A stretch of DNA of 64,000 nucleotides from Oceanispirochaeta crateris (lineage in GTDB: Bacteria > Spirochaetota > Spirochaetia > DSM-2461), in the NCBI RefSeq assembly GCF_008329965.1, contig NZ_CP036150.1, positions 3,886,439 through 3,950,438 of the forward strand. Reading direction: 5' to 3'. A program made the translations under genes and the position numbers. How positions within the stretch are numbered: the stretch's first letter is position 1; each line of letters begins with the position of its first letter. Under the pieces are notes generated by a model. It searched no databases. It was not told where the DNA came from and worked only from the letters and a program-made list of their open reading frames with translations. Positions 1 through 64,000 of the stretch are shown here, one piece after another.

Positions 1-1977
1 GATTATCGAAAGACCGTTTCCAAAGTGGACTCCTGGGATGAAATGATTCAGAATGTCGCCACTCATCCGGGAGCTCTCGGGTTTATTCCCGCCGAAATGG
101 CAGAGAATCTTCCTGATGAGGTCAAAACCCTTGGAGTCAGAAGAGCTTCTGTGGCTGTGCATCCCAGTGTTCTTCAGATTCAAGATGGTAGAATGCTCCG
201 TGAAATCAGTTCAGACCAGGAAGAGGCTCTTTTTGACGGTCAAATTGCAAATTGGCAGGAAGTCGGAGGAACAGACCTTCCCGTGGTTCTTATCAGGATG
301 AAAGGAACATCGGCAGTCCGGGATCTCTCACCAAAAGCCAAAATGATTGAAGCCGAGAATGAAGAAGAATTTTATACCTTCCTGCAAGATATAGAAGGGG
401 CCGTCGCCTTGTCGTCCTTTGGAAGTCTGGCTGAATATGAACTTTCTTACCTTCCTGTATTGAGGCATGAGACCGGCAGGAATCTTACCTGGCATTTCAT
501 CTTCGAAGCACCGGCTAGATCGGGGCAGTGGGGAGGAATCTCCTATATCATCATTAATACTTTCTTTTTAATCCTCTTCACAATCATCTTTTCTACTCCC
601 GTGGGAGTCATGGCCGCCATCTATATGATCGAGTATGCTAAACAGGGACGTCTCATCGGTATTCTCAGAATGGGGAGTGAAACCCTAGCGGGTATCCCCT
701 CCATTGTGTTCGGTTTGTTCGGTTTTATCTTCTTTGTGAAGATTCTGGGCATGGGAATCGGATTTATCTCCAGTACGCTGACCATTACACTCATGGTCCT
801 TCCCACCATTATCAGAACCACTGAAGAAGCTCTGAAATCTGTGCCTCACTCCCTGCGGGAAGGTTCTCTGGCTCTGGGGGCCACAAAACTGCAAACCATT
901 GTAAAAGTTGTACTTCCTACTGCATCCCCTGGAATCCTGACAGGTATTATCCTGGCCATAGGAAGAACCGTGGGAGAAACTGCTGTATTGATCTATACCC
1001 TGGGTTCCAATTATGACCTGGTGTCGGGACCATCCTCTTCTGCCAGGGTTCTTTCCTTACACCTTTATATGCTGTTTTCAGAAGCCCTCTCATTTGACCG
1101 GACTTTTGCCACGGCTGCAGTTTTGGTCATCATCATCCTCATTACCAATCTTTCCACTACGCGCATACTCAAGCGAGTGAATAAAATTCTGGCATATAGG
1201 CCAAGGAGTCTAAATATTATGAATGTAAACAATAAAATTGAAGTGGAAAATCTGAATCTCTTTTATGGAGATTTTCAGGCCCTTCATGATGTGAATATCG
1301 AAATAAAAGAACGGGAAGTTACCGCTCTTATAGGACCCTCCGGATGTGGAAAATCCACATTTATCAGGACCTTGAACCGGATGAATGACCTTATTGATAT
1401 TGTCAGAATAGAGGGAAATATCAGCTATGATAACAAGAACATCAATACAGGGTGGGATGTTATTGAGCTGAGGAAAAAAGTCGGAATGGTTTTCCAAAAA
1501 CCAAATCCATTTCCCATGTCTATTTATGATAATGTCGCCTATGGACCTAAGACTCACGGCATAAAAAACCGTTCAAAATTAGATCATATTGTAGAAAAGA
1601 GCCTGGAGCAGGCATCCTTACTGGATGAGGTGAAGGATCGACTTCATAAACCGGCCCTGGGGCTTTCGGGAGGACAGCAGCAGAGGCTCTGCATCGCCCG
1701 TGTATTGGCAGTTGAACCGGATGTGGTTCTTATGGATGAACCAACTTCGGCTCTGGATCCGATTTCCACCTCCCGTATTGAAGATTTGATTGATGAAATG
1801 AAAAAGAATTATACTATTGTGATAGTGACACATAACATGCAGCAGGCGGGAAGAATCTCTGATAAAACAGCCTTCTTTCTACATGGTAAGATTGAAGAAT
1901 TCGGGCCTACCGATGAAATTTTCTTCAACCCCAAAAGCAGCAAAACAGAAGAGTATATCTCTGGAAAGTTCGGCTGA
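1..1977 (+). CDS. Phosphate ABC transporter: PstA-type permease in frame with PstB ATPase (5' partial)
   Basis: The frame is open to base 1, so the gene begins before the window. Counting from the first visible codon, residues 1-160 look extracytoplasmic and carry PstS-like pieces: GALGFIP near 25, [12 protein letters not shown] near 80 and [11 protein letters not shown] near 135. Residues 175-395 are a PstA-type permease with about five membrane segments and an EAA loop ([20 protein letters not shown]). Residue 407 on is a complete PstB ATPase, with no stop codon between the two parts. The fusion may be real, or it may result from a one-base indel: a TAG lies in another frame at the junction (about 1197-1199). 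An internal ribosome-binding site and ATG suggest that PstB can also be made alone. Role: high-affinity phosphate import across the inner membrane. Family assignment is firm; the physical fusion is less certain. Confidence 0.8.
1219..1977 (+). CDS. pstB: PstB, phosphate-transport ATPase (internal start within the fused frame)
   Basis: This is the 252-residue ATPase part, which would stand alone if translated from ATG 1219. AAGGAG at 1203-1208 lies ten bases upstream of this ATG and is a good ribosome-binding site. Walker A is GPSGCGKS at residues 39-46; the ABC signature LSGGQQQR and Walker B VVLMDEP follow in normal order, then the switch histidine in VTHNMQQA. Length matches the usual 250 residues of PstB. 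It hydrolyses ATP to drive phosphate uptake through PstC/PstA. The following phoU begins 46 bases downstream, so the genes are probably one operon. It may be separate, part of the fusion, or both. Confidence 0.85.
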
Positions 1978-2023
1978 TCCTCAAGTCATACCGAAAAAGA
2001 TCAATTGCAAGGAGAAACAAATT

Positions 2024-2674
2024 ATGATCAGACAACATTATGAAGATGATTTAGCAGAATTGAACAGAGAAATCATGAAAATGGGATTGAGAGTGGAAGA
2101 ATCTGTCAATAAGGCAGTGGACGCCCTTAAAAATAAAAATGCTGACTTGGCTCAGCAGGTCATTGATGAAGATGATATTATCGATGATATGGAAAAAGAT
2201 CTCTGTGATAAATGTGCTCTCATTATTGCCCGAGAACAGCCTGTTGCAAGCGATCTAAGACATTTGATCAGCGGAATTAAAATCATTACCGATATAGAAC
2301 GTATTGCAGATCATGCAGTGCATGTGGCCAAGGGAACCATCAATATGGGCGGCGAAGAGCTGTTAAAGCCGCTGGTTGATATCCCCCGTATGGCCGAATT
2401 AGGATGTCAAATGCTCTCCAGAGCCGTTGCGGCATATGTTGAGAAGGATTCTAAGGAAGCCATGATCATTGCTGCGGAAGATAAGCTTCTAGATGACCTG
2501 CATAAACAGGTTGTGCGAGAATTGCTGACATACATGATTTCCAAACCTCAGAATATTGAGGGAGGGTTGTCTTTGATGTATATAAGCCGTTTTCTGGAAA
2601 GAATCGGCGACCATGTTCGTAATATATGCGAATGGGTTGTTTTTGCCGAAACCGGAGAACATGAAAACCTTTAA
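2024..2674 (+). CDS. phoU: PhoU, phosphate uptake regulator
   Basis: A 216-residue all-helical protein made of two PhoU repeats. Each repeat carries the metal-binding motif, seen as DIERIADHAVHVA in the first half and FLERIGDHVRNICEW near the C-terminus. PhoU couples the Pst transporter to the PhoR/PhoB two-component system and restrains it when phosphate is plentiful. The frame could open upstream at 1883, but that extension overlaps pstB and is not PhoU-like. ATG 2024 has GGAG at 2011-2014, so I take it as the start. It sits between pstB and the phoB-like gene, as expected for a Pho operon. Confidence 0.95.
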   Translation: MIRQHYEDDLAELNREIMKMGLRVEESVNKAVDALKNKNADLAQQVIDEDDIIDDMEKDLCDKCALIIAREQPVASDLRHLISGIKIITDIERIADHAVHVAKGTINMGGEELLKPLVDIPRMAELGCQMLSRAVAAYVEKDSKEAMIIAAEDKLLDDLHKQVVRELLTYMISKPQNIEGGLSLMYISRFLERIGDHVRNICEWVVFAETGEHENL

Positions 2675-2683
2675 GGATTTAAA

Positions 2684-3370
2684 ATGGCAAAGTTATTGAT
2701 AATTGAAGATGAAGCAGATATCAGAGAACTCATCTCATTCAATTTAGAAATGAATGGGTACGAAATAGAGAAAGCCAGGGATGGTGAAGAGGGTCTTGAT
2801 AAAGCTAAAAAAGGCGATTTTGATCTGATCATTCTGGATTTGATGCTCCCGGGAATGGATGGGATCAAAGTCTGCTCTCAGCTACGGAAGGATGCAGATA
2901 AAAAAGACGTTCCCATTATCATGCTTACGGCCAAATCAGAAGATGAGGACATCATCAAAGGACTTGAGAGCGGTGCGGATGATTACATCACAAAGCCCTT
3001 TAGTCCGCGGATTCTAGTGGCAAGGGTGAATGCAGCCCTCAGGCGCTCAAAAAACGGCAGCTCTGAGGGAGAGTCCACTAGAATCAGTATTCATGACCTG
3101 GTCATCGATTCGGCCCGTCATGAAATTCTGTTAAAGGGATCTCCCATAGTTTTATCAGCAACTGAATTCGGAATTCTCAGGTTCCTGGCTAAAAATCCGG
3201 GATGGGTCTTTTCAAGGAATCAGATCATCGACTCCGTTAAGGGGGAAGATTATCCTGTTACCGCTCGATCCGTGGATGTTCAGATTCTGGGTATCAGAAA
3301 GAAACTGGGAGAGTGCGGCCATATTATCGAGACAGTTCGGGGAATCGGATACCGAATGAAAGGGGAGTAA
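2684..3370 (+). CDS. phoB: PhoB-like OmpR-family response regulator
   Basis: A 228-residue two-domain regulator. The receiver domain (1-120) has the acidic pocket ED at 8-9, phospho-acceptor D52 in LILDLMLPG, the conserved Thr in MLTAKS and the Lys in ITKPFSP. The C-terminal half is an OmpR/PhoB winged helix ending in the typical IETVRGIGYRMKGE. It starts nine bases after phoU and closes the Pho cluster, so it probably controls the phosphate-starvation response. No PhoR histidine kinase follows in the window; the partner must be upstream or elsewhere. The PhoB name rests on family and context. Confidence 0.88.
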   Translation: MAKLLIIEDEADIRELISFNLEMNGYEIEKARDGEEGLDKAKKGDFDLIILDLMLPGMDGIKVCSQLRKDADKKDVPIIMLTAKSEDEDIIKGLESGADDYITKPFSPRILVARVNAALRRSKNGSSEGESTRISIHDLVIDSARHEILLKGSPIVLSATEFGILRFLAKNPGWVFSRNQIIDSVKGEDYPVTARSVDVQILGIRKKLGECGHIIETVRGIGYRMKGE

Positions 3371-3401
3371 TCTCTTTGAGGAAATAGTCTTTAACTATCT
3401 A

Positions 3402-3428
3402 ATCATTCCATGATCTTCATGGAATGAT
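3402..3428 (+). terminator. Perfect 12-bp inverted repeat after phoB
   Basis: Two perfect 12-base arms (3402-3413 and 3417-3428) enclose a 3-base loop, 32 bases after the phoB stop. A short T run (3436-3440) follows only after a seven-base gap. This could be a terminator for the pst-pho operon, or a dyad operator in front of adenine deaminase. I favour the terminator. Confidence 0.5.
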
Positions 3429-3546
3429 ATGACGTTCTTTTTAATCTAGAGGGCTTTCAATGGGCTACTCTGTGTCTCTTCAGAATTATTGCTTCCCCTG
3501 ATTGTAGCCGGAGGGTATAATTGGATTTAGCATCAGGAGGCACAAA

Positions 3547-5403
3547 ATGACATATCAGGAATTCTTACATCATAAAGCCAAATACTCTAGCGACCTGGCC
3601 GCAGTTGCCATGGGCCACAAGGCAGCTGATCTTATTATCAAAAAGGGGAGGCTCGTTAATGTTCATACGGGCTTTATTGAAGAAAGCTGCGATGTTATCG
3701 TCTCTCATGGAATCATTGCTTCTGTGGGAAATGCAGATGATTATCCAATAGGGGAAAATACTAAAGTCGTTCATGCCCAAGGAAAATACATCCTACCGGG
3801 ATTGATAGACAGCCACATGCATGTGGAAAGTTCCATGGTGGATCTTCCCTCTTTTGCCGCAGGGATTCTGCCTCATGGTACCACCACGATTTGTCCCGAT
3901 ATACATGAAATGACCAACGTTTTCGGTCTGAGGGCGGTGGAACTCTTTCATCAATCTGCATCCGATCTTCCAATCAATGTTCTGACAGCCATGCCTGTTT
4001 GCGTTCCCTCTATACCCGGTATGGAAGATGCCGGGGCCGTCATAGATGATACCGATGTCAAGAAAGCCTATGAGAAAAACTGGGTGGAACTTCAGGGAGA
4101 GCAGATGAACTTTCCAGGAGTCATTTTTGGAGATTCCGGGGTTCATGCTATTGGTGCTGAGGGGCTCAAAGCCGGGAAAGTTATGACAGGTCATTACTCT
4201 TCTCCCGATCTTGCAGGTGGATTGAATGCTTTCATCGCATCCGGTATGACAGCCTGCCATGAGAGTACATCCGCAGGGGAGGCTTTAGCCAAAATCAGCC
4301 GTGGTATGTATGTTCAGCAAAGGTATGGGTCTGCCTGGCTTGATCTTCCAAACCTGGTGCCGGCTCTGCTGGATAACCCTGATATAGATAGCCGTATGTT
4401 TACCATGGTCACCGATGATGTTACACCACTCACCATTGCAGAAGATGGTCATCTAATCAGAGTCCTCAGAGAAGCCGTTCGTTTGGGGGTTCCTCCCGTT
4501 CAGGCTGTTCAGATGGTCACTCTCAATGCGGCTCAGCTTTTGGAAAAAGAACGCTGGATTGGCTCAGTTGCCCCGGGTAGGGCTGCCGACTTTCTTCTCG
4601 TGGATAACTTGAGTGATTTTAGAGTCGATTCTGTGTATGCCGGAGGAATCTGTGTGGCTAGGGAAGGGCAGATGATGATTGAAATTCCTCCTTTTGACTA
4701 TCCGGATTGGGCCCTTGATTCTGTTCATATCCAAACTCAAAAGGCCGAGGATTTTCAGATTCCAGTTCCTTCAGGCTTAAAATCATCAGAGAATGGACAG
4801 ACTGTGCGAAGTATACGCCTTATCCCCGGTATGGTTTTCACAAAAGAAGAAATGATTGAGATTGTTCCGCAGGAAGGATTTCTGGAGGCAGATGCAAGTC
4901 GTGATCTGGCGAAAATCTGTATGATTTACAGGCATGAGAAAAGTGTCCCTGAGAAGGACAGGCGTGCCATGGGATTTCTACAGGGACTTTCTTTAAAAGA
5001 GAATACGGCCTATGCCTCTACAGTCTCTCACGACTGCCATAATCTGCTCGTCATAGGGAATGATAATGAGGCCATGGCTTTGGCTGCCAATGAGTTGAAA
5101 GCCTGCGGTGGCGGACTTGTGGTTGTTCATGAAGGGGAGGTTCAGGCTAGGATGTCACTGCCATTTGCAGGGTTGATGAGTCTGAAATCCGTGGTTGAGG
5201 CGGCAAAAGAGCTTCAAGCGGTAGAAAAGGCACTTATTGATGCTGGTTGCCCTCATGATTCTGCCGAAATGACTATCAGCTTATTGGGATTGATCGTTCT
5301 ACCAGAACTTCACCTATCAAATAAAGGGCTTGTAAAAATGAAAGATGGGGCGCCACCATGCTTTGTGAGCCTATTCCCCTCAAAGGATGAAAAAACAAAC
5401 TAG
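3547..5403 (+). CDS. ade: Adenine deaminase
   Basis: A 618-residue amidohydrolase-superfamily enzyme that converts adenine to hypoxanthine plus ammonia in purine salvage. The family signature LPGLIDSHMHVESSMV spans residues 83-98, with metal-binding His90 and His92. Further motifs are HGTTT, GDSGVHAIGAEGL, TGHYSS and TDDVTP; the C-terminal domain contains TVSHDCHNLLVIG. The length matches long bacterial Ade proteins. GGAGG at 3536-3540 sets the ATG. It stands alone but faces a nucleoside ABC transporter on the other strand across a shared terminator, which supports a purine salvage role. I looked for a purine riboswitch in 3371-3546 and found none. Confidence 0.94.
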   Translation: MTYQEFLHHKAKYSSDLAAVAMGHKAADLIIKKGRLVNVHTGFIEESCDVIVSHGIIASVGNADDYPIGENTKVVHAQGKYILPGLIDSHMHVESSMVDLPSFAAGILPHGTTTICPDIHEMTNVFGLRAVELFHQSASDLPINVLTAMPVCVPSIPGMEDAGAVIDDTDVKKAYEKNWVELQGEQMNFPGVIFGDSGVHAIGAEGLKAGKVMTGHYSSPDLAGGLNAFIASGMTACHESTSAGEALAKISRGMYVQQRYGSAWLDLPNLVPALLDNPDIDSRMFTMVTDDVTPLTIAEDGHLIRVLREAVRLGVPPVQAVQMVTLNAAQLLEKERWIGSVAPGRAADFLLVDNLSDFRVDSVYAGGICVAREGQMMIEIPPFDYPDWALDSVHIQTQKAEDFQIPVPSGLKSSENGQTVRSIRLIPGMVFTKEEMIEIVPQEGFLEADASRDLAKICMIYRHEKSVPEKDRRAMGFLQGLSLKENTAYASTVSHDCHNLLVIGNDNEAMALAANELKACGGGLVVVHEGEVQARMSLPFAGLMSLKSVVEAAKELQAVEKALIDAGCPHDSAEMTISLLGLIVLPELHLSNKGLVKMKDGAPPCFVSLFPSKDEKTN

Positions 5404-5408
5404 AGTTT

Positions 5409-5434
5409 AAAGGCCCGGTGATTACCGGGCCTTT
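5409..5434. terminator. Terminator between ade and the nucleoside transporter
   Basis: Perfect 11-bp GC-rich arms (5409-5419 and 5424-5434) around the loop GATT lie between the convergent stops of ade and the permease gene. The stem ends in AAA/TTT on both sides, so it can serve both strands. Confidence 0.85.
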
Positions 5435-5444
5435 ATTGTTGCTA

Positions 5445-6371
5445 TTAACGACTGCCCCTGATATAGGGTTCTCCCAGGGTTGCCGGGGCACTCATTTTGC
5501 GTTTCCCCTTGCTGCTCATTCCATAAAACAGCAGTACTCCCAGGGTCGTCAGATAAGGAAGCATGGCCAGAAGGTTCGGGGATATCCCCAGAGGTTGCAA
5601 TACGTATTGGATGACAAAGATGCCTCCAAATACATAGGCCCCCAGGAAGGCTTTTGACGGCTCCCACAGGGCAAATATTGTCAGGGCAATGACGATCCAG
5701 CCTCGTCCTGATGTCATCCCCTCTATCCAGGACTTGCTGTAGGCTGTAGACAGGTGTGCTCCGGCCATTCCGGCAAAAGCACCGCCCACCATAACGCAGG
5801 CATATTTGATTAGACCTACATTGATCCCCAGTGTTTCAGCTGCTTTAGGATTCTCACCTACAGATCTTATGGTGATGCCCAGTTTGGTATATTTCATGAT
5901 GAACCAGACAATAACCCCCAGTAACACAGAAAGGTAAAAGTAGGCATCCTGGTAGAACAGAACTTTGCCTATAACCGGAATCTTGGAAAGACCGGGAATG
6001 GCAATGGCTGACATTTTTGTTTCCAGAGGACGACCAATGAAAGGTTTTCCCCAAAGACCGCTTAATCCAAGACCCAGCATTGTCAATGCCAAACCGGAAA
6101 CAACCTGATTTGCTCTCAGACTGATAGTGACAAAGGCATGGATCAATGAGAACAAAGCACCGACAATTATCGCGGCAATCATTCCCAACCAGGGATTCCC
6201 TGTTGTAAATGTAACAATAAAACCCGTTACAGCACCCAGGGACATCATACCCTCTATTCCGAGGTTCAGTATGCCAGCGCGTTCTGTGACAACTTCTCCC
6301 AGGGTTCCCAGAAGAAGAGGCGTTCCCGCTACAATAGTACGCACCAGGATCGATGTTAATATTTCAAGCAT
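5445..6371 (-). CDS. Nucleoside ABC transporter permease, NupQ/YufQ type
   Basis: A 308-residue integral membrane protein of the BPD_transp_2 family with about eight to nine hydrophobic segments. Landmarks are TERAGILNLGIEGMM near the N-terminus, LRANQVVSGLALTMLGLGLSG in the middle, and SVGENPKAAETLGINVGLIKY in the cytoplasmic loop that contacts the ATPase. This is the shorter of the two permeases in BMP-type nucleoside importers. Its ATG touches the stop of the preceding permease (shared base 6371), so translation is coupled. The substrate class, purine nucleosides, is inferred from the family and the nearby adenine deaminase. Confidence 0.9.
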   Translation of the reverse strand: MLEILTSILVRTIVAGTPLLLGTLGEVVTERAGILNLGIEGMMSLGAVTGFIVTFTTGNPWLGMIAAIIVGALFSLIHAFVTISLRANQVVSGLALTMLGLGLSGLWGKPFIGRPLETKMSAIAIPGLSKIPVIGKVLFYQDAYFYLSVLLGVIVWFIMKYTKLGITIRSVGENPKAAETLGINVGLIKYACVMVGGAFAGMAGAHLSTAYSKSWIEGMTSGRGWIVIALTIFALWEPSKAFLGAYVFGGIFVIQYVLQPLGISPNLLAMLPYLTTLGVLLFYGMSSKGKRKMSAPATLGEPYIRGSR

Positions 6372-7447
6372 TATCTGATTCTCCTTTTATATTGGACTCT
6401 GTGGCTCAGTAGGAAATCTCCCATAATGAGAAAAACCAGAATCAAACCATTAAAAACATTGACTGTTGTTGCAGGCAAGCCCATCGACATTTGGATGGCA
6501 TCGCCTCCCACTATGATCCCAGCAAAAAATAGACCGGACAAAATTGAAAATGCCGGATTCAGTCTACCCAGCCAGGCCACAATGATGGCCGTAAATCCAT
6601 ACCCTGCAGAGATCGTCTCAGGATAACTCAGGTGATGATGAATTGCCGTAAGCTCTCCCACACCTGCCAGACCTGCAACTCCACCGGATATTGCCATCAT
6701 CAATACAGTGGTTCTGAAAAAATCAATTCCCGCATATTTTCCCGCCTCGGAGTTTTCGCCGATGACCCGTACTTCATAACCAAAGCGTGTCCGGTAGACT
6801 ATGAAACTGAGAATCAGGGCAACAGCAACCGCCAGGATCAGTAGAGGCAAAGATATTCTGGACATATTCAGCAATTTCAGAATAGCTTGTTCCGGCAGAT
6901 CGTCCGTATAGGGATATCCGTATTTCGTGGCTCCTTTCCAGGGGCCGACCACCAGGAATTTGACAAATTCGGCGGCTATGTAGTTCAGCATCAAAGTTGA
7001 AATAACCTCGTTGATACCAAATTTGACCTTGAACACCGCAGGGATGATACCCCAAATGGCGCCTCCCATAAATCCGGCAATAAACATAAGGGGTAAAATT
7101 ACATATCCTGGCATGAATGGGCCCCAATTCAGTCCCACCCATGTGGCAGCTATTGCCCCCCACAGTAGTTGGCTTTCCGCGCCGATATTCCAGAATTTGG
7201 CCTTATAGGCAAGGGCCAGACCACTTCCTATTAGAATAAGGGGTATGGCTTTTGTCAGAGTTTCTTTGAATCCAAAACTGCTGCCAAAGGAGGAGCGGAA
7301 AATTTCAAAAATAGCAAAAAACGGGTTTATACCATATGTTAAAAATATGATCCCTACCGCAATCAACCCGGACAGCAGAGATAGAAGCAAAATCAAAACA
7401 TTGAAACCGGGTGTTGTTTTCTCCCTCGGTACTATTTGTATCGGCAT
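6371..7447 (-). CDS. Nucleoside ABC transporter permease, NupP/YufP type
   Basis: A 358-residue membrane protein, the longer permease of the pair. Motifs typical of the family are AKFWNIGAESQLLWGA, FGINEVISTLMLNYIA and VRVIGENSEAGKYAGIDF, followed by GFTAIIVAWLGRLNP. I place the start at 7447, where GGAGAG lies seven bases upstream of an ATG coding MPIQIVPREKTTPG. The frame runs further upstream, but only as an overlap with the ATPase 3' end. It begins two bases after the ATPase stop, so the genes are one operon. It should form the inner-membrane channel with the next gene. Confidence 0.9.
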   Translation of the reverse strand: MPIQIVPREKTTPGFNVLILLLSLLSGLIAVGIIFLTYGINPFFAIFEIFRSSFGSSFGFKETLTKAIPLILIGSGLALAYKAKFWNIGAESQLLWGAIAATWVGLNWGPFMPGYVILPLMFIAGFMGGAIWGIIPAVFKVKFGINEVISTLMLNYIAAEFVKFLVVGPWKGATKYGYPYTDDLPEQAILKLLNMSRISLPLLILAVAVALILSFIVYRTRFGYEVRVIGENSEAGKYAGIDFFRTTVLMMAISGGVAGLAGVGELTAIHHHLSYPETISAGYGFTAIIVAWLGRLNPAFSILSGLFFAGIIVGGDAIQMSMGLPATTVNVFNGLILVFLIMGDFLLSHRVQYKRRIR

Positions 7448-7449
7448 TT

Positions 7450-8991
7450 TCAGTTCTCTCCTTGGGGTGCTGGTGAAAATTCGGGTATCGCACCGGCCAT
7501 CATCAATCCGATGTCGTCCATTTCGCAATTCTGAGGATTGACAATGCCCATAAATCTGCCTTCAAACATGACGGCTATTCTGTCACAAACCTGGAACAGC
7601 TCTTCCAGGTCTTCTGAGACCAGGAGAACCGCTCCACCGCGGTCTCGGCAGACAATGAGCTCTTTCCGGATATACTCGGCAGCTCCTACATCTAATCCAT
7701 ATGTAGGGTGTGCAGCGATTAAAACATCCGGTTCTGCCGAAATCTCTCTTCCCAGAATGAGTTTCTGGATATTGCCTCCCGACAGGTTTTTGATCGGTGT
7801 GTTTATGGATGCTGCATCCACATTATAGGATTTCACAATTTTTTCGGCATGAGCTTTAATAAGCGGATAGTTCATCAGACTTCTGAAGCTGAATGGGTTT
7901 CTGTGGTGCTGTTTCAGTACAGAGTTCTCATAAAGCTGAAGTGTTGAGACTGTTCCGTGTTTAATCCTTTCTTCCGGAACATGGGTAATTCCCCTGTCAT
8001 GTATTTTTCGGGCAGAAATATTTGTTATCTCTTCTCCCTGCAGAAATACCTGACCATTGAGGGCATGTCTTAATCCTGTAATGGCTTCTACCATCTCTCT
8101 TTGGCCGTTGCCCGAGACTCCTGCCACCCCCAGTATTTCATTCTGGTGGAGCTTAAAGGATAGATCGTTGACAATCATCCTATTTTGATCGTTGTTGACG
8201 CATAGATTATTGACTTCCAGGACTGCTTCTCCAGGCTTTTGATCGCTTTTTTCAAAACAGGACGAGATTTCTCTTCCTATCATCATCCGTGCCAGGTCTT
8301 TTTGAGTCACGTCTTCAATGCGGGCATTTCCTGTGACCTTTCCTTTTCTCATTACCATGACAGAGTTGCAAATGGCCATAATTTCTTCAAGTTTATGGCT
8401 GATCAAGATGACCGTATGCCCTTCTTTTGTCATCTTTCTGAGAATATCAAAGAGGTCCTCCGCCTCCTGGGGGGTAAGGACCGATGTAGGTTCATCCATG
8501 ATTAGGAGGTCAGCATTTCTGAATAAAGCTTTGAGGATCTCTACTCTCTGCTGTTCTCCAGCTGATAATTCCCAAATTTTCTTATCCGGATCTACATCCA
8601 AACCGAACCGTTCAGAATATTCCTTTATCTGTTCCCTCATGTATCTTTGGGGAAAAAAGAAGGGGGCTCCGTCATATCCCAGAGCAATATTTTCAAGAAC
8701 CGTGTGTTTCTGGATCAGCATAAAGTGTTGGTGAATCATTCCGATTCCCGCCTGCATACTGTCTTTGGGGTTTCTCAGCCTTATTTCATTATCGTTGATG
8801 AGGACCTGTCCCTCATCGGGAAGGTACAGGCCGTAGAGTATATTCATGAGAGTCGTTTTTCCGGCACCGTTTTCACCCAGGAGCCCCAGAATATCTCCTC
8901 CCTGAATATTCAAATTGACATCCTGGTTCGCCTTGACCCCTATAAAGGATTTTGAGATTCCTCTCATTTCCAGCTTTTTAAGTTTTCTCAA
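7450..8991 (-). CDS. Nucleoside ABC transporter ATPase, NupO/YufO type (two ABC domains)
   Basis: A double ABC ATPase of about 513 residues. The first half has Walker A GENGAGKT, signature LSAGEQQR and LLIMDEPTSVLTP. The second half has the degenerate P-loop GVSGNGQR, signature LSGGNIQK and LIAAHPTYGLDV, the usual asymmetry of ribose/nucleoside-type importers. I choose the TTG at 8991, which has AGGGAG six bases upstream; ATG 8967 is an alternative start. Reading further upstream to 9072 would run into the terminator and is unlikely. It follows the binding-protein gene and is separated from it by a strong hairpin. Confidence 0.9.
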   Translation of the reverse strand: MRKLKKLEMRGISKSFIGVKANQDVNLNIQGGDILGLLGENGAGKTTLMNILYGLYLPDEGQVLINDNEIRLRNPKDSMQAGIGMIHQHFMLIQKHTVLENIALGYDGAPFFFPQRYMREQIKEYSERFGLDVDPDKKIWELSAGEQQRVEILKALFRNADLLIMDEPTSVLTPQEAEDLFDILRKMTKEGHTVILISHKLEEIMAICNSVMVMRKGKVTGNARIEDVTQKDLARMMIGREISSCFEKSDQKPGEAVLEVNNLCVNNDQNRMIVNDLSFKLHQNEILGVAGVSGNGQREMVEAITGLRHALNGQVFLQGEEITNISARKIHDRGITHVPEERIKHGTVSTLQLYENSVLKQHHRNPFSFRSLMNYPLIKAHAEKIVKSYNVDAASINTPIKNLSGGNIQKLILGREISAEPDVLIAAHPTYGLDVGAAEYIRKELIVCRDRGGAVLLVSEDLEELFQVCDRIAVMFEGRFMGIVNPQNCEMDDIGLMMAGAIPEFSPAPQGEN

Positions 8992-9037
8992 AGTATATCT
9001 CCCTGGAGTGTTTTGATAGCAGAATAGCATGAAATTT

Positions 9038-9069
9038 AAAAAAAGGGACGCAAGAGCGTCCCTTTTTTT
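9038..9069 (-). terminator. Intra-operon terminator between binding protein and ATPase genes
   Basis: A GC stem (9045-9051 with 9056-9062, loop AAGA) is flanked by A/T runs on both sides. It lies after the stop of the binding-protein gene and before the ATPase start. Partial termination here would give much more binding protein than membrane complex, a common arrangement in ABC importers. Confidence 0.8.
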
Positions 9070-9101
9070 CACCCTTTTTGTAGAAGGATACTTATCTATT
9101 C

Positions 9102-10322
9102 TTATTGGGGAAGAGGTGTATCGAAGTTATCAATTTGATACATCATATCTGCAAAGAGGTGTCCAATGGAAGCCACTTCACCGGCGGCGATGGTTTCGTT
9201 GCCGTCCTGGTCATAAATAGGACCTGTAAATGGATCAAATACATCGCGTCCAGCTTTCATCTGTTCATACCGTTTCATCACGAGGTCATAGACGGAAATG
9301 TTTCCGAAGTCAGCTGAATCAACCATGATACCTTTCAGAGTATCCACATATTTTGGATTGATTTTTTCTGTCATGGAAGCACCCATTTCAACGGCATTTT
9401 CCTTCATAAGCCAAAGCAGGTCATAGTCTGTCAGATCATCTGTTTTTCCGGCTTTATAATCCATCAGCATCTGTTTATACAGTACGCCCCAGTCAGTCAG
9501 CTGACCTGAGAGTGCTGCATCTTCACCGTAGGAGGCCATGGGGCTGTAGTGGCTCATAGCATAGATGGCTTCACCTTTTTCCAGATGCTCCTGGGCTACT
9601 TCAACAACTGTAGGTGTGTCTTCGGTAAAAGCCAGAACATCACAACCTTCTGAAATCAAAGATTCAGCTGCTTCTCTTGCCTTGTCTGGTCCGTACCAGG
9701 CATAGATCCATTTCACGCTGATTGTTGCTTCGGGGTTTACTTCCTTAACACCCAGAGCGTAGGCGTTCATATGACGGAACAGCTCGGGAATTGGAAATGC
9801 AGCCACATAACCGATCTTATTGGTTTCGCTCATGGCACCGGCTATAAGTCCATTCATGTAGTAGATCTGGTACATGTCACCCATATAGGTTCCCATATTG
9901 GGAGTTCTTTTGAATCCGGAGGCATGGAAGAATTTAACATCAGGATATTTTTCAGCTGCTGCTACAGTATCGTCCATGTAACCAAAGCTGGTTGTAAAAA
10001 TAACATCACATTTCTGTTCCTGCACCAGTCTGTCGATGAAACGGACTGCATCACCTTCTGGAACACTTTCAACGGTGATTGTTTCCAGCCAGGGAAGTTC
10101 TGCTTCAGCAAATAGACGCCCCTGATCGTGGGCATAGGTCCAACCAAAGTCTCCAGCAGGGCCGATGTAAACAAATCCGGCTTTGACTTTTTCTTCTTCT
10201 GGTGCTGCCGCTTCGGCAACGGGTTCTGCAGTTTTGGCTTCTTCTTTAGCCTTGCAGGAAAAAAACATGGGAACTGCCAGCAGCACGAGAGCTGCGAGTA
10301 GAACAGACTGTAATCTTTTCAT
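9102..10322 (-). CDS. BMP-family nucleoside-binding lipoprotein
   Basis: A 406-residue lipoprotein. A signal peptide ends at Cys23 (VPMFFSC), a loose spirochaetal lipobox, followed by an acidic, Ala/Glu-rich linker. The mature part is a BMP/PnrA-like fold: KAGFVYIGPAGDFGWTYAHDQGR near the start, then FTTSFGYMD, KFFHASG, YVAAFPIPELFRHMNAYALG and VLAFTEDTPTVVEVA. In characterised relatives (for example PnrA of Treponema pallidum) this fold binds purine nucleosides; the ligand here is inferred. ATG 10322 has a TAGGAGA ribosome-binding site; the reading upstream to 10349 lacks one. It is the first gene of the transporter operon. Confidence 0.92.
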   Translation of the reverse strand: MKRLQSVLLAALVLLAVPMFFSCKAKEEAKTAEPVAEAAAPEEEKVKAGFVYIGPAGDFGWTYAHDQGRLFAEAELPWLETITVESVPEGDAVRFIDRLVQEQKCDVIFTTSFGYMDDTVAAAEKYPDVKFFHASGFKRTPNMGTYMGDMYQIYYMNGLIAGAMSETNKIGYVAAFPIPELFRHMNAYALGVKEVNPEATISVKWIYAWYGPDKAREAAESLISEGCDVLAFTEDTPTVVEVAQEHLEKGEAIYAMSHYSPMASYGEDAALSGQLTDWGVLYKQMLMDYKAGKTDDLTDYDLLWLMKENAVEMGASMTEKINPKYVDTLKGIMVDSADFGNISVYDLVMKRYEQMKAGRDVFDPFTGPIYDQDGNETIAAGEVASIGHLFADMMYQIDNFDTPLPQ

Positions 10323-10360
10323 TTTACTTTCTCCTAAGGAATAATTCATATTCTTTCTTG

Positions 10361-10389
10361 ATTGTCTTTGTTACTGATCAATTTGTCAA
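10361..10389 (-). promoter_or_regulatory. Likely promoter of the nucleoside transporter operon
   Basis: On the - strand, a perfect TTGACA (10389-10384) is followed 17 bases later by GACAAT (10366-10361, four of six matches to TATAAT). The predicted start is about 30 bases before the ATG. ATTGATCAGT in the spacer resembles a 14-base palindrome upstream at 10418-10431 (ACTGATTGATCAGT), which may be an operator. Bases 10432-10579 show nothing I can interpret. Confidence 0.5.
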
Positions 10390-10579
10390 TAATAGTATAA
10401 ATATACTTTGAAATTTGACTGATTGATCAGTTAGAATGGGGTTTTACGGGCTCTAGAAGAGACCATTAAATAAATATGCTACAAATATGTATAAAACTCT
10501 CATTTGAAATTACAGTATAAAATGTATGGGCATATTTTAGTTAGAAGGAGCAGAGTGGGGGCCATTATTGAGGTACAGA

Positions 10580-10781
10580 TTATATTTCCCCATCTTTTCC
10601 AAGTCCAATCTTTGGGAGAATCGGTCCGATGATCTCAAAGAGTATTGATGTGGCTGTCGTTTTGACAACACTTCCATAGATAAACTATGGGTACAAAAAG
10701 CAGAAAACTCATTTTTGACTAGCTGGTGCAGAGTTCTAGGGATAGACCTTTAGGGAGTCCGGCCTGAGAGAGAATTCCCAT
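10580..10781 (-). pseudogene. Remnant of the C-terminus of a cation:proton antiporter
   Basis: On the - strand directly downstream of the HTH-EIIA gene there is no intact frame, but two pieces in different frames resemble the end of a CPA2/Kef-type Na+/H+ antiporter. One is GILSQAGLPKGLSLEL (from about 10781), like the LLSQAG(V/L)AIGL motif; it hits a stop. The other is SVVKTTATSILFEIIGPI, read to a stop at 10582-10580, like the conserved last helix of these transporters. I infer that an antiporter gene followed the regulator and was lost by deletion and frameshift. Similarity is judged by eye only. Confidence 0.55.
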
Positions 10782-10797
10782 AGCTTATTTGAATGAA

Positions 10798-11508
10798 TCA
10801 ATCATTCTCAATCCCTTCTGGATAAATAAAATCTTTGTCTGCCTGTATAAAGTACTCTATAAAACCCTCTTTGCTTTTGATGGACCGCAGAGACTCAATG
10901 GCTCCTTCTTTTCTGAAGATCTGACTGATTTTGGACAATATTCTGAGATGAACCACCTCGCTGTCAGATATGAGCAAAAAGAACAGATGGGTCAGTTCTC
11001 CGTCAAAGGATGAGAAATCGATGCCTTGCTCTGAAACACCAATGATGATTTTAGCTTCCTTTACGACCTTTCCTGAAGTTTCTCTTATATGAGGAATCGC
11101 AATTCCGCTGCCGATGGATGTGGAAGTCAGTTCTTCCCGCTCTACAAGTTTCCTTATGAAGTACACCTTGTCGGATATCAACTGGGAAGCAAAGGCATTT
11201 TCGGCCAGTTCACGGATAACTTCTTCCTTGCTTGTGGATGCCAGGGGGAGGATGATGTTTGCAGGATCTATTAAACGGGAAAGGGGAACCGAGTCATACT
11301 CTTTTTCGATTAAGCGTGATAAGTCGTTCTGTGGTATGACTTCCATCTTCGCCGTCAGCCAGTCGTTGAGCACAGGTTTTGAAAATCGCCATTGATTGGC
11401 AATCTTAGCGCAGGGTATTTCATGGTTTTTAACCATCTTCAGTATCGTTTTATCTGATAACTTCAGATATTCTGCAACTTCAGCCAAGGTTAAAATCTCA
11501 TCATTCAT
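10798..11508 (-). CDS. HTH plus PTS EIIA-domain regulatory protein
   Basis: A 236-residue cytoplasmic protein. Residues 1-60 form an excisionase/MerR-like helix-turn-helix (LTLAEVAEYLKLSDKTILKMV ... NQWRFSKPVLNDWL). Residues 75-230 are a fructose/PtsN-type EIIA domain with the phosphorylatable His140 in GSGIAIPHIRE. Such fusions are thought to sense phosphotransfer and regulate genes or transporters; no sugar EIIB/EIIC is nearby. Remains of a cation:proton antiporter lie just downstream, which suggests it once acted on ion transport. AGAGGA precedes the ATG. Function is inferred from the domains. Confidence 0.82.
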   Translation of the reverse strand: MNDEILTLAEVAEYLKLSDKTILKMVKNHEIPCAKIANQWRFSKPVLNDWLTAKMEVIPQNDLSRLIEKEYDSVPLSRLIDPANIILPLASTSKEEVIRELAENAFASQLISDKVYFIRKLVEREELTSTSIGSGIAIPHIRETSGKVVKEAKIIIGVSEQGIDFSSFDGELTHLFFLLISDSEVVHLRILSKISQIFRKEGAIESLRSIKSKEGFIEYFIQADKDFIYPEGIEND

Positions 11509-11540
11509 AATTGATCATCCTCTAAATTCTGCTATATTCC

Positions 11541-11570
11541 GTTATATTCCTTTGCTTGGAGGGCTGTCAA
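11541..11570 (-). promoter_or_regulatory. Promoter of the HTH-EIIA gene
   Basis: TTGACA (11570-11565), an 18-base spacer and TATAAC (11546-11541) on the - strand, about 33 bases before the ATG at 11508. Good match to the housekeeping consensus. Confidence 0.6.
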
Positions 11571-11637
11571 GGGTCGGAGTCTCTTCAGAACTTCAGTCCT
11601 TGAAAAAAAAGAGGATATTCATGATTATTTCGAATCG

Positions 11638-12972
11638 TTATTCATTCATTTCTCGGATATCTATTGATGAAGGCGTTGCCGAAATAAACTCATCAAGGAC
11701 CGCCCTACTGCGCTCAATATAATCGTCGGGAAAGGTCCAGATGGGCAGATTCTCATGTTTTTCCAGCCCTCTTTCTTCGGGATCAAACCCGGTCCATAGG
11801 TTCAAAAGGACATCGCTGCTTACCCAGGGGCTTTCGAGGAAATAAAAGTGTCCTCCATTTGTGGCTACTTTCTCAGCATCACTGACGTCAATGATGGACA
11901 ATTTCTCCTCTTTATCAAAAAAGTCCTTGATGGCGGGAGTCAGTTCTTCATCTGTCATGGTTTGTCCCATTCTGGGAAGTGACAGGACTATTTGGGAACC
12001 TCTCAGAACGAGGTCTTTGGAGGATGTGTAAAGGTTCATTCGTTCCAGAATGTTGAGTTCTCCATCCATGATATAACTGCTGAACTGTCCCCGGTCCATA
12101 TCGCTATTGGAGAGAATGACTGTACCCAGTTTGGTTTTCATTTGAGCCTCTTCGGCCGGTAGGTCATTGAGTTCCAGAGCCTTCTGATAGAGGGCTTCTG
12201 TGACAACTCTTGTTCCTGAGCTATAACCCAGTATGTGAATCCGGTGAATCTCATCCTGTTCGGCCAGAAAATCCAAGAAAAGACGAAAACTCCGGGAGGA
12301 CATGGAGGCTGTGTCCATATCCTTTCTATAGGCTGTGGGTTTTGGTGTGGCTGGCCAGCCATAAGAAATAAATGAACCTCTATACCCCAGGTAATGCCAG
12401 AGCTGAGCCGTGACAAGAAGAGGGTTTTCGAAATTCACATTGTAGCCGTGTACAAAAATAAAGACATCTTTAATATCTGTTTGCCTGAGCTGGGATTTTA
12501 ATTCAATCAAAAATCGCTCTTTGGGTAATTCTAGGTAATCCTGAGGAAGATCATTTGATGAAAAGAGGGTGAGAGATGTGTCTAAAATACCATATTCTTC
12601 GACGTCGAGGACTTCCAGCAGAGGTTTTCTAGGAAGGTTTCGGCTGGCTTCTATCATGGCCATGTCGTCCCAGGTCTTGTCTATGTCTGCCACACCAATG
12701 CCTGCTACACCAAGCCGAACTGATTCGGATCTGGTACTCAGATAATGAGGTTCCCAACTGTCAGAATCGGCGGGTACCCTGTTTGTTGCGTAAAGAATAG
12801 GCAGCCTTTTTCTGTCTTGTATTACGGCTCCGTGAATAAAGGGGTTGTATTTCTCATCATTCATAACTGCCGGTGGAGACATCTTTTTTATTTGGTTAGG
12901 CTTGATAGACCGGCAGGACAGAGTGACCAATAGAAGAATGAAAACCGTAACAAAACACCTTAAAGGTTTCAT
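11638..12972 (-). CDS. Lipoprotein alpha/beta hydrolase, DUF900-like
   Basis: A 444-residue exported protein. A signal peptide ends at Cys20 (LVTLSC), so it is probably a lipoprotein. The body is an alpha/beta hydrolase of the DUF900/COG4782 kind: LPILYATNRVP, DVFIFVHGYNVNF, FISYGWPATPKPTAY, and the nucleophile elbow HILGYSSGTRVV (GxSxG). A late NGGHFYFLESP may supply the catalytic His. The substrate is unknown. The frame extends upstream to 13182, but the lipoprotein signal begins at Met 12972. No ribosome-binding site precedes that Met; instead TATCAT ends five bases before it, suggesting a leaderless mRNA. It is divergent from the aminotransferase. Confidence 0.75.
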   Translation of the reverse strand: MKPLRCFVTVFILLLVTLSCRSIKPNQIKKMSPPAVMNDEKYNPFIHGAVIQDRKRLPILYATNRVPADSDSWEPHYLSTRSESVRLGVAGIGVADIDKTWDDMAMIEASRNLPRKPLLEVLDVEEYGILDTSLTLFSSNDLPQDYLELPKERFLIELKSQLRQTDIKDVFIFVHGYNVNFENPLLVTAQLWHYLGYRGSFISYGWPATPKPTAYRKDMDTASMSSRSFRLFLDFLAEQDEIHRIHILGYSSGTRVVTEALYQKALELNDLPAEEAQMKTKLGTVILSNSDMDRGQFSSYIMDGELNILERMNLYTSSKDLVLRGSQIVLSLPRMGQTMTDEELTPAIKDFFDKEEKLSIIDVSDAEKVATNGGHFYFLESPWVSSDVLLNLWTGFDPEERGLEKHENLPIWTFPDDYIERSRAVLDEFISATPSSIDIREMNE

Positions 12973-13099
12973 ATAAGATGATAGTAGGACAGAAAGCGGT
13001 ATAAAGAAAACCCCATTTATGGTATAGATTGTGAAATCATCAAAATGCTGGTAAAGTAGGCGAAATACCGGCTTTAAAATTAAGAGGAGTTCACCCATC

Positions 13100-14278
13100 A
13101 TGGCTGTTTCAAAAAAAATCCAGGAGATGCAGGCATCTTCTTCGTTTATCAGAAAAATGTTTGAAACAGGTGCCGCTCTCAAGTCAGAATTCGGTGCCGA
13201 GAATGTGTACGATTTTTCAATTGGAAATCCCAGCGCTCTTCCTCCTGCAGAGTTTACAAATATACTGCTTGAAGAAGCAGCCAGGGAGAATATGCATGGC
13301 TATATGCCTAATGCCGGATATCCGGAAGTCCGGTCTCAAGTAGCCGCATATTTAACAGATGAGCAAAATGTTAAATTTCGTCCTGAAAATATTCTGATGA
13401 CAAGCGGAGCCGGCGGTGCACTCAATGTTGCCCTCAAGACAATCCTGAATCCTGGCGACAAGGTTCTGGCCAGCAAACCCTGCTTTATGGAGTACCAGTT
13501 TTATTGTGATAATCATGGAGGAGGCCTGGAACTGGTAGACTGCCTTCCCGGTTTTGATCTGAACATTGAGGCTTTTGAATCTGTTATTGATGAAAAAACA
13601 GCCGCGGTAATTGTCAATTCTCCGAATAATCCTTCCGGTAAGGTTTATAGTGAGAAAAAACTCAAAGAACTGGCCGAATTGCTGGAAAGAAAATCTGTAG
13701 AAATGGGGCGGAGAATCTACATCCTCTGTGATGAGCCTTATAGGAAGATCATTTATGGACAGGTGGAAGTGCCTTCCATTCCTGAGCTTTATCCTCATAC
13801 CATGATCTGTACATCCTATTCCAAAGACCTTTCCATTCCTGGAGAAAGGATCGGATTTCTGGCCATAGCCCCCGGCCTTGAAGACCGTGATCATATTACG
13901 AGCGGAGCGGTACTCTGCAATCGCATTTTAGGATATGTCAATGCCTCCTCCCTTATGCAGAGAGTCGTGGGGCGCCTTCAAGGGATGGCTGTTGATGTAG
14001 CTCAGTATCAGAAAAAGCGTGATCTTCTTGGTCAAATCCTGACCGACTGTGGGTTTGACCTTGAATTGCCTGAAGGTACATTCTACCTTTTTCCACGGGC
14101 TCCCCTTGGTGATGATATGATGGTTGTGAACTATCTTCAGGAACAGAATATTCTGGCAGTTCCCGGCCGGGGTTTTGGAATGCCTGGATATTTCAGACTC
14201 TCATATTGTGTGAATGATGATATGATCCTCCGGTCCGAAAAGGCTTTTAAAAGAGCAGCCCAAAACATATTTGGCTAA
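13100..14278 (+). CDS. PLP-dependent aminotransferase, class I/II
   Basis: A 392-residue fold-type I aminotransferase. Visible cofactor residues are Asn177 in SPNNPSG (174-180), Asp211 in LCDEPYR and Schiff-base Lys242 in SYSKDLSIPGERIGF; the carboxylate-binding Arg lies in YFRLSYC near the end. Length and motifs fit the aspartate/aromatic aminotransferase group, but amino-donor specificity cannot be read from the sequence. GAGGAG at 13083-13088 precedes the ATG by eleven bases. It appears to be a single-gene unit with its own terminator. Confidence 0.88.
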   Translation: MAVSKKIQEMQASSSFIRKMFETGAALKSEFGAENVYDFSIGNPSALPPAEFTNILLEEAARENMHGYMPNAGYPEVRSQVAAYLTDEQNVKFRPENILMTSGAGGALNVALKTILNPGDKVLASKPCFMEYQFYCDNHGGGLELVDCLPGFDLNIEAFESVIDEKTAAVIVNSPNNPSGKVYSEKKLKELAELLERKSVEMGRRIYILCDEPYRKIIYGQVEVPSIPELYPHTMICTSYSKDLSIPGERIGFLAIAPGLEDRDHITSGAVLCNRILGYVNASSLMQRVVGRLQGMAVDVAQYQKKRDLLGQILTDCGFDLELPEGTFYLFPRAPLGDDMMVVNYLQEQNILAVPGRGFGMPGYFRLSYCVNDDMILRSEKAFKRAAQNIFG

Positions 14279-14311
14279 AAATCATTGTGAAAAATGAAAA
14301 TAAATAATGCT

Positions 14312-14347
14312 AACCACAAAGTCCCCCGGATTCTGTGGTTTTTTTTA
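14312..14347 (+). terminator. Terminator after the aminotransferase
   Basis: AACCACA (14312-14318) pairs with TGTGGTT (14334-14340), with further pairing inside the loop, and a run of about eight T follows. A typical rho-independent terminator. The rest of 14279-14529 shows nothing clear. Confidence 0.75.
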
Positions 14348-14529
14348 TAAAATTTTGATATTATCAGATCCATTTTTATTGGGCTTGTTTTGGATCAATG
14401 TAGTCCTTCTTTTCCTGCACTAATCAGGTCAAATGAAAATCCATTGTCACTTTTGTTTTGTACAATAGGCTATAGTTTATATAATTAGAGAAAGTAGGCC
14501 ACTACTGAAAAAGGAAATTCCGGTTAAAT

Positions 14530-16104
14530 ATGAATGATCAGATTGAATTATCTATGAGGGATAAAGATGTAAGAAAGAGGTTCTTCTGGTATTTAAGTGC
14601 TTTTATTTTGATTACATTCCTCATTATCTCTGCTCTACTCCTGGGAAGACGGAACCAACTCTTGAGAGATTACAAAGTCCACTCGGAGACTCAGGTAGAC
14701 CATTTGGGTGGATTAATTGAGAGCCATTTTCAATCTATCAAATCAGATATCCTCTTTCTTCCTGTGCTGAATGAAATATTGAGATTTAAAAGTATTCCAA
14801 ACGAGGAAGACAAGCATTTTATTGAAAAAGAGTTTCTTGAATTTGTCAGAAGTAAAAAGATATATGATCAAATTCGCTATTTGGATACGGAAGGTAATGA
14901 ACTTTTGAGGATCAATTTTAACAATGGATTTCCCGAAATTGTTCCAAGGGAAGAACTTCAAAATAAGAGTAACCGCTATTATTTTAAAGAGTCAGTAAAG
15001 TTAAAAGAGGGACATGTTTATGTGTCTCCCATAGATCTGAATAAGGAGAAAGGGGCCGTTGAGGTTCCTCTTAAACCTATGATCCGTTTTGGAACACCCC
15101 TTTATGATCAGAAGATACACCTCAAAGGGGTGTTGATTCTAAACTATCTGGCAAATGTTTTCATTGAAGATCTTATCGTCTCATCTCGAAATGAAGCTGG
15201 GACTTTCGGTCTCATCAATGAGGAGGGGTTCTGGTTATACAATGATAATCCAGCAGAAGAATGGCAATTCATGTACCCCGAAAGTAACCCATCGGGCCTA
15301 ATGGTCAGTTCTCCTGAATTATGGGAAAAAATAGTGTCTAACGATAGAACCCACTCCTTTATCCATGAGAATTCATTGTATACCTCCTTGAATATTCAGC
15401 CCCTCAGTCAGGTTCCCACAATTGTGAATGAGCAGCATTGGTATTTGGTCAATAGAGTCAGTTTTGATGAAATGAATACTTCCTGGCGAGATTTCCTTAT
15501 TGTCCTTTTTCTCTTGACCTTCATCCTGACTCTTATGGCTAGTTTTCCATTCTTATTGGCAGCTAAAACGGTGGTTCAGAGAAATATTTTCAAAGAAGCT
15601 CTGGAGCGCGCTGCACTGTTTGACACCCTGACGGGATTGCCGAATAGAGACTTCTTGAAAATCGCCGCACTACAGCTTATAAAAGATCTGGATCGTTATA
15701 ATCAGACTTTTGCCCTTTTGTTTATTGACCTTGACGGATTCAAAAATGTCAATGACACCTATGGTCATGAAGGGGGAGATCTTGTATTGAAAGACGTAGC
15801 CGGAAAGTTGAAAAACTGTGTAAGAGACAGTGATACCGTTGCCAGAATCGGCGGAGATGAATTTGTTGTGCTTCTTCATAGAGTCGAAGGAGAGGAAGAC
15901 TGTAAAATGGTCGCCAGGAATATTCTTGATTCTTTAAATCAAGCACTTATCCTCCCGCAGGGGGAAGCCAAGGTTGGGTCTAGCATAGGCATCGCCCTGG
16001 CCTTACCGGGTACAACTACAGATCTTGAAAGCCTCATTGCCCGGGCTGATAAGGCCATGTATAAGGTGAAAGATGAAGGAAAAGGGGATTTCAAAATAGG
16101 TTGA
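14530..16104 (+). CDS. Membrane diguanylate cyclase with extracytoplasmic sensor (GGDEF)
   Basis: A 524-residue inner-membrane protein. One membrane helix (residues 18-40) is followed by a roughly 270-residue extracytoplasmic Cache-like sensor and a second helix (about 317-342). A C-terminal GGDEF domain follows, with the catalytic motif RIGGDEF (441-445) and an RDSD inhibitory site at 432-435, spaced as in c-di-GMP-regulated cyclases. It should make cyclic di-GMP in response to an external ligand. Its stop codon directly abuts the stop of the convergent LacI gene. The ribosome-binding site is weak (AAGGAA, 14 bases upstream). Ligand unknown. Confidence 0.88.
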   Translation: MNDQIELSMRDKDVRKRFFWYLSAFILITFLIISALLLGRRNQLLRDYKVHSETQVDHLGGLIESHFQSIKSDILFLPVLNEILRFKSIPNEEDKHFIEKEFLEFVRSKKIYDQIRYLDTEGNELLRINFNNGFPEIVPREELQNKSNRYYFKESVKLKEGHVYVSPIDLNKEKGAVEVPLKPMIRFGTPLYDQKIHLKGVLILNYLANVFIEDLIVSSRNEAGTFGLINEEGFWLYNDNPAEEWQFMYPESNPSGLMVSSPELWEKIVSNDRTHSFIHENSLYTSLNIQPLSQVPTIVNEQHWYLVNRVSFDEMNTSWRDFLIVLFLLTFILTLMASFPFLLAAKTVVQRNIFKEALERAALFDTLTGLPNRDFLKIAALQLIKDLDRYNQTFALLFIDLDGFKNVNDTYGHEGGDLVLKDVAGKLKNCVRDSDTVARIGGDEFVVLLHRVEGEEDCKMVARNILDSLNQALILPQGEAKVGSSIGIALALPGTTTDLESLIARADKAMYKVKDEGKGDFKIG

Positions 16105-17091
16105 TTATTCTAGAATCCTCATGCTGGTAGGGAGCCTAATAATTTTTGTATCGGCCCTTGATCCATTGATTCTTTGAATGAGAAGTTTTGCAGCTTCCCG
16201 TCCTATCCTTTCCATGGGCTGGGCGACGATGATGCTGGCATAGGGGAAAAATGCAGCCAGGGGTAGGTCGTCAAAGGAGAGGATGTGAAGGCCTTTGTGG
16301 TCGGACTGCAACAGGTACCGAGCGGCACCAAGATGCATGAAGTAATTCGAAATAAAGACATGATCTGGAGGGGTTTCTCTTTCCATCAGAGTTTTCATCA
16401 ATTGGTATCCGCTATCCTCATGATAGTCGCCAAAAAGAATGATCTCCGGCTCTGATTTTCTATGATTATCTTGTAAAGCCTTCTTATACCCCCCATACCG
16501 CTCTTTGGCAGATGTCAGGGTTCTTTTACCCCCTATAAACCCTATATGGGTGGCTCCATTTTTCAAAGAGTACTGAACGGCGTCATAGCTTCCCTGAAAG
16601 TTATCGGATAAGACGGCATCCGACTCAAAGCCTTCCACAAGGCGGTCTACCAAGACCACAGGCGTTCCTTTCATGATATTGAAGTGCTCACCCTTATTGC
16701 TGCCTGGAATTATAATCACACCCTCCGTATTCTTTTCTTTTAGGAGCTGAAGTCTTTCTGCTTCTTCTTTTCTGTTTTCTCTGGAACTGCACAAAACGAC
16801 TGAGTATCCTATCTGTTTGAGTGTGTCTTCGATACCAGTGACAATGCTCATAAAAAAGTCATTTTTAAACTCAGGGGCTATGATTCCAATGGTATGGGTC
16901 CGCTTTGTTTTCAGGCTCCGGGCAACCTGGTTCATTCTATAACCCAGAAGAGAGACTGCCTTTTGAACTCTTTCGGCAGTGTCTGGACGGACCTTGGGAT
17001 CTCCGTTGAGAACCCGGGAAACAGTGGCTGTGGAAACACCAGCCTTGGCGGCAACATCCCTAACTGTGATAGAAGGTTGTTCTTTAGTCAT
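16105..17091 (-). CDS. LacI-family transcriptional regulator (fucI-associated)
   Basis: A 328-residue repressor with an N-terminal LacI helix-turn-helix (ITVRDVAAKAGVSTATVSRVLNG, residues 8-30) and the hinge RSLKTKRTHTIGII. A periplasmic-binding-protein-like sugar-sensing domain follows, with PVVLVDR and HILSFDD landmarks. It is divergent from L-fucose isomerase, and a perfect 16-bp palindrome lies between them. I infer that it represses fucI and probably itself, with a fucose-related inducer. It ends exactly where the GGDEF gene ends on the other strand. Confidence 0.9.
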   Translation of the reverse strand: MTKEQPSITVRDVAAKAGVSTATVSRVLNGDPKVRPDTAERVQKAVSLLGYRMNQVARSLKTKRTHTIGIIAPEFKNDFFMSIVTGIEDTLKQIGYSVVLCSSRENRKEEAERLQLLKEKNTEGVIIIPGSNKGEHFNIMKGTPVVLVDRLVEGFESDAVLSDNFQGSYDAVQYSLKNGATHIGFIGGKRTLTSAKERYGGYKKALQDNHRKSEPEIILFGDYHEDSGYQLMKTLMERETPPDHVFISNYFMHLGAARYLLQSDHKGLHILSFDDLPLAAFFPYASIIVAQPMERIGREAAKLLIQRINGSRADTKIIRLPTSMRILE

Positions 17092-17169
17092 CGGTATGAT
17101 CTATCTCCCATTTTTGTAGGTTTAAAAAATATTAAAAAAAACTTGCCATTTCTGAAGGCCTATGTAAGA

Positions 17170-17185
17170 ATGTAATCGATTACAT
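17170..17185. promoter_or_regulatory. LacI-type operator in front of fucI
   Basis: A perfect 16-base palindrome (ATGTAATC-GATTACAT) with the central CG typical of LacI-family operators. It lies between the divergent lacI-type gene and fucI, just downstream of a possible -35 (TTGCCA, 17143-17148), where it would block transcription start. Confidence 0.75.
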
Positions 17186-17341
17186 AATGGTTTGTAAAGC
17201 TGTTTTTCAGGAAGATTCGTTTCCCCTCATACAGGCGAAGGGATTCCTGCAACACGGCTCATGGATAAGACTGGATTTCTTGTATTGAATGAACCGGTCG
17301 TTGTGACTGAAAAATCCCTTTAGGGAGAAGGAGTAAGAAGA

Positions 17342-19144
17342 ATGAATATTAAGATGAATGAGCCCGTAAATAGACTCAGAGGCTCCATGCCTAAGGTTGG
17401 TATCCGTCCAGTAATTGACGGAAGAGAAAAAGGTGTCCGAGAATCTCTTGAAGTTCAGACAATGAACATGGCTAAGGCCGCTGCAAAACTGATCGAAGAA
17501 AATCTGCGCCATTCCAATGGCCTTCCTGTAGAGTGCGTCATTGCCGATTCTACTATTGGAGGTGTTGCCGAGGCTGCGGATTGTGCCGACAAATTCGCCC
17601 GTGCCGGAGTAGGTGTTTCTTTAACAGTGACTCCCTGTTGGTGCTATGGTACTGAGGTCATGGACACAGATCCTCTTATTCCAAAGGCTGTTTGGGGTTT
17701 TAATGGAACAGAAAGACCCGGTGCTGTTTATCTTGCTGCGGCATTGGCTGGTTACACTCAGAAAGGTCTTCCTGCTTTTGGTATTTATGGACGCGATGTT
17801 CAGGATTCTGATGATACGAGCATTCCTGCCGATGTTAAAGAAAAAGTACTCCGATTTACCAAAGCTGCTTTGGCTGTAGCGACAATGAGAGGTAAATCCT
17901 ACCTCTCTCTCGGTGGTATGTCCATGGGAATCGCCGGTTCTCTTGTGAATCAGGACTTTCTACTGGATTATCTCGGAATGAGAACCGAAGTCGTTGATAT
18001 GAGTGAAATCGCTCGTAGGGTGGAAGAAGGAATTTTTGATCCTGAAGAGTTCAAAATTGCTTTGAAATGGGTTAAAGAAAACTGCCGTGAGCAGGAAGAT
18101 ACTGTAAATGCCCCCGAATACCGGCGAAGTGCAGAACAGCGTGAAGCCGATTGGGAGTATGTTGTAAAAATGGTTCTCATCGGAAGAGATTTGATGATTG
18201 GAAACCCAAAACTGAAAGAACTGGGATATGGAGAAGAGTCACTGGGTCATAATGCTATTTGTGGTGGATTTCAGGGACAGCGTTCCTGGACGGATCATTA
18301 CCCCAATGGAGATTTTCTAGAAACCATCCTCAATACCTCCTTTGACTGGAATGGTATTAGGGAAGCCTTTGTATTTGCCACTGAAAATGATTATCTCAAC
18401 GGCATTACCATGCTCTTTGGCCATCTTTTGACTAATACGGCTCAGATCTTTAGCGATGTTAGAACTTTCTGGAGTCCCGAAGCGATCGAGCGTGTTACCT
18501 CCTGGAAACCCGAGGGATTAGCTAAAGACGGATTTATTCATCTTATCAATTCAGGATCTACCACCCTGGATGGAGCGGGTCAGATGAATGGTTCCGATGG
18601 TAAACCTGCAATGAAACCTTTCTGGGAAATATCTGAAAATGATGTTGAAAATACCATGAAAGCAACCGAATTCTGTGTTGGTGATGGTGGATATTTTAGA
18701 GGTGGCGGTTATTCTACTGACTTCCTCACCAAGGGTGGCATGCCTTGTACCATGTCTCGATTAAATTATGTAAAAGGACAGGGACCTGTTCTGCAGCTGG
18801 CAGAAGGATGGACTGTTGATGTTCCTAAAGAGGTTCATGAAAAACTGGATGTTAGAACAAACCCAACATGGCCTACTACCTGGTTTGTACCCAGAGTTTC
18901 AGGTAAAGGATCTTTTAAAGATGTTTATACTGTGATGGCTAAGTGGGGAGCCAATCATGGAGCCATCAGCTACGGACATATCGGTCAGGATCTCATCACT
19001 CTTTGCTCCATGCTGCGGATTCCTGTCTGCATGCATAACGTAGAAGATGAGGGATTTAGACCCAGCGCCTGGGCTTCTTTTGGAATGGATGAAGAAGGGT
19101 CTGATTACAGAGCCTGTTCCAATTTTGGTCCTATATACGGCTGA
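17342..19144 (+). CDS. fucI: L-fucose isomerase
   Basis: A 600-residue cytoplasmic ketol isomerase that converts L-fucose to L-fuculose (and often D-arabinose to D-ribulose). Typical stretches are [71 protein letters not shown] (metal-site Glu and Asp) and [13 protein letters not shown] near the C-terminus. Length matches E. coli FucI (591). GGAGAAGGAG precedes the ATG. No fuculokinase or aldolase is adjacent, so the rest of the pathway is elsewhere. The operator and divergent LacI gene imply substrate induction. Confidence 0.95.
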
Positions 19145-19172
19145 TACAACCAAGCTTTGAATGTTTGATGAA

Positions 19173-19211
19173 GACTGTTTTACCTGAACACGGGTAGAAC
19201 AGTCTTTTTTT
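19173..19211 (+). terminator. Terminator after fucI
   Basis: GACTGTT (19173-19179) pairs with AACAGTC (19198-19204), with an inner TACC/GGGTA pairing, and is followed by seven T. Confidence 0.8.
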
Positions 19212-19216
19212 CAGGA

Positions 19217-19246
19217 TTGACAATATGCTGTTCTTAATAGCATATT
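19217..19246 (+). promoter_or_regulatory. Promoter for a probable leaderless mRNA (TPR-GAF-GGDEF)
   Basis: TTGACA (19217-19222), an 18-base spacer, CATATT (19241-19246), then only six bases to the ATG at 19253. No ribosome-binding site is present. Transcription is predicted to start at or next to the ATG. Confidence 0.6.
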
Positions 19247-19252
19247 TATCGA

Positions 19253-21352
19253 ATGGATCAGGAAATACTGACCTCAATTGATACTCGCATAGATGATGCC
19301 TATCTGCTGACTTATAAATCACTTGCAGAAGCCGAAAAGTTGGTAGAGATCTGCTTGGATGATTCTGAGCAAAATGAGTATTTCGCGGGAACCATTAATG
19401 CAAAAATCCTCCTGACTCTCATCTCTGTTCAAAAGGGTGAAAGCGATCTTGTTCGGGATAAACTGTCCAGGATCGAAGAAGAACTAAAGAGCTTTTCCTC
19501 CGATGATTCCCAGATGAGATTGGCTCATGTCCGGGGTCTATACTTTCTAAAGGACGGAGTATACAGGGATTCTTTTGACTCCTTTGTGAAGGCCGGGAAC
19601 CTGGCAGCACGATTGGGTAATCAGCTTTTTCAGGCTCTCAGTGCCAATGGTAAGGGATTCATAAAGCTGGGGCAGCGCGAATTCCAAGATTCTCACCATT
19701 ACTTTAATGCTGCAAAAACCTTTCAGCTGGATCTCCCTCCTTCCATTTTTAATTCAGTTTTATCTGTTAATCTAGCCTGTTCTCTCAATGGTTTGAACAG
19801 GGATGATGAGGCCTTCCTCCTTCTTGAAGCTGCTTTGAAATATGCGCAAGAGGAACATGCAGAGATCCTTGAGTGCTCAATTCTGGATGAAATGGCTCAA
19901 ATCCATATGAAAAACAACAGGCTCAAGGAGGCAAGGGTTCCCTTGAAGAAAGGCCTGGATCTCAGCAAGCGCCTCGTCCATTCAGAAATTAGAGCTGAAC
20001 TGGTTTACCATTATGCCGCACTGCTGCTCCGTGAGGGTGAATATGATGCTGCTGAAGACTTTATCCAAAAATTTGGCATGGAATCTAAGATGGGCATTCA
20101 GAAAAGTATGTTTCATAAAATTGCAGCCGATATTTATGAGCAGAAGGGAGAGTTTCAAAAGGCCCTGGCTTCCCATAAAATTGTCAATGAGATCCATGAG
20201 AGGGTAGGTTTTTCCCAGTCTGTTCATTCCGTATTAATGCAGGAAAAAAGAGAGCTTCAGGATCAGAATCACCGCCTCAGTCTGATGAGTATCATAGGCC
20301 AGGAACTCGTTGCCAATCTGGACATCGGTAAGATTTTGGATCTTATTTACACTCAATTGAATGTCCTTATGCCGGTGGATCTACTCTCTGTAGCCATGGT
20401 GAATGAAGATGAGATAGATGTTAAATTCTCTATTAAAGAAGGGGAGAGGCTGCAGCCTTTTGTTATCCACAAGGAGAATCAGGATAGTATTTTGGCATGG
20501 TCTGTCAGAAATGACAAAGAAATTTTCATGAGAAGTATTTATGAAGAATCCAACCTATATGCTAAGGGATTTATACCTGCTGTGTTTAAGGGTGTCAGTC
20601 GGATGGAGTCTGTTATATGCCTCCCTCTTCGCTATCTTGATCAGATCGTAGGTGTTTTGACTGTGCAGTGTAACAAGAAAAACTCCTATACCACTGAGGA
20701 CCTCGAAAATTTACGGGCCCTGGCAACCTATGCCGGCATAGCGCTGCGTAATGCCCGTCAGACTGAACGGATGAGTGAACTCAATGAAGACTTAAGACGC
20801 CAGTCATCCCAGGATAGCCTGACCGGCTTGGCTACCAGACGGGAGTTTGCTCGTCAATCCAGCAATATCTGGAGGATTTGCCGTAGAAACAGCTTTTGGA
20901 TATCCATCATCATGATCGATTTGGATCATTTTAAAGAGGTGAATGATACTCACGGACACGCTTCGGGAGATGAGGTTTTAAAAAAGTTTGGGGATGAACT
21001 CAATCATTATTTTAAACGCCCTCTGGATTGTGCAGCCCGTTATGGCGGTGAAGAGTTATTGATTCTGGCCGGTGATATATGCCCAAGAGAAGCTGCTATG
21101 AGGGTCGAGTTGCTGCGTGAAGAGATTTCATCTTTTGAGTTCGAGAGTGACAAGGGAAAATTCACTGTTAATTTCAGTTGCGGAATCATTGGAGAAGTTC
21201 CGAAGTTGGAATCTGATGCCGGGATCGCAAAACTCACAGATTTCGCGGACCGTTATCTTTATGAAGCTAAAAATAATGGAAGAAACTGTACCTACCTATC
21301 CGATCAGGCTGATCAAGCCGCTAAAAAGTTCATCATCAGTCATACCAAATAG
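19253..21352 (+). CDS. Cytoplasmic TPR-GAF-GGDEF diguanylate cyclase
   Basis: A 699-residue soluble protein. Residues 1-330 are helical TPR-like repeats, 345-500 a GAF domain (LVANLDIGKILDLIYTQL ... GVLTVQCNKKNSYT), and 515-690 a GGDEF domain. The active-site motif is GGEEL (598-602), with Leu replacing the usual Phe, and RPLD at 589-592 fits the inhibitory site. It probably makes cyclic di-GMP under control of a cytoplasmic signal sensed by the GAF or TPR part. The last 57 bases overlap the convergent lipoate ligase gene. The start has no ribosome-binding site and looks leaderless. Confidence 0.87.
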   Translation: MDQEILTSIDTRIDDAYLLTYKSLAEAEKLVEICLDDSEQNEYFAGTINAKILLTLISVQKGESDLVRDKLSRIEEELKSFSSDDSQMRLAHVRGLYFLKDGVYRDSFDSFVKAGNLAARLGNQLFQALSANGKGFIKLGQREFQDSHHYFNAAKTFQLDLPPSIFNSVLSVNLACSLNGLNRDDEAFLLLEAALKYAQEEHAEILECSILDEMAQIHMKNNRLKEARVPLKKGLDLSKRLVHSEIRAELVYHYAALLLREGEYDAAEDFIQKFGMESKMGIQKSMFHKIAADIYEQKGEFQKALASHKIVNEIHERVGFSQSVHSVLMQEKRELQDQNHRLSLMSIIGQELVANLDIGKILDLIYTQLNVLMPVDLLSVAMVNEDEIDVKFSIKEGERLQPFVIHKENQDSILAWSVRNDKEIFMRSIYEESNLYAKGFIPAVFKGVSRMESVICLPLRYLDQIVGVLTVQCNKKNSYTTEDLENLRALATYAGIALRNARQTERMSELNEDLRRQSSQDSLTGLATRREFARQSSNIWRICRRNSFWISIIMIDLDHFKEVNDTHGHASGDEVLKKFGDELNHYFKRPLDCAARYGGEELLILAGDICPREAAMRVELLREEISSFEFESDKGKFTVNFSCGIIGEVPKLESDAGIAKLTDFADRYLYEAKNNGRNCTYLSDQADQAAKKFIISHTK

Positions 21353-22273
21353 TTTTGTATTTTTGATTTTCAGTTTTAACTCTTCTTCAGTCACCGTTCT
21401 TCCGAAGTGAATGCCAATGAGAAAGGAAAGCTCCTGAGGCGCCTTTTCTATGATTCCTTTGTTGATCCTGATCTGCCACCCCATGGTTTCTGGGAAGTGA
21501 AGGCGGCTTATATCTTGAGAGAAGGCAGGTGTTTTTCCAAGAATCCAGTCTTCTGAACTGAGAATCTGGTACTCTTTCTTCACTTCTTCGGTTTTTGAGA
21601 ATATAGACCATTCCAGTTCACTCCAGTTTCTAATCCGGCAGGTTTTTTCCTGTTCAAACCAGTTCTTAAAAGCCTGTATGACCAGGTCCATTGTTAATCC
21701 GGGGAGAACCGTATTCAAGTTGATGATATCCGATCGGTTTGAACTGGTTCCTGAAGCTTTTATAATGATTTTCTGTTTTTCCGGGGTGATGGACTCTATT
21801 AGACGCTCTGTTTCACTGGAAATCAGGAGTGTTCCATGATGAAAAGCTCTGTTCTTTTTATGACGGAAGGCGCTGCCGCTGACTTTGTAGGTCTTTTCCC
21901 TGTAATTCACAGTCAGATCATATCTTTCATTAATTTGTAAATCGATTCTACATTCTTTCATAATCTCGCAGATAATTTCAAGATTTTTACGGCGGCTGTA
22001 AGAATCGTTAAGCCTAATAAAAGAGAAGTTCAAATTTCCAATGTCATGGTAGACCGTCCCACCGCCGCTTTGTCTTCTGACAAGACTGGTCTTCGTTCTA
22101 TTGCCAGGAGAACACTCCAACCATGGGTTCTGGAATCGTCCAATCACAATGGAGGGATTATTTACATAAAGAAAAAGATACTCCTGCTCATTTTCAAGGG
22201 ACTCTAACAGTTGATTCTCGATGGCAAGGTTGAGGTAAGGATCGTTAAAAGGTGAAACCAGTAGTTCAAGCAT
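21296..22273 (-). CDS. lplA: Lipoate-protein ligase A
   Basis: A 325-residue enzyme that activates lipoate with ATP and attaches it to lysines of lipoyl domains. Family motifs are RRQSGGGTVYHDIGNLNFSF (about residues 66-85) and KVSGSAFRHKKNRAFHHGTLL, with the catalytic Lys in the second. A C-terminal accessory domain follows, as in two-domain LplA. Its ATG overlaps the stop of the DeoR-type regulator by one base, so the two are translationally coupled. Its 3' end overlaps the convergent GGDEF gene by 57 bases. Confidence 0.92.
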   Translation of the reverse strand: MLELLVSPFNDPYLNLAIENQLLESLENEQEYLFLYVNNPSIVIGRFQNPWLECSPGNRTKTSLVRRQSGGGTVYHDIGNLNFSFIRLNDSYSRRKNLEIICEIMKECRIDLQINERYDLTVNYREKTYKVSGSAFRHKKNRAFHHGTLLISSETERLIESITPEKQKIIIKASGTSSNRSDIINLNTVLPGLTMDLVIQAFKNWFEQEKTCRIRNWSELEWSIFSKTEEVKKEYQILSSEDWILGKTPAFSQDISRLHFPETMGWQIRINKGIIEKAPQELSFLIGIHFGRTVTEEELKLKIKNTKLFGMTDDELFSGLISLIG

Positions 22274-23028
22274 TAAACTTGTTTGACCTGCAAACCTTTG
22301 TCGGCTATTTCCTTCACTTGTACAGGACTCATTTCTGTATCTGTGATAATCATCTCTACATTATCCAAAGGGAGTATTTTTACAAATCCGGACTGACCAT
22401 ATTTACTCGAGTCTGCAAGCAGTATTGTCTTATCAGACTGGCGCGCCATGGATTTGATGACTTCGGCTGATTCTTCAATATGCGTGGTCATTCCTGTTTC
22501 TGCAGAGAATCCGCCTGTTCCCACAAAGGCGTATTTGACATGGTAACGTTCCAGATGAGCGAGGGATACGGGGCCCACCAATGATTCTGACCCGGGTTTA
22601 AATTCTCCGCCAATGACTGTCAGGTGCAGTGTCGGGTTCACACGGGCATATGTCAGAGCCAGTGTCGAATTGGTGACTACATGGATGTTCCTTTTTCCCA
22701 TAAGGTATTTCAGTACCAGAGATGTTGTTGTTCCATCATCAATCATGATGGCATCCCCTTCTTCAACCATTTCAGCTGCAGCCTTGGCAATCCTGTTCTT
22801 TTCATCCTGCCTGGTCCGCTGGCTTAAGAGAATATCGGGATGAAAGACGGGAAGAGCCCCGCCTCTGGTTCTTAAAATAAACCCTTTTTCCTCCATACTG
22901 GAAAGATCGCTTCTGATGGTGACGGCTGATACACCCAGAATCTCACTGATTTTTGTTACTGATAAATTGTAATCTTCAATGAGCATGGTAAGAATGCGGT
23001 TTTCCCGCTCTGAAAGGAATGGATTCAT
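22273..23028 (-). CDS. DeoR-family transcriptional regulator
   Basis: A 251-residue repressor with an N-terminal DeoR winged helix (NRILTMLIEDYNLSVTKISEILGVSAVTIRSDL) and the characteristic GFILRTRGGA. A C-terminal DeoRC sugar-phosphate sensor domain follows (IMIDDGTTTSLV, VVTNSTLAL, VIGGEF, FVGTGGF, LLADSSKYG). Members usually sense phosphorylated sugars. The only linked gene is lplA, an odd partner for a sugar regulator, so its targets may lie elsewhere. GAGG about seven bases before the ATG serves as ribosome-binding site. Confidence 0.9.
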   Translation of the reverse strand: MNPFLSERENRILTMLIEDYNLSVTKISEILGVSAVTIRSDLSSMEEKGFILRTRGGALPVFHPDILLSQRTRQDEKNRIAKAAAEMVEEGDAIMIDDGTTTSLVLKYLMGKRNIHVVTNSTLALTYARVNPTLHLTVIGGEFKPGSESLVGPVSLAHLERYHVKYAFVGTGGFSAETGMTTHIEESAEVIKSMARQSDKTILLADSSKYGQSGFVKILPLDNVEMIITDTEMSPVQVKEIADKGLQVKQV

Positions 23029-23208
23029 TATGACCTCTATATTTTATGCTGCCTAAAGACAGAGACTTTAGCCGGATGTAGAAATGTTGCCAAGGGAAAA
23101 TATTTTTTTCACCTTGTTACAGTTCTATTTTATAATATTTTTTCGATTAGTCAATGAAACTCTTTCATTTCTCTTTTTATTGTCCTTCGAAACGTAAATC
23201 GATATAAA

Positions 23209-23237
23209 TTGATTCATTTAGGAATCTATTGTATTCT
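23209..23237 (+). promoter_or_regulatory. Promoter for a probable leaderless mRNA (anti-sigma-like ATPase)
   Basis: TTGATT (23209-23214), exactly 17 bases, TATTCT (23232-23237), then six bases to ATG 23244. This geometry decides the start: the TTG at 23229 falls inside the promoter. Confidence 0.6.
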
Positions 23238-23243
23238 GAAACT

Positions 23244-23660
23244 ATGAATTTTGAGTACCAAGTGACCGGAGATGATTTTTCTCTAGCAGGACGAGCCTCC
23301 AGTGATATCAAGAAGAAGCTCAAACAGCTTGGTATTCCCTCATGCACAATTAAACGGACAGCCATTTCTATGTATGAGGCCGAAATCAATATGGTGATTC
23401 ACGCCGATGGGGGCAGCATAAGTATAAATATTGATGATGATATTATCAGCATAGTCCTTAAAGATACAGGCCCTGGAATTCCCGATTTAGCCTTAGCTAT
23501 GCAAGAGGGGTATACCACCGCGTCCGAAGCTGCCAGGGAGTTGGGTTTCGGCGCCGGGATGGGGCTTATGAATATTAAAAGAAATTCGGATAATCTAACT
23601 ATAGATAGTATTGTCGGGCAGGGAACTACAGTGACCATTCTGTTAAAGATAGGAGAGTAG
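23244..23660 (+). CDS. Anti-sigma-factor-like HATPase (RsbW/SpoIIAB type)
   Basis: A small GHKL ATPase of about 138 residues. The N box is AISMYEAEINMVIHADGG, the G1 box is LKDTGPGIPDLALAM and the G2 box is GFGAGMGLMNIKRNSDNL, with a short C-terminal strand. It lacks a receiver or sensor, so it resembles the anti-sigma kinases RsbW/SpoIIAB. It lies four bases upstream of a hydrogenase-like iron-sulfur protein; I know of similar ATPase genes beside putative sensory [FeFe]-hydrogenases in anaerobes. I infer that it carries a redox or H2 signal to gene expression. No cognate sigma or antagonist gene is next to it. Confidence 0.8.
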   Translation: MNFEYQVTGDDFSLAGRASSDIKKKLKQLGIPSCTIKRTAISMYEAEINMVIHADGGSISINIDDDIISIVLKDTGPGIPDLALAMQEGYTTASEAARELGFGAGMGLMNIKRNSDNLTIDSIVGQGTTVTILLKIGE

Positions 23661-23663
23661 GCT

Positions 23664-24968
23664 GTGGAAGATCATTATTTTCACTCAGTGACGTTGGATG
23701 CCAGTCTTTGCAAGGGGTGTACGGTTTGCATCAAAGGCTGTCCAACAGAAGCCATTCGGGTCCAAAAGGGACGGGCCTGGATTATTCCTGAACGCTGTAT
23801 TGATTGTGGTGAATGCATCAGAACCTGCCCCTCTGGAGCCAAAAAGGCTATTTCTGATCCTATTTCTCTTTTGGAACAGTTTGATTATTGTGTTGCCATA
23901 CCTGCTCCCACGCTTTATGGACAGTTCAGGGCGTCTGTTTCCTGTAATCGAATTCTAACAGCCTTGAAATCTCTAGGTTTTGATGATGTTTACGAAGTGG
24001 CAGCCGCCGCGGAAATCCTGAGTCACGAAACAAGAGACTTTTTGATCCAGAATAAGGGAAAAGGGACGTTTATCTCTTCTTCTTGTCCTGTTATAGTCAG
24101 GCTTGTAGAATCACGATTTCCGTCTCTTTTGGATCAACTTGTTCCCATGATTTCACCTATGGAACTCAGTGCCAGAATTGTCAAGGAACGTGAAAAGGAC
24201 AGGCCGGGGAAGGTGGGTGTATTCTTTATCTCTCCCTGTGCCGCGAAGGTGACTGATGTAAAAAATCCCAGAGGAATCACACACTCCTCTGTTGATGGTG
24301 TTATAGGCATTAAAGACATATACAAAGAATTGAAGTTAGCTGTTTCTCAAGTTGAAGAGGAAGAACCCCTGAATAAGGCTTCTGCCCTGGGAATTAGCTG
24401 GGCAAGAACCGATGGTGAAGGGGCCGCAGTCAATTCAGAGAATCACATCTCTGTAGATGGTATTGATCATGTCATTGATGTTCTGGAAAATCTGGAGAAC
24501 GGCCATATACGGGATGTAGATTTTGTCGAACTGATGAGCTGCCCAGGGGGATGTGTGGGGGGACCTCTCGCTGTAGAGAATCCATATGTTGCCCGGAGTA
24601 TCGTGAGCATTCGGGAAGGCAGGCACCGGGAAGAGGAAAGTCTTTCTTATGCAGAGTCTTTTCATCCGCCAAAAGGTGTTGATCTTTTATGGACCGAGCA
24701 GCTTGAAAGCAGGGCGACTCATCTGTTGGACCCTGATTATAAAACAGCCATAAAAATGATGGAAGAGATAGAAATCATCAGAAAGGGATTGCCTGGTCTG
24801 GACTGCGGCTCCTGCGGAGCCCCCAGTTGTAGGGCCCTTGCCGAAGATATTGTTTTAGGAAAAACAAGTGAAACCGACTGCGTTTTTAAATTGAGAGAGA
24901 AAATTAGAGATCTGACCCGGGAGATGATCCAGCTGGAAAGCAGGATGCCTCCGGGGCTGGATCGGTAA
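23664..24968 (+). CDS. Putative sensory [FeFe]-hydrogenase-like protein with ferredoxin and Fes domains
   Basis: 434 residues starting at a GTG with AGGAG upstream. Two [4Fe-4S] motifs lie at Cys16/19/22/26 and Cys45/48/51/55. The hydrogenase core keeps the four H-cluster ligands: Cys141 (SSSCPV), Cys192 (SPCAAK, with Lys195), Cys293 and Cys297 (MSCPGGC). The cysteine that relays protons in catalytic enzymes (first Cys of TSCCP) is Ser140 here. A C-terminal Fes-type cluster site follows (Cys381, 384, 389, 406). This pattern fits the group D, putatively sensory, class rather than a high-turnover hydrogenase. It is coupled to the HATPase upstream. No maturation genes (hydEFG) are in the window. 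Confidence 0.8.
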   Translation: MEDHYFHSVTLDASLCKGCTVCIKGCPTEAIRVQKGRAWIIPERCIDCGECIRTCPSGAKKAISDPISLLEQFDYCVAIPAPTLYGQFRASVSCNRILTALKSLGFDDVYEVAAAAEILSHETRDFLIQNKGKGTFISSSCPVIVRLVESRFPSLLDQLVPMISPMELSARIVKEREKDRPGKVGVFFISPCAAKVTDVKNPRGITHSSVDGVIGIKDIYKELKLAVSQVEEEEPLNKASALGISWARTDGEGAAVNSENHISVDGIDHVIDVLENLENGHIRDVDFVELMSCPGGCVGGPLAVENPYVARSIVSIREGRHREEESLSYAESFHPPKGVDLLWTEQLESRATHLLDPDYKTAIKMMEEIEIIRKGLPGLDCGSCGAPSCRALAEDIVLGKTSETDCVFKLREKIRDLTREMIQLESRMPPGLDR

Positions 24969-24982
24969 AAAGGATAGTTTTA

Positions 24983-25309
24983 TTGCTTACGGTTATAATC
25001 ATCATGATTCTGGGGATGGCTGCCGGTTATATGCTCAGAAAATTCAAAAAACTATATAACAGACTGGATAAGACCGTCAGTTATATCATTTATCTGCTGC
25101 TGTTTCTTTTGGGGCTTTCAGTCGGACAGAACCGGATGATCATCAATAGTTTTCATATTATAGGGTTAAAAGCACTCCTTATAAGCGCCGCATCTGTTGC
25201 CGGTTCAATACTGTTGGCTGCACTCGTCTTTCATTTCTTTTTTAAACATGACCATGTAGAGGCTTTGGATGATGGTGGCTTTTCACCAGAAGGTGATACC
25301 GGGGCATGA
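24983..25309 (+). CDS. LysO-family exporter, N-terminal part (split gene)
   Basis: A 108-residue membrane protein with three hydrophobic segments, matching the N-terminal DUF340 half of LysO (YbjE), a lysine exporter in E. coli. Landmarks are GYMLRKFKKLYNRLDKTVSYIIYLLLFLLG, then a histidine/acidic tail. The start is a TTG with AGGA upstream, 14 bases after the hydrogenase-like gene. Its stop overlaps the ATG of the C-terminal half (ATGA). Splitting of LysO into two genes occurs in several anaerobes. The substrate is inferred. Confidence 0.75.
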   Translation: MLTVIIIMILGMAAGYMLRKFKKLYNRLDKTVSYIIYLLLFLLGLSVGQNRMIINSFHIIGLKALLISAASVAGSILLAALVFHFFFKHDHVEALDDGGFSPEGDTGA

Positions 25310-25914
25310 AAAACAGTTTGATTATTTTATTGTTTTTTGTGCTGGGTGTTGGTGTCGGTGCCTGGGGTGAAGGAGGAGGATGGATTCCTGACGCCTTTGA
25401 CTCTTTGAGTACTTATGTCCTCTATGGTCTTATGGGCCTCGTTGGCTTTGGTATCGGGGGGGATACTCAGGCATTAAAGGTTTTGAAAGATACAAAGCTT
25501 AAGATCATGCTCGTGCCTCTCTCTGTGGTTATAGGTTCATTGGGAGGGGCTTCTCTCGTATATGTCTTTATAAAAGACCTGGACCTACAGGAAGTTCTGG
25601 CCATCAGTGCCGGGTTTGGCTATTATAGTTTATCCAGTCTGTTTATTACAGAATTAAGAGGCGAGGTACCCGGTACCATCGCGTTGCTCACCAATATTAT
25701 GAGAGAAATTATAACCCTCCTTATGACACCTCTATTTGTTCGCTGGGCAGGCCCTTTGGGTCCTATTGCTTCCGGGGGAGCAACGAGCATGGATACAACA
25801 CTGCCTATAATTTCTTTGTACTCGGGAAAGCAGTATGTCATGATCGCCCTGTTTAGCGGGATTGTTCTGACCGTGGTGGTTCCTTTTCTGGTTCCATTTA
25901 TTTTGAGCTTTTAA
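25306..25914 (+). CDS. LysO-family exporter, C-terminal part (split gene)
   Basis: A 202-residue polytopic membrane protein with about six helices, matching the C-terminal half of LysO. Conserved stretches are GFGIGGD, SAGFGYYSLSSLFITELRG, LLTNIMREIITLLMTPLFVRWAGPLGPIASGGATSMDTTLPII. With the preceding protein it should form one transporter for lysine or a related solute. The start overlaps the previous stop by four bases, so the pair is coupled. The operon with the redox-sensor genes may mean that export is tied to fermentation state; that is inference. Confidence 0.82.
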   Translation: MKNSLIILLFFVLGVGVGAWGEGGGWIPDAFDSLSTYVLYGLMGLVGFGIGGDTQALKVLKDTKLKIMLVPLSVVIGSLGGASLVYVFIKDLDLQEVLAISAGFGYYSLSSLFITELRGEVPGTIALLTNIMREIITLLMTPLFVRWAGPLGPIASGGATSMDTTLPIISLYSGKQYVMIALFSGIVLTVVVPFLVPFILSF

Positions 25915-25932
25915 TTGAGATAGATTTGTTTT

Positions 25933-25965
25933 AGATCAGACACAATCGATTCAGTCTGATCTTTT
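25933..25965 (+). terminator. Terminator after the LysO operon
   Basis: Perfect 9-bp arms AGATCAGAC (25933-25941) and GTCTGATCT (25954-25962), then a short TT run. Confidence 0.65.
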
Positions 25966-26060
25966 AGCCTGCCGTTCTCGGTTAGGGTCATATTCATTTT
26001 TCGGACCATTTGGATTATAATACCAATTAAGTTAAGATGTAATCTTTAAGGAGAAGGTAT

Positions 26061-26438
26061 ATGAAGACAGGTGACAGGGTAAAAAGCATAGCCTTACTAA
26101 CGGGGATCAGTTTTGTAATCGTATCTTTTGCTGTTGTGCTTACAGATTACTTATTTCTGAAAAATATCAGCATTCACTGGCTTCAGGTTGTCCTTATGGC
26201 TCTTATCAGTTCCATTCTGCTTACCCCCCTGTTTTATTGGTTGCGGTTGACCCTTGAAAATGGTGGTATTGAAGCCACTCAGCTGAGCAATCTCGAATTG
26301 AATGAACGAGATGTGAGAGAAGCGGTGAGTAACTGGGTTTACATTCATTACAATAAAAAGGTAGAAGGTGGCTTGGAGTTTTCAAGGGATGATTCGGGAG
26401 TTTTGAACTGCAAGGTGACCGTACGAAATGATTCCTGA
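26061..26438 (+). CDS. Small membrane protein of unknown function
   Basis: 125 residues, not recognised. Two hydrophobic helices (about 10-31 and 37-61) form a hairpin, followed by a polar C-terminal domain of about 60 residues (ERDVREAVSNWVYIHYNKK ... LNCKVTVRNDS). AAGGAGAAGG precedes the ATG, so translation is likely. It stands alone between the LysO terminator and the rRNA promoters. Confidence 0.6.
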   Translation: MKTGDRVKSIALLTGISFVIVSFAVVLTDYLFLKNISIHWLQVVLMALISSILLTPLFYWLRLTLENGGIEATQLSNLELNERDVREAVSNWVYIHYNKKVEGGLEFSRDDSGVLNCKVTVRNDS

Positions 26439-26556
26439 TGATTCTTTAAATCTTCCTAAAGTATTGAGATCATCCTCCGATGATTATTCAGTAGTCGGCA
26501 GATTTAATGCCATTTTACTGCATATTTAAAAAAATTAAAAAACTTTTTGAAAAGGG

Positions 26557-26585
26557 TTTACACTCATAAGGTTTTTCAATATTAT
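26557..26585 (+). promoter_or_regulatory. rRNA promoter P1
   Basis: TTTACA (26557-26562), 17 bases, TATTAT (26580-26585), preceded by an A/T-rich stretch that could act as an UP element. Confidence 0.65.
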
Positions 26586-26682
26586 CACCATCACGCTCTG
26601 AGTTGCTGAGTAACAACAAAGCAACACGGAGTTGAGCAAATATAGGTTTTAAAAGAACTTAAAAAAAACTTTTGAAACCCGG

Positions 26683-26711
26683 TTGACAAGTTTTCAACTT
26701 TAAAATATATT
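26683..26711 (+). promoter_or_regulatory. rRNA promoter P2
   Basis: Perfect TTGACA (26683-26688), 17 bases, TATATT (26706-26711). Transcription is predicted to begin near 26718, about 300 bases before 16S. Confidence 0.75.
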
Positions 26712-27014
26712 TGCTGAGCGCTGGCACGGAAGTTGCTAGCACGTTCTTTTAAAGAGATATTAGAGAAGGGAAATTGAAGTATTTGACGAGAGTCAAGCAC
26801 TGGTAGTACGAAAATAGAATCGTGCCAAAAGCCTTATGGTTTAGGTACGGTCCGAACGTTAGTTTTCTTTTAAGCACAGTGGGTTTTTCCGAAAGGGGAG
26901 GCGCACTGCATAAAGGGACTCTGGCTCACTTTAAGGCAGATCAGGATGAATACATTCGCTAGGATCTGTTTTGAGGCATTGATAGAAAATTATCCACTTC
27001 GGTGGATAAATTAT

Positions 27015-31775
<4,761 letters not shown>

Positions 31776-31825
31776 ATATTATTATTTGTCTCTTTAGTTA
31801 TATATAGCTGTGAGCGATCACAGTG

Positions 31826-31935
31826 ATCCGGTGATTTTAGCATTGAGGTTATACCCGTTCCCATCCCGAACACGGAAGTCAAGCTCAATCGCGCCGATGG
31901 TACTGCTACGGTGGGAGAGTAGGTCGTCGCCGGTT
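31826..31935 (+). rRNA. rrf: 5S ribosomal RNA
   Basis: About 110 bases with the conserved 5S core CCCGTTCCCATCCCGAACACGG and GCGCCGATGGTACTGC. The terminal stem CCGGTGAT/GTCGCCGG closes the molecule. It is preceded by the short dyad GATCACAGTGATC (31816-31828) and followed at once by a terminator. Confidence 0.93.
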
Positions 31936-31943
31936 TAAACTTC

Positions 31944-31976
31944 AAAGCCCCAGTCTTAGGACTGGGGCTTTTTTGT
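31944..31976 (+). terminator. rRNA operon terminator (first hairpin)
   Basis: Perfect 12-bp arms (31944-31955 and 31960-31971) with loop TTAG and a T run. The outer sequence GGTCGTCGCC (31923-31932) can also pair with GGCGACGACC (31982-31991) to extend the structure. Confidence 0.9.
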
Positions 31977-32222
31977 GTCCAGGCGACGACCGATGCCAGT
32001 GATTGCCGAAGGCAAACACGAAGGGAGTGAGCGAATGCGAACGTAGGAGTCGCCGGTTTAAACATCAAAGCCCCAGTCTCAGGACTGGGGCTTTGATGCG
32101 TCCAGGCGACGACCGATGCCAGTGATTGCCGAAGGCAAACACGAAGGGAGTGAGCGAATGCGAACGTAGGAGTCGCCGGTTTAAACATCAAAGCCCCAGT
32201 CTCAGGACTGGGGCTTTTTTTG
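31977..32222 (+). repeat. Two tandem 123-bp repeats carrying further terminator hairpins
   Basis: Bases 31977-32099 and 32100-32222 are two copies of a 123-bp unit, identical except for the last few bases. Each copy contains GGCGACGACC, a segment with small dyads (TTGCC-GAA-GGCAA), a repeat of the 5S 3' tail sequence GTCGCCGGTTTAAAC, and the GCCCCAGTC hairpin. The stem of the middle copy is a perfect 16 bp (32063-32078 with 32083-32098) but has no T run; the last copy (from 32190) regains the T run. Because 123 is a multiple of three, the - strand reads as a repeated 41-residue frame, which I regard as an artefact. Confidence 0.9.
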
Positions 32223-32241
32223 TCTACTTCTACAAAAGTAA

Positions 32242-33105
32242 TTACAAAAGATGCTTTTTCACAAATTGAACAGATTTTGCTGCTTCGTTATCCAGATCCG
32301 CAGTTGGCATCAGGTCCCTCCATAGGGCTATATCCTTTCCTACCTGTCCCCCTGGTTTAATAAAGGGCTCCATCACAAGGGGACCTTCAAAATGAATATC
32401 ATCAAGGGCTGTCTTGATTTCTGACCAGGGTATTCTGCCGCATCCTGGCGGTTTTCTGTTTGTTTCACCTAAATGAAGAGCCGATAAGTGTGATCCGGCA
32501 AGTCTAATGGCATCTCCGAATGAATCTTCTTCAATATTCATATGGAAGGTATCCAGTAGGATCTTGCAATTGGGACTATTTATAATTTCTACATAATCAA
32601 CGGCTTCCTGGCATGTGTTCAGGAGGAACTGTTCAAATCGATTAATGACTTCCACATTCAATATAACATTCAGATCCTCTGCCATAGGAATCATTTCTTT
32701 CATGCTCTGGTGGCTCTTCATTAAAATTTGCTTCTTGACGGACAAATCGTCTGGAGCTGTTGCAGGCCAATAGCTGTGGACCGTTCCTCCGATCATGCCT
32801 CCGCCCATCTCTGCAACGGCACCAATCATCTTTTTCATAAAATTGACGCCCTCTTTTCGAATTGATTCATTGAGGGATGACACATCATGGTCGGCGGTTA
32901 AGCCAATTCCGTAACTGAGAGTTATACCATTCTCAAGAGCAGATTCTTTGAGTCGTTGTCTTTCTCCTTTTGAAAGAGAAACCAAGGCTCCTCCATTGAT
33001 TTCAAGTTGATCAAAGCCAAGTGATTTTACTTTTGGGATAAACGGTAAAAAATCGGTATCCCAGTCATCAGTCCAATAAGCATAATAAATTCCAATATTC
33101 CTCAT
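32242..33105 (-). CDS. Ketose 3-epimerase (D-psicose/D-tagatose 3-epimerase family)
   Basis: A 287-residue TIM-barrel enzyme that inverts C3 of ketoses, for example D-fructose/D-psicose or D-tagatose/D-sorbose. Motifs match characterised D-psicose 3-epimerases closely: GIYYAYW at the N-terminus, GGTVHSYWP, NVEVINRFEQFLLNT (metal Glu), LLDTFHMNIEEDSFGDAI (metal Asp), LHLGETNRKPPGCGRIPW (metal His) and MEPF (metal Glu). AGGAGG precedes the ATG. It ends the operon with the FGGY kinase and dehydrogenase. The true substrate in this pathway is not known. Confidence 0.88.
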   Translation of the reverse strand: MRNIGIYYAYWTDDWDTDFLPFIPKVKSLGFDQLEINGGALVSLSKGERQRLKESALENGITLSYGIGLTADHDVSSLNESIRKEGVNFMKKMIGAVAEMGGGMIGGTVHSYWPATAPDDLSVKKQILMKSHQSMKEMIPMAEDLNVILNVEVINRFEQFLLNTCQEAVDYVEIINSPNCKILLDTFHMNIEEDSFGDAIRLAGSHLSALHLGETNRKPPGCGRIPWSEIKTALDDIHFEGPLVMEPFIKPGGQVGKDIALWRDLMPTADLDNEAAKSVQFVKKHLL

Positions 33106-33171
33106 ATAATCATCCTCCTGTGCAGTTTTTTTTTCTTCATTAAAGATTCAGAAATATTTTAGTTTCTTTTC

Positions 33172-34692
33172 TCAATAACTACTTAGTAAGGCCGATAAAT
33201 CAGCATAAGATGCATACAAGCGCTTAAACATACTATGTCTTTCTTCATAAATTTCCATATTCTCTACTCCTGGATTGACTGTTCGTTCCGTATGAACAAG
33301 CTTTACAGCCTCGCTGTAGGACTTATAGAAATTCATACCAACACCAGCAGCCATAGCAGCACCAAGGCTTGTGGCCTGTTTGGGAGCATGAGGTATGTTC
33401 ACAGGTTTTTGATACACATCACTCATAATCTGATTCCAGAACAAAGAGATGGCACCGCCTCCGGTGAGGGACAGTTTTTCAATTTCTTTATCATTTTCAT
33501 TGAAGACATCCAGAACATCTTTTAAGGCAAGGGTTATCCCTTCAAACACAGATCTGCAAATATCCTTTTTTTTATGGTTCAGAGAAAGACCCAGAAATGC
33601 TCCCTTCAGTGAAGAATTCCAATGGGGAGTCCGCTCTCCCATTAAATAAGGGATAAAGAATAGACCGTTCGATCCTGCTTTGGATGTCTGGGCCAATGAT
33701 TCACAATAGGAATATTTATTGACCTTAGTATTTCCAGGTTGAATCATCTCTTCCAGAAGCCAATCGATGGCTATCCCCGCAGATTGTACGGTTCCACACA
33801 GATTGAAATTGACACCGTCCAGATCAAAGAAATTCTGTATACGTCTTTTTTCATCCATCAGTGGTGCAGGGGAGAGCAAGGAAATCCATGAACTGCTCCC
33901 AATATTGTTCTGAGCCATCTTATACCCGTCAATTCCGGCGCCCCTTGCCGAGCTGGCGGCGTCCCCACCACCCATGAACACAGGCAAACCTCGCGGAAGA
34001 TGCAACATCACAGCCTGATCCTTACCCAGTGTTCCTGCCTGATCATGGGAATGAAGCAGGTGTGGGAACTTTTCAATACTGAGACTGTTTATTTCAAGAA
34101 TTTCTTTAGACCATGCCTTTTGAGTCAGGTCGAGGACACAAGTGAGAGAGGCATCAGAAAAATCTGTTATGCCATAGTTTCCCGTCAGATTTCCTGCAAT
34201 AAAGTCTTTACTCTGGATAAAGTAGGACGTCTTTTTGTACAGATCGGGATGGTTACTCTTAAACCAAAGGATCTTGGGAAGCGATAGATGGACATCAATT
34301 CTATTCCCACAGATGGAGTAGAAATCGGAGTCGGATATTTTGTTTCGTATGTCATTACAGAAAGGCTCTGCTCTATTGTCGGAGTGTATGACCTCTGGAA
34401 ACAGAGCCTTTCCTTCTTGATCAATGGGAAGCATGCCATTCATATGACCACTCAAGCTGATACAAGCTATACGACCAAAAATTTCCGGAGCTTTTTCAAA
34501 TAGACATTTCGTCCCTTTGATAACACTATCCCAGTAGTCCTCGGGATTCTGTTGCGACCAACCCGGAAAGGGGTATTCTGTAGCATAGTGTATTGTTGTC
34601 GAGGCCAGCATATTGCCGGTGATATCGAAAACAGAGCATTTATTGCCCGTTGTGCCAATATCGTAGGTCAGAATGCAGTTTCGCTCTTTCAT
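33172..34692 (-). CDS. FGGY-family carbohydrate kinase, xylulokinase-like
   Basis: A 506-residue sugar kinase with the two-domain ASKHA fold. Visible are the N-terminal phosphate loop YDIGTTGNKCSVFD, SLSGHMNGM, WSQQNPEDYW, the substrate Asp in MGGGDAASSARGAG, GLFFIPYLMGERTPHWN and LTGGGAISLFWNQI. It probably phosphorylates a ketose such as xylulose or a C3-epimerised relative, using ATP. Its ATG directly follows the stop of the dehydrogenase gene with no good ribosome-binding site, implying translational coupling. Exact substrate unknown. Confidence 0.87.
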   Translation of the reverse strand: MKERNCILTYDIGTTGNKCSVFDITGNMLASTTIHYATEYPFPGWSQQNPEDYWDSVIKGTKCLFEKAPEIFGRIACISLSGHMNGMLPIDQEGKALFPEVIHSDNRAEPFCNDIRNKISDSDFYSICGNRIDVHLSLPKILWFKSNHPDLYKKTSYFIQSKDFIAGNLTGNYGITDFSDASLTCVLDLTQKAWSKEILEINSLSIEKFPHLLHSHDQAGTLGKDQAVMLHLPRGLPVFMGGGDAASSARGAGIDGYKMAQNNIGSSSWISLLSPAPLMDEKRRIQNFFDLDGVNFNLCGTVQSAGIAIDWLLEEMIQPGNTKVNKYSYCESLAQTSKAGSNGLFFIPYLMGERTPHWNSSLKGAFLGLSLNHKKKDICRSVFEGITLALKDVLDVFNENDKEIEKLSLTGGGAISLFWNQIMSDVYQKPVNIPHAPKQATSLGAAMAAGVGMNFYKSYSEAVKLVHTERTVNPGVENMEIYEERHSMFKRLYASYADLSALLSSY

Positions 34693-35451
34693 CTAAATGG
34701 ACGTAAAACCGCCGTCTACAACCAGGTCAGTACCGGTTGTAAATGACGCCGAATCATCTGCCAGATAGAGAATAGCGCTCACTAATTCTTTGGGAGTACC
34801 CATACGTTTTACGGGGGTAAGATCTATCCAGCGGTCTTTCCATTCAGCTGGAGCTGAAAGTGTCATTTCTGTAGCGATATACCCTGGGCTCAAACTATTG
34901 ACACGTACGTTGTAGGGTGCCCATTCGACTGCTAGTGATTTGGTCAGCATCATTACAGCAGCTTTTGAGGCATTGTAAGCACATTGGGGCTGAGGAGAAT
35001 TGACGATATGACCGGACATGGATGCGGTGTTGATTATGACGCCTTTTTTTTGTTTGATCATAACCTTTCCTGCGGCTTGAGATGTGAAAAATACACCGGT
35101 TAGATTGATATCTATGACTTTTTTCCATTCCTGTGGGGTCATGTTCTCTGCTTCTACATTGATACAGATACCGGCATTGTTGAAGGCAATATCCAGTTTG
35201 CCCCACTCTTTAACAATGGTATCGACCATGGATTGAACGTCTTCTGGGTTGGTGACGTCGCAGGATATGGCCAAGGACCGGCGGCCCATGGCTTTAATTT
35301 CTTCAGCAACAGATGTCGCCATCTTTAGGTCTATATCCACAATGGCAACATCGGCGCCATTCTTAGCGAGACCAAGAGCCACTGTCTTTCCTATTCCTCG
35401 GGCTCCGCCAGTGACATAGGCTGTTTTACTTTCCAGATTAAATGTGATCAT
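34693..35451 (-). CDS. Short-chain dehydrogenase/reductase, probably polyol dehydrogenase
   Basis: A 252-residue classical SDR. The nucleotide site is TGGARGIGKTVA, with Asp in VDID favouring NAD. NNAGIC follows, and the catalytic triad is Ser in NTASMSGHI plus Tyr and Lys in YNASK. The C-terminus GTDLVVDGGF is typical. In this operon it most likely oxidises an imported sugar alcohol to a ketose, which the epimerase and kinase then process. GAGGA lies eight bases before the ATG, and a LacI-type operator lies 30 bases upstream. Confidence 0.88.
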   Translation of the reverse strand: MITFNLESKTAYVTGGARGIGKTVALGLAKNGADVAIVDIDLKMATSVAEEIKAMGRRSLAISCDVTNPEDVQSMVDTIVKEWGKLDIAFNNAGICINVEAENMTPQEWKKVIDINLTGVFFTSQAAGKVMIKQKKGVIINTASMSGHIVNSPQPQCAYNASKAAVMMLTKSLAVEWAPYNVRVNSLSPGYIATEMTLSAPAEWKDRWIDLTPVKRMGTPKELVSAILYLADDSASFTTGTDLVVDGGFTSI

Positions 35452-35480
35452 TATTATCCTCGTTCTTTATTGAAAAATTT

Positions 35481-35498
35481 CGTACGCAATCGATTTTT
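35481..35498. promoter_or_regulatory. Operator copy 1, upstream of the dehydrogenase operon
   Basis: CGTACGCAATCGATTTTT carries the same core (ACGCAATCGATT) as the sites around the LacI gene. It is 30 bases before the dehydrogenase ATG, where it could block the operon's promoter. I could not fix a clear -35/-10 pair here. Confidence 0.6.
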
Positions 35499-35556
35499 CA
35501 ACAGACGATGTTTTCTCTTTTACCTCCTTCTTTAAAAATTAATATTGATCAAAGAT

Positions 35557-36558
35557 CTACCTTGGTATTAATGTTGTGGGTATTCGATACTCCTGAATTG
35601 GATCGTCACTCTTATTGATTCGTTTCATCAGAGTCTTGGCTACAGTTTCACCAATGGCTTCCTTGTCCTGTTTTACAGCAGAGACACGTGGATTCACCAT
35701 TGAGTACCAGAAGGCATCATCAAAACTTGTAACTGCAAAATCACTGGAAATTAAATCCGGATTTTCCAATATGAAATTATTCACACCTACGGCTGCCAGA
35801 ATATTGCTGCAGAATAAGGCGGTCACTTTATGGTTGATTATCAAATCCTTTGCAAGAAGATATGAATCTCCAATGGACTGTTCATCCATGGACCTGGGCC
35901 GTCCTGATCCTGATAAAATGAGATCTTCATTTATCTTTAAGCCATGCTTTATAAGGGCCGCCTTGAATCCATCAGATCTCTCATGCATCGTCTCATCATG
36001 CCGGGATGCAACATAACCAATGTTCCTATGACCCTTGCTGATAAGGAGCTCTGTACCATCAAGAGCTCCTTCTCTATTTGTTGACATGATGACATCTCTG
36101 TCAAATCCTATGGGCTTTCTGTCGAAAAATACACAGGGACAGCGGTCGGCTATAAGGTTTTCCATATAGCTGCAATCCTTTCCTACAGGGGCAATGATAA
36201 GTCCATCCACATTGTGCATGAGAAGACTCTCAATATTATTGCGTTCTTTCGCTGTGTCTTCGCTTGAATTGATATAAATAAGATGGTAACCGTTTTCACT
36301 CATGATTTTATCGATACTGAGTGCGATATCCATGAAAAAAGTGTTTGCCAGGTTTGATACGACATAGCCTATGACCTTGGAGTTTCCGTTCCTCAGATTT
36401 CTTGCCACAGGATTTACAAAGTAGTTCAGGTCTTTAATAGCCTTGATAACCTTCTCTTCAGTTTCTTTGTTCACATTCCTTGTTTTGTTGATGACATGGG
36501 AGACGGTCGCAATAGATACATTGGCAAGCCGCGCTACATCCTTCATTGAAGCACCCAT
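35557..36558 (-). CDS. LacI-family regulator of the polyol regulon
   Basis: A 333-residue repressor. The N-terminal LacI helix-turn-helix is MKDVARLANVSIATVSHVIN, with the hinge PVARNLRNGNSKVIGYVV, followed by a sugar-binding core (CVFFDRKPIG, GHRNIGYVA, FAVTSFDDAFW). It lies between the dehydrogenase operon and the divergent transporter genes. Four copies of one operator motif flank it, one exactly at its own predicted transcription start, so it should repress all three units until a polyol or ketose is present. AAGGAG precedes the ATG. Confidence 0.92.
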   Translation of the reverse strand: MGASMKDVARLANVSIATVSHVINKTRNVNKETEEKVIKAIKDLNYFVNPVARNLRNGNSKVIGYVVSNLANTFFMDIALSIDKIMSENGYHLIYINSSEDTAKERNNIESLLMHNVDGLIIAPVGKDCSYMENLIADRCPCVFFDRKPIGFDRDVIMSTNREGALDGTELLISKGHRNIGYVASRHDETMHERSDGFKAALIKHGLKINEDLILSGSGRPRSMDEQSIGDSYLLAKDLIINHKVTALFCSNILAAVGVNNFILENPDLISSDFAVTSFDDAFWYSMVNPRVSAVKQDKEAIGETVAKTLMKRINKSDDPIQEYRIPTTLIPR

Positions 36559-36576
36559 AGCGCTTACTCCTTTAAT

Positions 36577-36630
36577 ATACGTAATCGATTAACCAAGCAT
36601 TAGATTACACCAGAGAACCCTTTGCGTCAA
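36577..36630 (-). promoter_or_regulatory. LacI gene promoter with operator copy 2 at the start site
   Basis: On the - strand: TTGACG (36630-36625), 17 bases, TAATCT (36607-36602), predicted start near 36595. ATACGTAATCGATTAACC (36577-36594) begins at that start, the position expected for autorepression. Confidence 0.7.
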
Positions 36631-36677
36631 TAAAATTGGGTGAATAAATCCTTTGTTCTTCCTGCCGAAAAAAAATA

Positions 36678-36735
36678 TTGACAGTTTCAATATTCTAGAT
36701 TTATGATTATACAATCGTTTACGCAATCGATTAAA
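36678..36735 (+). promoter_or_regulatory. Transporter promoter with operator copy 3
   Basis: TTGACA (36678-36683), 18 bases, TATGAT (36702-36707), predicted start near 36714. The operator TTTACGCAATCGATTAAA (36718-36735) follows at once. This implies a leader of about 330 bases before the binding-protein gene; I see no riboswitch in it. Confidence 0.7.
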
Positions 36736-36955
36736 TATCTATTTTGATCTTCTTGGGTATATTACTAGTTTGAAGGCCTATTGAGAGAATTGGTACAGAA
36801 AGAAGAATCGATAATCCGTCATTTTAATTTGAATCAATAGTCGTTGATTTAAGAAAATAGAGACCATTTATTAAGATAAATTATGGGTTTCTTTTATTCT
36901 TTCTATGGTTTTGGGTGGTTGTTATTAGCTTCCATAAGGAAGTGCCTTTACTGCA

Positions 36956-36973
36956 GTAAACGATTGCGTAAAG
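36956..36973. promoter_or_regulatory. Operator copy 4, in the transporter leader
   Basis: GTAAACGATTGCGTAAAG is the inverted form of the same motif, 76 bases before the binding-protein ATG. It may act as a second repression site or control a second, closer promoter; TACTAT lies about 30 bases further on, but no good -35 is evident. Confidence 0.6.
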
Positions 36974-37048
36974 GATTTAGCAAAATTTAGTAATTGTTTG
37001 TACTATATTTGGGGAACCAAATAATTTTAGTAATATAAGGAGAATTTT

Positions 37049-38425
37049 ATGAAAAGGAATCTAAGGGTTATGACTTTCTTTCTCTGGGTGAATCTATTGT
37101 TGGCCACAACAATGGTATTTGCTGCGGGACAACAGGAAGTTGAACAGACCGGCGGTGTGACTGTTGTCAACATCGCATTGGCAAACAATCCCATTTCTCA
37201 GGCTCTAGAAAAGATAGCCAGAGAAAACTATAAGGCAGAAGGTGTTGAAGTTAATATTTCAGTGCTTCCTGAAAATGACTTGATACAGAAGTTAACTACA
37301 GAAGCTTCCACCGGTGGTACAACCTATGATGTCTTCTTTATTGGCCCCTATGAAGCCAATAATTGGGCCCGCTTTGGTTGGCTTGAGAATCTGGAACCTT
37401 ACTTCGCTAAAATGTCCTCTGAAAAGAAGTCCTGGTATGATCGTGCGGACCTGATTCAGGGAATGGTCGGATCTGTTTCACTGGATGGAGATGCTTATGC
37501 TCTTCCCTTCTATGGTGAAAGCTCCTTCATTATGTATAACAAAGAACTCTTTGCCGCCAAGGGATTGACTATGCCCGAATCTCCTACATGGGAGCAAATC
37601 TATGAACTGGCTAAGAAAATCCATGATCCAGCAAAGGGAATTGTCGGAATGACCATGAGAGGCGCTCCTGGCTGGGGAATGAGCGGTGCTCCTTTTGTAA
37701 CCATGGTAAATGCCTTCGGTGGTCGCTTCTACGATATGGAATGGAATGCTACCGTAGATACACCAGAGCAAAGAGCTGCATGGCAGATGTACAAAAAAAT
37801 ACTGAGGGAAGCCGGTCAAAAAGACATCCTTTCCTACACATATAACGAATGTATTGCTCTGATGCAGTCCGGCAATTGCGGTATCTACTATGATGCCACT
37901 TCCATTGCCCCACCTCTGGAGTCTGAAGGATCTGCCGTAGCTGGCAAGGTTGGTTATGTGCTTCCTCCTCATCAGAAAATGAAAACAAATACAGCATGGT
38001 TATGGAACTGGTCTATGGGTTTGAACCCCAAAAGTAATGACATGAAAAAACAGGCTGCATTTGACTTTATGGTCTGGGCAACATCTAAAGAGTACATCAA
38101 ACTGTCAACCGAACTGGACGCTTCTGGTGCATTGACGCCTCCAGCTTCCCGATCTTCTACATACACGTTGGATGCTTACAAATCGGCTCCTTATGCTGCT
38201 ATGACACTCAAGACTCTTGAGTCTATCGATTTTACAAAACCGACTCTGGATCCTGTTCCTTATGTTGGTCTTCAGTATATTGCAATTCCCGAGTTTGCCG
38301 ATGCTGGAACAAAAATGACTCAGTATCTGGCTGATTATGTAGTTGATAAGATCACATTAGATGAAGCTATCAAGAAAACAAATGACCTCTTTAATCAGGT
38401 GGCCATTGATGGTGATTATCGATAA
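37049..38425 (+). CDS. Sugar/polyol ABC transporter substrate-binding protein
   Basis: A 458-residue exported binding protein of family 1 (SBP_bac_1). A signal peptide (residues 1-25, ending VFAAG) precedes the mature domain. Motifs include TTEASTGGTTYDVFFIGPYEAN, YALPFYGESSFIMYNKELF and TAWLWNWSMGLNP. AAGGAG precedes the ATG. Linkage to polyol dehydrogenase, kinase and epimerase genes, and homology to mannitol/sorbitol binders, suggest a sugar alcohol ligand. No lipobox cysteine is evident, so it is probably a free periplasmic protein. No transporter ATPase is in the cluster; a shared MsmK-type ATPase is likely. Confidence 0.9.
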   Translation: MKRNLRVMTFFLWVNLLLATTMVFAAGQQEVEQTGGVTVVNIALANNPISQALEKIARENYKAEGVEVNISVLPENDLIQKLTTEASTGGTTYDVFFIGPYEANNWARFGWLENLEPYFAKMSSEKKSWYDRADLIQGMVGSVSLDGDAYALPFYGESSFIMYNKELFAAKGLTMPESPTWEQIYELAKKIHDPAKGIVGMTMRGAPGWGMSGAPFVTMVNAFGGRFYDMEWNATVDTPEQRAAWQMYKKILREAGQKDILSYTYNECIALMQSGNCGIYYDATSIAPPLESEGSAVAGKVGYVLPPHQKMKTNTAWLWNWSMGLNPKSNDMKKQAAFDFMVWATSKEYIKLSTELDASGALTPPASRSSTYTLDAYKSAPYAAMTLKTLESIDFTKPTLDPVPYVGLQYIAIPEFADAGTKMTQYLADYVVDKITLDEAIKKTNDLFNQVAIDGDYR

Positions 38426-38448
38426 TTTCTGAACTTCTCATGTACTTG

Positions 38449-38483
38449 TTCAGGTAGTCTGGTTTCGTTTCAGACTACCTGAA
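38449..38483 (+). terminator. Intercistronic hairpin between binding protein and permeases
   Basis: Perfect 13-bp arms (38449-38461 and 38471-38483) around GTTTCGTT(T), without a T run. It probably protects the binding-protein mRNA or partly terminates, giving more binding protein than permease. Confidence 0.7.
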
Positions 38484-38569
38484 CTCATATGTTCGTTTGA
38501 AATTTCTGGACTATTTACTGATCCATTATATAATTATGAAGTATTTTTATTTTATTTTGAGGAACCCCC

Positions 38570-39457
38570 ATGAAAAAGGAAAAGGATTGGCTGTTTCTAT
38601 TACCTGCTATTCTTGTTGTAGCCGTCATGACGCAGGTGCCATTTATTTTGACAATTATTTATTCAACTCTGAAATGGAATTTATCAAGACCAGATTTACC
38701 GATTAAATTCATTGGATTTGAAAATTATCTTTACTATTTGAGAATCCCCGAGTTTCCGGTTATTCCCGAGTTCTATTCCATATTTTGGCAAACCATAGTA
38801 CTCACCCTTTCCACTCTGATTTTCTGTGCCGTATTCGGATTCCTCTTTTCCATTCTATTGGACCATCAGGTGCCCGGAATCAACATTGCAAGAACCCTGA
38901 TCATGGGCCCTTTCTTTGTCATGTCTACCGCCAGTGGTGTCATCTGGAAAACAACCATATTCAATACGACTTTCGGATGGTACGGAGTCATTGCAAAGTC
39001 ATTGGGGTTTACGCCTGTTGACCTTTTGAGTTACCACCCCATGGCGGTCATTATTTTTCTATTCTCTTGGCAGTGGATACCCTTCTTTGTTCTGATTATT
39101 CTGGCAGGGCTTCAGGGAATATCGGGAGATGTCGTGGATAGCATGCGAGTAGATGGAGCCAACTGGTTTGAATCAACCTTTATGATAAAGCTCCCGATGA
39201 TCTCTCAGCATGTCATGGTGGCTACCATGTTGGGACTTATTTTTATTGTAAAAGAAATTGGTCTGATCCTCGTAACGACTGCCGGTGGTCCCGGTACTCG
39301 GTCGTATAACCTGCCTTACGCGGTTTATATGGAAATTTTCAATGGATCTCAAGTTGGTAGGGCAGGAGCATTGGCAACTATGACAGTGGCCATTACCCTT
39401 ATTTCTGTCAACGTTTTGTATCGAATCATTAAAAAAAGGAGTGCATCCTTTGAGTGA
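38570..39457 (+). CDS. Sugar/polyol ABC transporter permease (MalF-like)
   Basis: A 295-residue inner-membrane protein with six predicted helices. The cytoplasmic EAA-type loop reads VVDSMRVDGANWFESTFMIKLPMI, the contact site for the ATPase. LFLLPAILVVAVM at the N-terminus is typical of the MalF/UgpA class. GAGGAA precedes the ATG. Its stop overlaps the next gene's start codon by four bases, so the two permeases are coupled. Confidence 0.9.
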   Translation: MKKEKDWLFLLPAILVVAVMTQVPFILTIIYSTLKWNLSRPDLPIKFIGFENYLYYLRIPEFPVIPEFYSIFWQTIVLTLSTLIFCAVFGFLFSILLDHQVPGINIARTLIMGPFFVMSTASGVIWKTTIFNTTFGWYGVIAKSLGFTPVDLLSYHPMAVIIFLFSWQWIPFFVLIILAGLQGISGDVVDSMRVDGANWFESTFMIKLPMISQHVMVATMLGLIFIVKEIGLILVTTAGGPGTRSYNLPYAVYMEIFNGSQVGRAGALATMTVAITLISVNVLYRIIKKRSASFE

Positions 39458-40335
39458 TGCGGGAAAAAGATATGAATCCAGATAAACTTAAAATAGTCAG
39501 ACGGCACAATCTCAGAAAGAAAATCAATATATTTCTCCTCTCTGTGTTTATCTTTGCGGTGGCAATCCTATATTTTTCACCCATCCTTTATATGTTTCTG
39601 ACATCTTTTAAAACAGAGCATCAAGCTGTCAGTCCCAGACTCTTTTTCAAACCGACACTTGATACATTTAAACTGGTATTAAGTGATGCAAATATGTTCG
39701 GTTTTCTGAAGAACTCTCTGATTCAAGTATTCTTTACAACATTTGCCTGCCTCTTGTTGGCTATTCCTGCTTCTTTTGTTCTCGTCTTCGGCAAATTTAA
39801 AAAACGGAATACCGGAGAAAAAATATATGTTTGGTTTATTACAACCATATTATTACCTCCGGTAGCTGTCATTATTCCTCTTTACACCTGGTATCAGAAA
39901 TTTAATCTGATCAAGTCTCCATTGGGCTTGTTGGTGGCATACATAGGATTTCATGTTCCCATTGTCGTGTGGATGCTTCATTCCTTTTTTAAAGATGTTC
40001 CTAAATCGATAATTGAAGCCTCTGAAATTGATGGTTGTTCCCGCTTCCGCCAATTGATTTCCATTGCTCTGCCGCTTGTTAGAACAGGGATTATTTCATC
40101 CGCTTTACTTGTTGCCATCTTTGTCTGGAATGAGTTTTTCTTAGGATTTAATCTCACTGGAAATTCAACGGCAACACTTCCTGTGTATATGTCCCGATTC
40201 AGGGAACAGCAGGGGATGTTTGTGGCACAGTTGTCAGCTTCCTCCACGATTGCTATTCTACCGGCAGTGATCCTTGGATGGATCACTCAAAAATCTCTTG
40301 TAAAGGGATTAACGCTGGGAGCTGTCAAGGGTTAA
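39454..40335 (+). CDS. Sugar/polyol ABC transporter permease (MalG-like)
   Basis: A 293-residue inner-membrane protein with about six helices and the EAA loop SIIEASEIDGCSRFRQLISIALPLVRTGI, of the MalG/SmoG class. It pairs with the preceding permease. The start could be GTG 39454 (overlapping the previous stop), ATG 39457 or ATG 39472; AGGAG at 39438-39442 fits the first two better. It is the last gene of the polyol import operon. No ATPase gene follows. Confidence 0.88.
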   Translation: MMREKDMNPDKLKIVRRHNLRKKINIFLLSVFIFAVAILYFSPILYMFLTSFKTEHQAVSPRLFFKPTLDTFKLVLSDANMFGFLKNSLIQVFFTTFACLLLAIPASFVLVFGKFKKRNTGEKIYVWFITTILLPPVAVIIPLYTWYQKFNLIKSPLGLLVAYIGFHVPIVVWMLHSFFKDVPKSIIEASEIDGCSRFRQLISIALPLVRTGIISSALLVAIFVWNEFFLGFNLTGNSTATLPVYMSRFREQQGMFVAQLSASSTIAILPAVILGWITQKSLVKGLTLGAVKG

Positions 40336-40393
40336 TGAATCATCTGTTCCTCCTATTCCGATCTGTCTTTTGAGGCGGGTCATTTTTTAAGGT

Positions 40394-40421
40394 CCTAGAA
40401 CTAGGAATACCTGGTTCTAGG
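40394..40421 (+). terminator. Hairpin after the polyol transporter operon
   Basis: CCTAGAACTAGG (40394-40405) pairs with CCTGGTTCTAGG (40410-40421) with one G-T pair and loop AATA. There is no T run, so it is a weak terminator at best. Confidence 0.45.
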
Positions 40422-40554
40422 GCTGGCAATGCTAGTGATCAACTCTAGTCCTATGAGCAACAGATTTTCAATGATTTGATTTATCTCTTGCGGCCCATAA
40501 ATATTTAAACTAACATTTAATCATATACCCCGCTTGTAAGGACAGGAAAATCTG

Positions 40555-43149
40555 TTGAAGAATAAAACAATCCAGACTACTGCTCTTACTTTTATTTTAC
40601 TCACCATTATGGGTGTTGTAAGCGGGTTTCTTATACACCAATTTCTTCTGGAAAGGTATCAGGCCGAAGAGCGAGAGCTGGTGCGAGAATTTTCGGGATC
40701 AATCCGTGCATCAATGGAATCGACTCTCTCCAATGATTTGAACATTGTTCATTCTATGGCAGCCTATCTCTCGGTACATCCCGATGTGACCCAAGAAGGA
40801 TTCAAGGATTTTGCCTCCCAAATTTTCCGGGATTCCACAACGCTTACGAACCTGGCAGCAGCACCAAATCTCGTCTTGACTTATGTGTACCCTGTAGCAG
40901 GAAATGAATCGATACTCGGGGTAGACTTTAGGGATATACCAGAGCAATTACCCCTTGTTAATAAAGCACGCGAATCAGGAGATCTTGTGGTAGCCGGTCC
41001 TGTCGATTTGGTCCAGGGCGGGCAGGGAATACTGGGAAGAGCCCCTGTATTTTATGAGGATAAGGGAAACATTGTTTTTTGGGGAATTGTTTCATCTCTC
41101 ATCAGTTTTGACTCGTTGATCGATGAACTTCTACCGTTCCTTGATAAATATAATCTCAAACTTTCGGTCCGTGGAATCAATGGTTCAGGAGCATGGGGTA
41201 GGGCCTTCTTTGGAAATGATGATCTGTTCGAAGAAGAAAATGGCATACAAAGTATGGTTATGTTTCCCAACGGTTCCTGGCAGATCGCTGTGGCTCCTGT
41301 TGATGGATGGCACACGGGGCATCGGTATCACTTTCCAGTAATCTTTTCTATTGCAATCTTCGTTGTGTTTGTCACCGTGTTTGTCTTTATACGGAGTCAT
41401 TTAAATGAAAAAATCCGTGAAAATGAGATGCGTCTTGACGATATCACTAAGGCATCTTCGGACATCATCTGGGAAACAGACCGTTTTGGGGTTCTTCGAT
41501 ATGTCTCCGGCAAGGGAGAATCTTTGCTTGGCATTACCAGAGACAAGCTTATTGGGTATTCCATTTTTGATTTCATCTCAACAGAAAAAGACCCAAACTC
41601 CATCATGACTCTACGGGATTTAATGGAGGCGAGGAAAGCTATTGTCGACTATGAAGTATGGCTCAAGACGGCAGATCCTCAGCCAGTCTGCGTACTCAGG
41701 AATGCTATTCCTCTTTTTGAACATAGAACTCAAGAATTGATTGGATATAGGGGTGTTGATAAGAACATTTCCCTTCAGAAAAATCTTCAGCTGGAACTGG
41801 AAGAAAATGCAAATCTTCTTGATCTATTTTTTAAGCAGTCTCTTGATGGATTCTTTTTCATGATGCTTGATGAACCCGTCGAATGGAATGATTCAGTGGA
41901 TAAGGATGCGGTACTGGACTACGTATTTAAACACCAGCGAGTCACAAAAATCAATAAGGCTCTGCTCCAACAGTACCGTGCTTCAGAAGAAGATTTTCTC
42001 GGTTTGACTCCTACCGGTTTTTTTGCCCATGACTACAAAATGGGACGTCATTTGTGGCGAAAGTTGTTTGATGAAGGGCAACTTCATATAGATACGGATG
42101 AAAAACGTTTTGACGGCAGCTCTGTCACTTTTGAAGGAGACTATATCATTCTCTTTGATGGACAAGGACGCATTACCGGGCATTTTGGTGTTCAGAGGGA
42201 TGTCACTATCGAACGTGATAGGGAGTTTCAACTTCAACGGTATATTGCGATTAACGACAAAAATATCATTATTTCACAAACAAACCTGGATGGAATTATC
42301 ACTTACGCGAGTGATGCCTTCTGCTTGATTTGCGGTTATGCCAAAGAGGAACTGGTAGGGCAAAGCCATAATATTATCCGCCATCCTGAAGTTTCTGATA
42401 AGATCTATAAAGAGTTATGGGAAACGATCTCCTCAGGTAAAACGTGGTATGGAGAGTTTAAAAACAAGAAGAAGGATGGTTCCTTCTACTGGGTAAATTC
42501 AATTGTCTTACCTGTTGAAAATCGACATGGTGAGCGTTTTGCTTATATGTCGGTCCGTCAGGATATAACTGCCAAAAAAGAGCTTGAGATCCTTTCTGTT
42601 ACTGATAGACTAACCGGGCTCTTCAATCGTCAGAAGTTAGATCGTAGTCTTGAGGAGCAACGTTTGCGGTTTTCCCGCTACGGTGAGATCTTTTCGGTTA
42701 TTCTCCTTGATATTGATCACTTTAAATCTGTAAATGATAAATTCGGTCACTTGGAAGGTGACCGAATTCTCAAGTGTTTTTCTCAAATAATTCAGGGACA
42801 GATCCGAAAGACCGATATAGCAGGACGGTGGGGAGGCGAGGAATTTCTCATACTCTGCCCTCATACAGACCTGGATGGTGCCGTTGCTAGAGCCGAAGAA
42901 ATCCGACGATCAATTGAGGAGTATGACTTTGGGCTCGGACGTTCTGTTCTGGCGAGTTTTGGGGTTGCCCAAGTAGCGATTGAGATCTCGGAGAATCCTG
43001 AGGAGGACCATGAGGTGAACCATCCAAATGAGGGTGTTTTAACTAGTATCTCTATCCATATGATCACTGATCAATTGCTGCGGTCTGCCGACGCGGCTTT
43101 GTATAAGGCTAAAGAGGAAGGACGGAACCGTGTGGTACGAGCCTTGTAG
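40555..43149 (+). CDS. CHASE-PAS-GGDEF sensor diguanylate cyclase
   Basis: An 864-residue membrane protein. A first helix (8-30) leads to an extracytoplasmic CHASE domain (YPVAGNESILGVDFRDIPEQ ... AGPVDLVQGGQGILGRAPVF, residues 50-250), followed by a second helix (about 262-282). Three PAS regions follow (about 295-410, 420-560, 570-680), the last a clear PAS/PAC with SQTNLDGIITYASDAFCLICGY. A GGDEF domain ends the protein, with GGEEF at 760-764 and the RKTD inhibitory site. The start is a TTG with AGGACAGG upstream. It should convert an external signal into cyclic di-GMP; the ligand is unknown. Confidence 0.9.
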   Translation: MKNKTIQTTALTFILLTIMGVVSGFLIHQFLLERYQAEERELVREFSGSIRASMESTLSNDLNIVHSMAAYLSVHPDVTQEGFKDFASQIFRDSTTLTNLAAAPNLVLTYVYPVAGNESILGVDFRDIPEQLPLVNKARESGDLVVAGPVDLVQGGQGILGRAPVFYEDKGNIVFWGIVSSLISFDSLIDELLPFLDKYNLKLSVRGINGSGAWGRAFFGNDDLFEEENGIQSMVMFPNGSWQIAVAPVDGWHTGHRYHFPVIFSIAIFVVFVTVFVFIRSHLNEKIRENEMRLDDITKASSDIIWETDRFGVLRYVSGKGESLLGITRDKLIGYSIFDFISTEKDPNSIMTLRDLMEARKAIVDYEVWLKTADPQPVCVLRNAIPLFEHRTQELIGYRGVDKNISLQKNLQLELEENANLLDLFFKQSLDGFFFMMLDEPVEWNDSVDKDAVLDYVFKHQRVTKINKALLQQYRASEEDFLGLTPTGFFAHDYKMGRHLWRKLFDEGQLHIDTDEKRFDGSSVTFEGDYIILFDGQGRITGHFGVQRDVTIERDREFQLQRYIAINDKNIIISQTNLDGIITYASDAFCLICGYAKEELVGQSHNIIRHPEVSDKIYKELWETISSGKTWYGEFKNKKKDGSFYWVNSIVLPVENRHGERFAYMSVRQDITAKKELEILSVTDRLTGLFNRQKLDRSLEEQRLRFSRYGEIFSVILLDIDHFKSVNDKFGHLEGDRILKCFSQIIQGQIRKTDIAGRWGGEEFLILCPHTDLDGAVARAEEIRRSIEEYDFGLGRSVLASFGVAQVAIEISENPEEDHEVNHPNEGVLTSISIHMITDQLLRSADAALYKAKEEGRNRVVRAL

Positions 43150-43222
43150 TTTTGTGGGTTAAGACAAGTTCATTTTAGAGGTCCTGAAACCTGGAAAACA
43201 GATATTGAATAAAGGGTAAAAT

Positions 43223-43933
43223 ATGATTAGATATATCTGGACTCTTTGTGTGTTTATGTTTTGTGGAACAGTACTATATGCCGGGAGTCCACTGAAGGAT
43301 CCAATGATACCGGACCATGAGCATGTTCAATATACCATTAGGAGTGCTGATAAGGTCAGTACATTGATTCTCAATGTTGAGCATGGAACAATCCGAGGGC
43401 ATCAGAGTTACTCCATCAGCACAATTTCTGATAGTCAGAACATGTCTCTGGAGATCCTTAGGGATGGATTGCTTCCTTTGAAAAACGTCCGCTTACAGAA
43501 AGATGGACGCAGTGATTTTTTGACAACATCGGAGATAGGAGCCATACCCGTGCTATATGATGATGAAATTCTAATTGTAGACTTTAATGACCTGTCTCAT
43601 GTTTTAAGAGGATATCCCTTTGATCATCCCAGGACTCTAGGAATTGTATTCCCCTATCAGGTTAGGGATGAGAAGAGGAAGATGAGTTTTATGATTAAAT
43701 ATGTAAAATCAGAAACAATTAACCTTCAAGGAGGTTCATACAATTCCTACAAACTGCAACTGGCCGCTCAGTTATCGGGAGGTCTGTCTGTTTTTTCAGG
43801 CATGATCCCCAAGACATACTTTTGGTATTCCCAAGAGGCTCCACACACGCTTCTCAGGTACGAAGGAGGGACCGGGCCCGGTGGAGATGAGGAGATTATA
43901 ATGGAAATGGTTCACTATAGAATTGATGGATAA
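43223..43933 (+). CDS. Exported protein of unknown function, DUF3108-like
   Basis: 236 residues. A signal peptide (about 1-20, ending LYAG) is followed by a beta-rich domain with alternating hydrophobic pattern, like periplasmic DUF3108 proteins of unknown role (VQYTIRSADKVSTLILNVEHG, IVFPYQVRDEKRKMSFMIKYV, TYFWYSQEAPHTLLRYEG). No catalytic motif is evident. AAAGGGT precedes the ATG. It lies between the CHASE-GGDEF gene and the HU-fusion gene, without overlap with either. Confidence 0.6.
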   Translation: MIRYIWTLCVFMFCGTVLYAGSPLKDPMIPDHEHVQYTIRSADKVSTLILNVEHGTIRGHQSYSISTISDSQNMSLEILRDGLLPLKNVRLQKDGRSDFLTTSEIGAIPVLYDDEILIVDFNDLSHVLRGYPFDHPRTLGIVFPYQVRDEKRKMSFMIKYVKSETINLQGGSYNSYKLQLAAQLSGGLSVFSGMIPKTYFWYSQEAPHTLLRYEGGTGPGGDEEIIMEMVHYRIDG

Positions 43934-44042
43934 TTGGCATCTGGAACTCAAGTTGACAGATTCTTTAGATTAATATGTATTTAGAGTTATATTGATAAGA
44001 GCTGGATGATGAACAGCTTGTGATTAAACTAAGGAGAGTCCT

Positions 44043-44903
44043 ATGGGTATTCCTGAATTAGTAAAACAGCATCTTGAGAGTCTCTTTAAGGCTTCGGGCG
44101 AAGAATGGTCAAAATCCCAGGATGCCTTTAACAAATTGTGTTCCAGTTGGGAGAAGAAAGAGAGGCTCTTTTCACAGCAGATCAACCTTCTGGATATGGA
44201 AGAAGTTAAGACTGTTTCAAAGGATGATCCCCGGGGAATGCTCTTCCTCACTTTTTCCGGCTCCCTTGTCAGTCTGGGATATGGCTCCCAGCGTTGGATG
44301 GAATATGCCAGCATTAAACTTCGCACAGATGTACCCGATATTGTCCGATGTGATAAGACTTCCTTAGCCGATCAGGCAAGCTACGGTCAATCGGCCCGCT
44401 TTGACCTTGGGCCTCTTAAGCATACATCCGCCTTATATAAGATTGTGGTCTGCAAGGAAGATGTCCCGGTAAAAGAGCAGGAAAAACGTGTGAAAGAAGC
44501 GACAGTTTTTCTGACAAACTCATTTATACATCTCAATAGAGATCTAACGCTTCCCCTGGGTAGTCAGGATGCCGATCAGTTTAACAAGCAGAATATTATT
44601 GCCTATTTGGCACGTAAAAATGCTCTGACCCAAGAAAAGGTCCGGGAAGTTACAGATGATTATATTTCCATGGTTGAAACGGGAATGCTTATGGGGAAAA
44701 ATGTCTCTCTTGGCAGATTGGGGCGCTTTTCGCTCAGTCTAAAGCCCAGCCGTAAAGCCAGAATTGGAAGGAATCCTAAAACGGGAGAAGAAATCACAAT
44801 CCCTGCCAGAGAGGCACACTGGAGTCCTGGATTCAAGTTTTCAGCAGGCAGTAAGGAAAAAGCTGCATCCATGCCTCTTCCTGAATCAGAAGATAACGAC
44901 TAG
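44043..44903 (+). CDS. HU-domain protein with novel N-terminal domain
   Basis: 286 residues. Residues 1-180 form a domain I do not recognise (MLFLTFSGSLVSLGYGSQRWMEYASIKL near 65-93, KIVVCKEDVPV near 138). Residues 185-275 are a clear HU/IHF-like DNA-binding domain: NKQNIIAYLARKNALTQEKV, then GKNVSLGRLGRFSLSLKPSRKARIGRNPKTGEEITIPA, including the GRNPKTGE arm typical of HU. AAGGAGA precedes the ATG. It is probably a nucleoid-associated or site-specific architectural protein; the N-terminal part may add oligomerisation or partner binding. Confidence 0.72.
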   Translation: MGIPELVKQHLESLFKASGEEWSKSQDAFNKLCSSWEKKERLFSQQINLLDMEEVKTVSKDDPRGMLFLTFSGSLVSLGYGSQRWMEYASIKLRTDVPDIVRCDKTSLADQASYGQSARFDLGPLKHTSALYKIVVCKEDVPVKEQEKRVKEATVFLTNSFIHLNRDLTLPLGSQDADQFNKQNIIAYLARKNALTQEKVREVTDDYISMVETGMLMGKNVSLGRLGRFSLSLKPSRKARIGRNPKTGEEITIPAREAHWSPGFKFSAGSKEKAASMPLPESEDND

Positions 44904-44959
44904 AGAGCCTGCAGCTGATTGTGCTAGACTATGGATGGAATATGAAAAAGGAAGTCTTC

Positions 44960-45466
44960 ATGAAAATAATAAAACCGCAGCTTCTCTTTCTGCCTTTGTT
45001 CTTTTTGTTCCTCTCTCCCTCTCTTTTCGCATTGCAGATAGGGGATGCTATCCCTGGATTTTCTGTTATATCCGGTGATGGGCATATTCTCATTAGGGAT
45101 GATCTGCTGGATAAGAAGGGGCTTATCTTCTATGAAGACAGGTCTTTGATGGACATAAATCAGGATTTAAAAGACTATCTGAAGGCTTTGAACCTGGATA
45201 AAAATAACATCATGACTGTGGTCGTGGTAGACTGTAATGATTTGGGCCTATTTAAAAAGCTTTGGCAGGACAGACTGGTGGATCATTCCCGAAAAATCAA
45301 CCTTCCCGTTTATGGAGACTGGAATGGAAAGATGAAAGATCGGTTCCATCTAGAGGATGAGAGTTCTACTTTTATGGTGATTGATGAAACAGGGCATGTC
45401 GTATATTCCCAAACTGGAACTATAACGTCATCAGATTTTGAACAAATCGGCAATCTGGTACATTAG
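44960..45466 (+). CDS. Exported thioredoxin-fold protein, YtfJ-like, lacking CxxC
   Basis: About 168 residues from ATG 44960, chosen because AAGGA lies nine bases upstream; the frame opens earlier at 44921. A signal peptide (MKIIKPQLLFLPLFFLFL ... LFA) precedes a thioredoxin-like fold resembling YtfJ: ALQIGDAIPGFSVISGDG, KGLIFYEDRSLMDINQDLKDYL, TVVVVDCNDLG, STFMVIDETGHVVYSQTG. No redox CxxC is present, so it is not an ordinary oxidoreductase. The ktrB gene starts 16 bases later, so they may be co-transcribed. Function unknown. Confidence 0.6.
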   Translation: MKIIKPQLLFLPLFFLFLSPSLFALQIGDAIPGFSVISGDGHILIRDDLLDKKGLIFYEDRSLMDINQDLKDYLKALNLDKNNIMTVVVVDCNDLGLFKKLWQDRLVDHSRKINLPVYGDWNGKMKDRFHLEDESSTFMVIDETGHVVYSQTGTITSSDFEQIGNLVH

Positions 45467-45482
45467 GAATCTGATCTAGACC

Positions 45483-46820
45483 GTGTCCAGAGCTCCACAA
45501 CTTTCAGATAAACAGGTCCTCTTCCTTTACTTTTTAATCCTCATTTTTGTAGGAACTATACTACTCTCACTTCCTTCCTCCTACAGTGCAGGATCTCTAC
45601 GGAGTTTAGATGCGCTGTTTACGGCTGTTTCTGCAGTCTGCGTTACTGGGCTTTCTACAGTCACCACTGGTGATTTTTCATTATCTGGAAAAATTATCCT
45701 GCTGTGTTTGATACAGGCCGGTGGATTAGGTTTCATTACCTTCTCAACACTCTATCTATTTTTCCCTGGCAGTCGATTTTCATTCCGCAATACAGCGATC
45801 ATTCAAGAGTACTATGGTTCTGAACATATTCAGAAACCCAAGAATATAATCAGGAGTATCCTCGGATTCACATTGATATTTGAACTTTCCGGAATCCTCA
45901 TTATATTTCCAGGCATGGTTCGGCAGGGAGTGGAACATCCATTTTTCTCTTCTGTTTTTCATGGAATTTCAGCCTTCTGCAATGCTGGATTCTCCCTTTA
46001 TTCTGATAGCCTGACACAATTTCAAGGCAATCCACAGGTACTGGGTGGAGTCTCATTCATGATCGTGACAGGGGGGCTGGGTTATATGGTCCACTGGAAT
46101 CTTTTTAAGAAAGTCAGCCACCCCGGCAAAGTGAAATTACGCTACCACTCTATGATCATGATCCTGTTCACTTTTATACTGATCATTCTCGGTTTTTTTG
46201 TCTTCTATCTACTGGAACGGCATAGATTGTTTTCAGATATGAATACCGAAGATGCTCTTATGGCTGCTCTGTTTCAATCCATTACAACACGGACTGCAGG
46301 GTTTAATACGGTAGATCAATCCGGGTTTACAGCTCCTTCTACTCTTTTAAATCTTGTTTTTATGCTCATAGGTGGCGGGTCTGGTTCTACCGCTGGAGGA
46401 TTGAAAGTAACGACCACATTTCTTCTTTTTCTCATTATCATCAAGGGGATTGATGACCATGGGGAAATTCCTTTTTTAAGACGCCGGATTAGCAAGGAAC
46501 TTCTGAACAGAGCCTCTTTGTACTTCCTGAAAGCCATGGTTATATTGATTCTCAGTGTGTTTCTTGTCAGCCTTTTTGAAACTATCCAGTTGAAGAACAA
46601 CATAGGATTTCTTGAAATTCTATTTGAATGTATTTCAGCCCTGGGGACCGTTGGTCTTTCTATGGGAATCACAGCAGAATTAAGTGATCTGAGTCAGCTG
46701 GTCCTGATCTGCACTATGTTTGCCGGCCGCATAGGGTTGTTTGCAATCATTATCCCTGCAGTCAGCCCCGAATCAGTTTATAATATTCGTTATCCTGAAG
46801 GTGAGGTATTGATAGGATGA
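45483..46820 (+). CDS. ktrB: Potassium uptake protein KtrB/TrkH
   Basis: A 445-residue channel-like K+ transporter of the SKT superfamily. Four pore-loop repeats are visible: AVSAVCVTGLSTV, GISAFCNAGFSLYS, SITTRTAGFNTV and CISALGTVGLSMGI, each with the filter glycine. LIGGGSGSTAGGLKVTT matches the gating-loop region of KtrB. The start is GTG 45483 without a strong ribosome-binding site. Its stop overlaps the ktrA start (ATGA), so the pair is coupled. It imports K+ (Na+-dependent in known Ktr systems) and aids osmoadaptation. Confidence 0.92.
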   Translation: MSRAPQLSDKQVLFLYFLILIFVGTILLSLPSSYSAGSLRSLDALFTAVSAVCVTGLSTVTTGDFSLSGKIILLCLIQAGGLGFITFSTLYLFFPGSRFSFRNTAIIQEYYGSEHIQKPKNIIRSILGFTLIFELSGILIIFPGMVRQGVEHPFFSSVFHGISAFCNAGFSLYSDSLTQFQGNPQVLGGVSFMIVTGGLGYMVHWNLFKKVSHPGKVKLRYHSMIMILFTFILIILGFFVFYLLERHRLFSDMNTEDALMAALFQSITTRTAGFNTVDQSGFTAPSTLLNLVFMLIGGGSGSTAGGLKVTTTFLLFLIIIKGIDDHGEIPFLRRRISKELLNRASLYFLKAMVILILSVFLVSLFETIQLKNNIGFLEILFECISALGTVGLSMGITAELSDLSQLVLICTMFAGRIGLFAIIIPAVSPESVYNIRYPEGEVLIG

Positions 46821-47530
46821 AAAAGCAATTGGCTATTATCGGTCTCAGTTCATTTACAAGTAGAATCCTGGAACAACTGGAATCTTTTAATTGTGAAATT
46901 CTACTCATAGATAAAGATCCCGCTATCATTGAGGCTTATAAAAACCGTGTCCATCAAGCATTTATTGCGGATGTTCTGAATGAAAAAACAATAGGAAAAC
47001 TTATTCCTCCCGATATCTATGCGGTGATTGTAGATCCAGGAGATCGTATTGAGGTTTCCATTCTCGTAACTAATTACCTAAAGAAGCTGGGAGTCAAGAA
47101 GATCTTTGTTCGTGCTGAGACAGATGAGCATGGAGAAATCCTAAATCTCATTGGAGCAGAACATGTCGTTTACCCCAATAGGGAGGCGGCGATGCGCCTG
47201 GCGCCCATTCTCCTTTCTTCTCATTTGCTGAGTTATATGCCTATTAGCTCTGAGATGGTACTGGCAGAGGTTCAGGTACCTCCGATCATACTGGGTTTAA
47301 AGCTCGTTGAATCGGGAATACGTGATAAAATGAATTTGAACGTTGTGGGTCTCAGAGGAAAAAAAACGGGGAGTGAGTACGTTTTTGTTGCACCCGATTA
47401 TGTTTTTCAGGAAGGTGATGTCCTGCTCATTGCAGGGGCCGAGAAGGATGTTCAAGACTTCTCCGATGCCACAGTAATAAACAATAAGCCAGGATTCACA
47501 AGTATGTTTAACCGCTTCTTCTCACGTTAA
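46817..47530 (+). CDS. ktrA: KtrA/TrkA-family K+ channel regulatory subunit (RCK domain)
   Basis: 237 residues: an N-terminal RCK_N Rossmann fold (1-135) and a C-terminal RCK_C domain (about 145-220, EVQVPPIILGLKLVESGIRDKMNLNVVGLRG). It forms the cytoplasmic gating ring on KtrB. The nucleotide loop, normally GLGRFG, reads IGLSSFTSR, so the second and third glycines are lost, while the acidic residue after the second strand (LLIDKD) remains. Nucleotide control may therefore differ from that of B. subtilis KtrA. Confidence 0.88.
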   Translation: MKKQLAIIGLSSFTSRILEQLESFNCEILLIDKDPAIIEAYKNRVHQAFIADVLNEKTIGKLIPPDIYAVIVDPGDRIEVSILVTNYLKKLGVKKIFVRAETDEHGEILNLIGAEHVVYPNREAAMRLAPILLSSHLLSYMPISSEMVLAEVQVPPIILGLKLVESGIRDKMNLNVVGLRGKKTGSEYVFVAPDYVFQEGDVLLIAGAEKDVQDFSDATVINNKPGFTSMFNRFFSR

Positions 47531-47565
47531 ATTCCATCAATTAACCCAGCAATACTCCTATTAAA

Positions 47566-47597
47566 TAAAAAAAAGCAGACCCGAGGGTCTGCTTTTT
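47566..47597. terminator. Bidirectional terminator between ktrA and nifJ
   Basis: GCAGACC (47575-47581) pairs with GGTCTGC (47586-47592), flanked by A and T runs that extend the stem on both strands. A second dyad, GAAAGCG (47609-47615) with CGCTTTC (47632-47638), lies on the nifJ side. Confidence 0.85.
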
Positions 47598-47672
47598 CTA
47601 TATAAACAGAAAGCGATCCACCGAGGTGAAACGCTTTCCGGATTGCCGTGAATACTGCCCTAGGGCAGATCC

Positions 47673-50600
47673 TTACATAATTTCTCCCATCTTCTTGAAG
47701 AAATCCCATCTGTGTTTAGCATCAGCTTCTGCTTCGGCAAATAGTGCTTCAGCTTCATCTGGCGCAGTTTTGAGCAGAGCGGTATATCTTCTTTCACTGC
47801 GGATAAAGTCCTGATAGCTTTCTGTGGGTTCTTTACAGTCCCAGGAAAACTTCTTTCCTTCTTCCATGGCAGGGTTATAGCGATACAGTGGCCAGTAACC
47901 ACATTCTACAGCTCTTTTCTCTTCAAGCTGTGTCTTAGACATGTCGATGCCGTGGGCAATACAGGGTGCATAAGCAAAAATGATAGAAGGACCATCAAAT
48001 GCTTCTGCTTCCATGATAGCTTTCTGAGCATGTGCTCTGTTGGCTCCCAGGGCAATGGATGCTACATACACATATCCATAACTCATGGCCATGATATTCA
48101 AGTTCTTTTTACCCAGTCTCATACCAGCGTTGGCAAATTTGGCAACTGCACCAATCGGTGTTGCTTTAGAAGCCTGTCCACCAGTATTGGAATATACTTC
48201 AGTATCAACAACAAGGATGTTTACATTTTTACCAGCAGCCATTACATGGTCAACTCCACCGAATCCGATGTCGTAAGCCCAACCGTCACCACCAATGATC
48301 CATACAGATTTATCTACAAAGTAGTCCTGAAGTTCAATGATTTTAGCCATGGTCTCATCGCCGGCCGCATCCGCAGGCAGAGCTGCTTTAACAGCATCCT
48401 GTGCATCAATGGCTTCCTGTGTTTTTTCATCCCATAGAGCAAGAGACGCTTTCAATGCTGAAGTCAGTTCAGGAGTAGTTCCTGCTGCCAGCAGATCATT
48501 TACTTTTCTTTTCAAAAGAGTTCTGTTTGAATCAACACCTAGTCTCATACCGAAACCATATTCTGCGTTGTCTTCAAAAAGAGAGTTACCCCAGGCGGGT
48601 CCTCTTCCTGCTTCATTTTTACAATAGGGGATTGTGGGGAATGTACCACCGTAAATGGAAGAACAACCTGTTGCATTCGCAGCCAGCATGTTTCCACCAC
48701 AAATCTGAGTTACCAGTTTGACATAGGGTGTTTCACCACAACCTGCACAAGCTCCGGAGAACTCAAACAAAGGTCTGCGGAACTGCATACCCTTAACATT
48801 GGTTTCGGATGATCCATCGAGAGCTCCGTAAGGGAGGGGTTCAAAGAATTTTTCGTTTTCTTCTTCACCAATGGCTCTTTCTTTATCCAGAGTAGACCAT
48901 ACAAGGGCTTTTCCCTTGGCGGGGCAGGTTTCAATACAAACACCGCATCCCTGACAGTCATCGGTGTAAACCTGAATCTTGTACTGCAGTTCCATGGTCT
49001 TGGAGGCTTTGTATTTTACAGAGTTAAAAGTTTCGGGTGCACCGCTCAGGTCTTCAGGTTTAATCTGCTTAGCACGGATTGCTGCGTGAGGACAGGACTG
49101 AACACACTGATTACACTGGATACAAACTTCTGATTCCCAGTGGGGAACTCTAGGAGCAACACCACGTTTTTCAAGCTTAGTGGTACCTGTGGGGAGAACA
49201 CCGTCGAAGCTCATGTGAGAAACGGGGATGTCATCACCTTTCTGATGCATAATTTTTTCAATGATATTCTTTGTGAAATCATCAGAATCTTCTGCAATCA
49301 GTCTAGGTGGTTCATATGATTTTGTGATGGTTGCTGGTACTTTTACTTCGATCAGAGCCTCTCCGGCTTTGTCTACTGCGTTCCAGTTCATCTTAACAAT
49401 ATCTTCACCCTTTCTGCTGAAGGTCTTTTTAATGGCAGTTTTCATCAGCTCGATTGCCTGAGCTTCAGGAAGAACACCTGAAATCTTAAAGAAGGCTGCC
49501 TGGAGAACTGTGTTTGTTCTGTTACCAAGTCCTACTTCCTCAGAAATCTTCAAAGCATTCATAGCATAGAAACGAACTTTTCTATCGATGATAATCTTCT
49601 GTTCTTTCTCAGTCAAACTGTTGAAAATCTCATCAGCAGGAAGTTCGGTGTTCAGCAGGAATACTCCATTTTCCTTGATGGGACCCAGCATGTCGTAGCG
49701 ACCCAGGTAGGCAGGATTGGAACATGCAACAAAGTCTGCAGCATCATTTAACCAGGGCATATTTACAGAAGACTTACCGAATCTCAGGTGAGAAGTTGTA
49801 ACACCACCTGATTTCTTTGAGTCATAGGCAAAGTAAGCCTGGGCATTCATGTCGGTGTTGTCACCAATGATTTTGATGGAGTTCTTATTGGCACCAACTG
49901 TACCATCAGAACCAAGACCCCAGAACATACCGCTGAAGATATCTGAAGGAGCAACATCAATAAATTCTTTGACTTCAATTGACTTGTGGGAAACATCGTC
50001 GGTGATACCTACGGTGAATCCGTGGAAGGCTTTACCATCAAGGTGATCGAAGATGGCTTTTACATGAGAAGGGTTGAACTCTTTGGAGGACAGACCGTAG
50101 CGTCCACCGATGATTTCGATATCTTTGTCTTTCAGTACAGTGACAACATCTTTGTACAAAGGCTCACCCAGTGATCCGGGTTCTTTTGTTCTGTCCATGA
50201 CAGCAATTTTCTTACAGCTGGCTGGAAGAGCATCGATAAATGCACTGGCAGAGAAAGGTCTGTACAGTCTGACCTTGATAACTCCGACTTTTTCACCCTT
50301 GGCGTTGAGGTATTTTACAGTCTGTTCTGCAGTATCACAACCAGATCCCATGATGATGATGACTTTTTCGGCATCGGGAGCACCAACATAATCAAACAGG
50401 TGGTACTGACGGCCAACATGTTTTGCCAGGAGGTCCATGTATTCCTGAACAACACCAGGAATTGAATCATAGATATTATTGGTTGTTTCTCGACCCTGGA
50501 AGTATACATCGGGGTTTTGAGCAGCCACTTTTACAACGGGTTTTTCAGGTCTCATCCCTCTGGCCCGGAATCTTTCAATATATTTGGGTTCGATCATTTC

Positions 50601-51182
50601 TTTGATCGTATCGTAAGAAATTTCTTCAACTTTCTGAATTTCATGTGAAGTTCTGAAACCGTCGAAGAAGCTCAGGAAAGGGACTTCTGTTTTAAGTGTT
50701 GCAAGGTGTGCTACAACAGCCATGTCCATAGTTTCCTGAATAGATGAAGCAGCAGTCATGGCAAAACCTGTGTTGAGACAGGACATAACGTCTGCATGGT
50801 CTCCGAAAATGGAGAGAGACTGTGCGGCCAGTGATCTGGCGGAAACATGGAAAACAGTCGGGATCATTTCACCGGCAATCTTATGCATGTTGGGGATCAT
50901 CAGAAGAAGACCCTGTGATGCTGTAAAGGTGGTGGTTAATGCACCTGCAGAAAGAGATCCGTGAACGGCACCGGCAGCACCGGCTTCAGACTGCATTTCC
51001 AAGACATCGACTTTTTTGCCGAAGACATTTTCTCTGCCCTGGCTGGCCCAGGAATCAGAATACTCACCCATGGGAGAAGAAGGTGTGATAGGGAAAATAG
51101 CGGCAACTTCACTGAAGGCGTAGGCTACATGTGCTGCAGCCGCATTCCCGTCAATGGTGACCATTTTTTTCTTGTTTGACAT
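47673..51182 (-). CDS. nifJ: Pyruvate:ferredoxin (flavodoxin) oxidoreductase
   Basis: A 1,169-residue homodimer-type PFOR that oxidatively decarboxylates pyruvate to acetyl-CoA, CO2 and reduced ferredoxin. The N-terminal pyrimidine-binding domain starts TIDGNAAAAHVAYAFSEVAAIFPITPSSPMGE. Two ferredoxin-type clusters appear as CIQCNQCVQSCP and CQGCGVCIETCP, and a proximal cluster as ACAGCGE with later Cys. The thiamine-diphosphate motif is GGDGWAYDIGFGGVDHV. AAGGAA precedes the ATG. It is a single-gene unit. With the hydrogenase-like sensor, it points to fermentative, strictly or nearly anaerobic metabolism. Confidence 0.97.
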   Translation of the reverse strand: MSNKKKMVTIDGNAAAAHVAYAFSEVAAIFPITPSSPMGEYSDSWASQGRENVFGKKVDVLEMQSEAGAAGAVHGSLSAGALTTTFTASQGLLLMIPNMHKIAGEMIPTVFHVSARSLAAQSLSIFGDHADVMSCLNTGFAMTAASSIQETMDMAVVAHLATLKTEVPFLSFFDGFRTSHEIQKVEEISYDTIKEMIEPKYIERFRARGMRPEKPVVKVAAQNPDVYFQGRETTNNIYDSIPGVVQEYMDLLAKHVGRQYHLFDYVGAPDAEKVIIIMGSGCDTAEQTVKYLNAKGEKVGVIKVRLYRPFSASAFIDALPASCKKIAVMDRTKEPGSLGEPLYKDVVTVLKDKDIEIIGGRYGLSSKEFNPSHVKAIFDHLDGKAFHGFTVGITDDVSHKSIEVKEFIDVAPSDIFSGMFWGLGSDGTVGANKNSIKIIGDNTDMNAQAYFAYDSKKSGGVTTSHLRFGKSSVNMPWLNDAADFVACSNPAYLGRYDMLGPIKENGVFLLNTELPADEIFNSLTEKEQKIIIDRKVRFYAMNALKISEEVGLGNRTNTVLQAAFFKISGVLPEAQAIELMKTAIKKTFSRKGEDIVKMNWNAVDKAGEALIEVKVPATITKSYEPPRLIAEDSDDFTKNIIEKIMHQKGDDIPVSHMSFDGVLPTGTTKLEKRGVAPRVPHWESEVCIQCNQCVQSCPHAAIRAKQIKPEDLSGAPETFNSVKYKASKTMELQYKIQVYTDDCQGCGVCIETCPAKGKALVWSTLDKERAIGEEENEKFFEPLPYGALDGSSETNVKGMQFRRPLFEFSGACAGCGETPYVKLVTQICGGNMLAANATGCSSIYGGTFPTIPYCKNEAGRGPAWGNSLFEDNAEYGFGMRLGVDSNRTLLKRKVNDLLAAGTTPELTSALKASLALWDEKTQEAIDAQDAVKAALPADAAGDETMAKIIELQDYFVDKSVWIIGGDGWAYDIGFGGVDHVMAAGKNVNILVVDTEVYSNTGGQASKATPIGAVAKFANAGMRLGKKNLNIMAMSYGYVYVASIALGANRAHAQKAIMEAEAFDGPSIIFAYAPCIAHGIDMSKTQLEEKRAVECGYWPLYRYNPAMEEGKKFSWDCKEPTESYQDFIRSERRYTALLKTAPDEAEALFAEAEADAKHRWDFFKKMGEIM

Positions 51183-51336
51183 ATGAAAAATTCCTTAAAA
51201 TTAGAATAGTTTTGACCCAGATATATTAAAACTTATGGGAAGAGAGCGCAAGGGCTACCATGGGTGTACAGCCTAAAAGTGAGTATGAAATTATCGAAAC
51301 ATCATTCTTGAGTTGATTTCTTAGGAATTCTGTGCA

Positions 51337-52908
51337 TCAGCGGTAGAGCAGGCGGAAAAACTCTAGCCTTGAAAACTCTCTTTGGAGGCTTCTATCAACA
51401 GTTTCTTCCTCCCCCTCTTCTTCCTTCATTCCTTTATACGGGTGTTCAAAAGACTTCAGTATTCTCATAAATGCCTTCTGGTAGGCATCATCACCATAAT
51501 TTTCATAAATCAAATTTTCTTTGTCTGAAACTTTCAAGGACTTGAGGCTTTCGATCTTTTCCAATAGGGGAGCATTCAGATCTCTGCATTCAGAAACAAA
51601 CCGGGGGCTTTGGCATTTTTCCAGAAATGAGAATTGGTCTGTGGGAGGGAGATAGGAAAAATCAACAGATTCTTCTGTTAACAAAAGGTGAAGATCATTA
51701 TGTAGCTTTTCTTTTATTCCAGACGGGAGATACGCCTTAAGTTCATCCAGGCGGCGGCCGTAGTCTTTCTGCAACTGTTCTTTCAAGGGAGTATCCAGAG
51801 GAACAAGTATAGAATCATAGAGATGAGCAGGATAGTCCTTCATGAGGGGAGTGAAGCCTTCCATTATGTCCAGCTGTCTTGCCAGCAGCGGTTTTTGCCA
51901 AACAAGGGCGTTGAGGTACATATAACCAAAACCTTCCTGAACGGAAGATGAGAATATCAGGTCACTACCGCTGATCATCTCCTGGTAACTGATGTCGGCT
52001 TCGGCAGGTAAAGTTCCTGTTCCCCAGAAGCCGGGGATCAGTCCCCGTGCAAATGCCTTTTCACATAGATCGGAATACTTTTTTTCCTGAACAGATATTC
52101 CTGGAAGGGTCAGAATCAGATTGACGGGATCTTTGAGCAGATTGCACAAGAAGCCACCCTCTAGAACATTTTTCCGCCTTATGGACCGTACCGGGTATAA
52201 CCAAAGTTCTCCTTCTGGATCAAATTTACTTTCCATGGGCGCATTGGCTTTCAACTTCTGCTTGAGTTCTGGTTTGTTGATTGATTTTTTTGATGGATTC
52301 TCTTGTAGAGGAACTGGATTTTCGAGGAGGTGTATCCTTCCTTCTGTCATTCCAGCGTCTTTCATGATTTTGAAATCACGGACATTGATCACACAATATT
52401 TAAGGCTTTCCGATGAAGGGTACAAAGAACCGGGAAGATTTGTTTTTAATTCGTTTAGATTGGAATAACGGGCGCATTCGGGAAAGTCGTGAATTTGATA
52501 GATCATTTTCTGTTTTCCTTCACGGGCAATGCTGTTTAGAGCTGATGTGAAGGCCCAGTTTTTTCCCAGTTGGTAATTGTGTATCAGCCAAATGGAGTCT
52601 GATGAACCATATTTCCTCATCAGGAGATCCTTGAGGCTTTCGGGGCTGAGGGGGTCTTTCTGGTTGCTTCTGTAATCCAGTTCGGGTAAGACTTCAAGGC
52701 TTATGGGAGTATTCGTTCTTTCCCGGTTCAAACTGTGGATGGAATCCTGCATCTTATTGGTATTTTCTTTTTTCCCGCAGAGGATCTTTATGGATTTAAT
52801 CATTTCTAATCCGGCCAGTGGGGGGAGAGAGTGCTTTATTACATCGGTAACTCCACCGGGAAGGAGGTGGTAATGGATGATAATCAGATCAATCTTTTTG
52901 TCTTTCAT
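51337..52908 (-). CDS. Glycosyltransferase-like protein (GT-B, family 4-like)
   Basis: About 523 residues from ATG 52908, which has GAGGA eight bases upstream; the frame opens earlier, inside the ribosome-binding site. The N-terminus (LIIIHYHLLPGGVTDVIKHSLPPL) and the C-terminal half (SGSDLIFSSSVQEGFGYMYLNALVWQKPLLARQL, with the E-x7-E-like donor site) fit GT-B retaining glycosyltransferases. The last 150 residues are charged and helical and not recognised. Acceptor and donor are unknown. It has no signal peptide and stands alone. Confidence 0.65.
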   Translation of the reverse strand: MKDKKIDLIIIHYHLLPGGVTDVIKHSLPPLAGLEMIKSIKILCGKKENTNKMQDSIHSLNRERTNTPISLEVLPELDYRSNQKDPLSPESLKDLLMRKYGSSDSIWLIHNYQLGKNWAFTSALNSIAREGKQKMIYQIHDFPECARYSNLNELKTNLPGSLYPSSESLKYCVINVRDFKIMKDAGMTEGRIHLLENPVPLQENPSKKSINKPELKQKLKANAPMESKFDPEGELWLYPVRSIRRKNVLEGGFLCNLLKDPVNLILTLPGISVQEKKYSDLCEKAFARGLIPGFWGTGTLPAEADISYQEMISGSDLIFSSSVQEGFGYMYLNALVWQKPLLARQLDIMEGFTPLMKDYPAHLYDSILVPLDTPLKEQLQKDYGRRLDELKAYLPSGIKEKLHNDLHLLLTEESVDFSYLPPTDQFSFLEKCQSPRFVSECRDLNAPLLEKIESLKSLKVSDKENLIYENYGDDAYQKAFMRILKSFEHPYKGMKEEEGEEETVDRSLQREFSRLEFFRLLYR

Positions 52909-53026
52909 AAGAAAATTCCTCAATCAGGCAGGCTTCTCTTTCATCATAGGTTGTAACAGGTCCTTAGGCAAGAATTCTTTTAAAAGACCAGTGGGAATGA
53001 CTCTTGGGAATGAGAAGAAGATTCTT

Positions 53027-53920
53027 TTATTGCTGGCCGTATCTGTTCTTCAGGATATACTCTGCGGGCCGGTTGTACACAAGGCTGTCCTTGGGAATGG
53101 ACGAGGTGATCCAGACATTCCCTCCTATAACCGTATTTTGTCCAATGCTTGTTGTACCCCCCAGTATGGTTGCGCCTGAGTATATGGTGACATTGTCTTC
53201 GATGGTGGGATGTCTTTTAATGTTGGCTTCCTCTTTTTTCACACTGAGAGCCCCCAGGGTCACCCCCTGATAGACCTTGACGTTACATCCTATGACTGTC
53301 GTTTCTCCAATGACAACGCCTGTGCCATGGTCGATAAAAAAAGACTCACCTATCTGGGCTCCGGGATGAATGTCTATTCCTGTTTTGCGGTGTAGGTGTT
53401 CATTCATCATTCTCGGAATGAGAGGGATGTTCATCTTATAAAGTTCATGGGCCATCCTGTGAACTGTAATGGCTTCCAGACCCGGATAGGACAGGATGAC
53501 CTCCTCTCTGCTTCTGGCTGCAGGATCGCCCTTGAGAGCTGCATTCACATCCTTCAGCGCCATGTCGCGAATTGTGGTGAGAGTTTTTAGGAAGTCAAAT
53601 GTCAGTTGTGAGGCTTCCTCATCATTTTGCGACTGTTCATTTGAGTTCTCCTGGTTCCGGTAGCGTATGCTCTTGCTGATTTCTGCCATGAGGCTCTGAC
53701 AGGATCTAAGGAGTTTCTCTCCAATATTGTAGGAAAGGAATTCCTCTTCCAGTATTTCATTCTCCTGAAACCCAGGGAAAATTATGGATTCAAGGGTTGT
53801 GATGATATTGATGATGCTCTGGCGGGAAGGGAGGTTGGGTCCACTGAGGTGATTGATACCCTCTTTGACTTTGAATGTCTTGATAATATCCTGTGTGATT
53901 TGGTCTATCTCTTTTATCAT
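53027..53920 (-). CDS. cysE: Serine O-acetyltransferase
   Basis: A 297-residue enzyme of the left-handed beta-helix acyltransferase family, making O-acetylserine for cysteine synthesis. It has an N-terminal helical domain (about 1-165) longer than the minimal form. Hexapeptide repeats follow: [56 protein letters not shown] and IGGNVWI. The active-site His lies in FIDHGTG. The start overlaps the patatin stop by four bases (ATGA), so the two genes are one operon. Confidence 0.92.
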
Positions 53921-54780
53921 GCTTCAAGTATCCTTTTCCCCGGTAGAGGCCATGTCAGGGCTTTCTTTATGTCTTTGAGTCTGGCCATCGCTGCTTCCTC
54001 TCCCCGGCGAATACAAGCCTCAATATTTTCAAAATTAAAGCTGGAACGATCCGATTTTATATGCAAGGTCAAGTTTGCCCTGTCTTTACCCGTTCTCTTC
54101 TGAGTCTGGCAGGATGTCAGGTAACTTCTAAACAAGATGGCCAGCGCATTATTCAGTTCGCTCCTTGATGCTGTTTTATAGGCTCCCACATCAATGCCCA
54201 AAACCCGGGAGGGACCAAATTCTCTGGCAATCCAGACGGGGTAGTTATTGATCACAGATCCATCACACAACAGCGAATCGGGCCTCTCCATAGGGGAAAA
54301 AAATCCTGGGTAAGCCATGGACGCATAAGTTCCATCGGACAACAGGCCATCGTGAATAACAATTTCATTGCCTTTCAACAAATCTACTGCATTGCAGTAA
54401 AAGGGAATTTTGGTGTCCTGAAACGTATTCCCCTTGAATATCTCGTCTAAAAATGACCTGATTTTTAAACCATTGTTAATACCCTTTTCTTTCACAAGGA
54501 TACCCAGGGCCTCTTCGGCCTGAAGGAATCGGGTTACGGGATTGTTGAAAGGAATCCTGAAGGTCATTCCCTCCTGAAAATCCATGATATTGATCTCCTG
54601 GGCGATGTCCTCCATTTCACTCACGCTGCTGCCATTAGCCCAGAGGGCCCCTATGATAGCACCCATGGATGTTCCTGCAATAAGATCAGGAATATAACCC
54701 TCTCCGTCCAGAACTTTGAGAACACCCAAATGTGCCATTCCCAAAGCTCCGCCACCGGATAAGACCAGCGACCATTTCAT
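53917..54780 (-). CDS. Patatin-like phospholipase
   Basis: A 287-residue RssA-type patatin. The oxyanion loop is [19 protein letters not shown], the catalytic Ser lies in [12 protein letters not shown] (GxSxG), and the catalytic Asp in [12 protein letters not shown] (DG). It is probably a cytoplasmic lipid acyl hydrolase. No signal peptide is seen. The gene has no ribosome-binding site; TTGACT-17-TATGTT ends six bases before the ATG, implying a leaderless mRNA. It is divergent from the KamA-like gene, with only 55 bases between. Confidence 0.88.
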
Positions 54781-54786
54781 GTGATA

Positions 54787-54815
54787 AACATAGAATTCGG
54801 TTTATCAAAAGTCAA
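54787..54815 (-). promoter_or_regulatory. Promoter for a probable leaderless patatin mRNA
   Basis: TTGACT (54815-54810), 17 bases, TATGTT (54792-54787), then six bases (54786-54781) to the ATG at 54780. No Shine-Dalgarno sequence. Confidence 0.6.
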
Positions 54816-54829
54816 GCTTTGAGTATGAT
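54802..54829 (+). promoter_or_regulatory. Promoter for a probable leaderless KamA-like mRNA
   Basis: TTATCA (54802-54807), 16 bases, TATGAT (54824-54829), then six bases to ATG 54836. The -35 is weak, but the -10 is good and no ribosome-binding site exists. It overlaps the divergent patatin promoter. Confidence 0.5.
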
Positions 54830-54835
54830 GCTGGT

Positions 54836-55879
54836 ATGGATGAAACTCATAATAAATCCGGTGAGGCTCTGCCTCACAACATTTCTCTTCAGAGGGATGA
54901 ACAGGGCTGGTTCGAAGCCGAAGGTGACAAACTGGCGTATCAAGGCAATCCTTATTATCTCAACCTGGCATTACAACATGATGGAATAAGAAGACAGCTC
55001 ATTCCCACAAAGCAAGAAATGATGTTTCTGGATACGGAGAGTTCTGATCCCTTATCTGAAGGAATCCACTCGCCAGTTCCCAGAATGATTCACAGGTACG
55101 GAAATCGCGTTGCTGTTCTTGTTACAGATCGCTGTTCTATTCACTGCCGTCATTGTTTTAGACGATCATTTACGGGAAAAGGCCATGCCGATCTGAGTCA
55201 GTCTGAATGTGACAGCATCATCGGCTACATCGAAAATCATAAGGAAATTCAAGAGGTTCTTCTCACTGGCGGTGATCCTCTGACTCTAGGAGACTCATCA
55301 CTGCTTGAGATCCTGAAGCGGTTCAGAACCGTCCGGGATGACCTGATTATAAGGCTGGCCACAAGGATTCCCGCTGTCTATCCCAGAAGGATCAATCCGG
55401 ATCTTCTTCGGGAAATTGGAAGGCTGTCTCCTTTGTGGATGGTGATTCAATTTAATCATCCCGAAGAGCTGACTCCGGAAAGCCGCAGGGCCTTAAGGAT
55501 CATAAGAGAGGCAGGCATTCCTATGGTCAACCAGACCGTACTCCTTAAGGCTGTCAATGACGACTCTGACATTTTGGCCCGTCTGTTTCAGGGACTGCTC
55601 CGCGAAGGGGTCAAGCCCTATTATCTTTTCCAGGGAGATCTGGCTCGGGGAACGTCCCATTTTAGAGTTCCTCTTGAGAGAGGATGGCAGATCATGGATG
55701 AACTCAGAGTTAAAATTTCAGGATTGGCGATGCCAAGCTATGCGGTTGATTTACCTGGAGGTGGAGGAAAGATCCCTCTGAACCGGAGTCTGCTTCTGAG
55801 AACGACAAAAACGGCCTATGTCTTTAAAAATACCGAGGTCGATGGTAGAGAGTATGAATACCCAAGGGAGACAGAATGA
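54836..55879 (+). CDS. KamA-family radical SAM aminomutase-like protein
   Basis: A 347-residue radical SAM enzyme. The [4Fe-4S] motif is CSIHCRHCF (Cys100, 104, 107). The lysine 2,3-aminomutase pattern continues with VLLTGGDPLTL, IRLATRIPAVYPRRI, QFNHPEELTPE, YYLFQGDLARGTSHFRVPLERG and PSYAVDLPGGGGKIPL. It is shorter than classical KamA (about 416) and near the size of EpmB, which modifies elongation factor P. It could be lysine aminomutase or EpmB-like; no efp or partner gene is in the window. The stop overlaps the Nudix start. Confidence 0.85.
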   Translation: MDETHNKSGEALPHNISLQRDEQGWFEAEGDKLAYQGNPYYLNLALQHDGIRRQLIPTKQEMMFLDTESSDPLSEGIHSPVPRMIHRYGNRVAVLVTDRCSIHCRHCFRRSFTGKGHADLSQSECDSIIGYIENHKEIQEVLLTGGDPLTLGDSSLLEILKRFRTVRDDLIIRLATRIPAVYPRRINPDLLREIGRLSPLWMVIQFNHPEELTPESRRALRIIREAGIPMVNQTVLLKAVNDDSDILARLFQGLLREGVKPYYLFQGDLARGTSHFRVPLERGWQIMDELRVKISGLAMPSYAVDLPGGGGKIPLNRSLLLRTTKTAYVFKNTEVDGREYEYPRETE

Positions 55880-56448
55880 AGGATAGTCAGCTGAAATGGA
55901 AGGAGACCGGCCGGGTTAAGGAAGTTTGGAAGGGGCCTATTTTTTCCATTGATCAAGTTCACCGGGAATCACCCGACGGCAGTGTGCACCCCATTGTAGT
56001 CTGTAAGGCTCCAAACTGGGTCACCGTTATTCCAGAGCTTCCTATAAAGGAAGGGGTAAGTGAAGTTTCCTTTTTGATGGTTCGTCAGTTTCGTCATGGA
56101 AGTGCCTCTCTTTCAACAGAATTTCCTGCGGGAGTGGTTGATCCAGGTGAAAGTTCACTCGAGGCCGCTTTCCGTGAATTGAGAGAAGAGACGGGGTTTA
56201 GCGCTGAGGAGATGATTGAGATAGGCAGCATCAATCCCAATCCTGCCTTTATGGACAATGTCTCAACAACCTATCTTGCCAGGGGGTTGAAACATACTCA
56301 CGAACTGGACCTGGATGAAAGTGAATACCTTGAATGGCAAGAGCAGAGCTTTTCGCATATTCTGAACAATATGGGCAGGGGAGAGTATAACAGTGCAATC
56401 ATGGTGCAGTGCTGGTACTGGTATTTGAAATATACAAAACGAATTTGA
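55876..56448 (+). CDS. Nudix hydrolase, ADP-sugar pyrophosphatase-like
   Basis: 190 residues with a perfect Nudix box: G-x5-E-x7-REL-x-EETGF, from GVVDPGE through REETGF. The general shape (WVTVIPELPI ... FLMVRQFRHG ... FPAGVVDPGE) resembles ADP-ribose/ADP-sugar pyrophosphatases. Cytoplasmic. It starts four bases before the KamA-like stop, so it is translationally coupled; why these two belong together is not obvious. The exact substrate is unknown. Confidence 0.87.
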   Translation: MKDSQLKWKETGRVKEVWKGPIFSIDQVHRESPDGSVHPIVVCKAPNWVTVIPELPIKEGVSEVSFLMVRQFRHGSASLSTEFPAGVVDPGESSLEAAFRELREETGFSAEEMIEIGSINPNPAFMDNVSTTYLARGLKHTHELDLDESEYLEWQEQSFSHILNNMGRGEYNSAIMVQCWYWYLKYTKRI

Positions 56449-56490
56449 TTGTGCCTCGAGTACTAAACAAAATTCACATACTGTTCTTTA

Positions 56491-56517
56491 TTGCCATCGG
56501 GAATATTCCCATGGTAA
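56491..56517. promoter_or_regulatory. Imperfect palindrome upstream of the cupin gene
   Basis: TTGCCAT-c-GGGAAT / ATTCCC-ATGGTAA forms a 27-base dyad with one unpaired base and one mismatch. It lies 23 bases before the cupin ATG and could be an operator or a hairpin ending the preceding operon (no T run). Confidence 0.45.
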
Positions 56518-56539
56518 CATCCCCCAAAAGGAGTTTAGT

Positions 56540-56887
56540 ATGTCAATCTTAAAGAATGAGGCCATGAAGACTGTCGAAGTGAACATGGAAGGTGCAAAGA
56601 ACGTCATAAAGCAAACCGCTATAACCGGAGCCGAGGGATGGGACGGCTGGTCCATGCGTATTTTTACCCTAAAGAAAGAGGGGTTCACCCCCTTCCACGC
56701 CCACGACTGGCCGCATATCAATTATATCATCAGCGGAACCGGCACTCTTTTCATTGATGGGAAAGAGCAGTCAGTAAAAGCTGGTGATACGGCTTATGTC
56801 AACGGTGGTGAAGAACATCAGTTTAAAAACGCCGGAAACGATGACTTTTCCTTCGTCTGCATTGTTCCTGAAGAAGGTGATAAATAA
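56540..56887 (+). CDS. Small cupin-domain protein
   Basis: 115 residues forming a single cupin barrel. Motif 1 is PFHAHDWPHINYIISGTGTLFIDG (two or three metal His) and motif 2 is AGDTAYVNGGEEHQFKNAG. AAGGAG precedes the ATG. Small cupins of this kind bind metals and may be isomerases, dioxygenases or ligand sensors; nothing here decides between these. It appears to be a single gene. Confidence 0.8.
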   Translation: MSILKNEAMKTVEVNMEGAKNVIKQTAITGAEGWDGWSMRIFTLKKEGFTPFHAHDWPHINYIISGTGTLFIDGKEQSVKAGDTAYVNGGEEHQFKNAGNDDFSFVCIVPEEGDK

Positions 56888-57032
56888 TCCTTTTTTTATA
56901 CGAGTATCCGGATCTCTTCCTGGAGAGATCTGCTGTATTTCCTACAATTCCAAATCCCGGATGTGACAAAGAGTATTTTGAACTTGTTTTTCTGTCATCC
57001 TACTATAAAGGTATTTAAAAAAGGCTTTGAAT

Positions 57033-58136
57033 ATGCATATAAGAAAGATGATATCAACAAGCAATAATATAAAGCTGATGCACCTCCGGGGGATCGGTTT
57101 TATCATCATAATCATGAATACTCTATTTCTTACCATGGGTATTACCGACGATATTGATTTGGAACGAATTATTGTCTTTTCCGAAGTTTTTCTTCAATTG
57201 CTTATATTTCTCTTATACTGGCGGAAACTGGCCAATTTGGCCAAATCATCGGTGATTCTCTGGATTGCACATCTCTGCTGCTCAATATTTGTTCTCCAGC
57301 CGGAAAATCTCGTGTTTCAATTCTATTTTATTGCCATACCACCTTTTCTTGGTTATATCGATGATTATAAAAACAGCTATAGCCGGATACTCTCTTTAAT
57401 CTCTCTTTTGCTCTATAACGTAGCAATCGCCTACCAAACTGTCAGTGATATCCATGCCGGTGTTTCTCCCAAGATTGCCATTGTTGGATATTTCAATCAA
57501 TTTGTTGTCGGTATCGTGCTTATTTCTGTTTTTCTGCTCCATTTCAAGATCAACCGTTCCTCCCTGAAAAAAGCGACCGAAGAGTCCACCCTGGACCCCC
57601 TCACAAATGCATTAAACCGACGTGCCATGGAAGTCGATTTGCAAATTTTTCATAAGAATCACCGGGGGAAAGGTACCTATCTTATGATGATGGATCTTGA
57701 TCATTTCAAATCTCTCAATGATCTTTTTGGTCATCAGGTCGGAGATCTTATTCTGAAGGGACTTGTTAATATTGTGAACAGAACTGTCCGCTCAGGTGAT
57801 CGGCTGTATCGCTATGGCGGTGAGGAATTTCTTTTAATAACTCAGGATGTAGATGAGGCTCAGGTCCTTCAGATCGCTGAGAAGATCAGGGAGAATATCT
57901 GCTTACACTCATGGGAGGTCCTCAAGGGCAAAGGAGTCACCTGCAGCTTTGGTCTTGCACCTCTTTTAAATGATTTTCCTATTCGAGACTCAATTGAACT
58001 GGCAGATCGTGCCCTCTACCGTGCTAAAAGCGAAGGGCGTAACCGGGTCTGTCTGGAAACTCCTTCAACAGTAGAAGGTCAGCTCTCATCGGAATCTGTT
58101 ATAAATAAAAAAGATTCAGCTTTCACTGAATCTTAG
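57033..58136 (+). CDS. Membrane diguanylate cyclase with helical membrane sensor (GGDEF)
   Basis: About 367 residues from ATG 57033 (AAGG at 57021-57024); a TTG at 57027 is too close to the ribosome-binding site. Residues 15-180 hold about six hydrophobic helices forming an integral membrane sensor. The C-terminal GGDEF domain has GGEEF at 262-266 and the inhibitory RSGD. It should make cyclic di-GMP. The last 30 bases double as the terminator stem for the convergent tRNA-Cys gene. Confidence 0.88.
   Translation: MHIRKMISTSNNIKLMHLRGIGFIIIIMNTLFLTMGITDDIDLERIIVFSEVFLQLLIFLLYWRKLANLAKSSVILWIAHLCCSIFVLQPENLVFQFYFIAIPPFLGYIDDYKNSYSRILSLISLLLYNVAIAYQTVSDIHAGVSPKIAIVGYFNQFVVGIVLISVFLLHFKINRSSLKKATEESTLDPLTNALNRRAMEVDLQIFHKNHRGKGTYLMMMDLDHFKSLNDLFGHQVGDLILKGLVNIVNRTVRSGDRLYRYGGEEFLLITQDVDEAQVLQIAEKIRENICLHSWEVLKGKGVTCSFGLAPLLNDFPIRDSIELADRALYRAKSEGRNRVCLETPSTVEGQLSSESVINKKDSAFTES
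58104..58134 (-). terminator. tRNA-Cys terminator overlapping the GGDEF 3' end
   Basis: AAGATTCAG (58111-58119) pairs with CTGAATCTT (58126-58134). The T run lies on the - strand side, so it serves the tRNA while also encoding the last residues of the GGDEF protein. Confidence 0.75.
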
Positions 58137-58142
58137 TACTTA

Positions 58143-58215
58143 AGGCGCCGAGCGGACTCGAACCGCTGAATGATGGATTTGCAATCCACTCCCTTAGCCG
58201 CTTGGGTACGGCGCC
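58143..58215 (-). tRNA. tRNA-Cys (GCA)
   Basis: A 73-base cloverleaf on the - strand: acceptor stem GGCGCCG, anticodon loop with GCA between GGATT and AATCC, and T-loop GGTTCGAGTCC. The discriminator base is U, as expected for Cys. CCA is not encoded. Confidence 0.95.
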
Positions 58216-58228
58216 GAATGTGTGAAAA

Positions 58229-58257
58229 AATATAACAGAACCTTTTTTCTTTGTCTA
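58229..58257 (-). promoter_or_regulatory. tRNA-Cys promoter
   Basis: TAGACA (58257-58252), 17 bases, TATATT (58234-58229) on the - strand, 13 bases before the mature 5' end. Confidence 0.7.
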
Positions 58258-58385
58258 TACCCGGGTGTAAAACTTTTACGAATCGTCTTTTCTCACTAAA
58301 ATATTGAAACAGAATGTTCGCATAAACGGGCAGACCTATTATGATAGGTCAGTATATTCACTTTTCAGAGTCGAGGACCATAGCA

Positions 58386-60239
58386 TTGAAAGAACAAGAA
58401 CTGATTCAGCTTTTGAACGAAGCCAGAATGGCCTATTATAATACAGATATTCCTCTCATGACGGATGCGGAATTTGATCAGCTAGAAGATAATCTGAGAG
58501 AAATTAATCCCGAAAGCCCTTATTTTTCAACAGTCGGTCATGAGGGTGAAGACAGTGGAAAAATCACTCACGCCGAACCAATGCTGTCTATGGGGAAGGC
58601 AAAGACTATTGTAGAAGTCTTCAAATGGATGGATAAACTCGGGATGCCCGATGATACAAAGTGGACTCTCCAGCCTAAAATAGACGGCCTGTCCGCAACC
58701 TGCTTCTACTCTGGAGGAACACTGCGTTATGTGGCCACCAGAGGAGACGGTTCGGTGGGGCAGGATGTGACAACTATTGCAGACTATATTGAGGATATTC
58801 CTCAGAGCATTGCTGAAACCGACCATGATATTGAAATTCGCGGAGAGTTATACCTTCCCAAAAATACAGATTATGAAACAGGAGGCAGACCTCTTAGAAA
58901 TAACTGTGTTGGTCTGGTGAATAGGAAGGAAAACAGGGAGGACCTTCGATATGTCAGATTTGTCAGTTATCAGACGGCCAGGTGGAATCCTTCTGCAAGT
59001 GAGGCCGGAATTATCCTCTGGTTGAAACAGCAGGGCTTTCATACAGTAGAATATCATGAGGCCCGTTCTAGAGCGGATATTGAATCTTTTTATAATGACT
59101 ATTTACAGGGATATCGGGATCAGTGGCTGTATGAGACCGATGGTTTGATTCTCACCGTGGATGATAATTCTCTGCACAGAGAGATCGACAGCCGGTGGGT
59201 CGTCGATCATCACCACCACTATGCCCTGGCCATTAAGCCTCCATCAGCCTCAAAAAAGACCCGTCTTAAAGCTGTGGATTGGCAAGTCAGCAGGCAGGGC
59301 GCTCTCATTCCTGTTGCCCTATTTGAGCCCATTGAATTGGGAGGTGCCACCCTGGCAAGAGCCTCTCTTCATAACAGAGCTTTTGTTGAATCCATGGCTC
59401 TGCAACTGGGAGATGAGCTCCTGATAGAACGTGCCAATGATGTTATTCCCTATGTGAAAGAGAACCTTTCTTCCTCAATGCGAGAGGGAGAATCCTTTAT
59501 GTCCAATTTGGCTCCTTCCCTTTGTCCAGTTTGCGGCAGTGCCGTAGTGGAGGAGGGGGTGCATCTGAAGTGCAGTAACCTAGAATGTCCGGAGCGAAAG
59601 ATTCAAACGGTCTTGTACTGGGTGAAGGAATCAGGAATGGACCAGGTTGCCGAGGCTACAATCAGACTATTGTTTGATAAAAAAATCATCGCCAATGTCA
59701 GTGATATGTATAAAATTGAGGCTTCGGACCTCGAAGGCCTTGATGGGTTTGGTGATAAGAAAATTTATAATTTCCTGACTCAATTGGAAAAGGTCCGGAC
59801 CATGGAGGCTCCAGCTTTGATCAGCAAACTGGGAATTCCTCTGGTTCAGATGAAGGCTCTTAAAAAACTGGGAATCAACAGCATGGATGCCTTTATGGCA
59901 TTTGAAGATGAAACTTTTGTGATAGGCCGGAATATCCTTACCTGGAAGAGAAATCCTGATAATATACGGTTTCTTCAGGACCTGCTCTCAGTCGTCAATG
60001 TACAAGATTCTAAGGACATTCAGACATTGGGACAAATCTGCATGACCGGAAAAGGGCCCATGGGTCGCAAGGAAATTCAGAAAATCATAGAGGAAAGAGG
60101 ATATGAGTTTTCTTCTTCCGTGACTGGTTCAACTACAATTCTTCTTTGTGAAAATCCGGAAGGAGGAAGCTCCAAGCTGCAGAAAGCCAGAAAAATGGGG
60201 ATACAGCTTATTTCTTATGAGGATTTTCTAAGTGAATGA
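58386..60239 (+). CDS. ligA: NAD-dependent DNA ligase (divergent LigA)
   Basis: About 617 residues from TTG 58386, where GAGGA lies eight bases upstream; ATG 58341 is an alternative with no ribosome-binding site. Order: short Ia region, adenylation domain with nucleophile Lys in LQPKIDGLSA, IRGELYLP, OB fold, four-Cys zinc finger (CPVCG ... CSNLECP), helix-hairpin-helix (LEGLDGFGDKK), and a C-terminal BRCT domain. It is shorter than typical LigA (about 670), and the usual NPRNAAAGSLRQ stretch reads PLRNNCVGLVNRK. It may be an accessory ligase rather than the replicative one. Confidence 0.85.
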   Translation: MKEQELIQLLNEARMAYYNTDIPLMTDAEFDQLEDNLREINPESPYFSTVGHEGEDSGKITHAEPMLSMGKAKTIVEVFKWMDKLGMPDDTKWTLQPKIDGLSATCFYSGGTLRYVATRGDGSVGQDVTTIADYIEDIPQSIAETDHDIEIRGELYLPKNTDYETGGRPLRNNCVGLVNRKENREDLRYVRFVSYQTARWNPSASEAGIILWLKQQGFHTVEYHEARSRADIESFYNDYLQGYRDQWLYETDGLILTVDDNSLHREIDSRWVVDHHHHYALAIKPPSASKKTRLKAVDWQVSRQGALIPVALFEPIELGGATLARASLHNRAFVESMALQLGDELLIERANDVIPYVKENLSSSMREGESFMSNLAPSLCPVCGSAVVEEGVHLKCSNLECPERKIQTVLYWVKESGMDQVAEATIRLLFDKKIIANVSDMYKIEASDLEGLDGFGDKKIYNFLTQLEKVRTMEAPALISKLGIPLVQMKALKKLGINSMDAFMAFEDETFVIGRNILTWKRNPDNIRFLQDLLSVVNVQDSKDIQTLGQICMTGKGPMGRKEIQKIIEERGYEFSSSVTGSTTILLCENPEGGSSKLQKARKMGIQLISYEDFLSE

Positions 60240-60242
60240 TTT

Positions 60243-61430
60243 TCAGAAATGAAGGTCTTCAACTCTTCTGATCTCTTCAAGGCTAATACTGCTCTTGTTC
60301 CTTTCCAGGAAGGTCGGATAGAGCCGTTCGCCCCCTAGAAGCACATATTCAGCACTTCTCTGTCTTCTGATGTTCCGTGGGTTCTCAGATTGCTCTTCCA
60401 TAAGCTCCCTGTAGCGTCTGTAGGCCATGAGTATACTGTCTTCGATGAGTTCCTGATCCTTTACCTCATCAGGCTGGGGAGGAATAATGATACTGTCTCC
60501 AGGACGGACAAGGTCGGGATCGGGGAAGATGGTTCTATTCTGCTTGTAAAGATAGGGCCACAGGTGTATATTGCCCCAGCTTTTCTGGGCTAGAAGGCTG
60601 AATGAGTCTCCCGGTAGGATGTTGTAGCTGGTTCCGGGAAGCACGGGAGCCACCGCTTGAATCTCTTCTATGGGATCAGAAGGACTCTCAGGTTCTATTG
60701 CTGCATCTGCTAGAGCTTGTTCAATAGGTTCTGGAACCTGAGAATCTGAAATGTCTATGTCTACCACTTTGTCCGGACCTTTTAAAAGAAACCATCCCAC
60801 TCCTATGAAACAGATCAGCAGGAATAATCCAATGAGTAAGGCCTTGCGGATTCTAGGAGAGCTGTCCTTTTTAAACCCAAAATCGGGTTCTCCCTGATTC
60901 ATCTCGTCAATCTGTCCCTCATCTTCTAGGAGGGATGAATCCAGTTCATTTGCTTCACTCTTCGCTGGGGGCTCTTCAATAGGATTCGGCCTGGTGATAG
61001 GAACAGTAGGAGGAATAATGGATTCCTGGGTAGACAGCGCCGCTTCGGCATCGGCTGGAGTCTCCAGCTTATAGCGTTCTGCCTTTAACAGCAGTCCCTC
61101 GTGGGCATTGTCTTCGAGGATGATCGGTTTCAAATGAGCGTATTCCGCATTGATTCTGTCTGCCAATTTTCCCGCAGGAGTGAATTTTATCCTGTAATGG
61201 GCGGGAATGATGATTTCTTCGCCGGTTTTAGGATTCCGTCCCTTGCTCTCTTTCACCTGTATTTTTTTGAAACTACCAAATCCGAAGAGTGAGAAAGTCT
61301 CATCCTTCTTCAATTCTCTGATGATGATGGAGAACAATTCTGATCCGAAGAGGAGGGTGCCTTCTTTATCCAGGTCAATTTTGTCCTGAAGCCTGTCTGC
61401 CAGTTTGCCCGGTGTCAGATACTTACTCAT
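60243..61430 (-). CDS. HU-transmembrane-LysM protein
   Basis: 395 residues with an unusual order. Residues 1-93 are an HU-like DNA-binding domain with the arm GRNPKTGEEIIIPA. A Pro/Glu-rich linker runs to 190, followed by one membrane helix at about 197-217 (basic residues before it, so the N-terminus is inside). An acidic linker follows, then a LysM domain at 268-317 (YNILPGDSFSLLAQKSWGN ... NRTIFPDPDLVRPGDSIIIPP). As read, it could tether DNA to the envelope, with HU inside and LysM on peptidoglycan. It overlaps the upstream HU gene by eight bases. Confidence 0.85.
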   Translation of the reverse strand: MSKYLTPGKLADRLQDKIDLDKEGTLLFGSELFSIIIRELKKDETFSLFGFGSFKKIQVKESKGRNPKTGEEIIIPAHYRIKFTPAGKLADRINAEYAHLKPIILEDNAHEGLLLKAERYKLETPADAEAALSTQESIIPPTVPITRPNPIEEPPAKSEANELDSSLLEDEGQIDEMNQGEPDFGFKKDSSPRIRKALLIGLFLLICFIGVGWFLLKGPDKVVDIDISDSQVPEPIEQALADAAIEPESPSDPIEEIQAVAPVLPGTSYNILPGDSFSLLAQKSWGNIHLWPYLYKQNRTIFPDPDLVRPGDSIIIPPQPDEVKDQELIEDSILMAYRRYRELMEEQSENPRNIRRQRSAEYVLLGGERLYPTFLERNKSSISLEEIRRVEDLHF

Positions 61431-61698
61431 TGATTTTATCCTTGAGTTTGGCTGAGGGTCTGAACTTTACCTTCTTTCTGACGGGTAGTTTCATTCGTTT
61501 TTTGAGGACAGGATTGTAGCTGATGCGCTCATTTGTCAACTCTGCCTTGAAGGTCCCAAAACCGGATTGGTTGTATTTTTCGCCCTCTTCCATTATTAAG
61601 ATGATCTCTTCCATGAGGGCGTCCAGTGTTTCTCTGACTGCTTTTTGAGACATATCGAGGTTTTGAGACAGTTCTCTGACCAGGTCCTGTTTGTTCAT
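61423..61698 (-). CDS. HU-family DNA-binding protein
   Basis: A 91-residue HU/IHF-family protein: NKQDLVRELSQNLDMSQKAVRETLDALMEEI, then GFGTFKAELTNERISYNP, and the C-terminal KKVKFRPSAKLKDKINE. The DNA arm is less canonical than in the neighbouring HU-LysM protein. A nucleoid-architecture role is inferred. No ribosome-binding site is present; TATAAT ends eight bases before the ATG, suggesting a leaderless transcript. It overlaps and precedes the HU-LysM gene, so the two are made together. Confidence 0.9.
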   Translation of the reverse strand: MNKQDLVRELSQNLDMSQKAVRETLDALMEEIILIMEEGEKYNQSGFGTFKAELTNERISYNPVLKKRMKLPVRKKVKFRPSAKLKDKINE

Positions 61699-61706
61699 AT
61701 ATTTTT

Positions 61707-61735
61707 ATTATACAAACAATACAGGGGGACAACAA
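61707..61735 (-). promoter_or_regulatory. HU operon promoter (probable leaderless mRNA)
   Basis: TTGTTG (61735-61730), 17 bases, perfect TATAAT (61712-61707), then eight bases to the ATG at 61698. Confidence 0.6.
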
Positions 61736-61754
61736 TCATAAAATTCGATCCGGA

Positions 61755-62174
61755 TTAGAATGTTACTCCAGAAAACAGGATGATATTTGCAAAGGGCATC
61801 ACCTCTCCTGTGCGTACAATGGCTCTTGAATCAGCACTGAGTTTTTTGAAATCTTTGTGGGGTATGAATGTCATGGATGGCTTGTAACCGGTTTTTGACT
61901 CATATTCGGTCATCAATGCCAGTATATCATCCAAGCCTTCGGAGTTCTCATTTCTCATCTCTTCTGCAAGGGCGACTTTTTCAATGCATAACTCATCGAG
62001 AACCGCAGAAAGGACCTGGATAAAAGATGGAACCCCCTTGGTCACGGCAAGATCTATTCTTTTTGTATGAAGGGGTATGGGGAGACCCGCATCTCCTATG
62101 GTGAGTGAATCTGTATGACCCATCGATGCTATCACAGATGATATTTCGGAATTCAATAGAGTACCTCTTTTCAT
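61755..62174 (-). CDS. rbsD: D-ribose pyranase
   Basis: A 139-residue RbsD that interconverts pyranose and furanose forms of D-ribose. It matches E. coli RbsD along its length: MKRGTLLNSEISSVIASMGHTD (catalytic His20), GDAGLPIP, RIDLAVTKGVPSF and SGEV-type end TGEVMPFANIILFSGVTF. AGGAGG precedes the ATG. It is an orphan: no ribose transporter or ribokinase is nearby. Confidence 0.94.
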   Translation of the reverse strand: MKRGTLLNSEISSVIASMGHTDSLTIGDAGLPIPLHTKRIDLAVTKGVPSFIQVLSAVLDELCIEKVALAEEMRNENSEGLDDILALMTEYESKTGYKPSMTFIPHKDFKKLSADSRAIVRTGEVMPFANIILFSGVTF

Positions 62175-62354
62175 GGCATCCTCCTATCTACAAAATATAT
62201 TGAATCTAGGAATGTTACACAATCATGATGTAGAAAATCCTCATCATCTTGCTGAATCAGTGCCGATAATCAATTTAAGGCTACTTTGTTATGTCTGCCC
62301 GGAGATCTCTGACAGACCATCACCTATTGTTGGATCAATAAAAGGGAGAGGCAT

Positions 62355-62552
62355 ATGGATTTTATTACTTATCTTGTATACAAGGATTATATTCCTTTTC
62401 AGGTTGGGCTGAATCTGCTGCGTTCCTGCATTGCCGAAGAGCATATGAATCAAGTGACAGAAGAACTTATCCTCAGAAATATCCTTTCAGAAGCACAATT
62501 GTTTCGATACCTACAGCAATGGGAAACAGACGAACCGGGAATCTCAGAATAA
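62355..62552 (+). CDS. Small hypothetical protein
   Basis: 65 residues, not recognised, rich in Leu and Glu, predicted mostly helical (YIPFQVGLNLLRSCIAEEHMN). GGGAGAGG precedes the ATG, which supports translation. It lies between divergent rbsD and the DUF2892 gene. No membrane segment or signal peptide. Confidence 0.5.
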   Translation: MDFITYLVYKDYIPFQVGLNLLRSCIAEEHMNQVTEELILRNILSEAQLFRYLQQWETDEPGISE

Positions 62553-62670
62553 GGCGGCTTATTTCTCTTCCTGTGTCATTCCGTAAAATGATTATGAAAT
62601 CAATGGAATCTTTCTCTTTTTTACATATAATTAATAATATATAAAGTTTTTATTGAACCGGGAGGTTGTT

Positions 62671-62871
62671 ATGAAAAATATGGGATCATTGGATCGTATT
62701 ATCAGATTGATTCTTGGGCTTGTCCTCATTGCAGGAGGTCTCGTTTTTCAGGTTCAAAGTGGACATTTATGGTGGCTTGTTCTGCCAGGGGCTCTGATGG
62801 TCATCACATCCTCTGTCGGGGTCTGTCCTGCTTATATTCCCTTTAAACTCAGTACAAAGAAAAAAGACTGA
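62671..62871 (+). CDS. Small membrane protein, DUF2892/YgaP-like
   Basis: 66 residues from ATG 62671 with GGGAGG upstream. N-terminal MKNMGSLDRIIRLILG is the hallmark of DUF2892, followed by two membrane helices and the conserved VGVCPAYIPF. In other bacteria this domain is linked to rhodanese and sulfur proteins, but none is here. Confidence 0.75.
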   Translation: MKNMGSLDRIIRLILGLVLIAGGLVFQVQSGHLWWLVLPGALMVITSSVGVCPAYIPFKLSTKKKD

Positions 62872-62916
62872 TAAGCCTCCCGTCCTTCTGACTTGTTTGT
62901 CAGAAGAGCCGGAACC

Positions 62917-63669
62917 TCAGTATATGGTTATTGTACAATCTGCTTCTGCATAGGACATGCTGTTGTAAGTTGTGAAATTCGTCTGAACATTCAGTTTCAG
63001 GTATCCCTCTTTCGTCGAACCCGCCGGGATGTTGGTAATGACCCCGTCGCCTTCAATGGTTTTTATTTCAGCTGTGTCTACGCCATTATCATAGGTCGCT
63101 GTGACAGTGAAGGGTACGTGGACAATATCAATGGTGACTGGGGAATTATTGCTGACCGAGAAGGTTATGGTGAAGGGTTCGTCCTGTACTTCATCTTTCA
63201 GAGTATAGCTCACAGCGCTTATGGTGATATCTGACGTATCTACTGAGGTCTTGAGGTTTGAAGTGACAGTAATGCTTTCCGTTATGGGATCTCCCTCATT
63301 GCCTTCGTCATCTGTGGCTATGAGTTGCAGGGTATAGTCCCCCAGGTCCATATCGTCTGTATCAAACCAGTTTTCCCAGATGAGTCCACCAAAAATCCAC
63401 GAATCGTCAATCTCTTTGCTATAAATTTCTGTCTCATCCGAAAGGACTGTGATAGATAGAGTCGAAGAATCATCCTCCGGGTCTTCTACATTCACGGAAA
63501 TATAGACCGTATCGCCCTGGATAATGGATGTTGTCGCCTCGTTGGATGTTGTTGTGGTAATGGTTAAGTCTGATAGAACCGGCGGGTAGGTCGGTGGATA
63601 CAGGCTGCTTTCGCAGGAGGCGAAGCAGAGAAGGGAGAATATGAGTGAAGAAAGACGTCTTCTGAACAT
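62917..63669 (-). CDS. Lipoprotein with Ig-like/CARDB-like repeats
   Basis: About 250 residues. A signal peptide with lipobox CFASC gives an acylated Cys near residue 19. The mature part is Thr/Ser/Asp-rich beta sandwich sequence, with at least two Ig-like domains (VLSDLTITTTTSNEATTSII ... YTLQLIATDDEGNEGDPI ... FTITFSVSNNSPVTIDIVHVPFTV), the second like CARDB adhesion modules. It is probably surface or periplasm-side and structural or adhesive; not recognised further. The start has no ribosome-binding site; TATGAT ends six bases before ATG 63669. Confidence 0.7.
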   Translation of the reverse strand: MFRRRLSSLIFSLLCFASCESSLYPPTYPPVLSDLTITTTTSNEATTSIIQGDTVYISVNVEDPEDDSSTLSITVLSDETEIYSKEIDDSWIFGGLIWENWFDTDDMDLGDYTLQLIATDDEGNEGDPITESITVTSNLKTSVDTSDITISAVSYTLKDEVQDEPFTITFSVSNNSPVTIDIVHVPFTVTATYDNGVDTAEIKTIEGDGVITNIPAGSTKEGYLKLNVQTNFTTYNSMSYAEADCTITIY

Positions 63670-63675
63670 ATTCAA

Positions 63676-63704
63676 ATCATAATAAATAGTTGTTTAATAA
63701 TCAA
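63676..63704 (-). promoter_or_regulatory. Promoter for a probable leaderless lipoprotein mRNA
   Basis: TTGATT (63704-63699), 17 bases, TATGAT (63681-63676), then six bases to ATG 63669. Confidence 0.6.
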
Positions 63705-63715
63705 AGGGGCAGGGA

Positions 63716-63747
63716 TAAAAAAAGCGGAATCCAATGGATTCCGCTTT
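63716..63747 (-). terminator. tRNA-Asn terminator
   Basis: Perfect 12-bp arms (63721-63732 and 63736-63747), loop AAT, and a T run on the - strand. Confidence 0.8.
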
Positions 63748-63750
63748 GAG

Positions 63751-63823
63751 CTCCCCCGAACAGACTCGAACTGCTGACATGATGGTTAACAGCCATCCGC
63801 TCTACCAACTGAGCTACAGGGGA
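63751..63823 (-). tRNA. tRNA-Asn (GTT)
   Basis: A 73-base cloverleaf on the - strand: acceptor TCCCCTG/CGGGGGA, D-loop AGCTCAGTTGGTAGAGC, anticodon loop CTGTTAA with GTT, T-loop GTTCGAGTC, discriminator G. CCA is not encoded. Confidence 0.95.
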
Positions 63824-63840
63824 AAGTTAATTCTTGAAGA

Positions 63841-63869
63841 AGAATAAATGGTTTTACTAATCCTGTCAA
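63841..63869 (-). promoter_or_regulatory. tRNA-Asn promoter
   Basis: Perfect TTGACA (63869-63864), 17 bases, TATTCT (63846-63841) on the - strand, 17 bases before the tRNA. Confidence 0.7.
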
Positions 63870-63943
63870 CAGAATCTGCAAAGAAAACATTCATATTTTT
63901 TTGACAAATTTTATGGCCGCAAAAAAGTGTTGTTTTGAAATTT

Positions 63944-63972
63944 AAAAAGGCTGCCTTTTAAAGGGCAGCCTT
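63944..63972 (-). terminator. Terminator of a gene beyond the window end
   Basis: AAGGCTGCC (63947-63955) pairs with GGCAGCCTT (63964-63972), with a T run on the - strand side. It probably ends a - strand gene starting past base 64000. Confidence 0.65.
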
Positions 63973-64000
63973 CTGTTAATTCTTTTTATTAAAAAGATTA

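Follow-up and report, generated by a model that had tools for sequence, protein, structure and literature searches.

The window analyzed here (the whole stretch of 64,000 nucleotides of Oceanispirochaeta crateris DNA) contains two adjacent genes that encode a small GHKL ATPase, referred to as A, and a group D (M2e) [FeFe]-hydrogenase, referred to as D. Judged by gene order and co-occurrence across genomes, A and D are near-inseparable. We lean toward a model in which the pair forms an H2- or redox-responsive GHKL kinase that acts through DRTGG proteins and is tied to the bifurcating hydrogenase.

Results

A and D are tightly coupled genes

A is read on the + strand from an ATG at 23244 to a stop at 23660. 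D starts with a GTG at 23664, 3 bases after the stop of A and about 10 bases 3' of an AGGAG, and ends at 24968. Both ORFs are real and tightly coupled, with matches to Fe_hyd_lg_C (E = 1.7e-41) and HATPase_c (E = 6.1e-11) that are too strong to have arisen by chance. The original prediction had the coordinates of the two genes right, as well as the residue numbers in D, which are counted from GTG 23664. The features of the locus are as follows.

23244..23660, + strand: A, small GHKL ATPase of 138 aa with a predicted SpoIIAB/RsbW fold (HATPase_c, E = 6.1e-11; SpoIIAB, Z 19.3; conserved columns).
23664..24968, + strand: D, assigned as a group D (M2e) [FeFe]-hydrogenase of 434 aa (PF02906, E = 1.7e-41; PF04060, E = 1.1e-12; tree, diagnostic columns, and model).
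23709..23828, + strand: two N-terminal [4Fe-4S] motifs of D, C16 to C55 (from the translation; alignment-invariant).
24081..24086, + strand: codons 140 and 141 of D, with S140 replacing the group A proton-transfer Cys and the ligand C141 (column counts).
24804..24881, + strand: C-terminal Fes motif of D, C381-x2-C384-x4-C389-x16-C406 (PF04060, residues 376-408).
23108..23136, + strand: promoter-like site TTCACC-17-TATAAT, about 108 bases 5' of A (identified by consensus match alone; the region shows no clear excess of such sites over the shuffled expectation).
24983..25914, + strand: two genes of the LysO/PF03956 lysine-exporter family, 14 bases 3' of D.

The LysO-family gene pair probably shares a transcript with D. 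In a gene-order comparison, these genes were kept almost only within the genus, and they are probably passengers of the A-D locus. The exporter is encoded by two adjoining genes in the window and by a single gene (308 aa) in locus L071. The window also encodes a 125-aa protein without any Pfam match (26061-26438), which is kept near the locus in 6 of 6 genus genomes and in L068, and a complete 16S-23S-5S rRNA operon lies just 3' of the A-D locus (27015-31935, +). The genome is a single contig of 4.01 Mb.

D is placed in group D by its diagnostic residues and by phylogeny

The predicted D protein carries two ferredoxin clusters (C16/19/22/26 and C45/48/51/55) and a C-terminal Fes site (C381/384/389/406; PF04060, E = 1.1e-12), and its structure was modeled with a pLDDT of 89.4. 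The H-cluster ligands C141, C192, C293, and C297, together with K195, did not vary among the 103 group D sequences in the alignment. A domain search of the window protein found no PAS domain, which is present in the group C paralogue of the same genome. According to the published diagnostic rule for group D, C299 is replaced and M353 is changed to Ser or Thr (PMC8163306). D has Ser at position 140 (C299 of CpI) and Ser at position 190 (M353 of CpI). Both are typical of the 103 group D proteins, 96 of which carry Ala or Ser at the former position and all of which carry Ser or Thr at the latter. Moreover, D carries the proton-path residues E252, T249, D265, and E289, in the numbering of TamHydS from Thermoanaerobacter mathranii, which we transferred via the papers and an alignment with Thermoanaerobacterium and not via the TamHydS record. 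With the exception of E289, this path is reported to be exclusive to group D (PMC10407848). In the same genome, E252 is absent from the group C, A, and B paralogues, and D265 is absent from the C and both A paralogues. Since the group D proton path is present in D, Ser140 and Ser190 are ordinary group D features.

We then built an H-domain tree of 138 sequences (FastTree, SH-like support), which includes the Thermoanaerobacterium operon protein L107 and not TamHydS itself. The tree put D, along with the group D operon protein of Thermoanaerobacterium, inside a group D clade that numbers 103 sequences and has an SH-like support of 0.996. Group C was the sister of the group D clade, and groups A and B fell outside. 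The tree bears out the expectation that D belongs among the sensory hydrogenase groups and, together with the diagnostic residues, assigns it to group D (M2e). The D proteins of L074, L075, L076, L077, and L079 formed a divergent spirochaetal sub-clade in which the group A proton-transfer cysteine is replaced by Tyr or Phe (YCP/FCP).

Five H-domain genes were found in the genome: two of group A (L021, passing NF040763 and TIGR02512, and L020, passing TIGR02512), one of group B (L022, passing TIGR04105), one PAS-bearing member of group C, and the window D. The search for maturases suggested by the original prediction recovered HydG, HydE, and HydF in the complete genome (C1:673-679 kb), all above equivalog cut-offs, which rules out that they are missing. 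The presence of the maturases and the placement of D in a sensory group leave the original prediction standing on both of these points.

The group C PAS-HydS of this genome (L020:10990-12720, -) overlaps a SpoIIE-type phosphatase gene (L020:9816-10997, -) in an HfsB/HfsC-like manner, and the region of the two genes (L020:9315-12720, -) lies beside a hydCBA and NADPH-oxidoreductase-like operon. Group C HydS/HfsB with the SpoIIE-type phosphatase HfsC, as in T. maritima, Ruminococcus albus, and Thermoanaerobacterium, belongs to the sister clade of group D, and has the same Fes domain and a regulatory partner gene alongside. It differs in that PAS is present, the E252/D265 path is absent, and the partner is a phosphatase, whereas the partner of group D is a kinase-like ATPase. 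The genome would thus have both phosphatase-linked and kinase-linked sensory hydrogenases.

Like TamHydS, D has two [4Fe-4S] clusters, an H-domain, and a C-terminal Cx2Cx4Cx16C motif (PMC8163306, PMC10407848, PMC13104023). The two proteins also share the change of M353 to Ser, the missing C299, the E252/S-T249/D265/E289 path, the lack of PAS, and a histidine-kinase-like ATPase gene as a neighbor. However, D is spirochaetal and about 45 to 53% identical to clostridial members, has Ser140 where the Thermoanaerobacterium relative has Ala, and is encoded away from hydABC and DRTGG genes, with LysO-family genes on its 3' side. TamHydS catalyzes reversible H2 turnover (PMC8163306) at a very low specific activity (PMC10407848); a protein with the same residue features as D is a working though slow enzyme. 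In the original prediction, low turnover had been argued from Ser140 and Ser190. This argument did not hold up, as both residues are common across group D, and hence not specific, and the replacement proton path is intact.

A resembles SpoIIAB in predicted fold and differs from it in sequence and in probable partners

The model of A (pLDDT 87.5) matched SpoIIAB with a Z score of 19.3 (rmsd of 1.9 over 132 residues) and RsbW with a Z score of 15.2, and this predicted fold agrees with the earlier description of A as a SpoIIAB-like ATPase. The likeness to these anti-sigma kinases covers the whole domain and extends to the ATP site. E45, N49, D74, G76, G78, and G103/G105/G107 were invariant in the aligned relatives covering them, and the positions of the catalytic Glu and Asn of SpoIIAB align and are conserved. 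Conversely, identity is only about 27%, A scored 52.6 bits against the SpoIIAB equivalog TIGR01925 (cut-off, 135), its family has its own conserved, longer lid motif (AMxEGxSTA...GFGAGMGLPN), and the candidate partner genes encode DRTGG proteins rather than STAS or sigma factors. By these measures, A is not SpoIIAB itself.

The original prediction had proposed an anti-sigma partner switch as the output of the pair. In the classical form of such a switch, A would be the anti-sigma factor and kinase for a STAS anti-anti-sigma protein, a SpoIIE-type phosphatase would reset the system, and D would control A. The fold of A and its conserved catalytic Glu and Asn are consistent with this role, and the genome-wide search called for by that proposal did return candidates, six STAS and six SpoIIE matches, all unlinked to A-D. 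However, no STAS- or SpoIIE-like ORF was detected near 102 group D loci, using own-genome seeds and flanks of up to about 8 kb, a search that can miss distant relatives. Furthermore, the TIGR01925 score and the longer lid set the A family apart, and the partner that is co-inherited with the ATPase is DRTGG, as described below. The openly licensed literature on anti-sigma factors with sensory FeFe hydrogenases yielded nothing relevant. We regard a STAS/SpoIIE switch as an unlikely role for A.

A adjoins D in nearly all group D loci

We searched 61 Spirochaetia genomes with D alone. In 22 of the 22 loci with sufficient flank, A was directly 5' of D, and outside the genus almost no other neighbor of A-D was held in common. 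Using a D profile on 80 named genomes, several of them from Spirochaetes, and after correcting ORF-calling errors, we found the pair in 76 of 79 informative loci. Overall, A adjoins D in 98 of 101 loci, from comparison genomes many of which are incomplete drafts. Six loci came without a called pair; L080 and L088 do have A, L104 is cut by a contig end, and L118, L119, and L155 have no adjoining A, which is located elsewhere in each of these genomes. L118 and L119 are from Anaerosolibacter and have a DRTGG gene directly 5' of D. No A-D gene fusion was found among the group D loci.

Co-occurrence was equally strict. Small A was present in exactly the D-bearing genomes of Spirochaetia (24 of 61, with G009 counted by partial, contig-edge matches), and small A and D were found in the same 32 of 36 genomes of the class of Thermoanaerobacterium. 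Linkage and co-occurrence together support the earlier proposal that the hydrogenase and the ATPase work as one unit. The histidine-kinase-like ATPase beside the T. mathranii group D gene was already reported by Land et al. (PMC8163306); what is new here is that the adjacency is near-universal.

The ATPase family is associated with DRTGG proteins and, in Clostridia, with hydABC

The 80 named loci, mostly from Clostridia, displayed the arrangement DRTGG1 - A - D - DRTGG2 - PHP - hydC - second GHKL ATPase - 2Fe-2S protein - hydB - hydA, where 71 loci have an adjacent DRTGG1, 61 an adjacent DRTGG2, and 63 an adjacent PHP. The A-D genes are inside the hydABC operon in Clostridia; in Spirochaetia, they are mostly far from it. 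Natural DRTGG1-A fusions of 269 aa, directly 5' of the group D HydS gene, were found in Tepidanaerobacter sp. GT38 and a Thermosediminibacteraceae MAG (L124:6163-6972 and L148:6149-6958, +). Longer A ORFs in L097 and L102 were rejected as fusions, being run-on start choices with no DRTGG match in frame. In some Spirochaetia, a REC-like receiver-domain protein is encoded directly 5' of A, in the place of DRTGG (L069:9412-9798, -, and L091).

In the genome studied here the module is dispersed, and A-D shows no linkage to DRTGG or hydABC. A CBS-CBS-ATPase of 312 aa, DRTGG2, and PHP are encoded together (L163:6961-8904, -; G000:C1:3355961-3357904), about 6 kb from hydC of the bifurcating hydABC operon. 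This ATPase has the same kinase domain as A and represents a second copy of the kinase module. The orthologue of the DRTGG1 gene found 5' of A-D in Clostridia, which scored 134 versus 59 bits with the two DRTGG profiles, stands alone among unrelated neighbors (L164:6667-7008, -; G000:C1:734667-735008). Three other genomes (G007, G011, and G012) keep A-D and both DRTGGs, have no CBS-ATPase, and carry DRTGG2-PHP beside hydABC.

The CBS-ATPase also occurs in relatives that lack group D. Of the 61 Spirochaetia genomes, 44 encode small A or the CBS-ATPase, and DRTGG matches were obtained in all 44 and in 0 of the 17 others; the ATPase family is present in 20 families and wholly missing from 10. Strong DRTGG1 was found in the same 32 of 36 genomes of the Thermoanaerobacterium class. 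These co-occurrences partly reflect operon linkage and shared ancestry, of which they are not independent. Since DRTGG accompanies the CBS-ATPase in D-less genomes, the distribution ties it to the ATPase family and not specifically to D. Searches of the openly licensed literature for DRTGG with hydrogenase, or for TamHydS with ATPase, returned nothing relevant.

These associations bear on two other roles for the pair. A could be an assembly or activation factor for D, that is, a chaperone-like, non-signalling GHKL ATPase involved in cluster insertion or a conformational step. Such a factor would be expected to adjoin D strictly one-to-one, as A does. However, the same ATPase family is fused to CBS in genomes without group D, and to DRTGG, and active TamHydS holoenzyme was made from purified apo-protein and synthetic cofactor (PMC8163306). 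The exchange of CBS for D speaks most strongly for D as an input module and against A as its maturation factor, and we find the assembly role quite improbable. Alternatively, D could be a slow metabolic hydrogenase, with A tuning D or HydABC directly and without a signal relay. The reversible turnover of TamHydS (PMC8163306), the intact proton path of the window protein, and the location within the clostridial hydABC operon agree with this. Yet no redox-partner gene is constant, the sole constant neighbor is the kinase-like ATPase, the pair is mostly distant from hydABC in Spirochaetia, and TamHydS has a very low specific activity (PMC10407848). We give little credence to a purely metabolic D.

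Asp31 and Ser34 were invariant in 78 of 78 DRTGG1 and 67 of 67 DRTGG2 sequences, which makes Ser34 a candidate acceptor, although it could equally be structural rather than a phosphoacceptor. DRTGG1 gave weak PDB matches to the regulatory region of the CBS-DRTGG family II pyrophosphatase (3l2b, 3l31). CBS and DRTGG are likewise combined there; here, CBS is fused to the GHKL ATPase, DRTGG is separate or ATPase-fused, and there is no pyrophosphatase domain. These matches, and the fusion of the paralogous ATPase to a CBS pair, would suit DRTGG proteins that are nucleotide-binding adaptors (for adenylates or Ap4A, as in the CBS-DRTGG pyrophosphatases), modulated by binding of A-D and not substrates of A. 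Against this, the ATP-site Glu and Asn of A are conserved and Ser34 is invariant, which leaves room for phosphorylation, and we judge the adaptor role to be doubtful.

Discussion

The original prediction thus stands as to the sensory placement of D, the maturases, the fold of A, and the paired unit, and is not supported as to the low-turnover argument and the STAS/SpoIIE switch. We favor, on balance, a kinase that signals through DRTGG proteins. According to our model, A-D is a two-piece H2/redox unit, in which D would be the sensor and A its dedicated GHKL protein-kinase-like ATPase. Binding of H2, or reduction, at the H-cluster and the N-terminal clusters would change the shape of D. In TamHydS, H2 changes the secondary structure and leaves the C-terminal cluster unreduced (PMC13104023). 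The change in D would be read through a putative A-D contact and alter the ATP-dependent activity of A, which may phosphorylate or bind the small DRTGG-domain proteins that would relay the signal. The hydABC neighborhood in Clostridia suggests that the most plausible target of the relay is the bifurcating hydrogenase HydABC, or redox balance generally. The sensory role of group D is itself a published hypothesis for TamHydS and is not new here.

CBS domains can act as adenylate sensors. The CBS-pair paralogue may therefore represent the same kinase core with another input, probably adenylate sensing, in place of D. We tentatively propose, with less assurance than the A-D model itself, that a GHKL kinase and its DRTGG partners together constitute a signalling core that differs from SpoIIAB-STAS switches and has an exchangeable input (H2 through group D, adenylate through CBS). 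Both kinases of this genome could then converge on the same two DRTGGs and set redox and hydrogenase output.

The literature has yet to explain how group D hydrogenases relay an H2 signal. The sole characterized group D enzyme has no PAS domain, its protein partners in the native host are poorly characterized, and a route through its C-terminal cluster has lately been discounted (PMC13104023). Gene linkage, fusions, and co-occurrence point to a concrete partner, the adjoining ATPase, and to a candidate target, DRTGG with its invariant Ser34, so that the relay can now be addressed experimentally, both with purified components and in genetically tractable Thermoanaerobacter relatives.
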